Shown here: positions 1-33,449 of the stretch, piece by piece | Layout of the letters: each line of letters begins with the position of its first letter | How positions within the stretch are numbered: the first letter of the stretch is position 1 | Source of the DNA: Oscillatoriales cyanobacterium M59_W2019_021 | GTDB lineage: Bacteria; Cyanobacteriota; Cyanobacteriia; Cyanobacteriales; Geitlerinemataceae | Direction: 5' to 3' | Assembly (NCBI GenBank): GCA_015295945.1 | Contig: DVED01000060.1 | Span: forward strand, 1 to 33,449 | Length of the DNA: 33,449 nt | Notes under the pieces: model-generated | What the model saw: only the letters and a program-made list of their open reading frames with translations | What the model was told of the DNA's origin: nothing | The model's database searches: none | Made by a program: the position numbers and the translations under genes

Positions 1-2
1 GT

Positions 3-1301
3 TTGCCCTCGATTCCCGATACCGATCGCCTCCACGAGGCTTTATTGCGCGGACTGCACCAATGGATGTCCGCGCGAGGGAGTGCGGTCTTTCCCTGTCG
101 GTTGGGAAACCTCCAAGGGGATCTCCAGCATTTGAATGCTTTGTTTTCCGTGTTAGGGCAACCTCTGTCTGCCAGCGAATTGGTGGAGTTGTGCCAGCAC
201 TGCGATCGCCAAATCCGGCAGGTTCGTCCGTCGGCGGGGGATAAATGGGTGGTGCGCTACAAACCCGCCCCAGCACCGCGATCGGGTTTTGCCTGTCAGA
301 TCGCGATCGCCTCGTCCCGCGAAAACCCTACCACTGAAGGTTCTTGGCTGCTGCCCTGCGTTCCGGCTCTGGATGGCTATTACGCCCAACAACTGGCTCG
401 GTTGTTCGATCTGTTGGGGCAACCCCTATCCGAAGGAGAACGGCAACAACTCCAGGTGGGATTGGCGAAGGAACTGGAAACAGGATTTCGCGCGTCGCCG
501 TATTCCCGAGTTGTGATTCGCTATCAAAGCGTTGCGCCCCCCGGCAAGGGCTTTACCTGTGGGGTGAAGGCGATCGTCCAAACCTTAGAGGAACGATGCC
601 AGCATTTGGTAGCAACTCATACCGAACCGCTATTCGGACGCCATGCCGATGCCAAGGTGATGGCAGTGGCGCGTTCCCTGGGAAATCCGGCGGCAAATCC
701 GATTTTGGATATCGGAGCGGGAACGGGACGCAATACCTTGCCTTTAGCCCGGTTGGGGTATCCCGTGGATGCGTTGGAATTAGCCCCGGCTTTTGTCGAT
801 CGCTTGCAGACCGCGCTAGAGTTAGAAGCGTTACCCGGTCGGACTATGCGAGGGGATATCCTCGATCCGCAGGTCGCGTTACCCCGCGATCGGTATCGAG
901 CGGCGATTTTATCGGAGGTACTGCCCCATTTTCACTCGGAGCGACAATTGCGATCGCTGATGGAGCGGATGTCAGAGGCGATCGCATCGGGAGGATTGTT
1001 ACTCTTTAGCACGTTTTTAGCGGCGGATGGCTACGAACCCGATAACTTGGCATTGCAAATGTCTCGCGTGACCGATTCGTTCCCGTTTACCCGATTGCAG
1101 TTGGCATTAGCTTTGAAAAATTTACCTCTACAATTGATCTCGGATGAATCGGTTGTGGAATACGAGCAAACTCATCTACCGCCATCCGCTTGGCCGCCGA
1201 CGGTATGGTTCGAGCGTTGGGCGTCCGGTCGGCGGTTATTTGCACTCACTCGCGAACGACCCCCCGTTGAATTACGCTGGATTCTTTGCCAGCGCTTGTG
1301 A
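3..1301 (+). CDS. Class I SAM-dependent methyltransferase with duplicated N-terminal module (possibly 5'-partial)
   Basis: The C-terminal half (about residues 200-432) is a Rossmann-type methyltransferase. Its motif I, PILDIGAGTGRN, lies near residues 233-244, followed by an acidic LELAP strand end and a motif resembling the post-I region (GDILDP). The N-terminal part holds two copies of a roughly 58-residue unit (about 45-102 and 131-191), each with LGQPLS near its start, a V(V/I)RY motif and an (R/G)(S/K)GF(A/T)C motif. I do not recognise this repeated unit. The substrate cannot be read from the sequence. The frame is open to the left edge and the first usable codon is TTG at position 3, so the true start may lie outside the window. 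The gene is followed by about 380 bp without a gene. Confidence 0.8.
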   Translation: MPSIPDTDRLHEALLRGLHQWMSARGSAVFPCRLGNLQGDLQHLNALFSVLGQPLSASELVELCQHCDRQIRQVRPSAGDKWVVRYKPAPAPRSGFACQIAIASSRENPTTEGSWLLPCVPALDGYYAQQLARLFDLLGQPLSEGERQQLQVGLAKELETGFRASPYSRVVIRYQSVAPPGKGFTCGVKAIVQTLEERCQHLVATHTEPLFGRHADAKVMAVARSLGNPAANPILDIGAGTGRNTLPLARLGYPVDALELAPAFVDRLQTALELEALPGRTMRGDILDPQVALPRDRYRAAILSEVLPHFHSERQLRSLMERMSEAIASGGLLLFSTFLAADGYEPDNLALQMSRVTDSFPFTRLQLALALKNLPLQLISDESVVEYEQTHLPPSAWPPTVWFERWASGRRLFALTRERPPVELRWILCQRL

Positions 1302-1679
1302 AATTCTTGGGAGGATAATCTTTGTTAAGGATCTCGTTTGAGGAGGAATGATATAGTCAGCGGAGTCTAGCAATCGAGGTGGATCTCGACGACACCATGC
1401 AGCGAATTTCGAGCTTTTGAGCGATCGATCGTTGCCCGCGTTCGCGTCTCATTCGATGTCATTCGATCGCGCCGTGCCAGTCCGATCGGAACTTTAAATT
1501 CGCATTTTAGCAAACGATGGACTCCGTAAAACTTGGGTCAAAACTATCAAAAATCCGACTCCCCTTCAAAATATTCACACAGGTTATCCTGTCAAAATTT
1601 TGAATTTAAACGATCGGTTGTGGAGAACGATTTGGACGGCTTTCTCTAACTTCTTCTTCGTAGAACAGTAAAATCGGTT
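1302..1679. other. Intergenic region, no gene seen
   Basis: About 380 bp between the methyltransferase and the pentapeptide-repeat gene. I find no convincing reading frame or RNA gene. The only structure I can support is an imperfect palindrome at 1565-1604. The promoter of the downstream gene should lie here, but no clear -35/-10 pair can be assigned. Confidence 0.5.
1565..1604. repeat. Imperfect palindrome upstream of the pentapeptide-repeat gene
   Basis: Outer arms TTCAAAAT (1565-1572) and ATTTTGAA (1597-1604) enclose inner arms ACAGG (1579-1583) and CCTGT (1588-1592) around a TTAT loop. It could be a terminator-like hairpin for the methyltransferase gene or an operator for the next gene, whose start is 75 bp away. 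The function is not shown. Confidence 0.4.
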
Positions 1680-3641
1680 ATGACTAGGAATATTTTCCAG
1701 AGTGATTCTCAACAGTCGAATTCTCTTGACGATCGATCGGCAAAGTTCACTCCGAGCGAAGCGCACGATGTCATTTGCGATTATATGTTAACCACGATCA
1801 AAACTCGTTCTCCAGACGAAGTATTATCTCGCTTCAAGCAATTATTTATTGAAGAGGATAAACTCGAAGATTCCCAACTTGTCGATGCTTTAAATTCTTT
1901 TGTTAAATTTCGAGAAAAGCAAGAATTTACGCATACTCTGAAACGATGTTGTTATATTTTAATTAATAACTTACATGCCAGTCGCAACTCTCAATATGTT
2001 TTAGAACTGATTAAGACGTTCGATCGGGTTATCGATTCCAATTCTCCCTTACCCCCGAGTTGGAATCTTATCCGAACTTGGATCGTCAGTTTTGTTGAAA
2101 GTTCGGACTACCAAGACTTAAAAAATTTCGTTTCGCCGATTATCGGTTTAGATCGCCAAAAATTTGGGAAAGAGAAAAGCTGGAGCCATCGCTATACGTC
2201 GTATCTTTTAGTGTCTCAGTCTTTGGATGCGAACAATTCGGAAGAGCAGCGAGAGTTTTCGAGAAGCTTATCGAAACAGCTTCGCGATCGATTTAAGTTC
2301 GATCTAGCTATGTATACCGCTCGATCGGAATCTCCTGCCTCTCGTTCTCAAACCCTGACCAATCCGACAAAATTGGGTAATGCTGCGATTTCGTTAATCA
2401 AGCAAATCGTATCCAAGCATAATTTGTTCAGATACGCCGAACAAGCTCGTCTCTGGCTGGAGTCTGTCGAAAATTTAAACTATAAAGAATTTAAAAAGCA
2501 ATTTCAAGACTATGCTATTCTTTCCTCAGTCGAAGATTCGCTAACCCAAGCCTTAAAAAGTAAACTGTCGGAGAAATTAGACACCCTCTACAGCAATCAC
2601 GATCTCGAACCGATTGATCGCGATTTAATTCTCCGAACTTGCAAGCGATCGGTCGAATTCTTTACCATCGAAAATGGTAAAGATCCGTCTTTATTATTCA
2701 TCCTCTTAACCAATGGTGGTAACCCGATCGCTCTGGCAATTATTTTGCTCAAAATTGTCCTGCTTTGCGACTCGACTCGCACTCACCTCGAGATTTGCAT
2801 TGCCAAATTAATTCAATATTATGAAAACTATCCCGAGTCCGAGTGTCAGTGGTTTATTAATTTTCTCGAAATTTTCAATTTGATTTTTACAATTTATACG
2901 GAAAATATTCGCTACGATTTGGTGAAAGTGACCGATAATTCCTCCAATAACGGACACTCGATCGAACATTTAGAGGGATATCGACTCTTTTGCCAAGCAC
3001 AGGGTTTAAAATTAAAATTGGGAGATCGCGATTTGAGCGGTGCGGATTTGAGCGGTGCGGATTTGCGCCGTGCCGAACTGCAAAATGGCAAACTGAGCGG
3101 GGCAAAACTCAGTCAAGTGAGTTTGCACGGCGCGAAACTTAGCGATGCGGATTTAAGTCATGCCGATCTCCAACATACGAACTTGAGCCGCGCCGATTTG
3201 AGTCGTGCCGATCTCAGCGGAGCGAATCTGGCTCATGCCAATCTCCGAGGTGCGATCCTCAAAGGGGCGAATTTGGCGGGAGCCGATCTATCTAATGCCG
3301 ATTTGGATTGTGCGGATTTGTCTGGGGTCAATCTGTCGCGATCGATTTTACGTCGTGCTAGTTTGCGTTATGCCAATTTATCCCATGCCAATCTCAGTTA
3401 CGTCGATCTAACTCGCGCTCAATTAAATCACGTCAATCTCAGTCATACCAATCTCACCGATACATTTTTGCGACACACGAACCTCAGCAATTCCGTACTC
3501 GTGCGGGCTAATCTCACCGGAGCCAATCTCTTCAGTACGAATCTGGACGATGCCATCGTCAATGGAACTCAGTTTGGCGGAAATTCGGGATTATCTCCCC
3601 AGGTTAAAAAGTATCTTATTTTTCGAGGAGCGATATTTTAA
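1680..3641 (+). CDS. Pentapeptide-repeat protein with large alpha-helical N-terminal domain
   Basis: Residues from about 449 to 632 form an almost uninterrupted series of about 37 pentapeptides of the A(D/N)LxX type (for example ADLSG, ANLAH, ADLSN). This predicts a right-handed quadrilateral beta-helix of about nine coils. The first 440 or so residues lack repeats, are rich in charged and leucine residues, and look all-helical. One hydrophobic stretch around residues 350-365 (IALAIILLKIVLL) could be a buried helix. No signal peptide is seen. I recognise the fold but not the function: proteins of this build are common in cyanobacteria and mostly uncharacterised. The start is ATG at 1680 with only a weak ribosome-binding site. 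The gene ends 63 bp before the next gene on the same strand, so co-transcription is plausible. Confidence 0.85.
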   Translation: MTRNIFQSDSQQSNSLDDRSAKFTPSEAHDVICDYMLTTIKTRSPDEVLSRFKQLFIEEDKLEDSQLVDALNSFVKFREKQEFTHTLKRCCYILINNLHASRNSQYVLELIKTFDRVIDSNSPLPPSWNLIRTWIVSFVESSDYQDLKNFVSPIIGLDRQKFGKEKSWSHRYTSYLLVSQSLDANNSEEQREFSRSLSKQLRDRFKFDLAMYTARSESPASRSQTLTNPTKLGNAAISLIKQIVSKHNLFRYAEQARLWLESVENLNYKEFKKQFQDYAILSSVEDSLTQALKSKLSEKLDTLYSNHDLEPIDRDLILRTCKRSVEFFTIENGKDPSLLFILLTNGGNPIALAIILLKIVLLCDSTRTHLEICIAKLIQYYENYPESECQWFINFLEIFNLIFTIYTENIRYDLVKVTDNSSNNGHSIEHLEGYRLFCQAQGLKLKLGDRDLSGADLSGADLRRAELQNGKLSGAKLSQVSLHGAKLSDADLSHADLQHTNLSRADLSRADLSGANLAHANLRGAILKGANLAGADLSNADLDCADLSGVNLSRSILRRASLRYANLSHANLSYVDLTRAQLNHVNLSHTNLTDTFLRHTNLSNSVLVRANLTGANLFSTNLDDAIVNGTQFGGNSGLSPQVKKYLIFRGAIF

Positions 3642-3704
3642 TTAAAGCTTTGTCGTTCATTCTTAATCTATTTTTAACTAATTTTTTAATTTGAAAACTT
3701 CAAG

Positions 3705-4553
3705 ATGCCGAAATTCCGTTTTTTAGTTCCTCTGGTCGCGATCGCCCTCTTATCCCTCTTGTCAATTCCCGCTGGGGGAACGATCGATTCGGCTGACTGG
3801 AAATCTCCTACTCCAGGTGGAAATGAAATTGGAGAGTGCGAGGGATGCGAGGGGAAAGGAGTCCGAATTTTTCAAGGAACTCACGTTTACGTCGAAGAGA
3901 TTCGCGAATTTGGATTTTACGATCGGGCGATTATCGGTCGGACGAAAACGGGCTATTTTGCCTTCGACGAACAAACCCAGGATGTCGTTGAATTTGATGA
4001 TCGCGATCGTCTCTGCACCCAAGTGCAAGCCGCTAATCGGAAATGGAATAATACTCTGCGCTACTTTAACAGCAGCCAACCCATCGATTACTATGCGATT
4101 AAGTATTCTCTCTACGTTCTCTTTCCTTTTATCGTTCTATTTATCGGCTTTTATCTGAGGTTTAAGACAAACTTACCGTTCCCTCGAAGAATCGATCGGA
4201 TTCTCCAAAGCAAACGGTTTGCTGCCAGTTTGTTAGTTTTGACAGCTTTTTCTAAGTATTGGGTTTCGGCATCAACCCTCGAAGCCTCGCAATCCTGGGA
4301 TCGAATCGAAGATCTCTTTTTCGATCTGCTGGGAATTTTTGTCTTTGCGATCGCTTGGTCGATGGGATGGCTGTGCTTCCCCAAAATTAATTTGAGAATC
4401 GAAAAATTTCCCGGTTTGAGTTCTCTGGCAACCTCCGTTCTCAAAGTATTGCTATATGTCGGCATCTTGACGATCGGACTATCGGTAACTTTGGGTTTAA
4501 TTCAGTCTTCCGATACGAGTATTCGCTTTTTTTCCTGCGAGAATCACCTTTAA
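3705..4553 (+). CDS. Hypothetical exported/membrane protein, four C-terminal membrane segments
   Basis: This is a 282-residue protein of unknown family. Residues 4-24 form a signal peptide or first membrane helix. A soluble extracytoplasmic part of about 100 residues follows and contains a small Cys/Gly motif, GECEGCEGKG (about 43-52), plus acidic patches (VVEFDDRDR). Four hydrophobic segments follow at about 130-152, 172-190, 202-224 and 245-266. Two further cysteines lie at C104 and near the C-terminus, so disulfides or metal binding are possible. It lies 63 bp downstream of the pentapeptide-repeat gene on the same strand and may share its transcript. I cannot assign a function. Confidence 0.65.
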   Translation: MPKFRFLVPLVAIALLSLLSIPAGGTIDSADWKSPTPGGNEIGECEGCEGKGVRIFQGTHVYVEEIREFGFYDRAIIGRTKTGYFAFDEQTQDVVEFDDRDRLCTQVQAANRKWNNTLRYFNSSQPIDYYAIKYSLYVLFPFIVLFIGFYLRFKTNLPFPRRIDRILQSKRFAASLLVLTAFSKYWVSASTLEASQSWDRIEDLFFDLLGIFVFAIAWSMGWLCFPKINLRIEKFPGLSSLATSVLKVLLYVGILTIGLSVTLGLIQSSDTSIRFFSCENHL

Positions 4554-4760
4554 GGTAGAGGGAGAAGAGAGCTTTCTTGAGCCGGGGAAGCAGGGGGAGC
4601 TTTCTTGAGCAGGGGGAGCAACTAGCAACTAGCAATTACAAACCCCAAACCTCAAACCCCAACAAGGGATACAGGGTTTTGCTTAACCCGTACTGAGGTT
4701 AACTAGCAAATGACAAATGACCAGTGACCAACCCCTAACCCCAAACTCCCAACCCCAAAT
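4554..4760. repeat. Short tandem/dispersed repeat block between convergent genes
   Basis: The gap holds two copies of GCTTTCTTGAGC (4571-4582 and 4599-4610) embedded in G-rich spacers. Heptamer-type repeats follow: ACTAGCA units near 4619-4636, CCCCAAA-like units near 4640-4665, CAAATGA/CCAGTGA units near 4707-4730, and CCCCAAA-like units to 4758. Such low-complexity heptamer repeats are characteristic of filamentous cyanobacteria. The same 12-mer recurs at 22335, 29895 and 29914. Confidence 0.75.
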
Positions 4761-4762
4761 TT

Positions 4763-5785
4763 TTAAGTTTGAGCGTTCAACTTCGCCGCAGCGAAACTCG
4801 CCTTGTACTCGATAACCGGAGAACGGTGTCCCAACAGGCGATCGAAGTGAAACCGAAGCTGACCTTGGATTTGGGGGAACTTCCCTAAAATGCAGAAGAG
4901 CGCGTACAGCAGCGAATCTTCAGCTTTAAACTGACGACCGCACATATACCGATAGACGCGGTAAACTTGCAAACCATACACACCCAAGAGTAACACCAAA
5001 CTTAAGCCATGCACCCATCCCGCGCAACCCAGTGCCACGAGCGGCAGAATCAAGCCCCACAGCCAAATACTGCGGCTTTCTTTCACCCAGTACCGTTCCG
5101 GAGCGCTACCGTGCAACCAAGACCCTTCTGCATAGGCGTGACCCGCCCGGATCGATCGCGTCCACCACTCGCTAAACCGAGTCATTTGCGCGTCGTGCAG
5201 CGCCATTTCGCTTGCCAGACGCCACACCTTCCAACCCCGACGGCGCAACCGCAAGCACAGTTCCGGTTCTTCTCCGGCAATTAACACGGGGTTGAATCCG
5301 CGAACTTCCCGGAAGGCAGAAATTCGCATCATGGCGATACCGCCAGAAGCCTCGGTTTCGCCACTGGGTTGATTCCACTCCATATTGCACAGTCGGTTGT
5401 AAATCGACAGGTGGGGGAAACGTTCGATGAGGCGACCGCATACCACCGCCCAATCGGGATGTTCGGAGAGGGCGCGGGCGGCGGTTTCCAACCATCCCGG
5501 TATCAGTTCGCAGTCTCCATCGATGAATTGGACGAATTCGACTTGGGGATGAAGTTGCTTCAGGCGGGCTAAGCCTTCGTTGCGGGCGCGAGCCGCACTG
5601 AAGGGGATAGACGGATCGAGTTCGACGGTGGGAATTTCTAGCAAACCCGCTAAATCGACGCTGCCATCGGTCGAACCGGAATCGACGTAGACGACGGGAG
5701 CCGCTTCTTTTTTGAGGGAAAGCAAGCACTGGCGCAAGCGCAGACCTTCATTGCGTCCGATAACGACTACTCCAAACGTATTCAT
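4763..5785 (-). CDS. Glycosyltransferase family 2 with C-terminal membrane anchor
   Basis: A GT-A glycosyltransferase of 340 residues that transfers a sugar from a nucleotide-sugar donor. Visible motifs are the N-terminal VVVIGRNEG, the nucleotide-binding VDSGSTDGS (34-42), the metal-binding DGD (89-91, in FIDGDCELIPGW) and an acceptor-side EEPELCLRLRRRGW (172-185). Two hydrophobic helices at about 239-276 near the C-terminus suggest membrane association. I chose ATG at 5785 because AAGGAG lies 7 bp upstream and the conserved domain starts there. An upstream in-frame extension to 5980 overlaps the preceding gene and has no family similarity. It is the last gene of the cluster. The sugar and acceptor are unknown. 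Confidence 0.88.
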   Translation of the reverse strand: MNTFGVVVIGRNEGLRLRQCLLSLKKEAAPVVYVDSGSTDGSVDLAGLLEIPTVELDPSIPFSAARARNEGLARLKQLHPQVEFVQFIDGDCELIPGWLETAARALSEHPDWAVVCGRLIERFPHLSIYNRLCNMEWNQPSGETEASGGIAMMRISAFREVRGFNPVLIAGEEPELCLRLRRRGWKVWRLASEMALHDAQMTRFSEWWTRSIRAGHAYAEGSWLHGSAPERYWVKESRSIWLWGLILPLVALGCAGWVHGLSLVLLLGVYGLQVYRVYRYMCGRQFKAEDSLLYALFCILGKFPQIQGQLRFHFDRLLGHRSPVIEYKASFAAAKLNAQT

Positions 5786-5823
5786 GGGTATTCTCCTTGG
5801 GAAATATATGGTGTTAGGTAGTA

Positions 5824-5856
5824 GGTAGGGTGTGTTGAGGCACGAAACGCACCATT
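5824..5856. repeat. 33-bp dispersed repeat, copy A (opposite orientation to 32551-32583)
   Basis: The reverse complement of this segment matches 32551-32583 at 32 of 33 positions. It begins GGTAGGGTGTGTTGAGG and ends CGAAACGCACCATT. It lies in the gap between the deacetylase and GT2 genes. I recall this sequence type as a recurrent extragenic repeat in cyanobacteria, but that is memory and not a search result. Confidence 0.8.
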
Positions 5857-5873
5857 TAGGTGAGTTCTCGGAC

Positions 5874-6923
5874 TCAAGCGGCTCGACCCAAAATGGTTTT
5901 GGGCAAGCTGGGAAATGCACCGCTAGTGTAAAACCGAAAGAGCGATCGCTCCTCGGGGGGATCGATGCGGGCAATGGCAAAGCGATCGGTATCCAGACCG
6001 ATGGATTCGTCGTCCCCGGAACCCATTGCCGATCTCAATCCCAACTCGCGCAGCATGGCGCGTGCGGGGGTTGAATGTCGGTTGTAGGGGAAGGCGAAAT
6101 GCACGGGATCTCGCCCCAATTCGCGCCGATAGTCGGCGATGCAGCCTTCGATTTGCGATCGCACCACCCCCGGACTGGAATGGCTCAGATCGACGTGATC
6201 GGTTCCGTGCAGTCCCATTTCTAAGTTGGGGAACTCCCGCAGGGCGGCTCGGATTTCGTCCCAGGATAAAATCAGGCGCGGGGGCGTTGCCACCGGTTGC
6301 AGCCGATCGATGACTCGAGTCATCAACCGTTCTCGCTCGCCGTAAGTTGCCGGAATCAGCGCCTCGGTCAACCCTTGGAACGCCGTCGATCTCTGAGTTG
6401 CATCCGCGAGATCCCAACTGCCGAGATCCAGAGAAAGTCGGTTCTGAGTGCGGGTCTCGAAGGCGGTATAGAGCCGATCGATCCAGGGATTTTCGCCTCG
6501 GGCAATTAACCCAGTGGGTAAATACCAGGTTGCCGGGATGCCGTAGCGAGCCAAAATCGGTGCGGCAACGGTTAAATTATCCAGATAGCCATCGTCGAAA
6601 GTGACGACAACGGTTCCGGCGGGGGGCGTTTCTCCCCGATCGAGTTCTGCCAGCAGTTGAGTCAGGGAAATCGGGCGGCGGTGGCGGGCGAGAAACGCCA
6701 TTTGCTCCTCGAAAACCTCCGGAGTTTTGCGAACGCCCGGATCGATCCACCTCGCCAGTTCTGGGGGGGCGATACTGTGATACATCAGGGCGATCGCCCC
6801 GCCGATCCCCCTAACTTTGACGTAAGCCGTTCCCATCCCCGTCCATTCCATCGCCCGTTCCAGGTTTAAAAGAACGCGACGTTTCCAAGAGAGAGAGGGG
6901 GATATCGAACCAGATGCAAACAT
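5874..6923 (-). CDS. Polysaccharide deacetylase (NodB homology domain)
   Basis: A carbohydrate esterase 4-type enzyme expected to remove N- or O-acetyl groups from a polysaccharide. The NodB motifs are visible: ALMYHSI (45-51), TFDDGY (108-113, with the catalytic base and metal-binding Asp at D110/D111) and HGTDH (239-243, the His-x3-His metal pair). The later FAFPYNRHS (277-285) corresponds to the catalytic-arginine/aromatic region. There is an insertion of about 100 residues between the first two metal motifs, so the domain is longer than the minimal NodB fold. No cleavable signal peptide is obvious. The gene lies between two GT2 glycosyltransferase genes on the same strand, which suggests it edits a cell-surface or secreted glycan. 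The start is ATG at 6923, directly after a TTAGTGG-type heptamer array and without a Shine-Dalgarno sequence. Confidence 0.88.
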   Translation of the reverse strand: MFASGSISPSLSWKRRVLLNLERAMEWTGMGTAYVKVRGIGGAIALMYHSIAPPELARWIDPGVRKTPEVFEEQMAFLARHRRPISLTQLLAELDRGETPPAGTVVVTFDDGYLDNLTVAAPILARYGIPATWYLPTGLIARGENPWIDRLYTAFETRTQNRLSLDLGSWDLADATQRSTAFQGLTEALIPATYGERERLMTRVIDRLQPVATPPRLILSWDEIRAALREFPNLEMGLHGTDHVDLSHSSPGVVRSQIEGCIADYRRELGRDPVHFAFPYNRHSTPARAMLRELGLRSAMGSGDDESIGLDTDRFAIARIDPPEERSLFRFYTSGAFPSLPKTILGRAA

Positions 6924-6930
6924 AACGATT

Positions 6931-6965
6931 GTTAGTGGTTAGTGGTTAGTGGTTAGTAGCTAGTG
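6931..6965. repeat. TTAGTGG heptamer array
   Basis: Four to five imperfect copies of the heptamer (GG)TTAGT begin 8 bp upstream of the deacetylase start codon, which reads leftward. The complementary form (ACTAACC) recurs near 23672-23702, 29990-30032 and 31583-31598. Confidence 0.8.
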
Positions 6966-7019
6966 GCGCTTTGGCAAATCATGGGTTACGGGTCACGGTT
7001 TTCTCCCCCCGCTTCCCCC

Positions 7020-7164
7020 AGGGCTGTTTCATTCTCCGAAAAATGAGGGGTTTGTCGGGGTTGTGTCCCTGTGTCCACCCCGCCCCACTGACAATTGAAT
7101 GGGGGTTTGGGAGAGCGGGGCAACCCCGGAGGGATTGCTCCGGAGCGAAAATGAAACAGCTCTG
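7020..7164. mobile_element. MITE-like non-autonomous element with 12-bp flanking direct repeat
   Basis: Terminal inverted repeats AGGGCTGTTTCATTCTC (7020-7036) and the complement of AGAGCTGTTTCATTTTC (7147-7163) match at 15 of 17 positions. The element is flanked by an exact 12-bp direct repeat, CCCGCTTCCCCC, at 7008-7019 and 7165-7176, which may be a target-site duplication. There is no coding capacity. The flanking sequence resembles the G-rich spacer of the GCTTTCTTGAGC repeat family, so insertion into such a repeat, or chance duplication within it, are both possible. Confidence 0.6.
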
Positions 7165-7207
7165 CCCGCTTCCCCCGCTCTCGTCACCTTCTGCCTTAAA
7201 ACTTGAA

Positions 7208-8224
7208 TTACAACGCAAAGGGGTTTAACAAAGCGCTGTGGCGGATGAAATCCCACAACAGGTAAGGGGGGTCGGTATCGGGTTTGCATTGGATTGCCCG
7301 TCGCAACCGCCACAGGGCAAATCCCCCAATCCACAGAACATCGGCGACGGCAGCGTACAACCAGCCGTAGTTTTTGACGAAGTAACGCCGCCGCGACTGC
7401 AAGCGATATGCCGGAAAGCGCTGCGGTGGGGCATCGTCGTCGTAGGTGTATCCGGTACTCTGACCGCCGATGTGCCGAACGAGGCTGTGGGGAACGTACC
7501 AGCAGGAACATCCCGCCCGTTTTGCTCGCAGGCACAAATCGGTTTCTTCGTAGAACAGGAAGTAGTCTTCGTCCATGAGTCCGATGGTTTCGAAAACCTG
7601 GCGGCGAACGGCAAAGCAAGCACCGGAAACCCAATCCGTCGGGCAAGGTTCGGCGGGGACTTGGCGGACGACCGACCACGGCGACAGCAGCTTGGAGACG
7701 ATGCCCAGACGCAATCCGCCATCGAGTTCGCTCAACCAGTTGGGAAATCGGAAGGCGATGTGCCAGGGTTCGCCGCTGGGACTTTCCAAACCCGTTCCGG
7801 CAATTCCGGCGTTGGGATGTCGGTCCATAAAGTTGACGAGGGCAGTGAGGGCGCCGGGACGAACGATCGAATCGGGGTTGAGGATGAGGAAGTAGTCGGG
7901 GGGATGGTTGGAGTAGAGGGCGGGACGGATGGCGAAATTGTTGCCGTAGGCGAATCCGCCGTTGCGCGGAGCGACTTGCAGCGATGCCCATTCGTGCCAA
8001 CTGAAAAGATCGATCGCCCCTTGGATGCGTTCGGCAGAGTCGTCCCCCGAAGCATTTTCAACGACCACAACACGGGTTCCCGGCAGCGATTTCACTTCGC
8101 GTTCGAGAGAGCGCAAGCATTCGATGGTAAAGTCGGCGCTGCGATAGTTGACGATGGAAATTAGCAGTGGAAATGCTCGATTCGATCGGCGATGGGTTGT
8201 TTGTTGGGGGAGTGTTTTCAGCAT
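7208..8224 (-). CDS. Glycosyltransferase family 2 (rhamnosyltransferase-like)
   Basis: A GT-A enzyme of 338 residues. It shows the N-terminal LISIVNYRSA strand, the nucleotide-binding VVVVENASGDDS (52-63), the NPDS motif in place of DXD (116-119) and the downstream DEDYFLFYEETDLCLRAKRAG region typical of WcaA/RfbF-like GT2 proteins. A hydrophobic C-terminal helix lies within AAVADVLWIGGFALW. An in-frame ATG eight codons upstream (8248) sits inside an AATGACC-type heptamer repeat, so I prefer ATG at 8224. Neither start has a Shine-Dalgarno sequence. It lies 106 bp downstream of a sulfotransferase gene and 284 bp upstream of the deacetylase gene, and is probably part of the same biosynthetic unit. 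The sugar transferred is unknown. Confidence 0.85.
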   Translation of the reverse strand: MLKTLPQQTTHRRSNRAFPLLISIVNYRSADFTIECLRSLEREVKSLPGTRVVVVENASGDDSAERIQGAIDLFSWHEWASLQVAPRNGGFAYGNNFAIRPALYSNHPPDYFLILNPDSIVRPGALTALVNFMDRHPNAGIAGTGLESPSGEPWHIAFRFPNWLSELDGGLRLGIVSKLLSPWSVVRQVPAEPCPTDWVSGACFAVRRQVFETIGLMDEDYFLFYEETDLCLRAKRAGCSCWYVPHSLVRHIGGQSTGYTYDDDAPPQRFPAYRLQSRRRYFVKNYGWLYAAVADVLWIGGFALWRLRRAIQCKPDTDPPYLLWDFIRHSALLNPFAL

Positions 8225-8330
8225 GGTTGGTTCGTGGTCATGGGTCATTGGGGGTTTGGGGTTTGGGGTCGATCGTTTGTCACTATTTTCTCCTCCGGCT
8301 TCCCCTGCACTTTCATTCTGAACTTCTGGT

Positions 8331-9263
8331 TTAGCAGTCGTAACCCAGTTCGGCTAAATTAATACTGATGAGTTTGCTGGTGCGTTGGTTGCTTTCGCGG
8401 AAGGAGTTGCCGACGGCTTTGGCGATCGTGTTTCGGAAATAGGTTTCGGCGCGATTGTGGTATTTTTGGGGTAAAAAGCGATCGACCAGTTCCGAAAGTT
8501 TGTAGCCGACGCGCCACGGGAAAGATCGAGGGGATTTGGGAGTTTCGGGAGGAACGCAAAATCCATTAATTTGTTGGCGAAACATCAGGGTTCCGGCTTT
8601 GAATCCGACATTTTTGGGAATGGGATGGGAGGTAAGTTCTCCTTTGGCTCCCGCGAAGTCGATAATGGTTTGGCTGGCAGCTTGGGGATCTTTGACGAGA
8701 GTTTCAAAAGGCAGCACTAAGACGTTATCCGCGCCAAAAAGTTGATGGTAATAGGCGATCGCCAAATCGTATTCAAAATAGTCGAGTTGACAAATCGCGC
8801 CGATACCGGGTTTGCGGGTTTCGCCAATTCCGATAAATCGGGACAGGGAAGCAGCATCTCCCCGGCGAATGGACTGGCGGTACGAGGACAAAATTTCGGA
8901 TTTTTGCTCCCGAATAACCATTAAGATTTTGGCTTCTGGAAAGGTGGCATTGAGGCGATCGGCAACATCTTTTCCCCAATACTTTCCTTCCACTTGATGT
9001 CCGATTAAAAACTCTTCGGAAATAACGGGAATTAAGTTGCGTTTTGCCGCATCTTGCAAGCCCAGATCGAACATTTGGCGAACTTTTTTGGCTGAGAAGC
9101 GAAACGCATTGGCGATAATAAATTGTTCGATCGACTCGTAGGAAGGCAAACCCCAAGGGGCATAAAATCCCGTTCGTTCGTCGTTAAATAGCGACTGTTG
9201 CAACCAAGTAGAGGCTGCTTTGGGATAGCCGATGTGAATGAGTGGTACTGGCAATATATTCAT
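8331..9263 (-). CDS. Sulfotransferase (PAPS-dependent), tandem copy 1
   Basis: A 310-residue sulfotransferase expected to move a sulfuryl group from PAPS onto a hydroxyl or amine. The 5'-phosphosulfate-binding loop GYPKAASTWLQ lies at 12-22. The 3'-phosphate-binding region VIREQKSEILSSYRQS lies at about 116-131, with R118 and S126/S127. It is clearly a paralogue of the next gene upstream: long identical stretches include GYPKAASTWLQ, APWGLPS, ANAF.FSA, YWGK.VADR and a shared GYDC C-terminus. I chose ATG at 9263, where homology begins. The 44-residue in-frame extension upstream runs into the neighbouring gene and has no counterpart in the paralogue. The acceptor is unknown, but the glycosyltransferases around it suggest a glycan or glycosylated metabolite. 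Confidence 0.88.
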   Translation of the reverse strand: MNILPVPLIHIGYPKAASTWLQQSLFNDERTGFYAPWGLPSYESIEQFIIANAFRFSAKKVRQMFDLGLQDAAKRNLIPVISEEFLIGHQVEGKYWGKDVADRLNATFPEAKILMVIREQKSEILSSYRQSIRRGDAASLSRFIGIGETRKPGIGAICQLDYFEYDLAIAYYHQLFGADNVLVLPFETLVKDPQAASQTIIDFAGAKGELTSHPIPKNVGFKAGTLMFRQQINGFCVPPETPKSPRSFPWRVGYKLSELVDRFLPQKYHNRAETYFRNTIAKAVGNSFRESNQRTSKLISINLAELGYDC

Positions 9264-9376
9264 TATCTTATGTTTTTTAAGAATTGGGTAAAGTTGATGC
9301 AATTCTTTACATTTTAATCGACCAAAATGCGATTTAAATGATAATGAGATCGACGGCGAATCTACAAAATTTGCAA

Positions 9377-10288
9377 TTAGCAATCGTAGCCCCAAGTTTG
9401 AAGATCGATGCCGATCGCCCGACTGGTATTTTGGTTACTTTCTCTGAAGCGATCGCCAACATTTTTCGCGATGAATTGTTTGAATTGGGATTCTGCGCGA
9501 TCGTGTCGTTCTTGAGGAATTAGGCGATCGCTGGCGGCAGAAATTTTCTGGGCGAGTCGCCAAGTTATCGGAGGTTTGTTGCCCGAGAAATCGCCCCCTT
9601 GACAGAAAAAGTTTAATTTGCGCCGCAGTTCTAAAGTTGCGCCTTTACAGCCGATATTGGCAGCGGATTGGGGGTAGTTTGGCTGTGCAGTTAAGCCGAC
9701 AAAGTGAAAGATTTTTTCAGCGAAATCTTGGCGGTTGTGTTTGAGGAGTTCAAAGGGCAAGACGAGGACATTTTCCGCGCCGAATAAGGTGTGATAGTAG
9801 GCGATCGTTCGATCGTATTCCAGATAATCTAACTGACACGGAGGTCCAAAACCGGGTTTGCGATCGTAAGCTCCGATAAACCGATCGAATGTCGTCGTTT
9901 CTCCCATTTTGATATGTTCGCGATAGGAGGATAAAATCGTAGCTTTTTGTTCGCGAATGACGATTAAAATTTTAGCGTTTTGGAAAGTAGCTGCCATGCG
10001 ATCGGCAACTTCTTTTCCCCAATAGCAGCCGCGAATCTGACTGCCAATTAAGGTTTCTTGAGAGATAACGGGAACTAAATTTTGACGTTGGGCTTCTTCT
10101 ACTCCAGAGGCAAAAGCTTGGCGAGCTTGTTCTGCCGAAAATTTAAACGCATTGGCAATTACAAATTGTTCGGTTGCTTCGCCGGAAGGCAGACCCCAAG
10201 GGGCAAAAAATCCAGCTTTTTCGTCCGAGAAAACGATGTTTTGAAGCCAGGTAGAAGCGGCTTTGGGATAGCCGACGTGGATGAGCAT
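9377..10288 (-). CDS. Sulfotransferase (PAPS-dependent), tandem copy 2
   Basis: A 303-residue paralogue of the adjacent sulfotransferase, by eye roughly half identical over the full length. The PAPS loop GYPKAASTWLQ is at about 6-16 and the 3'-phosphate site VIREQKATILSSYREH is conserved. The catalytic and cofactor parts agree closely with the other copy. The central stretch after the CQLDY.EYD motif and the region around residues 220-250 diverge most, which suggests different acceptors rather than redundancy. I chose ATG at 10288. The upstream in-frame TTG would add 11 residues encoded by low-complexity repeat sequence. The gene is 113 bp upstream of copy 1 and 53 bp downstream of the GT1-like gene. 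Confidence 0.88.
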   Translation of the reverse strand: MLIHVGYPKAASTWLQNIVFSDEKAGFFAPWGLPSGEATEQFVIANAFKFSAEQARQAFASGVEEAQRQNLVPVISQETLIGSQIRGCYWGKEVADRMAATFQNAKILIVIREQKATILSSYREHIKMGETTTFDRFIGAYDRKPGFGPPCQLDYLEYDRTIAYYHTLFGAENVLVLPFELLKHNRQDFAEKIFHFVGLTAQPNYPQSAANIGCKGATLELRRKLNFFCQGGDFSGNKPPITWRLAQKISAASDRLIPQERHDRAESQFKQFIAKNVGDRFRESNQNTSRAIGIDLQTWGYDC

Positions 10289-10341
10289 GGTAATCAGTGA
10301 TGGGTAATGGGTAATTGGCAAATCTTAAAAACTTACCTATC

Positions 10342-11466
10342 CTAGTTAATTTGATTTGCGCTTAGGGAGAAGTTTTGGGGAAGAGAAACTTCTGAAGTAT
10401 TTTTTAAGTTTAGGATTAGATTTGCGATCAATTGGGAAAACTTTCCTTGTTTGAAATAATCCGTATAAACTTGGCGAGCATTTTTGATAATGCGATCGGC
10501 TTTTTCCGGATTCTCCAAATAGTAGCGACACTTTTCTTCCAAATCGGCAAAATCCCAACGGACGGGAACGTAAGTTTCGCCGGGAATGAAAATATTCGGT
10601 TCGGTGTCGATATATTCCATCGATGGTTTCACCAATAAGCTGTCATAGCAAATCGCTTCAAAATCTCGCCAGCAAGTTTCTCCCCAACCAAACGGACTGA
10701 AGACGATACGACTGCCTTTTAATTCCCGTTCGTACTGACGGCGGGGGATAAATCCTTCTTCGGCAAATCGGGCGCTAGCTGCCAAGTTATAATTTTTTTC
10801 TAGCGGTTTTAATGCCTCAACTGCGGCGATGCGATATTCGCAGTACCACTCTTTTTGCTGTTGGGTTCCTAACGACATCCGGCAGAAGATATCGATATTT
10901 TTCGCATAAGTGTGGCGAAATCCAAATCGCGGCAGTAACTCGCGGCGGAAGCGGCGTGCCGTTCCCAAATTCCACCCCGTGGCAATTCGATGTTCGTAAG
11001 CTGGGGAAACTTGGGAACTGACCGACCATCCGTTCAGTTCGATTCCGGATTCGGCGATAGCGGCGATAAAGCGAGAACCGCCGATAAAGCCTTGTCGATA
11101 TTCGCTTAAATCTCGAGGACGCTGGCGTTTGAGAAATCGATCGACATAAGGCAAGACGTTAAAAAAGTTGCTGCTGGTTTGGGCAAACGGATCGACGAAA
11201 ATCAGTTTTCGGTTGGGTTGGTCTTCCCGAATTTCGCGGACGACTCGCTCGATATCGATCGCACTTTCTCGCCAGGAAGGAAAGAGGAAGACCGCATCGG
11301 AATTATCTTGTTGGCAGCCAAATTGAATGTCTGCCAAAGTTTCCGCACGGACGGATTTTAGCGTCATTCCGAATTGGCGTTTGAGTGAGTGGCATTCGTC
11401 GGTAAACGGTTCGCGTTGTGCGGCAACGATCGAATCTTCCGTCCCGCCAATGAGAAGGATGTTCAT
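10342..11466 (-). CDS. GT1/CgeB-like glycosyltransferase
   Basis: A 374-residue protein. Its C-terminal half carries the signature of GT-B glycosyltransferases of the CgeB/Glyco_trans_1_2 type: SPFGWGETCWRDFEAICYDS (257-276), then a short stretch with P281 and the EYID and E296 region, and a C-terminal helix pattern YYLENPEKADRIIKNA typical of these enzymes. The N-terminal half (MNILLIGG at the start) is a weaker Rossmann-like domain, as expected for GT-B. Donor and acceptor are unknown. It lies between the NRPS gene (79 bp upstream) and the sulfotransferases. The start codon ATG at 11466 immediately follows a heptamer array and has no Shine-Dalgarno sequence. Confidence 0.75.
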   Translation of the reverse strand: MNILLIGGTEDSIVAAQREPFTDECHSLKRQFGMTLKSVRAETLADIQFGCQQDNSDAVFLFPSWRESAIDIERVVREIREDQPNRKLIFVDPFAQTSSNFFNVLPYVDRFLKRQRPRDLSEYRQGFIGGSRFIAAIAESGIELNGWSVSSQVSPAYEHRIATGWNLGTARRFRRELLPRFGFRHTYAKNIDIFCRMSLGTQQQKEWYCEYRIAAVEALKPLEKNYNLAASARFAEEGFIPRRQYERELKGSRIVFSPFGWGETCWRDFEAICYDSLLVKPSMEYIDTEPNIFIPGETYVPVRWDFADLEEKCRYYLENPEKADRIIKNARQVYTDYFKQGKFSQLIANLILNLKNTSEVSLPQNFSLSANQIN

Positions 11467-11520
11467 GATTGGTTATTGGTTATTTGTCATTGGTCATTTG
11501 TCATTGGTCATTGGTGAGGG
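11467..11520. repeat. AATGACC/AATAACC heptamer array in the NRPS-GT gap
   Basis: On the minus strand this is a run of about seven heptamers of the AATGACC, AATGACA and AATAACC types, ending at the start codon of the glycosyltransferase gene. Each AATGAC unit carries an ATG. The same family lies upstream of sipA (22355-22389) and at the start of the GT2 gene near 8248. Confidence 0.8.
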
Positions 11521-11545
11521 GTTAATTCCCAATGACCGATAACAA

Positions 11546-14500
11546 TTAGCCGTCGAGGAGTGCGGTTTTGAGGTAGGCGTTTAAATGTTCTGCCATGATG
11601 CGGACGTTGGGTTCGCGCAGCATACTGGAATGACTGCCGGGAACGTCGAAAACGCGGACGTTTTGGGTGGCGCGTTTGCCCCAACCGAACAGGGGATCGC
11701 TGGTGTAGTCGATGCCGCGAATTTCGTTAATTTCGACTTCCGTGGCGCGAATGACGACCAGTTCTCCGTCGAATTGGCGTTGGGGAACGTATTCGGTTTC
11801 GGCGCAAGCGTAAACCGTACGGACGGGAATTTGTTGTAAGAATTTGGGGAGGGAAAGTTGTTTGGCGAGGCAATAGCGATATGCTTTCACCGCAACTTTT
11901 TCCCGCAGGATTTGGAGTTGGTTTTGAACTTGGTAAATCAGGAAGTTTTTGGCTTTATTTCCCACACGAAAGGCGATCGAATTGAGCCGTTCGGACCACT
12001 GAGACTGTCCCTCGGAGTTAAACGCACCCGAGAAGCTTTGCCATCGCTGTGCTGCCTGATTCCGTCGCGGTGCTTGCACGTCCACCGATTCCAGCAACGC
12101 CACCATCGCCACTTCTTCGCCTTCTGCTTGCAGGCGAGTAGCGATTTCGTAGGCGAGGACGCCACCCGCACACAACCCGCCGAGGAGGTAAGGTCCGTGG
12201 GGTCGAACGCTGCGAATGCGATCGAGATAGCGGGTTGCCATTGCCTCAATCCGGGTATCGACGATGGTGCATTCCTCCGTTGCCAGGGGTTGCAACCCGT
12301 AGACAGGGCGATTTTCGTCGAGATGCCGCGCGAGGTTGAGATACAGCAAGGTTTCGCCGTCGGCATCGTGGATCAGGAACCACGGGGTTTTGTCGCCGTT
12401 GGCTTTCAAGGTTACCAATACGTCTCGCGTCGTTTGTGCCGAGGGTGCGAGAATTGCCGCTAACTGTTCCAGGGTGGAAGATTCTACCAAGACTGAAAGG
12501 GGCAGCTTTTTGCCGAATTCCGCTTCGATTTGGGTAAACAGCCGGACGGCAAGGAGGGAATGTCCCCCTAAATCGAAGAAGCTGTCGGTGACGCTGACTT
12601 CTCGGTCTAAGTCGAGGACTTGACTCCAGATGGCTGCCAGTCGCTTTTCTGCGGGGGTGCGAGGGGGAACGATCGCTCCCGAGGTTTGTTGGACGGGAAT
12701 GGGTAACGCACGGCGATCGACTTTGCCGTTCGGCGTCAGCGGCAGTGCCGACAGGAAGACGAAGGCGGCGGCGGCGGGAACCATGTACTCGGGGAGTTGC
12801 GCTTTCAGGTAGGCGCACAAATCGTTTGCCGTGGTTGGACTGTTGGGTTGCAGAACCACATATGCGACTAACCGTTTGTCTCCCGGCGTGTCTTCTCGGA
12901 CCAGGACGATGCGATCGCCCACTGCTGGGTGTTGGGATAGTGCATCTTCGATTTCTCCCAGTTCGATGCGATACCCGCGAATTTTCACCTGATGGTCGAT
13001 GCGTCCCAAGAATTCGAGGTTGCCGTCGGGGAGATAGCGGACTAAATCGCCAGTTTTGTACAGTCGTCCTTCGTTGTTAAAGGGGTCGGGGATGAATTTG
13101 GTGGCGGTGAGTTCCGGACGGTTGAGATATCCCCGCGTGACGCCGACGCCGCCAACGTGCAGTTCGCCGGGAACGCCGATGGGAACGGGTTGCAAATAAC
13201 GATCGAGAACGTAAACTCGCGCGTTGTCGATGGGACGACCGATGGGCGGTTTGCGGCTGCCGTCGGTGCATCGGGCAATGGTGGCGCACACGGTGGTTTC
13301 CGTGGGTCCGTAGGCGTTGAAGAACAGGCGATCGGGCGCCCACTGTGCCACCAAGTCGGGCGAACAGGCTTCTCCGGCAACGATTAAGGATTTGAGGTGG
13401 GGCAACTCTACTTTGGGTAAAGCTGCCAGTGCCGACGGCGTTAAGGTGACGTGGGTGATTTGCCGTTCCCGGAAGACCCGCAGCAAGGGGGAACCGGGGA
13501 GCAAGTTATCTTTGGTTTCCAGGTACAAACACGCCCCGACGTGCAGTGCCATCACCACTTCGGAGATGGAGGCGTCGAAGCTGAAGGAGGAGACTTGCAA
13601 CACGCGGCTGTTGGCGTCTACTTGGAAGGCACGACTTTGTGCTTGGGCGAGGTTGCAAGTGCCGCGATGGGGAACCAGGACGCCTTTGGGTTTTCCGGTG
13701 GAACCGGAGGTGTAGATGACGTACGCGAGGTTGTCGGGGGTGGTGAGGGTTCCCAGATTCTCGCTGCCGAATCGGGAAATGGTATCCCACTGGCTATCTA
13801 AGTTAATCCGACAGACGTCGCACTCGGGCAGTTTGGCAACCAAGCGGCGTTGGGTCAGCAGGATTTGGATGCCCGAATCGGCGATCGCAAAGGCTAACCG
13901 TTCTTTGGGATAGGCGGGATCGAGGGGTAAATAGGCACCGCCGGCTTTGAGGATGCCTAACAGTCCGACGACCATTTCTAAGGAACGTTCGACGCAAATG
14001 CCGACGAGGGTTTCCGGACGAACGCCCAACGATCGCAAGTACCGGGCGAGTTGGTTGGCGCGATCGTTCAGTTGCCGATAGGTGAGGGTTTGTTCCCCGA
14101 ATGCTACCGCTAAGGCGTCGGGGGTGCGATCGACCTGTTGCTCGAAGACTTCGTGAATGCAACGATCGTGGGGGAACTCGGTTTGCGTTTGGTTCCACTC
14201 TATTAATAATTGCTGCCGTTCGCCATCGGTCAACAAGGGAAGTTGAGAAATGGGTTGTTGGGGATCGGTGACAATGCCGGATAGCAGCATTTGGAAATGC
14301 CCCGCCAACCGGGCGATCGTCGCTTCGTCGAATAAGTCGGTATTGTATTTAAAGTGGCAAACGACTGCATCATTGCCTTCAACCGCTTCTAACGTGAGGT
14401 CGAATTGCCCTTCTTGCTGGGGAAGGTTGTAGGGTTCGAGTTGCCAACTGCCCCACTGGACTGGATTTCCCACCCGCAGTTGGGTTAGTTCGCCCCAGTT

Positions 14501-15646
14501 TTGGCAAACGAAGGCAACTTGGAAAATGGGCGATCGACTCGGATCGCGTTTCAGTTGCAACCGTTCGACGATTAAGGGGAAGGGATAGTCACTATGGGTT
14601 GCCGCTTCGGTGAAGGTGTGGCAAACGCGATCTAAGACGGTCTCGAAGCTGGCATCCCCTGCCATCGCCACTCGCACGGGAACGGAATTGGTAAAGTTAC
14701 CGACAATGCCTTCTGCTTCGGGGTGGCGGCGATCGCGAATCGTCCCGACGAGAATATCTTCTTGTCCCGTATACCGATGCAATAACACCTGAAGCGTTGC
14801 CAGGAGTACGGTGTCAAGGGATGTCCCCCGGCAAGTTGCGAGTTCCTTCAGGTGTCCGGTCAGGTGGCGATCGAGCCGAATGGTGTAGGTTGCGCCCCGA
14901 TCGGTCTGTATTGGGGGACGCGGGCGATCGGTGGGAAGTTCCAGAACGGGTAATTCTCCGGCAAGCTGTTGCTGCCAGTAGTCTCCCAGTCGTTCTCCGG
15001 CATCGGTGGATAGTTGTTGTGCCTGCTCCCGAACGCAATCGCCATAGGTTTTCTCCAACACGGGTAAATCGACCGGCGTTCCTTCAACTTCGCCGCGATA
15101 TAGCTGTTGCCACTCGTCGAGGAGGATAGAGAGAGATCGATCGTCGCACACTAATAGATGCGCGGTGATGAGTAAGACGAAATCGCGATCGCCGCAAGTC
15201 CACAACTGCGCCCGAAATCCCGGTTCTCGTTCCAAATCGAACGGACGCCGATACGCTGTCACAAGGTCTCGCTCCAGTTGAAAATCCGTCCACTCCGTCG
15301 CGTCGGTTTCCCGAACGTTGACAAGGGGGCGATTCATGACTTTTTGTTGGGGATCGCTCTCGGTGTGGGAGACGATCGATCTCAAGCTGGGATGGCGATC
15401 GAGCAGTGCTTGAAAAGCCCGCTGCAAGGCGGTTACATCGAGTGGGGAACGGATGCGAGCGCTCGAGGCAGTGTGGTATGCCGAACTATCGGGTGCGTTC
15501 CGATACAGAAACCAAAGGGCTTGTTGGTTGTATGATAGAGAGTGGAAATATATGGTTTGGCGGGCTGATTCCTGAAGCTGCAACTTCGGGGTAGCCTGCT
15601 TTTTTTCGGGCGGTTTGTCCGCCACCCTTTCGGGAGTACAGGTCAT
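11546..15646 (-). CDS. Single-module nonribosomal peptide synthetase, C-A-PCP-TE
   Basis: A 1366-residue NRPS. The condensation domain (about 33-460) has AHLLVCD at 162-168 where HHxxxDG is expected: the second His is kept but the first His and the Asp are not. The adenylation domain (about 490-985) has A3 YTSGSTGKPKG, A5 NAYGPTE, A7 YKTGDL and A10 PNGKVDR (K975). Aligned by hand to GrsA, its specificity residues read D691 A692 S695 T734 I755 A757 A778 V786 C787 K975, which is one change from the GrsA/TycA phenylalanine type and, as I recall, matches tyrosine-type codes. The carrier protein has DLGGHSL (S1030). The thioesterase (about 1085-1366) has GLCAG with C1159 as the probable nucleophile, E1186 where SrfA-type TEs have Asp, and H1339. 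The start ATG at 15646 has GAGGAG 11 bp upstream. It heads the cluster of glycosyl- and sulfotransferases. No MbtH or PPTase gene is nearby. Confidence 0.93.
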   Translation of the reverse strand: MTCTPERVADKPPEKKQATPKLQLQESARQTIYFHSLSYNQQALWFLYRNAPDSSAYHTASSARIRSPLDVTALQRAFQALLDRHPSLRSIVSHTESDPQQKVMNRPLVNVRETDATEWTDFQLERDLVTAYRRPFDLEREPGFRAQLWTCGDRDFVLLITAHLLVCDDRSLSILLDEWQQLYRGEVEGTPVDLPVLEKTYGDCVREQAQQLSTDAGERLGDYWQQQLAGELPVLELPTDRPRPPIQTDRGATYTIRLDRHLTGHLKELATCRGTSLDTVLLATLQVLLHRYTGQEDILVGTIRDRRHPEAEGIVGNFTNSVPVRVAMAGDASFETVLDRVCHTFTEAATHSDYPFPLIVERLQLKRDPSRSPIFQVAFVCQNWGELTQLRVGNPVQWGSWQLEPYNLPQQEGQFDLTLEAVEGNDAVVCHFKYNTDLFDEATIARLAGHFQMLLSGIVTDPQQPISQLPLLTDGERQQLLIEWNQTQTEFPHDRCIHEVFEQQVDRTPDALAVAFGEQTLTYRQLNDRANQLARYLRSLGVRPETLVGICVERSLEMVVGLLGILKAGGAYLPLDPAYPKERLAFAIADSGIQILLTQRRLVAKLPECDVCRINLDSQWDTISRFGSENLGTLTTPDNLAYVIYTSGSTGKPKGVLVPHRGTCNLAQAQSRAFQVDANSRVLQVSSFSFDASISEVVMALHVGACLYLETKDNLLPGSPLLRVFRERQITHVTLTPSALAALPKVELPHLKSLIVAGEACSPDLVAQWAPDRLFFNAYGPTETTVCATIARCTDGSRKPPIGRPIDNARVYVLDRYLQPVPIGVPGELHVGGVGVTRGYLNRPELTATKFIPDPFNNEGRLYKTGDLVRYLPDGNLEFLGRIDHQVKIRGYRIELGEIEDALSQHPAVGDRIVLVREDTPGDKRLVAYVVLQPNSPTTANDLCAYLKAQLPEYMVPAAAAFVFLSALPLTPNGKVDRRALPIPVQQTSGAIVPPRTPAEKRLAAIWSQVLDLDREVSVTDSFFDLGGHSLLAVRLFTQIEAEFGKKLPLSVLVESSTLEQLAAILAPSAQTTRDVLVTLKANGDKTPWFLIHDADGETLLYLNLARHLDENRPVYGLQPLATEECTIVDTRIEAMATRYLDRIRSVRPHGPYLLGGLCAGGVLAYEIATRLQAEGEEVAMVALLESVDVQAPRRNQAAQRWQSFSGAFNSEGQSQWSERLNSIAFRVGNKAKNFLIYQVQNQLQILREKVAVKAYRYCLAKQLSLPKFLQQIPVRTVYACAETEYVPQRQFDGELVVIRATEVEINEIRGIDYTSDPLFGWGKRATQNVRVFDVPGSHSSMLREPNVRIMAEHLNAYLKTALLDG

Positions 15647-16860
15647 GGGGTAGAGATCTCCTCGTTAGAGCGGATTGAATTGTCTGAAGGTTCTGTGTTT
15701 TTTGAGTGGGGTGGATCGGTTCCACCGAGTTTAAAAGGCGATCGTTTCATGACTGGAACGATCGAAACTAGCTGCCTTCGATTGCCGGTTAGCGCAATGA
15801 TAAAAGACGAATGAAAAAGTGTTGCCGTTTGCATCGTATCGCGATCGGAACGATCGAGGTTGACAGCTAGAAATTTTAGGGAAAACCCAAATTGAAGTCC
15901 GTCTACCTTTATTTCGGAAGTAGGGGAGAATTTTTTCTGTAAATTTACTTTTTGTTACAATTGAGGGTCGAGTCACCTAACTTTGAAGTCACAGCCAATT
16001 GGGAAAGAGTGTCTGGGACGACGATCGATCTCGAATCATCGCGCCAACTCTAACCGGGCTATCGCTCGGTATGGGTCAAAAAATGACAGCGGTCAAATGC
16101 GTGTAGTTTTTAAGTGAATTGGGGGCTAACCGATGCAGCCCGATCGATACGAAACTAACGTGCCTGAATGCGATCGCACTCAAAAACTACGAATTCTTAA
16201 CCCAAATCACCTGCAACAGCACGATTGCAGCTTGGGAAGGCAAAATTTTAGAACTTCAAAGCACCCCGTCGATATCAGACTGTTAAATCTTCAGAAATCT
16301 CGAAAATTCAGCAACCTACAAACTTGAAACGCGGCACTAATAGGTGTCTTCGACTGAAAGCGATCGGATCGAAACTTAAAAGGGGCTTTGAGCGACTAGA
16401 AGAGCAGTGCGTTTTCATAATATATGCACCTAATAAAAAACGATTTAAAGCAGGAAAACGAAGTTCAAAGCAATGCCAATCTTATAAAACAAAGTGGCAA
16501 CTCTCTAAAGCAACTCACAAGTTGGGACTTTTATTATTTTTATAATTGCCCTAAAATCCACAACTTCGATCGAAGGATTCCAAAGATTAGAAAAGGATTT
16601 CAATACCTGGTTCCTCGAAGTACTCTGTAAAGTAACATACCCCCTCTAAACAATGCCAGAGTTTATACAGATCTTTACTGAAACTTTAATTACGGAGCAA
16701 ATTTGGTAAGAATTTACCCCCTTAATTTTACTTGTGCTTTAAAATTTGAGACAAATGTTACGAAGTTCTACGGAGATCTTCGGACGAGTCCAAATCGCTT
16801 TTGCCCTCTGGGCGGTGATTTCTTCTCCTCAAATGCTACTTTGATAAAGTTTTCGTACAG
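15647..16860. other. Long non-coding region upstream of the NRPS
   Basis: About 1.2 kb between tenA (which ends at 16861) and the NRPS start, both on the minus strand. It is more AT-rich than its surroundings and free of the heptamer arrays seen elsewhere. The short reading frames in it have atypical composition and no recognisable motif. A small hairpin, CGATCGTT (15739-15746) with AACGATCG (15757-15764) around a 10-base loop, lies about 95-120 bp upstream of the NRPS start. I see no tRNA or recognisable riboswitch. It is presumably the NRPS leader and promoter region plus decayed sequence. Confidence 0.5.
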
Positions 16861-17496
16861 TTAAGAACTCGTAACATTTCCCGACCAAGCGGCTTCAAAA
16901 AACGCTAACTCGCACTGCATCGCATAGCGATAGGTCGATCGCACGATTTTCGTATCCTCTCCGTATTGATCGAGTAATGTTTCTAATTGTTGCGCCAGCG
17001 GTTGAAATTCATCGCTACCGTAAGTACAAATCCAGTCAGCATACCGATGTTCGGGGATGCCCCCCTTTGCCAATTCCTTGCCCAGAAACAAATACAAGCG
17101 CATACACGGTGCCATCGCCGCCGCCGTCACCCCCACCTCGTACCGCCAGGCGATCGCGCTCAGAAAGTCCGTATAGTGGCGCGTGGCGCTTCCCGGTTCT
17201 ACGGTTTGCAAGTCCACTCCCCACTCTTTGGCGTATCCCCCATGCAAGCGCAACTCTTCGAGAACGCCGGATGCCAGATAGTGAAAGGCGAGAAATCCGT
17301 CCCAATCTGGAGCTTTTGCCGCCGCCACGCTGTACGATCGGGCAAAAGATTCTAGAAAAAAGGCATCTTGTCCCACATAATAAGCAAAACGCTCTGGCGG
17401 CAACGTCCCCGTGGCAATTCCGCGCACAAAGGGATGGTGCAGGCAAGCATCGGCAAGGTCTTGATTGGCTTGCCACAGTCGATCGGATAAAGTCAT
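16861..17496 (-). CDS. tenA: TenA/THI-4 family thiaminase II (aminopyrimidine aminohydrolase)
   Basis: A 211-residue all-helical TenA protein. The family hydrolyses 4-amino-5-aminomethyl-2-methylpyrimidine to HMP, salvaging the pyrimidine half of damaged thiamine; it also cleaves thiamine. The key residues match the Bacillus enzyme: D44 in VGQD, C131 in MAPCMRLY (catalytic Cys), aromatic residues at Y135 and Y159, and E201 in CELAFFEAAW. Its length is typical. No TPP riboswitch is visible upstream. The start codon at 17496 is separated from a TTTGGGG heptamer array by only 6 bp and has no Shine-Dalgarno sequence. It is convergent with nothing and divergent from the acyltransferase gene at 17668. 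Confidence 0.92.
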   Translation of the reverse strand: MTLSDRLWQANQDLADACLHHPFVRGIATGTLPPERFAYYVGQDAFFLESFARSYSVAAAKAPDWDGFLAFHYLASGVLEELRLHGGYAKEWGVDLQTVEPGSATRHYTDFLSAIAWRYEVGVTAAAMAPCMRLYLFLGKELAKGGIPEHRYADWICTYGSDEFQPLAQQLETLLDQYGEDTKIVRSTYRYAMQCELAFFEAAWSGNVTSS

Positions 17497-17502
17497 TAGT
17501 TA

Positions 17503-17530
17503 TTTGGGGTTTGGGGTTTGGGGTTTGGGG
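17503..17530. repeat. TTTGGGG heptamer array (four perfect copies)
   Basis: Four perfect TTTGGGG units, CCCCAAA on the coding strand of tenA, end 6 bp before the tenA start codon. Further repeats of the GCTGACG type follow at about 17573-17602. The same heptamer occurs at about 8252-8270 and 23630-23645. Confidence 0.9.
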
Positions 17531-17630
17531 TTTGTTAGCTATCAGCTATCAGTAGCGTAGCGCCTTCTTCTTGGCTGACGGCTGACGGCTGACAGCTGAC
17601 AGCTTACGGGTCACTGGTCACTGTATTCTG

Positions 17631-17663
17631 AACTCCTGCAACTCCTGAACTCCTGAACTCCTG
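17631..17663. repeat. AACTCCTG octamer array upstream of the acyltransferase gene
   Basis: Four copies of AACTCCTG (17631-17638, 17640-17647, 17648-17655 and 17656-17663) end 4 bp before the ATG at 17668. The same octamer array precedes the caspase-like gene at 32585-32624. Confidence 0.88.
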
Positions 17664-17667
17664 AAAT

Positions 17668-18801
17668 ATGTTGAAAGAAAATCCCGTTCAAAGCAAGAAA
17701 TCGCGCTTCGAGTCTCTGGATGTGTTTCGGGGAATGGCGATCGCTGCCATGATTTTAGTCAACAATCCCGGTAGTTGGAGTCACGTCTATCCGCCGCTTC
17801 TCCACGCTGAATGGCACGGGTTTACTCCCACCGATTTAGTGTTTCCCGCCTTCCTCTTTATCGTTGGGGTTGCCATGCCGTTTTCCCTGGGCAAATATAT
17901 CGACGGTTCCCGTCCCGCGCGATCGGTTTACGGGCGCATCCTCCGCCGCAGTGCCATCCTTTTCGCCTTGGGACTATTCCTCAATGGCTTTTACCAATAC
18001 GATTGGGAAAATATTCGAGTCATGGGCGTTTTGCAGCGCATTAGCCTCGCTTACCTCATCTCTTCCCTCGTCGTTCTCAACTTATCGTTACGGAAACAAA
18101 TGATTCTCGCCGTCGTGATTTTGTTGGGATATCAAGCTGCCATGCAACTGATTCCCGTTCCCGGTTTTGGGGCGGGAAATTTATCGGCAGAAGGGAATTT
18201 TGGAGCGTTTATCGATCGGGCAATCTTAGGCACGCAACACCTATTAAAAGGCGGACAATTCGATCCCGAAGGCTTATTTAGTACCCTCCCTGCCGTGGTG
18301 ACAGTTCTCATCGGCTATTGGACAGGAGATTGGATGCGCCGCCAAACGCCCGAACCGCGATCGAGTCTCAATCTCGTTCTTGCCGGATTGAGTGGTTTGG
18401 TTGTCGGCAGGTTGTGGGGATTTGGCTTTCCCATTAACAAAGCTTTGTGGACGAGTTCTTATGTTATTTTCAGTGCGGGATGGTGTTTGCTAATCTTAGC
18501 ATTTTGCTACCACCTCATCGAAGTTTTGGGACGAAAAACATGGGCATTTCCTTTTAAGGTGATGGGGCTCAATGCCATTTTCCTGTTTGTGGGCTCGGGA
18601 TTAGTCGCCCGCATTCTCCTCTATACTCACATCGGCACGGGAGAAAATGCACCCAATACCTACACTTGGATTTATGAAAACCTGTTCCAAACTTGGGCGG
18701 GAAGTCTCAACGGCTCGCTTCTGTTTGCGATCGTCACCGTCCTCATCTGGTGGTGCATTCTGTACGCCATGTACCGCTTAAATTGGTTTTTAAAGGTATA
18801 G
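17668..18801 (+). CDS. HGSNAT-like membrane acyltransferase (DUF5009/COG4299 type)
   Basis: A 377-residue polytopic membrane protein with about ten hydrophobic segments. The N-terminus carries the family signature: RFESLDVFRGMAIAAMILVN (the conserved S-x-D-x-x-R-G), then WHGFTPTDLVFPAFLFIVG, with a conserved His and Asp facing the first membrane segments. Relatives include human heparan-alpha-glucosaminide N-acetyltransferase and the bacterial COG4299 proteins, which are thought to carry acetyl groups from acetyl-CoA across the membrane to a sugar. The bacterial substrate is not known. The start ATG at 17668 directly follows an octamer repeat array and lacks a clear Shine-Dalgarno sequence. 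It is a single-gene unit, divergent from tenA. Confidence 0.85.
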   Translation: MLKENPVQSKKSRFESLDVFRGMAIAAMILVNNPGSWSHVYPPLLHAEWHGFTPTDLVFPAFLFIVGVAMPFSLGKYIDGSRPARSVYGRILRRSAILFALGLFLNGFYQYDWENIRVMGVLQRISLAYLISSLVVLNLSLRKQMILAVVILLGYQAAMQLIPVPGFGAGNLSAEGNFGAFIDRAILGTQHLLKGGQFDPEGLFSTLPAVVTVLIGYWTGDWMRRQTPEPRSSLNLVLAGLSGLVVGRLWGFGFPINKALWTSSYVIFSAGWCLLILAFCYHLIEVLGRKTWAFPFKVMGLNAIFLFVGSGLVARILLYTHIGTGENAPNTYTWIYENLFQTWAGSLNGSLLFAIVTVLIWWCILYAMYRLNWFLKV

Positions 18802-18837
18802 GATTTATACCATTTGGATGCGGCATAGGTCGAAAGA

Positions 18838-18852
18838 GCGATTGCCAATCGC
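18838..18852. repeat. Short perfect palindrome GCGATTG-C-CAATCGC
   Basis: A 7-1-7 palindrome followed by CCCTACGC in the gap after the acyltransferase gene. It resembles the 'gattgccaatcgcccctac' type extragenic repeat that I recall from cyanobacteria. It could act as a weak 3' hairpin, though no T-run follows. Confidence 0.4.
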
Positions 18853-19025
18853 CCCTACGCAACAACTGGGTAAGGTGTTTTGCATTTCAATTGCGATCGG
18901 GGTGGACGCGGGGACGCGGCGAGAGATTGACCGTTTTGAGACAGAGCGACCCATCCCAATTTGAATGTATTTTAGCTTAGCTTTAACACCTGCAAAAAAA
19001 TAAATTTATTACTTATTACTTAATT

Positions 19026-19310
19026 TTAACTCCAATCTTCTTCATCTTTTTTATTCGATCGCACGTTGTGATATACAGCCGCTTTCGCGTGTAATTCTCG
19101 CGTTTTAACAAACAGTTCTTCTTCCGTAAGCTGCCACTTTTGCAAGGCTTTATCCAAGTTGTTTTGAATGTCTCTCGCACCGGGAAAGCCGCGATAGCGA
19201 ATCCGCAAGCGAGCCAGTTCTGATAAGTTGTAGTCGGTGGGTTCTTCGGCGAGTAATGTATTGACGATCACCCGATCGGTTTGGGACTGGGGGTGTTGTT
19301 GTTCGGACAT
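19026..19310 (-). CDS. Conserved cyanobacterial small protein, DUF3288-like
   Basis: A soluble protein of 94 residues. The core (YNLSELARLRIRYRGFPGAR, then a helix DIQNNLDKALQKWQLTEEEL and a lysine/histidine-containing tail) fits what I recall of the cyanobacterial DUF3288 family. The family has no known function. I give ATG at 19310. An in-frame TTG three codons upstream (19319) has AGAGGA 6 bp before it and could be the real start, adding three residues. There is no signal peptide or membrane segment. Confidence 0.7.
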   Translation of the reverse strand: MSEQQHPQSQTDRVIVNTLLAEEPTDYNLSELARLRIRYRGFPGARDIQNNLDKALQKWQLTEEELFVKTRELHAKAAVYHNVRSNKKDEEDWS

Positions 19311-19381
19311 AACGGGCAACGGATATCCTCTTTTTTAATCGATTATACCAGCGATCGCCACCTGGGTTAGACACGGTAATC

Positions 19382-19446
19382 GGGCGTAGCATTGGCATCA
19401 ATCTTGTGGGTGGGTGGACAAGAGTAACCGAGCCAATGCTACGCCC
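19382..19446. repeat. 15-bp perfect inverted repeat (hairpin) element
   Basis: GGGCGTAGCATTGGC (19382-19396) and its exact complement GCCAATGCTACGCCC (19432-19446) are separated by 35 bp. The outer ends resemble the GTAGGGGCG-type edges of cyanobacterial extragenic repeats. It lies in the gap between two small minus-strand genes. Confidence 0.75.
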
Positions 19447-19510
19447 CTACAAAAATTTGTTCTAACCAACATGGCGACTGCTCTACCAGCGATCGCATCA
19501 TAATTTTAAA

Positions 19511-19720
19511 TTAATACCAACCTTTTGTTCTCGCCATAATGGCTGCTAAAAGGGGTAGGATTGTAAAACAAACCAACTCTCCTTTAATTAACCCAGAGAG
19601 CCAATTAAATTTGGACAACTCTAATTTAGGAATTCGATCGGCTCGCAAATCTTTAATCCAGAAGATAAACGTCAAGGTTGGATACAGAGAGAATAGACTC
19701 ACGAGAACAAAAACACCCAT
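19511..19720 (-). CDS. Small hypothetical membrane protein (two membrane segments)
   Basis: A 69-residue protein with two hydrophobic helices: residues 2-21 (VFVLVSLFSLYPTLTFIFWI) and about 50-63 (LVCFTILPLLAAIMA), with a basic loop between them (KDLRADRIPKLELSK). The composition and positive-inside pattern look like a real membrane protein and not a chance frame. I recall similar small proteins in cyanobacteria but cannot name a family. The ATG at 19720 has only AAG just before it. The gene start lies 31 bp outside the IS630 element, so the insertion may have separated it from its promoter. Confidence 0.55.
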   Translation of the reverse strand: MGVFVLVSLFSLYPTLTFIFWIKDLRADRIPKLELSKFNWLSGLIKGELVCFTILPLLAAIMARTKGWY

Positions 19721-19750
19721 CTTGGCATAAAAAAAGGGATTGCTTAAATA

Positions 19751-20766
19751 TAGCGTTTCTCAGATGGATGAGGTATAGTGTGGTCGATACTTAAATGATG
19801 AGTAATGAAGGCTTATTTCGTTGATTTTCGGCAAAAAACAATAGATACATACTACAGCCAACCCATCTCACAAAGTCAACTAGCCAACAAATTTTCTGTG
19901 GCTCGTAGTTTTGTGCAAAAACTCTTAAAGCAACATCGTTTAACCGGAAATATTGCTCCGAAACATGGAGGGGGTGTCAAGCTGAAGTTATCCCCCAATC
20001 AACTGGCTTTGCTGGTCGAGTTGATTAAAATTAATAATGATGCGACTCTCGAAGAACTCTGCGATTTACTGGCTGCCCAAACTGGAGTGGTGGTGAGCCG
20101 AGCCACCATGAGACGAATGACGCAACGACTCAAGTTGACGGTCAAAAAAAACACTCTTCCCTCCAGAAAAAGAAACGGAAAGAGTCCAACTTCTCAGATA
20201 TGAATTTTGGCAGCAAGTTCGAGATTTAAATGTCGAAGACCTAGTTTTTATTGATGAAGCTGGCGTGAACTTAGCTATGGTGAGATTATTCGCTCGAGCG
20301 TTTCGGGGAAAAAGAGCTCGAGGTTCTAGACCGCAGAAGAGAGGTAAAAATATCTTAATGATAGGAGCTATATCACTCAAAGGAGTGATAGCCTCTGTTA
20401 ACTTAGTCGGCGGAACAGATGGAATTACTTTTAAAGCTTTTATTCTCCAAAAACTAGTTCCTAAGTTGTGGAATGGGGCTTGTGTTTTTCTGGATAACTA
20501 CAGCATTCATAAAGGAGAAGAAGTGAAAAAAATGATTGAATCTGTCGGGGCGAAAGTCATTGATCTACCTCCCTATTCTCCAGATTTTTCTCCCATTGAA
20601 AATTTCTGGTCTAAGGTGAAGTCTACTCTTCGTTCTCTCGGTGCTAGAACTTATCACGCATTAGATAAGCGCGATCGCACAGGCTTTTAACCAAGTGTCC
20701 GCTGACGACATCCATCACTGGTTTACCCACTGCTGCTACTGTACCTCACCCATTTGAGAAACGCTA
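19751..20766 (+). mobile_element. IS630-family insertion sequence (1016 bp) with terminal inverted repeats and TA duplication
   Basis: The terminal inverted repeats span 19751-19779 and 20738-20766. They begin TAGCGTTTCTCA and match at 26 of 29 positions. TA dinucleotides flank both ends (19749-19750 and 20767-20768), as expected for IS630/Tc1-type insertion at TA. The transposase stop codon lies inside the right repeat. Because the transposase frame is broken twice, the copy is probably not autonomous. Confidence 0.9.
19805..20757 (+). pseudogene. IS630-type transposase, disrupted by two frame changes
   Basis: The N-terminal part (19805-20203) carries a helix-turn-helix region (QLANKFSVARSFVQKLLKQH). 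The catalytic part continues in a second frame from the A-run at 20144-20151 and holds the DDE triad: FIDEAGVN, FLDNYSIHKG and SPDFSPIENFW. The true C-terminus, AIAQAFNQVSADDIHHWF and a short tail, lies in a third frame from 20671 to the TGA at 20755-20757. The first change is at an A8 run and needs +1 (or -2). It could be a programmed frameshift or a one-base insertion. The second is a single extra C just before the GCGATCGC octamer at 20671-20678, which truncates the catalytic frame at 20690. I judge the gene inactive unless both shifts are suppressed. Confidence 0.85.
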
Positions 20767-20768
20767 TA

Positions 20769-21162
20769 GACTATTATCGATTGTCGCAAAATTGTTTCCG
20801 ATGGCTATTTAGTGTCAATGGTAAAATTCTATTTTTTTCATTTTTGTTACATATCTTTACGTTTGAGGGGCGATCGATCGACCGATCCCAACGAAAACAG
20901 GACTGACGCAACGCCTCCATCTGTAGGGTGTGAAGCGCGGAGCGTAAGTCCTAGAAAATTCAAGGGTTTGGCTCCCCCGCTCCCCTGGCTTGCCTCTATG
21001 AGAAATCTAAAAAGCCGTTCCTTCTCAGGAGGGAGATCGGGAGTTTTAGCGGAATTTAGCTGAAGCGAGTGCGGTAAGGTTGTGCCGAGATCGGTGCTAG
21101 TCCTCTTGGGTGACGTTTGATGTACGTCGCTTCCGAACGGGCAAATTCCCGCTATGATAGCT
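20769..21162. other. Leader/intergenic region upstream of the cobalamin riboswitch
   Basis: About 390 bp without a gene, between the IS element and the riboswitch. It contains the small inverted-repeat element at 20899-20952 and a T-rich stretch near 20825-20850. The promoter of the cbiX transcript should lie here, but I cannot assign it with confidence. Confidence 0.5.
20899..20952. repeat. 54-bp mini-element with AGGACT-type inverted ends
   Basis: The left end AGGACTGACGC (20899-20909) and the right end GCGTAAGTCCT (20942-20952) are inverted repeats with one mismatch in 11. AGGACTTACGC-type ends are, as I recall, common termini of small cyanobacterial repeats and insertion sequences. Confidence 0.55.
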
Positions 21163-21265
21163 GTTGCGTAACCTGACAGGGAAACTTCGGTGAGAATCCG
21201 GGGCTGTGCGGCAACTGCGATCGAGACCACCGTTCTCGTCAGCCAGAATGCCTGTGGGTTGCAAG
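21163..21265 (+). promoter_or_regulatory. Cobalamin (B12) riboswitch
   Basis: The conserved core is visible: ACAGGGAA (21176-21183), then CGGTGAGAATCCGGGGCTGT, GCAACTG, and the B12 box AGCCAGAATGCCTG (21241-21254). The closing stem P1 can pair TTGC..AACC (21164-21172) with GGTTGCAA (21257-21264). Cobalamin binding to such elements lowers expression of B12 synthesis or cobalt genes. The next gene is cbiX, a cobalt chelatase, so feedback control of cobalamin synthesis fits directly. Confidence 0.93.
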
Positions 21266-21275
21266 TCCTTCTCAG

Positions 21276-21296
21276 CTTCCTGCCTCGCACGGGAAG
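21276..21296 (+). promoter_or_regulatory. Candidate Shine-Dalgarno-sequestering hairpin of the riboswitch
   Basis: CTTCC (21276-21280) can pair with GGAAG (21292-21296), which is the ribosome-binding site of cbiX (ATG at 21307). There is no T-run, so control at translation initiation is more likely than termination. Confidence 0.5.
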
Positions 21297-21306
21297 AGAT
21301 GAAACC

Positions 21307-22302
21307 ATGACACCTTTAGAACTCGTCCGACCTTCGATCGCCCTACCTCCCTTGCCGATCCAGCGTCCTTTGCTGGCGATCGGTCACGGAACCCGAGATG
21401 CAGACGGACGGAAAACCTTTCTCGATTTTATCGAAGCCTATCAAGACGCCGATCGGTCGCGTCCCGTCGTTCCCTGCTTTTTGGAACTCACCGAACCCAA
21501 CATCCAAGTGGGAATCGATGGCTGTGTCGAACAAGGCTATAGTGAATTTTCCGTCCTGCCGATTTTGCTATTTGCCGCGCGACACAATAAGTTCGACGTC
21601 ACCAACGAACTCGATCGCGCGCGCGATCGCCATCCCCACCTGAAATTTCACTACGGTCGCCATTTCGGCATCGCACCGGGATTGCTGGATTTATGGCGCG
21701 ATCGCTTGGCGGAACTCGATACACCGCAACACAACCCGAATCAGATCGATCGCGCCGATACGGTGCTGCTGTTCGTAGGACGGGGTTCGAGCGATCCCGA
21801 CGCCAACGGCGATGCCATCAAATTCGCGCGGATGCTGTGGGAAGGGAGCGGTTACAACACGGTGGAAACCTGCTTTATCGGCATCACCCACCCCCGCTTA
21901 GAAGAAGGCTTCCGGCGGGCGCGGTTCTACCAACCCAAACGAATTATCGTCCTGCCGTACTTCCTGTTTACCGGGGTGTTGGTGAAAAAGATCTTTACGA
22001 TTTCCGAGGAACAGCAAGCGCAATTTCCCGACATCGAAGTGGTGTGTTTGCCGGAAATCGGTATCGTTCCCGAACTGATGCAAGTCGTCCGCGATCGGGA
22101 AATCGAAACCCAAACCGGACAAGTGCAAATGAACTGCGAAGCGTGTAAATTCCGTCGCGCGTTTGTTTCCGAAGGTCATTCCCACGGACACGACCACAAT
22201 CACCACCACGAACACCATCACCACCACCATCACGACGAACCCCCGATCGATCCCTACGCCGACCCCGCTTCCTACCACCAGCGCATCTGGCAAGCACCGT
22301 AG
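21307..22302 (+). CDS. cbiX: Sirohydrochlorin cobaltochelatase CbiX (long form, His-rich tail)
   Basis: A 331-residue enzyme that inserts cobalt into sirohydrochlorin, an early step of the anaerobic-type cobalamin route. The two-lobed chelatase has AIGHGTRD near the N-terminus (catalytic His27) and [11 protein letters not shown] at the start of the second lobe. After the chelatase comes MNCEAC (275-280), the MXCXXC motif known from long CbiX proteins to bind an Fe-S centre. A strongly His-rich stretch follows (about 288-313, including seven consecutive His), probably a cobalt-binding or storage segment. I chose ATG at 21307 because it follows the riboswitch and GGAAGAG at a normal distance; the in-frame extension upstream runs through the riboswitch itself. 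sipA follows 81 bp downstream. Confidence 0.93.
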
Positions 22303-22354
22303 TTGGAGGAGTTTAGAAGGGGAAAGCCGGGGAGGCTTTCTTGAGCAGGGGGAG

Positions 22355-22389
22355 AATGACCAATGACAAATGACCAATGACCAATGACT
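22355..22389. repeat. AATGACC heptamer array that supplies the sipA start codon
   Basis: Five adjacent heptamers (AATGACC, AATGACA, AATGACC, AATGACC, AATGACT) occupy 22355-22389. The ATG in the fifth unit (22384-22386) is the start codon of the next gene. The other ATGs open mini-frames of four or five codons, several of which end in TGA overlapping a later ATG. A copy of GCTTTCTTGAGC lies just upstream at 22335-22346. Confidence 0.85.
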
Positions 22390-22602
22390 GAATTTCAAGT
22401 TGGCGAAACCGTGCGGGTGGTGACGTTGCCGCCTTATGTGAAAACTGCCGATCCGATGCCGATGTTGCGTCCGCCGAGTGCGATCGCCGTTGGGGAGGAG
22501 GGAGTGGTCGTCGCGCGCACGCCGGGGGACTATTGGAGCGTCCGCTTTACGAAGGGGACATTTTTGATAGAAAGTAAGTACATCGAATCGACGACGGAGT
22601 AA
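22384..22602 (+). CDS. sipA: SipA-like regulatory protein (DUF3148)
   Basis: A 72-residue, probably SH3-like beta-barrel protein. The conserved core VRVVTLPPYVKTADPMPMLR, then GEEGVVVARTPGDYWSVRF and a C-terminal ESKYIE, fits the DUF3148 family, which includes SipA. In Synechococcus, SipA binds the sensor kinase NblS (Hik33 in Synechocystis) and modulates stress and high-light signalling. Identification is from recalled family sequence and not from a search. The start codon ATG is part of a heptamer array and there is no Shine-Dalgarno sequence. It lies 81 bp after cbiX on the same strand. Functional linkage to cobalamin is not evident. Confidence 0.75.
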   Translation: MTEFQVGETVRVVTLPPYVKTADPMPMLRPPSAIAVGEEGVVVARTPGDYWSVRFTKGTFLIESKYIESTTE

Positions 22603-22656
22603 ATTCCAGGGATTTTGCCGATTTGGCAACCTGGGACAAGTCCGCCCTTTTGACCT

Positions 22657-22791
22657 AAGTTGCGAGTTGGAAATATTAGCGGTTCGATCCCTCCTAGCTC
22701 CCCTTAACAAGGGGAAATCCGAGCGAAGTCCCCGTGATTGAAGGGGGATTTAGGGGGATCGAGTAAGGTATAAGCTCATAACTCGCAACTT
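22657..22791. repeat. Nested inverted-repeat element upstream of the first SIMPL gene
   Basis: The outer arms AAGTTGCGAGTT (22657-22668) and AACTCGCAACTT (22780-22791) are a perfect 12-bp inverted repeat. They enclose an inner imperfect inverted repeat: GATCCCTCCTAGCTCCCCTT (from 22685) against the complement of the AAGGGGGATTTAGGGGGATC stretch ending near 22760. The inner part is of the 'gatccccctaaatccccctt' type that I recall as a very common cyanobacterial extragenic repeat. The element ends 33 bp before the ATG at 22825. Confidence 0.7.
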
Positions 22792-22824
22792 GCGTTCTTC
22801 TCTTACCGATACCCAAAATCACCC

Positions 22825-23622
22825 ATGAAATCCATCGGCATCTCGAGTATTGTTTTAGCTTCCTTGGTCGTTGGGGCGATCGCGCGTTCCGTTCCCGTGC
22901 GGGCAACGGAGGCAGAATCCGCACCCCACGTCGCCCAACTGCGCGTTCCTCAATTCAGCGACCAACGGGCGATTACCGTGTTTGTCAAAGGCATGGCGAG
23001 TGCACCCGTCGATCGCGTCCAGGTTCAATTACTCTTCGGTATAGAAACGAGGTACGGACCGAATGGGGAAATGCTGGATACGGACTTCGATACCAATGCG
23101 TTCCGCCAGGTGTTGACTCAGAAACTGGGCGTCATCGGAATTCCGGCAACCAACATCGACGTGATTTCCAACCTCTTCGGTGCTTATTATGGCGGTGGCG
23201 GCGCGCAAGCGATCTTTGAGTTGTCTCGACCTAGTAGGGAGTTGATGTCTCAGATCCTCGAAGTTGCCAACGAAACCGCTAGAGATGTTGAAAATTTGAC
23301 GTTTCAAACGTTGAATATGCGGTTGGGTGCGAATTGCGACTCGCTGGAAAATCTGGCGCGTGCCGATGCCATGAGTCGGGCTCAGCAAAAAGCAGAGGCG
23401 ATCGCCGCTTCGATGGGGGTTCAACTCGGCGAAATCCTGTTCTTTTTCGATGCGTCGTCGGATACGCAACCTTACAGTTCTGTGTGCGTCTCTCCCGGCG
23501 ATCCGGAGTTTCCGGCGATCGGTCCCGATGGCTTCTATGCTTCGTGGTCGGTCTACGATCCCACTTTGCCCTTGGAAGTGCAAGTTAACAACAATATCGC
23601 CGTGACGTATGCGATTCGTTAA
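22825..23622 (+). CDS. Secreted SIMPL-domain (DUF541) protein, tandem copy 1
   Basis: A 265-residue protein with a signal peptide (MKSIGISSIVLASLVVGAIA, cleavage probably near ATEA, about residue 28). It is followed by a SIMPL/DUF541 domain: the ITVFVKGMASAPVDRVQVQL strand near the start, a central FDTNAFRQVLTQKLGVIGI helix, then ARADAMSRAQQKAEAIAASM, the family's conserved helix, and a C-terminal strand VQVNNNIAVTYAIR. Members are periplasmic or surface proteins with an ill-defined role in stress; the function here is unknown. Two cysteines in the mature part (C171 and C222) could form a disulfide. The paralogue at 23728 lies about 100 bp downstream. Confidence 0.83.
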   Translation: MKSIGISSIVLASLVVGAIARSVPVRATEAESAPHVAQLRVPQFSDQRAITVFVKGMASAPVDRVQVQLLFGIETRYGPNGEMLDTDFDTNAFRQVLTQKLGVIGIPATNIDVISNLFGAYYGGGGAQAIFELSRPSRELMSQILEVANETARDVENLTFQTLNMRLGANCDSLENLARADAMSRAQQKAEAIAASMGVQLGEILFFFDASSDTQPYSSVCVSPGDPEFPAIGPDGFYASWSVYDPTLPLEVQVNNNIAVTYAIR

Positions 23623-23627
23623 TTGTT

Positions 23628-23705
23628 GTTTTGGGGTTTGGGGTTTGTTAGTGGTCATTCAGTATTGGCGACTAACATAACCACTAACCACTAACCACTA
23701 ACTAT
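23628..23705. repeat. Heptamer repeats between the two SIMPL genes
   Basis: TTTGGGG-type units (about 23630-23645) are followed by TTAGTGG and ACTAACC-type units (about 23646-23702). The gap contains little else. A promoter for the second gene cannot be recognised. Confidence 0.8.
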
Positions 23706-23727
23706 CATTTATGGAGAATTTTTGGAG

Positions 23728-24486
23728 ATGAAACGATCGAGTTGGCTTTTTGGGGCGATCGCCTCGACTGGAATCGTCCTGGGTTGGGGCGTTGGCGCAC
23801 CCGTTCGCGCGGGGATGGCGGCATCGGACGATCACCAGATTTCCCAAATTTTCATGGGCGAACAGCCGATGATGACCACCTACGGACGCGGCACGGCGAC
23901 AGCGCCTGCGGATACGGCAGAAATTCAGTTGTATTTCAACAACACCGACCCCTACGCACCGTATCCTGTCGATGCCAACGCACCGATGCCGCAACCAAAA
24001 CCTATTACTACGGGGGACTTACAGCCGATCGTCGATGCCCTTGTCACCGCAGGGGTCGCAGCGAGCGATATCGAGTTAGAAACGGATGTGTCCGTACCAC
24101 CGTATTATCTATCCGTTGGGTCGGCAGTGGTGATCGTCAAATTGAGTCAACCGAGTCAATCTCTGCTCGATCGCGTCAAAACCTCAGCCAGTAACGCCGC
24201 CAGCACCGCCGGATTGTACTACAATTACGCCAACGATACCTGTACGGTATCCGATATCAAAGCCTTAGAAGCCGAAGCGCGGCGTTTGGCGATCGACGAT
24301 GCCCGATCGCGCATTCAAGCCATGGCAACGGCTGTAGGCGCGCGCACGACGCAAATTCTCAACATGGCGGAGTTTCCCAGTTTCAGCCCATTTTCCACAT
24401 CTTGTACTGCCTCTCCCGGCAGTGCGGGCGATCGTCCGGAAGTGTCGATCGAACTAGGCGTGTTGATGACCTACGGGGTTCAATAG
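23728..24486 (+). CDS. Secreted SIMPL-domain (DUF541) protein, tandem copy 2
   Basis: A 252-residue paralogue of the preceding gene. A signal peptide (about residues 1-28, hydrophobic core WLFGAIASTGIVLGWGVGA) precedes the SIMPL domain. The domain shows GRGTATAPADTAEIQLYF at its N-terminal strand, a central DLQPIVDALVTAGVAASDIE helix, the conserved EAEARRLAIDDARSRIQAMA helix and a terminal strand ending in LMTYGVQ. Compared with copy 1 it has a proline-rich insert (YAPYPVDANAPMPQPKP) in the first half. Two cysteines (about C172 and C227) match those of copy 1 and suggest a conserved disulfide. I chose ATG at 23728; a TTG two codons upstream is also open. A GGAG lies 12 bp upstream. Confidence 0.83.
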   Translation: MKRSSWLFGAIASTGIVLGWGVGAPVRAGMAASDDHQISQIFMGEQPMMTTYGRGTATAPADTAEIQLYFNNTDPYAPYPVDANAPMPQPKPITTGDLQPIVDALVTAGVAASDIELETDVSVPPYYLSVGSAVVIVKLSQPSQSLLDRVKTSASNAASTAGLYYNYANDTCTVSDIKALEAEARRLAIDDARSRIQAMATAVGARTTQILNMAEFPSFSPFSTSCTASPGSAGDRPEVSIELGVLMTYGVQ

Positions 24487-24635
24487 ATCGTCAGAGCATT
24501 GATCGGACAACGTTGAAAAAGCGGGCGAAGCATTTGCATGGACGATATGGGTTCGTACCTGAAATTGACGAGCAAATGCTGTCCCCCGATGATCGATCTC
24601 CCGGTACGTTTCGTTCCGGGGCACACCCCCGTCCA

Positions 24636-25571
24636 TTACTTATTACTTATATTCGCTCTCGCATTGCGCCGCCACATTTCCGGTTTAATCCGTCGCAACG
24701 CCGAAGCGGGAAAGCGCCGATCCCACTCTTCCTCGGATAAATCCGCGAGTTCGGCAAGAGTTGGGGATAGGTTGTGCGGGTAGGGTTGAAACTCGGTAAC
24801 GTCGGTTTCTTCGGCGAAGCGTTGATTCCAGGGGCAAACATCCTGACAAATATCGCATCCGGCAACCCAACCGTTTAAATTTGTAGCAATGTCTGCGGGT
24901 AGAGTTTCAGCGCGATTTTCGATCGTATGATAGGCGATACAGCGATTGGCATCGACGACGAAAGGTTCGACGATCGCCCCAGTGGGACAAGCTTCCAGAC
25001 ATCGCGTGCAAGTGCCGCAATGGGCGGTGTGGGGGCGATCGACCTCTAACTCCAAATTGGTCAGCACTTCCCCCAAAAACACCCAAGATCCGTACTCTCG
25101 CGAGATTAAGTTCCCATTTTTAGCAATCCAACCCAGTCCCGCCTGTTGCGCCCAAACTTTATCGGCAACCGGACCCGTATCGGCATAATATCGCGCCTGA
25201 ATGCCCTCGTCTTGCTGTTGCAACCACAACGATAACGCTTTGAGTTTTTTGTGCAGAACTCGATGGTAGTCTCGTCCCCAACCGTAGCGGGAAATTTTGG
25301 CGTACTGTTTGCCTTGGGGATGGGGGTGAGGCGTGTAGTAATTGAGGGCAACGCTGACGATCGATCGCACCTCGGACATACAAGCGCGAATGTCTTGGCG
25401 TTTGGGATTTTCCATCCATTTCATATTGGCATGATACCCGCGATCGAGCCAAGTTTGCAGGCGATCGACTGTCCCATTCTCGGCAGAATCAACCGCCGCA
25501 ATGCCGACGAGATGAAAACCTAAAGATCTGGCTTTTTCTTTAATTTGAAAACTATTAATCGGCGATCGCAT
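24636..25571 (-). CDS. queG: Epoxyqueuosine reductase QueG
   Basis: A 311-residue enzyme that reduces epoxyqueuosine to queuosine in tRNA, using cobalamin and two [4Fe-4S] clusters. The catalytic acid is D131 in YYADTGPV. The ferredoxin-like clusters are C185-x2-C188-x2-C191-x3-C195 ([14 protein letters not shown]) and C239-x2-C242-x3-C246 ([10 protein letters not shown]), with C211 completing the second set. The [18 protein letters not shown] loop is typical of the family. Its length is normal for cyanobacterial QueG. The start lies 9 bp after the stop of the upstream PD-(D/E)XK gene, so the two are probably co-transcribed. It is convergent with the SIMPL genes. The need for cobalamin fits with the B12 riboswitch about 3 kb away but implies no direct link. 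Confidence 0.95.
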
Positions 25572-25580
25572 AGTGAGTTG

Positions 25581-26225
25581 TCAGTTATCTTGAGAAATGA
25601 TCGCGGCGAATTGCTTCAAAATCTGTAACACTCGTTCGAGATCGTTGGCATTTTCCAAGACGAATTCCTCCGATCTTGCGTAGTGAACCTGGGGGTGTGG
25701 AGCTAACTTTAGAAAAACAAAGTTGCTACCATTCGTTACCAGTCCGTATTGCGCTCCCGCGGAATTCGGGCGAGCGAGCATATAAGATAGCACTTGTGGA
25801 ATTCCAACTTTCACGCTAAATTCAGCCCGTTTCGACTCAATCACCAATACCCAAAATTGTTCCTTCAGGATTAAGACATCGATCCGTCCGCGAACGGTTA
25901 TTTCTCCATCTGTTGAGATAATTTCTACCGATTCTTCGGTTTCTACGTAAAACGGAGGAAAAAAGAACCCGGCTAAGTCTAGTAATGGAGAAACGATCGC
26001 CATTTTTACCGTATTTTCCAAGACCGATCGCCGTGCCAGATTCGCATACGCTGCTTTCACACGATCGAGCCGTTGTCGCTCCTCCCGATGGAGTTCTGGT
26101 AAGTTAGTTTGCCACTCTGGGAAAAACTCCGGATTATTGATTTCTATCAGTCCAAAATTTTTCTCGAGTTGATAGAGTGTGATTCCTTCGGCGGCGATCG
26201 TTTGTACCATTTTAGATAAATCCAC
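25581..26225 (-). CDS. PD-(D/E)XK nuclease-fold protein, HSDR_N-like
   Basis: A 214-residue protein whose central part resembles the N-terminal nuclease domain of type I restriction subunit R. The likely active site is D116 in GRIDVLIL and E130-S-K132 in LVIESKRAEF, preceded by E70 in the SVLENTVKMAIVSPLLDLAGF helix and followed by a conserved Q in GIPQVLSYM. No helicase, methylase or specificity subunit is nearby, so this is a stand-alone domain and not a restriction system. Such orphans are frequent in cyanobacteria and their role is unknown. The start is ATG at 26225. queG follows after 9 bp. A Uma2 relic lies divergently upstream. Confidence 0.82.
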   Translation of the reverse strand: MDLSKMVQTIAAEGITLYQLEKNFGLIEINNPEFFPEWQTNLPELHREERQRLDRVKAAYANLARRSVLENTVKMAIVSPLLDLAGFFFPPFYVETEESVEIISTDGEITVRGRIDVLILKEQFWVLVIESKRAEFSVKVGIPQVLSYMLARPNSAGAQYGLVTNGSNFVFLKLAPHPQVHYARSEEFVLENANDLERVLQILKQFAAIISQDN

Positions 26226-26281
26226 TCTGCTATCCTTTTAATATAATATAGGAAAGTGAGTGCGATCGAGACTGAGCTTGT

Positions 26282-26556
26282 ATGGTACGACCTTTAGACA
26301 TTGCATCCGTCTCTTCAGACACGATCTATCCCGATAGTGACGGTCAACCGATGGCAGATAATACCCAACAATTTCGCTGGATTGTCGTCATTAAAGAAAA
26401 TCTAGAAATTGGGTTTGCCGATGGAGTTGATGTTTTCGTCGCCGGCGATTTTTGACTCCAGTTGAGTTGGAAGAACGCGCCGAACAGGCTGAAGCTCGGA
26501 TGCAACAAATGTCGGCGCGATTGCCAGAGTTAGGCATCGACCTGCCTCCCGAATAG
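26282..26556 (+). pseudogene. Uma2/DUF820 endonuclease relic with internal deletion
   Basis: The first segment (26282-26455, 57 codons) encodes the typical Uma2 N-terminus: YPDSDGQPMADNTQQFRWIV and a downstream FVAGDF, where intact homologues continue. It then hits a stop. The next segment, in another frame (26452-26556), encodes the usual charged C-terminal tail: LTPVELEERAEQAEARMQQM, ending in a stop at 26554-26556. The core of about 130 residues with the PD-(D/E)XK active site is missing. I infer an internal deletion that joined the two ends. The ending abuts gshA, which is transcribed toward it and ends at 26559. Recognition of the family is from memory of its conserved ends. Confidence 0.75.
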
Positions 26557-26558
26557 AT

Positions 26559-27710
26559 TTATGCCACCAACATCTGACAGAGCTTATCTTCTAACTCTAG
26601 TTCTTGTTGCAGCATTTCTCGACTGCCTTGGCTGATAATTTCTCGAATACTCATTCCCTTATCGTACAAAGCCAGCCATTTTTGCGCCATATTTCCTTCT
26701 CGCAAAATTTTACGAACTGGAGAGAAAAAACAACTAAATCCCCGTTTTTTAGCCGTGAGATAAGTTTCATCATACAACTGTTCGATCCAGTCGCGAGCGG
26801 AAATCGATCGCCCATCTTCCCAATGGCGCAACTGCGCATCTAAACTATTTCTGGCAGCGGCAGCTTCATTTTCCATGGTCAGTGCTAGCAAATCTGCCGA
26901 TCGATTTTGTGCCGCAATGGTACTGCGTTCGAGGGGATCTAACCCCGGATCGGCGATCGTTTGCCACAGACGCGCTTCCAACAATGCCGTCACCGCTAAA
27001 AGGGCGATCGGATCGACCATTAAATCGCAAATTCGCAACTCCAATCGATTCAAATTGTAGGGACGGCGATCGCCATTTGGACGTACCGAAATCCACAAAT
27101 GGCGAACATTTTGCATCGTTCCTTTTAACAGTTGCTCCTCCGTCCAGTTAATATAATGTCGGTGACTTTCAAACAACGGAACCACATCGGGAACTTGCGG
27201 GAAAATCTGCCATCGCGTCGAGTGAAAACCGGTCACCTTCCCATCCAGGAACGGCGACGCCGCACTCAACGCCAGGTATAACGGTGCTTCCAACCGTACC
27301 AAACGAGTGGCTCGCATCAGTACTTCCGGATCGCTAATGCCGATATTGATATGAATGCTGGCGGTAACTACCTTCGTGCCGTAGGTGTTTTCGATATACC
27401 CATGATAGGGGTTTGCCGGGTCGGAGCGATCGAAATAGCTGCTATCTCCCAGCGATAGCGTACTCCCCGGCAAAATCGTGTAATCCCCGAACCGCCGCAA
27501 ATACTGCCGCAATTGCTGTCGAGGATGCACCAACTCGCACAATAACTGGTCGTAGCAGCACATCGGTGCCGTGGTATACTCCACATTCCGCTTATCCGGC
27601 TCTCTGGCGAAACGTTCCAGGTCGGCGGCAACCCGGTCGGAGAACCCCACAATATCACCCTCGGGAGTTCCCGTATACATTTCCACTTCAAAGCCTTTAG
27701 AAAGCTGCAC
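26559..27710 (-). CDS. gshA: Glutamate-cysteine ligase, cyanobacterial type
   Basis: A 383-residue enzyme that joins L-glutamate and L-cysteine with ATP in the first step of glutathione synthesis. It carries the features of the cyanobacterial GCL family: SKGFEVEMYTGTP at the N-terminus, RNVEYTTAPMCCYD (41-54), LPGSTLSLGDSSYF, ASIHINIGISDPE, the FLDGKVTGFHSTRW motif and NRLELRICDLM. The length is normal for this type. The start is GTG at 27710, chosen because AGAGGA lies 7 bp upstream and the family N-terminus begins there. It ends 2 bp from the Uma2 relic's stop on the other strand and is divergent from the DUF6717-like gene. Confidence 0.93.
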   Translation of the reverse strand: MQLSKGFEVEMYTGTPEGDIVGFSDRVAADLERFAREPDKRNVEYTTAPMCCYDQLLCELVHPRQQLRQYLRRFGDYTILPGSTLSLGDSSYFDRSDPANPYHGYIENTYGTKVVTASIHINIGISDPEVLMRATRLVRLEAPLYLALSAASPFLDGKVTGFHSTRWQIFPQVPDVVPLFESHRHYINWTEEQLLKGTMQNVRHLWISVRPNGDRRPYNLNRLELRICDLMVDPIALLAVTALLEARLWQTIADPGLDPLERSTIAAQNRSADLLALTMENEAAAARNSLDAQLRHWEDGRSISARDWIEQLYDETYLTAKKRGFSCFFSPVRKILREGNMAQKWLALYDKGMSIREIISQGSREMLQQELELEDKLCQMLVA

Positions 27711-27861
27711 GGCGTTTTCCTCTGCAACGGTACTCTTTTAAGTCTGACATAGTACGGGGACGAACGAGCTTAAGACGAGTTAATCCTTAGCTGAATGAAA
27801 ACTGAGAAGGGTTAGTTGTTAACGATCGAAGATTTATAATGATAAGAAAAAGTTGAATTTT

Positions 27862-28212
27862 ATGGCAAATGCGATAATGGTTATCTTCCCCTATCGTTAT
27901 GAAAATACCTGGGTTTTCGATGACGATCGCGTGGGATTGGTCAAAGAACCTTTTGTTTGTGGCATTCCAGAAATGCTCGATCTGTTAGTTCAGACAATTC
28001 CCAATGCCGAGTGCGGATTTAAGCTCTTATTTTCACAGCAGCCTTTTCCCGGTTATCAAATCGAGTTAACTTGGCAACGACAAGAGTTTGAAGGTAATTG
28101 GTATCGGTGGCAGGATTGCCATTTAGAAGGATGGCTTTGTCCGGCTTTGTTTCGATATTTTGATCGAGCGCCAGGCAAAATTTACGCGAAAGCCGAACCT
28201 CTTTTGAAGTAA
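27862..28212 (+). CDS. Conserved hypothetical protein, DUF6717-like
   Basis: A small soluble protein of 116 residues. The segments VIFPYRYENTWVFDDDRVGL, VKEPFVCGIPEMLDLLV and EGWLCPALFRYFDRAPGKIY are as I recall for the DUF6717 family, which is widespread in bacteria and has no known function. There is no signal peptide or membrane helix. I prefer ATG at 27862 over the in-frame TTG at 27853, which would add three residues; neither has a strong Shine-Dalgarno sequence. It is convergent with purH, with only 40 bp between stops. Confidence 0.75.
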   Translation: MANAIMVIFPYRYENTWVFDDDRVGLVKEPFVCGIPEMLDLLVQTIPNAECGFKLLFSQQPFPGYQIELTWQRQEFEGNWYRWQDCHLEGWLCPALFRYFDRAPGKIYAKAEPLLK

Positions 28213-28252
28213 ATTTTAGCGAGATCGATCGCGATAATTTTATCCAAATTTA

Positions 28253-29803
28253 TTAGTGTAAGAAATGACGAACTCCCGTCAATACCATCACTAATCCCAG
28301 TTCGTTAGCAGCGGTGATCGAATCTTTATCGCGAATACTACCCCCAGGTTGAACGATCGCCTCAATTCCGGCTGCTGCTGCCGATTTTACGGAGTCGTCG
28401 AAGGGGAAGAAACCATCGCTAGCTAGGGTTGCGCCTTTGGCGCTTTCTCCCGCTTGTTCTAGGGCGATTTTTGCTGCACCCACGCGATTCATTTGTCCCG
28501 CACCAATCCCCAACGTGGTACGATCTTTCGTAACGACGATCGCGTTAGATTTCACGTGTTTGGAGACTTTCCAAGCAAACAGTAATTCCTCTAATTGTTG
28601 CGGGGTGGGTTGCTTTTCGGTCACCACTTCCCACTGGCTCGGTTCTTCCACTAAGTCGTCGGCAGCTTGAACCAGAAAACCACCGGAAATCGCCTTAATC
28701 GTTTCCTTCATTCCTATTTCTAAATCGGATAACAGGAGAACTCGCAAATTCGATTTCTTGGCTAAAATATCTCGCGCTTCGGCTTCGCAATCGGGAGCGA
28801 TGATACATTCGAGAAAGGTTTTGCTCAATGCCGTTGCCGTCGCCGCATCGATCGCCCGATTCAGGGCCACAATGCCGCCGAATGCCGATACGGAATCTGC
28901 TGCAAACGCGCGATCGTAAGCTTGGGCCAAAGTATCCCCCAATGCCACACCGCAGGGATTCGTATGTTTCAAAATTGCCACAGCCGGAGGATGTTCTTCC
29001 CCCAGAAATTCGGCAATAATGCGACGGGCTGCTTCCAAATCCACTAAGTTGTTGTAGCTTAATTCTTTCCCTTGTAACTTTTCGGCAGCCGCCCAACCCG
29101 TTGGGATTTTGCCGACGCGATACCAAGCCGCAGTTTGGTGAGGATTTTCGCCGTAACGCAGGGGTTGAATTTGGCTTCCCACTAAGCCGAATTGAGAAGG
29201 CATGGCTTCGGTTTCCCACTGAGAATTGAGGTAAGTGGCGATCGCCCGATCGTAAGCTGCCGTATGCCAAAATCCCGCCTTTGCACAGTCTTGACTAAAT
29301 TCTAAGGAGACTTCCCCGCCATGTTGGCGCAATTCTTCCAAATAGTTGCTATAGCGATCGGGGTCGCACAAAACCGTTAAATACTTGTAATTTTTCGCCG
29401 CCGCGCGCAACATTGCCGGACCGCCGATATCGATATTTTCGATCGCCTCATCTAAGGTTACATCGGATTTGGCGATCGTTGCTTCAAACGGATACAAATT
29501 CACCACAACTAAATCGATCGCCCGAATTTGATTGGCCTCCAACTGTGCCGCATCCTCCGGCAAATCCCGCCGTGCCAAAATCCCACCGTGAATCCGAGGG
29601 TGCAGGGTTTTCACCCGTCCCCCCAAAATTTCCGGAAACCCCGTGTAATCCGAAACTTTAGTAACCGGCAATCCGGCATCCTGTAAGGCTTTCGCCGTGC
29701 CGCCACTGCTAATGAGATCGAACTCGAACTCCTCCACCAACGATCTCGCAAATTCCACCAACCCGGTTTTATCGGAAACGCTCAGCAGTGCCAGACGTGC
29801 CAT
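28253..29803 (-). CDS. purH: Bifunctional AICAR transformylase/IMP cyclohydrolase PurH
   Basis: A 516-residue enzyme that performs the last two steps of de novo purine synthesis: formylation of AICAR, then ring closure to IMP. The N-terminal cyclohydrolase domain (about 1-145) shows SVSDKTGLVEFA, LISSGGTAKAL, GGRVKTLHPRIHGGIL and NIDIGGPAMLRAAAKNY. The C-terminal transformylase domain has LRYGENPHQTAAWY, the catalytic LKHTNPCG (Lys-His) and VSKHVKSNAIVV, then GAGQMNRV. Length and motifs are complete. The ATG at 29803 is preceded by AGAGG at about 10 bp. It forms a single-gene unit. Confidence 0.97.
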   Translation of the reverse strand: MARLALLSVSDKTGLVEFARSLVEEFEFDLISSGGTAKALQDAGLPVTKVSDYTGFPEILGGRVKTLHPRIHGGILARRDLPEDAAQLEANQIRAIDLVVVNLYPFEATIAKSDVTLDEAIENIDIGGPAMLRAAAKNYKYLTVLCDPDRYSNYLEELRQHGGEVSLEFSQDCAKAGFWHTAAYDRAIATYLNSQWETEAMPSQFGLVGSQIQPLRYGENPHQTAAWYRVGKIPTGWAAAEKLQGKELSYNNLVDLEAARRIIAEFLGEEHPPAVAILKHTNPCGVALGDTLAQAYDRAFAADSVSAFGGIVALNRAIDAATATALSKTFLECIIAPDCEAEARDILAKKSNLRVLLLSDLEIGMKETIKAISGGFLVQAADDLVEEPSQWEVVTEKQPTPQQLEELLFAWKVSKHVKSNAIVVTKDRTTLGIGAGQMNRVGAAKIALEQAGESAKGATLASDGFFPFDDSVKSAAAAGIEAIVQPGGSIRDKDSITAANELGLVMVLTGVRHFLH

Positions 29804-29877
29804 AATTCTTAACCTCTGCCCCCAAAGAATCTGAAAAGCCTTTGTTATTGTATATCAGCAGAAGGCTCCAGGGCAGA

Positions 29878-30043
29878 GTGGGGGAGCCGGGGAAGCTTTC
29901 TTGAGCAGGGGGAGCTTTCTTGAGCCGGGGAGGCAGGTGGAGAAAACAGTGACCCGTGACCAGTGACCTCCAAGCAACTAGCAACTAGCCACTAGCAACT
30001 AGCCACTAGCCACTAACCACTAACCACTAACAAACCCCAAATG
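29878..30043. repeat. Dispersed and tandem short repeats upstream of purH and the asparaginase gene
   Basis: The roughly 300-bp gap holds two copies of GCTTTCTTGAGC (29895-29906 and 29914-29925) in G-rich spacers, AGTGACC-type units (29948-29968), and a long mixed array of CTAGCAA, CTAGCCA and CTAACCA units (about 29975-30032). Apart from these repeats I see no gene; promoters for the divergent purH and asparaginase genes must lie around or within the array. Confidence 0.85.
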
Positions 30044-30160
30044 ACCAAAGTTAACAAAATTCCCCAGGCAAAACGGGTCTAGAAAAGCGATACTGGAGAT
30101 CCGAGATTGTCTAGAAAGCAGCAACTCCTGTACGGATGCACGATTTTCATCGAGAAATTT

Positions 30161-31123
30161 ATGAGTGAAATGACACGGGGAAAACGCAAACACACCGCCA
30201 CATTGGAAGTTCAGCTATTGCGTGAAGGGATTGTCGAATCGAGCCACCACGTCCGAGCCGTCGTCAGCGATCACCGAGGTCGCGTGCTGTCGATGGCGGG
30301 GAACGGGACAGAAAATACATTTATTCGATCGGCACTCAAGCCGTTTCAGGCATTGGCGGTAACCACCACGGGAACCTTAGAACGCTACAATCTCAACGAT
30401 CGCGATTTAGCTATTATCTGTAGTTCCCATCAAGGGACGATCAAACAAGCACGACAGGTTTTCAGTATTTTATGGCACTGCGAAGTCGATCCCTCGCAAT
30501 TACAATGTCCCATTCCCCCCGGCAAGCAATCCCCCCTAGAACACAACTGCTCCGGCAAACACGCCGGAATGCTGGCGGTTTGCCAACAGCGCAATTGGCC
30601 CCTGGAGAGTTACTTACAGCGCAACCATCCCGTCCAAACCCTGATTTTGAGCAAAGTTGCCGAACTGCTGGGAATGCCGGCTGCCGAGTTTATCGGCGCT
30701 CGCGACGACTGCGGTGCTCCCACGTATTTAATGGAGCTCGACCAGATTGCTTATCTATACGCGCAACTGGCATCGGGGAGTAGCGTGGATATGGAGCGCA
30801 TCGTACGGGCCATGACCCATCATCCGAATATGGTGGCGGGAGAGGGACATTTCGACACGGAATTGATGCGCTTGACGGAAGGGGAATTGGTCAGCAAGGC
30901 GGGATCGGAAGGGATTCAATGTATCGGTCGCGTTGGCGAAGGCATGGGGTTGGCGATCAAAGTCGGCGACGGCGCCAAACGCGCCAAACGCGCGGCAGCC
31001 ATTCACCTGCTGCGGCAAATGGGGTGGATCTCCCCGGAAATCGCCGAAACCTTGGCGGAAACCTATATGAGCTTGGGGAGTTTCAAACGCTTGGAAGTGG
31101 TGGGAGAACTGACGATGTTATAA
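30161..31123 (+). CDS. L-asparaginase II family protein (pfam06089 type)
   Basis: A protein of about 320 residues from the bacterial/plant-pathogen type asparaginase II family, which hydrolyses asparagine to aspartate and ammonia. It is unrelated to the E. coli AnsA/AnsB fold. The family blocks are VVSDHRGRVLSMAGN, FIRSALKPFQALAV, IICSSHQGT, HNCSGKHAGMLAVC, RDDCGAPTYLM, HPNMVAGEGHFDTELMRLT, SKAGSEGIQCIG and GMGLAIKVGDG. I take ATG at 30161 as the start. An in-frame TTG at 30107 would add 18 residues without family similarity, and ATG at 30170 is also possible. It lies just upstream of the initiator tRNA gene. Confidence 0.9.
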   Translation: MSEMTRGKRKHTATLEVQLLREGIVESSHHVRAVVSDHRGRVLSMAGNGTENTFIRSALKPFQALAVTTTGTLERYNLNDRDLAIICSSHQGTIKQARQVFSILWHCEVDPSQLQCPIPPGKQSPLEHNCSGKHAGMLAVCQQRNWPLESYLQRNHPVQTLILSKVAELLGMPAAEFIGARDDCGAPTYLMELDQIAYLYAQLASGSSVDMERIVRAMTHHPNMVAGEGHFDTELMRLTEGELVSKAGSEGIQCIGRVGEGMGLAIKVGDGAKRAKRAAAIHLLRQMGWISPEIAETLAETYMSLGSFKRLEVVGELTML

Positions 31124-31139
31124 AAATGCGGGCGGGGGG

Positions 31140-31169
31140 TTGCGCTTTTCGGGAACTTCGGTTTATAAT
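31140..31169 (+). promoter_or_regulatory. Sigma-70-type promoter of tRNA-fMet
   Basis: A perfect -10 box TATAAT lies at 31164-31169, with TTGCGC (31140-31145) as a weak -35 at 18-bp spacing. Transcription would start about 7 bp later, close to the first tRNA base at 31181. Confidence 0.6.
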
Positions 31170-31180
31170 CATAAAGGCAA

Positions 31181-31519
31181 CGCGGGATAGAGCAGCCTGG
31201 TAGCTCGTCGGGCTCAATCCGCAGAATCTGTATGAGTACAGAGCTCAAAAAAGACAGATCTGCAAGGGGCTGCGTATAAGGAAACTTATGCGTGATAACT
31301 TCTCAAATTCGGGGAAGCCTGTAAGATGGTAATCCCGAGCCAAGCTTCGGAAGAGCTAAAGCCGAAGAAGGTGTAGAGACTTGATGGGAAGCATCCTAAC
31401 AGTAAGGCTGAGGATGAAGGGAAAGTCCAGACCACAAACTGATAAAATTCAGGCAGCGAAAGCTGTAGATGGTAAGCATAACCCGAAGGTCGGTGGTTCA
31501 AATCCGCCTCCCGCCACCA
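31181..31519 (+). tRNA. Initiator tRNA-fMet (CAU), interrupted by a group I intron
   Basis: The 5' exon is 31181-31214 and the 3' exon 31477-31519. Joined, they form a complete cloverleaf: acceptor stem GCGGGA/TCCCGC, D-arm AGCAGCCTGGTAGCT, anticodon loop CTCATAA and T-arm GGTTCAAATCC. Initiator features are three G-C pairs in the anticodon stem (GGG/CCC) and an unpaired first base (C1 opposite C72). The CCA end is encoded (31517-31519). The intron sits between U33 and C34, directly before the CAU anticodon. Confidence 0.95.
31215..31476 (+). ncRNA. Group I intron in tRNA-fMet (IC3-like, no ORF)
   Basis: This 262-nt intron follows a U at the 5' splice site and ends in G before the anticodon, as group I introns do. 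The interior shows recognisable core parts: AATTCGGGGAAGCC ... ATGGTAATCCCGAGCC for P4-P6, GACTTGATGGGAAGC, and AAGGGAAAGTCCAGACCAC for the P7/P3 side. It has no homing endonuclease. Group I introns in cyanobacterial tRNA-fMet genes are known, so this is a member of an established class. Confidence 0.9.
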
Positions 31520-31529
31520 AATTTCAAGA

Positions 31530-31559
31530 AGCTCGGTTAGTTTGCTAACCGAGCTTTTT
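31530..31559 (+). terminator. Rho-independent terminator of tRNA-fMet
   Basis: A perfect 11-bp stem AGCTCGGTTAG/CTAACCGAGCT with a TTTG loop is followed by TTTT. It starts 11 bp after the tRNA CCA end. On the other strand it would end the pgeF transcript only weakly, since the complementary side has few T residues. Confidence 0.9.
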
Positions 31560-31589
31560 GCTATGTTAGGCAGCAACGACAGTTAACCA

Positions 31590-32363
31590 CTAACCACTCA
31601 CAATCCCCGACCATTGAACGTTTTTCTGTCCGGTGCGGCGGTAGGAGAAGAAATTGTCCGGATCTTGGTAGGTGCAGTATGGGGCGATCGCGATTTGTTG
31701 GGCACTCAAACCCAACCGATCGAGTTGTAAGGCAATGCAGGCGCGGATATCCAAGCGCACCCGATCGGGTTCTTCATCCCGCTGGAGGGGGCTGTTGGGT
31801 AAGGCTTCCAAGCGATCGAGGCAAGTTTGGGCGTCGTCTTCTGCCTCGAGAATCGTCGCACCGACGCGAACGGCAACCTCCGACGACACTTGATACACTT
31901 CACCCGCGATCGCCGGACCCAATGCCACCCGCAAATCCCCGATTTGACTGCCTTGCGCCTGCAATTGGGCGATCGCCTGGGGGACGATTTTCGCCGCCGT
32001 TCCCCGCCAACCGGAATGTACCGCCGCCACGTGTCCCGTGCGATCGTCGGCAATCAACACCGGGGTACAATCCGCCGAACACACCCACACCGCCTGCTGG
32101 GATTGTCGCGCCAGCAAACCGTCGGCGGGGTGATACTCGGAAACTGATGGCGATAACGGGGCGATCGACTCGGTATCGACGATCGCATTGCCGTGAACTT
32201 GTTGCGTGCGGTACACTTCCGCTTGCGGGTGCAACGCCTCTACCAGCGCCAAAGGCGAATTGGGCGAAAATTGCTGGGTAAAAAAGCCGTGTTGCCACGG
32301 TGCGAAGAGAGAGCAAGTTAAATAGGGTTTGCCTTGCCAAGTTTGCCAGTGCCAAGCGTGCAT
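31590..32363 (-). CDS. pgeF: Peptidoglycan editing factor PgeF (YfiH/laccase-domain family)
   Basis: A protein of about 257 residues with the multicopper polyphenol oxidase/laccase fold. YfiH/PgeF proteins remove wrongly incorporated L-Ser from muropeptide precursors; purine nucleoside phosphorylase activity is also reported for relatives. The metal-site motifs are present: QVHGNAIV (first His), the SADCTPVL block with the conserved Cys, AAVHSGWRGTAAKIV with the second His, and GPAIAGEVYQV. I choose ATG at 32363 (MHAWHWQTW...), where family similarity begins. An in-frame ATG at 32480 would add 39 residues with no recognisable similarity. Neither has a good Shine-Dalgarno sequence. Confidence 0.88.
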   Translation of the reverse strand: MHAWHWQTWQGKPYLTCSLFAPWQHGFFTQQFSPNSPLALVEALHPQAEVYRTQQVHGNAIVDTESIAPLSPSVSEYHPADGLLARQSQQAVWVCSADCTPVLIADDRTGHVAAVHSGWRGTAAKIVPQAIAQLQAQGSQIGDLRVALGPAIAGEVYQVSSEVAVRVGATILEAEDDAQTCLDRLEALPNSPLQRDEEPDRVRLDIRACIALQLDRLGLSAQQIAIAPYCTYQDPDNFFSYRRTGQKNVQWSGIVSG

Positions 32364-32550
32364 TATGGGGCGATCGTCTGTAGGAAAACATTCCTCATGG
32401 TAGCGCAAAGCTTGGTTTTGGGACGATTCGATCGGCGTTCTCCTCGAAGTTGGAACAAATAACGACCGATCGAGGGTCATTATTTATTTGGGGTGGGTTA
32501 TGTGTTATCGGTTATTGGTCGCCGATCGTTGGTCGCCGAACACTGGTAGG

Positions 32551-32583
32551 AATGGTGCGTTTCGTCCCTCAACACACCCTACC
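32551..32583. repeat. 33-bp dispersed repeat, copy B
   Basis: This is the inverted counterpart of 5824-5856 with one mismatch in 33. It lies between pgeF and the caspase-like gene, next to an octamer array. Confidence 0.8.
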
Positions 32584-32584
32584 A

Positions 32585-32624
32585 AACTCCTGAACTCCTG
32601 AACTCCTGGACTCCTGAACTCCTC
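32585..32624. repeat. AACTCCTG octamer array upstream of the caspase-like gene
   Basis: Three perfect AACTCCTG units are followed by two variants (GACTCCTG, AACTCCTC), and the run ends 3 bp before the ATG at 32628. It is the same octamer family as at 17631-17663. Confidence 0.88.
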
Positions 32625-32627
32625 CTG

Positions 32628-33449
32628 ATGGAACGCCGTCAATTTATCCAATTTTCCACCTCTCTACTCGCCACTTTGGGGTTGAGCCAACTGGACTTGC
32701 AACATCGCGCCATCCGCTACGCCAAAGTTCTCGCGCAAGGAACGCCGCGCAAACTCGCGTTATTAGTGGGCATTAACGAATACCCTGAAACCAGCGGTTT
32801 TTCGCCGTTGCGGGGGTGTACCACCGATGTGCAATTGCAGCGCCAACTGTTGATCCATCGCTTCGGGTTCGCTCCGGCGGATATCCTGATGCTGACCGAT
32901 GCCGAAGCCACGCGATCGCAAATTCTCACCGCTTTTGACGAACATCTGGTCAAACAAGCCAAACCGGGAGATGCGGTTGTCTTCCACTACTCCGGACACG
33001 GATCGCAAGTCACCGATCCCGATCGGGACTTTCCCGACGGACTCAATAGCACTTTCGTTCCGGTCGATTCGGAATTGCCCCTTGCCTTCCCCTTTGAAGG
33101 CGGCGTCGTTCGCGATATTATGGGGCATACGCTGTTTCTGCTGATGTCGGCAATCCAGTCGGAGCAGTTAACCGTGGTGTTGGATAGCTGTCACTCTGGC
33201 GGGGGAACGCGGGGCAATCTGCGCGTGCGATCGCCCGAAGGCATCGATCTGGTGCGGGGAAATGGCATCGATCTGCTCGCCAGTCCCGAAGAATTCGAGT
33301 ACCAGCGTCAGTGGTTGTCGCGTCTCAACTTATCCCCGGAAGAATTCATCCGCCGCCGCCGGGAAGGCATTGCCAAAGGGGTCGTCATCGCCTCGGCACA
33401 ACGAGATCAACTCGCTGCCGACGCTCCCTTCAGCGACTTCTATGCCGGA
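32628..33449 (+). CDS. Caspase-like (peptidase C14/metacaspase) protein with Tat-type signal, 3'-partial
   Basis: The frame is open to the right edge (274 codons seen). The N-terminus MERRQFIQFSTSLLATLG has a twin-arginine motif followed by a hydrophobic stretch, which suggests Tat export. The p20-like domain begins at KLALLVGINEYP. The catalytic dyad is His124 in HYSGHGSQ and Cys188 in DSCHSGG. An insert of about 45 residues lies between the two motifs and includes the acidic DPDRDFPDGLNS. These features place it with cyanobacterial orthocaspases/metacaspases, which cut after basic residues. The C-terminal half is outside the window, so sensor or repeat domains cannot be assessed. The start is ATG at 32628, preceded by an octamer array instead of a Shine-Dalgarno sequence. 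Confidence 0.88.
   Translation, partial: MERRQFIQFSTSLLATLGLSQLDLQHRAIRYAKVLAQGTPRKLALLVGINEYPETSGFSPLRGCTTDVQLQRQLLIHRFGFAPADILMLTDAEATRSQILTAFDEHLVKQAKPGDAVVFHYSGHGSQVTDPDRDFPDGLNSTFVPVDSELPLAFPFEGGVVRDIMGHTLFLLMSAIQSEQLTVVLDSCHSGGGTRGNLRVRSPEGIDLVRGNGIDLLASPEEFEYQRQWLSRLNLSPEEFIRRRREGIAKGVVIASAQRDQLAADAPFSDFYAG

Follow-up and report, generated by a model that had tools for sequence, protein, structure and literature searches.

Directly before its anticodon, the initiator tRNA (tRNA-fMet) gene of Oscillatoriales cyanobacterium M59_W2019_021 is interrupted by an intron. We asked what this intron is, whether the genome has any other initiator tRNA, and how the intron came to lie there. The DNA that was analyzed, called the window here, is the whole 33,449-nt stretch of contig DVED01000060.1, and G, C, and L numbers are our own labels for genomes, contigs, and loci. 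We hold it to be very probable that the intron is a ribozyme in the sole initiator tRNA gene found, that it arrived laterally as a mobile intron, and that its endonuclease gene was then lost by one deletion. The intron class itself is known; what is new is the remnant of the endonuclease gene, the layouts in which that gene occurs in relatives, and the spread of the intron outside cyanobacteria.

A sequence-only reading of the window had proposed that the two exons form a complete initiator tRNA and that a 262-nt intron begins after U33 and ends in G. The coordinates, the length, and the U33|C34 junction all hold (Table 1). Joined, the exons were called by ARAGORN as a 77-nt tRNA-Met(CAT), that is, with a CAU anticodon, with encoded CCA. 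Its C1 and A72 do not pair, and its anticodon stem has three G-C pairs; both features are marks of an initiator tRNA. The same program called no tRNA on the whole unspliced window. CA is present at both intron junctions, and DNA alone thus leaves a 2-nt ambiguity. Among the 109 loci read at both ends, with up to two errors allowed in the 5' exon search motif, the 5' exon ended in GCT in every one, the window included, and the first intron base was T in two (L088 and L119). A junction one base later is disfavored, because these T-starting introns would then spoil the CAT anticodon; boundaries shifted 1 to 2 bases later were rejected in view of introns starting with T or CG. The terminal intron G was found in all 32 loci fetched by BLAST and was forced by the search pattern in the remaining 79. 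The whole tRNA precursor folded more stably than 100 of 100 shuffles (z -3.9). Promoter and terminator scans flagged nothing, and the consensus terminator scan did not flag the inverted repeat 3' of the tRNA.

Table 1. Features of the interrupted tRNA-fMet gene and its neighbors in the window
Feature	Position	Strand	Basis
L-asparaginase II (PF06089), tRNA neighbor	30107-31123		Pfam match
5' exon of tRNA-fMet (C1 to U33)	31181..31214	+	Joined exons called tRNA-Met(CAT) by ARAGORN
Group I intron, 262 nt, terminal G as last base	31215..31476	+	RF00028 match; junction comparison
Hairpin within the P1 loop, from the two flanks of the putative former endonuclease gene	31221..31263	+	-15 kcal/mol, z -4.4
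Putative endonuclease-gene remnant, ATG plus 7 codons, MSTELKKD, in the P1 loop	31232..31255	+	Offset of 17 nt in the intron
Approximate junction of the proposed ~385-nt internal deletion	31256..31257	+	Alignment with the L076 intron; four other endonuclease-bearing introns less clean
Probable remnant, 3' part of the L1/endonuclease region	31257..31266	+	Alignment with L076; weak alone
Guide GGGC	31267..31270	+	Invariant in 44/44; pairing with exon G31-C32-U33 (U33.G) as P1 inferred
P2 hairpin, GAAA loop	31272..31293	+	9/9 pairs changed on both sides
P3 5' strand, partner 31386-31391	31299..31304	+	100% of cells paired; 5/6 pairs with double changes
P4-P5 (P4 31308-31313/31334-31339; P5 31317-31319/31328-31330)	31308..31339	+	Pair counts, 44 cores
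P6 and P6a	31340..31371	+	P6 invariant; P6a 6/6 pairs doubly changed
P7 5' strand, bulged base (G-binding site), partner 31424-31428	31376..31381	+	100% paired
P8	31392..31416	+	7/9 pairs with double changes; 91.8% of cells paired
P9 and P9.1 (GAAA loop)	31439..31465	+	4/4 and 3/4 pairs doubly changed
3' exon of tRNA-fMet (C34 to encoded CCA)	31477..31519	+	Joined exons called tRNA-Met(CAT) by ARAGORN
Perfect inverted repeat AGCTCGGTTAG, 4-nt loop, CTAACCGAGCT, then T; terminator-like	31530..31559	+	Directly 3' of the tRNA; read from sequence
Cu-oxidase_4/laccase-type protein (PF02578), tRNA neighbor	31590-32480		Pfam match

The group I core that the reading had noticed was recognized by a covariance model, the check on which that reading had staked its claim: Rfam RF00028 matched 31250-31453 with 56.4 bits (cut-off 50, E 6.4e-12). 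We then scored a hand-made group I model of 54 pairs, the P3/P7 pseudoknot included, on 44 of 111 cores chosen at <85% identity, the window's core among them. Overall, 95.9% of 2316 cells were paired, and 37 of the 54 pairs had changed on both sides. The covariation score was 0.447 versus 0.190 in shuffles, none of 500 shuffles being as high, and shifting the partner by one to three columns lowered pairing to 32-45%. P4, with five of six pairs invariant, and P6 hardly vary and thus give little covariation information; in P7 two of five pairs were doubly changed, each in a single sequence (L119). The 5' splice site would be held by a short P1 in which exon G31-C32-U33 pairs with the guide, with a U.G pair at the splice site; an example with three P1 pairs is the tRNA-Leu intron of Anabaena. 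By its core homology and its position between U33 and C34, the window's intron belongs to the tRNA-fMet lineage of the Synechocystis type. These data confirm it as a true member of a known group I class, for which self-splicing is predicted.

Two further places in the window drew our attention. A transposase at 19805-20690 is split over two ORFs, an HTH_32/33-like part below the Pfam cut-off and a DDE_3 part, presumably resembling an IS630-type element. Two adjoining ORFs of similar length and motifs at 22825-24486 are probably a duplicated periplasmic gene, which we take to be SIMPL-like by name.

The reading had seen only one initiator tRNA, and this now extends to the whole draft genome (4,985,496 bases, a 4.99-Mb draft in 212 contigs with a listed completeness of 99.99%). 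The search for an intron-less tRNA-fMet copy in this genome found none, and GGGCTCATAACCC was absent from it within one mismatch. Among 42 tRNA matches, the CAT anticodon occurred in two, neither of which had the initiator marks. The interrupted tRNA-fMet is the sole initiator tRNA gene found in the draft genome. The split gene might be dead and another initiator tRNA missing from the draft, a reading to which the 212 contigs lend something. We find it hardly credible in view of the listed completeness, the intact intron core, and the other carriers: an intron-less initiator arm within one mismatch was found in none of the 21 non-cyanobacterial intron-bearing assemblies, whose completeness is not given, nor in the intron-bearing genome G001, and three of three intron-less control genomes did match in the same search. 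A pseudogene reading of the split tRNA-fMet was likewise rejected in view of the intact ribozyme core.

The assembly gave two group I intron matches, in tRNA-fMet and in tRNA-Leu(UAA). The latter (G000:C92:45808-46012, about 1500-1790 of L001; the gene was identified by reading L001) also lies in an anticodon loop, in another gene and at another insertion site. Contig C1 of the same genome carries an intact tRNA-Leu(TAA) (L066), a tRNA-Tyr(GTA) (L073), and a non-initiator CAT tRNA (L074); this contig could be a phage or mobile element that brings its own tRNAs.

The intron had also been described as having no ORF. This is right for intact ORFs, and an intact I-Ssp6803I-like endonuclease gene is not present; it overlooks eight codons that appear to survive from such a gene. 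The closest endonuclease-bearing introns, those of G381 and G304, are 85% identical to the window's intron over about 250 nt, an identity that the G048 intron also has. The G381 core is identical to that of Snowella (L149), and the G304 core to that of Synechocystis salina (L166). Against the G381 intron (L076), the first 42 nt align ungapped, ~385 nt are missing, and the match resumes just before the guide. Alignment with five endonuclease-bearing introns gave clean two-block homology in L076, partly in L077, and scattered homology in L078, L034, and L093. The start codon lies 17 nt into the intron in G381 and Snowella, as in the window, and at 20-22 nt in the others.

Related endonucleases start with M or V, then S, N, or D, then TKLKGD. 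Scored against MSTKLKGD, a reference picked after the similarity had been noticed, the window's octapeptide ranked first of 96 short introns (score 28, median 5). The second was Aphanothece hegewaldii (L111; score 22), which reads MSTKLKE and then a stop, and none of 2000 shuffles reached the score of either. Of the 39 downstream free-standing copies that extend over residue D8, 38 keep it, which argues that the octapeptide stretch belongs to the gene and not to the ribozyme loop. We considered whether the likeness could be due to chance or driven by the ribozyme, in an intron that never held the gene. The loop does form a hairpin anyway, with 10 pairs between the former flanks and none of 200 shuffles as stable, and the DNA-level remnant score of the window, 27 against a median of 17 in other short introns, was reached by 5 of 1000 shuffles (for L111, by none of 1000). 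Against this stand six identities in eight residues, placed at the start-codon offset of G381, and the grouping of both top-ranked short introns with endonuclease-bearing ones, and we judge such an origin very unlikely. The comparisons instead suggest, for the first time, that the window's P1 loop keeps the first eight codons of an I-Ssp6803I-like endonuclease gene of which the rest was deleted; L111 appears to be a second, different remnant.

An intact endonuclease gene does not define this kind of intron but is needed for mobility in cis. No such gene was found in the window's own genome at E <= 0.1, and when the endonuclease was compared with the window by tblastn at permissive settings, every match was at chance level, with E >1. 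A strict pattern for sister copies of the window's deletion form found, among 291 relatives, the window itself alone. Across 11 endonuclease-bearing introns the signal for a closing stem of the P1 loop was suggestive but uneven, with 0 to 58 of 300 shuffles as stable. The intron-internal gene of L078 (G048) seems to be frameshifted around codon 24, which may mark the onset of decay.

The relatives' genes belong to one family. Both of the proteins scanned matched PF11645 (E 1.9e-54 and 2.5e-48), and the one searched against the PDB matched 2ost (E 1.2e-57), which we take to be I-Ssp6803I. All 42 downstream and all 14 internal rows have Q49 and K51, and D36 is present in all 41 downstream rows covering it; these three are presumably the active-site residues. 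By family match and active-site residues, the relatives' genes are PD-(D/E)XK homing endonuclease genes.

We found the gene in several positions relative to the interrupted tRNA. Among 111 loci, it lay inside the intron in 15, <=150 nt downstream in 40, further downstream (772-2083 nt) in 5, and upstream in 1; 48 had none, and 2 had flanks too short to judge. Here "none" means no match at E <= 1e-4 in the DNA read, often a 1.5-kb flank, and is an upper bound (G103 [L099] is counted there, yet has the gene about 1.6 kb downstream), and "downstream" includes fragments. L129 was omitted, with its 5' part off the contig; L155 and L180 have the 3' part alone, and L083 repeats L038. Without 7 presumed same-species duplicates, judged from identical cores, the counts are 12 internal, 38 near downstream, 5 far downstream, 1 upstream, 46 none, and 2 unclear. 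The 83 cyanobacterial loci among these comprise 37 near downstream, 5 far, 1 upstream, 5 inside, 33 none, and 2 unclear; the 21 non-cyanobacterial loci comprise 7 inside, 1 near downstream, and 13 none. A free-standing endonuclease gene thus accompanies the interrupted tRNA in 46 of 111 loci, and none of the 111 has both an internal and a free-standing gene. All 45 downstream copies are on the tRNA's strand, and 39 of them are covered end to end by one match. In 13 of 15 chosen pairs of downstream copies dN/dS was 0.05-0.33, the other 2 pairs not being computable.

A tree of the endonuclease proteins with 57 rows requires 5 changes of location; its supported branches demand three or more for "downstream" and two or more for "inside." By this tree, the gene has changed place more than once, from flank to intron or the reverse. 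An intron with a free-standing neighbor gene matches what we would call a collaborative homing layout, found mainly in cyanobacteria and, in this form, new here; the literature searched, mostly without subscription papers, gave no description of it for tRNA genes. Relatives of the window have such a neighbor, and the window does not.

The free-standing genes might instead have spread alone, by intronless homing, and do nothing for the intron. Such spread would fit the 48 of 111 introns with no endonuclease in the DNA read nearby, along with the 2 whose flanks were too short, and two loci discussed below: the gene fragment kept by the intron-less genome G160 and the homologue in the Saprospirales locus L209. 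It fits less well with the distribution in the class, where 19 of 388 genomes have the gene at E <= 1e-10: 18 of 28 intron-bearing genomes and 1 of the 360 others, that one being the G160 fragment. Other loci have a gene of the same family within the intron, and on the protein tree its site changed more than once. We regard independent spread as doubtful, though it retains a real chance.

Some loci of this family deserve separate mention. In G160 (L198, G160:C46:59500-60600), an intron-less tRNA-fMet is followed by an endonuclease-gene fragment of about 46 residues; this locus perhaps lost its intron after the enzyme died. Downstream of the intron-bearing tRNA in L094 there are two matches, one near full length (+51 nt) and one an N-terminal fragment (+633 nt). 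L209 (G821:C37:187923-188342, Saprospirales) is a stop-free homologue; the 3.4 kb read there showed no initiator tRNA junction. Relatives of the endonuclease were found neither in viral contigs nor in plasmids, and the 48 phage records that matched it were all <60% identical; by these searches, no vehicle was found.

The class of intron had been called known in cyanobacteria, which is correct and too narrow: five or more additional phylum-level groups carry the same intron at the same site. When genome_contigs (84,980 species) was scanned for the intron end followed by the 3' exon, 82 stretches matched, and 80 of these are listed as loci. Introns that have one base fewer ahead of their end escape the pattern, and the result is not a census. 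Of these 80 named loci, 21 are non-cyanobacterial records: Bacteroidota/Saprospirales, Rhodothermales (Rhodothermota), Desulfococcaceae or Deltaproteobacteria (Thermodesulfobacteriota), Parabeggiatoa (Gammaproteobacteria), Herpetosiphonaceae (Chloroflexota), and Uhrbacteria. For 20 of the 21, both exons were read and the site is the same; the Uhrbacteria locus (L155) is truncated where its contig stops. A match across almost the full query (E <= 4.2e-35) was obtained for 16 of the 114 genomes in the order to which one Rhodothermales genome belongs; at least 9 of the 16 were already among the loci analyzed, and junctions were read in 4. Among 298 genomes in the order of one Saprospirales genome, 5 have the endonuclease: inside the intron in 3, beside an intron-bearing tRNA in 1 (L208), and without a junction nearby in 1 (L209).

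Mis-binning was considered as a source of these cases. It was rejected in view of the exons, which differ from cyanobacterial exons, the lack of an intron-less copy within one mismatch in all 21 assemblies, and the recurrence of near full-length matches within the Rhodothermales order.

We next asked whether the intron is an old cyanobacterial inheritance or spread laterally. In the window's family it is present in 2 of 14 genomes, the window's own and G001 (in both copies), and the other 12 have directly adjoining exons, as checked by eye. Across the class, 28 of 388 genomes in 11 families have it, and other members of the same genera gave exon-level matches alone; the search used the 3' part of the gene, and an exon-level match is no proof of an intron-less gene. 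Another 16 of the 388 genomes gave no match at all.

In a tree of 46 cores, the window's intron falls in a supported set of seven (97/86) that includes those of G048, G304, and G381. The gene is inside the intron in four of them (L034, L076, L077, and L078), two carry the putative remnants (the window and L111), and L119 from Parabeggiatoa has none. A narrower set of five, without L034 and L119, has support of 76/86 in this tree and 84 in a 111-row tree. The G001 intron lies outside the set of seven, and a joint clade with the window's intron was not rejected (AU p 0.217). A single clade of cyanobacterial introns was rejected (46 cores, AU p 0.0083), a result that depends in part on two long-branched rows, L119 and L147, and on the poorly supported grouping (94/61) of Rhodothermales with two cyanobacterial families. 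A single clade of Bacteroidota plus Rhodothermota was also rejected (46 cores, AU p 0.00025), which may partly reflect their present ranking as separate phyla. The phylum labels in both core trees came from key words in the records, all others being counted as cyanobacteria; L130, L136, L153, and L183 are labeled Bacteroidota but were found in the Rhodothermales order.

Ancient vertical inheritance would place the intron in the cyanobacterial ancestor, with many losses and a later arrival of endonuclease genes. Over large stretches the core tree does follow host groups (Nostocales, Moorena/Symploca, and Laspinema), vertical inheritance within genera is common, and one shared gain in the window's family, followed by losses, may have taken place. 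Such a history would nevertheless have to accommodate the presence of the intron in so few class genomes, the two rejected clades, and a conserved endonuclease of one family that accompanies the intron in many genomes, and we think it unlikely. The patchy presence and the clade rejections favor lateral spread of the tRNA-fMet intron. That several phyla carry this intron at an identical position, in exons unlike the cyanobacterial ones and with no spare copy found, strengthens the case for transfer. For the window's own genome the case for lateral gain is moderate, and it is stronger for the family as a whole.

From these comparisons we infer splicing, mobility, and the order of events as follows. 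The intron would have arrived laterally as a mobile element carrying an I-Ssp6803I-like PD-(D/E)XK endonuclease gene in its P1 loop. One internal deletion would then have removed the gene and left a copy immobile in cis. The precursor tRNA is predicted to fold so that the U33 splice site pairs through the short P1 (G31-C32-U33 with GGC, 31268-31270). External guanosine, held in P7, would attack after U33; the freed U33 would then attack after the terminal G, and the joined exons would give a tRNA-fMet with a CAU anticodon. We propose that the intron persists because exact removal seldom happens and splicing can be tolerated.

A broader reading, on which we are evenly divided, is that the intron is the visible half of a two-part selfish system. 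Its endonuclease gene would have moved more than once between the flank and the P1 loop, the latter giving a self-contained mobile intron that is the commoner form in other phyla, and would have been deleted again in the window. The system would reach at least six phylum-level groups and sit in an essential gene with no intron-less copy found in the carriers checked. What makes the two-part reading less likely is that outside cyanobacteria the gene, where found, is mostly inside the intron.

The nearest known system is the tRNA-fMet intron of Synechocystis sp. PCC 6803 with I-Ssp6803I, reportedly described by Biniszkiewicz 1994 and by Bonocora and Shub 2001; Paquin 1997 is a further reference. 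The comparison for free-standing genes is the cyanophage psbA intron with F-CphI, for which Zeng 2009 reportedly described collaborative homing. The Synechocystis intron resembles the window's in gene, in the interruption of the anticodon loop, and in the endonuclease family of the putative remnant, and the Synechocystis-type introns of G048 and G304 have the close sequence identity noted above. It differs in length, at 655 nt versus 262 nt, the gene in the window being reduced to its eight start codons. The psbA/F-CphI system resembles the tRNA-fMet loci of the window's intron family in having an endonuclease gene near the interrupted gene. However, F-CphI is of the Endo VII type rather than PD-(D/E)XK, and psbA is a phage gene rather than a tRNA gene in cell chromosomes. 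In the tRNA-fMet system the same endonuclease gene is also inside the intron elsewhere, and the window has no such neighbor.

The sections available of the sources cited next set the background. For Synechocystis, they give a 655-nt intron and I-Ssp6803I as a 150-aa enzyme (PMC1995217). As excerpted, PMC8450103 names tRNA-fMet introns from Synechocystis PCC 6803 and Gloeobacter and, outside cyanobacteria, group I introns in tRNA-Ile2 of Acidovorax and Burkholderia. According to extracts, the intron is present in one of two Nostoc genomes (PMC5987646) and absent from Nodularia spumigena (PMC3610870), and large sulfur bacteria have group I introns in tRNA-Arg and tRNA-Leu (PMC4853749). No tRNA-fMet intron from outside cyanobacteria is mentioned in the accessible portion of a review (PMC3984707). 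PMC6083498, in its accessible text, presents the cyanophage psbA intron together with the free-standing F-CphI as a case of collaborative homing. Size variation of Porphyra rDNA group I introns is read, in the excerpt available, as loss of an endonuclease gene from a peripheral loop (PMC2585584), much as we propose for the window; the host gene is rDNA there and a bacterial tRNA gene here, and the enzyme here is PD-(D/E)XK.

This locus makes two questions testable. One is whether tRNA-fMet introns are old or spread laterally. The other is how a mobile intron is assembled and dissolved, for which the relatives supply stages within one gene family: an endonuclease gene close to the tRNA, one within the loop, a remnant of a few codons, and none at all. 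There is also a consequence for annotation. The authors of tRNAscan-SE 2.0 state, in the part of their paper available, that the program was not designed to detect such introns (PMC8450103). Genomes of this kind can thus appear to have no initiator tRNA at all, as happened with ARAGORN on the window.
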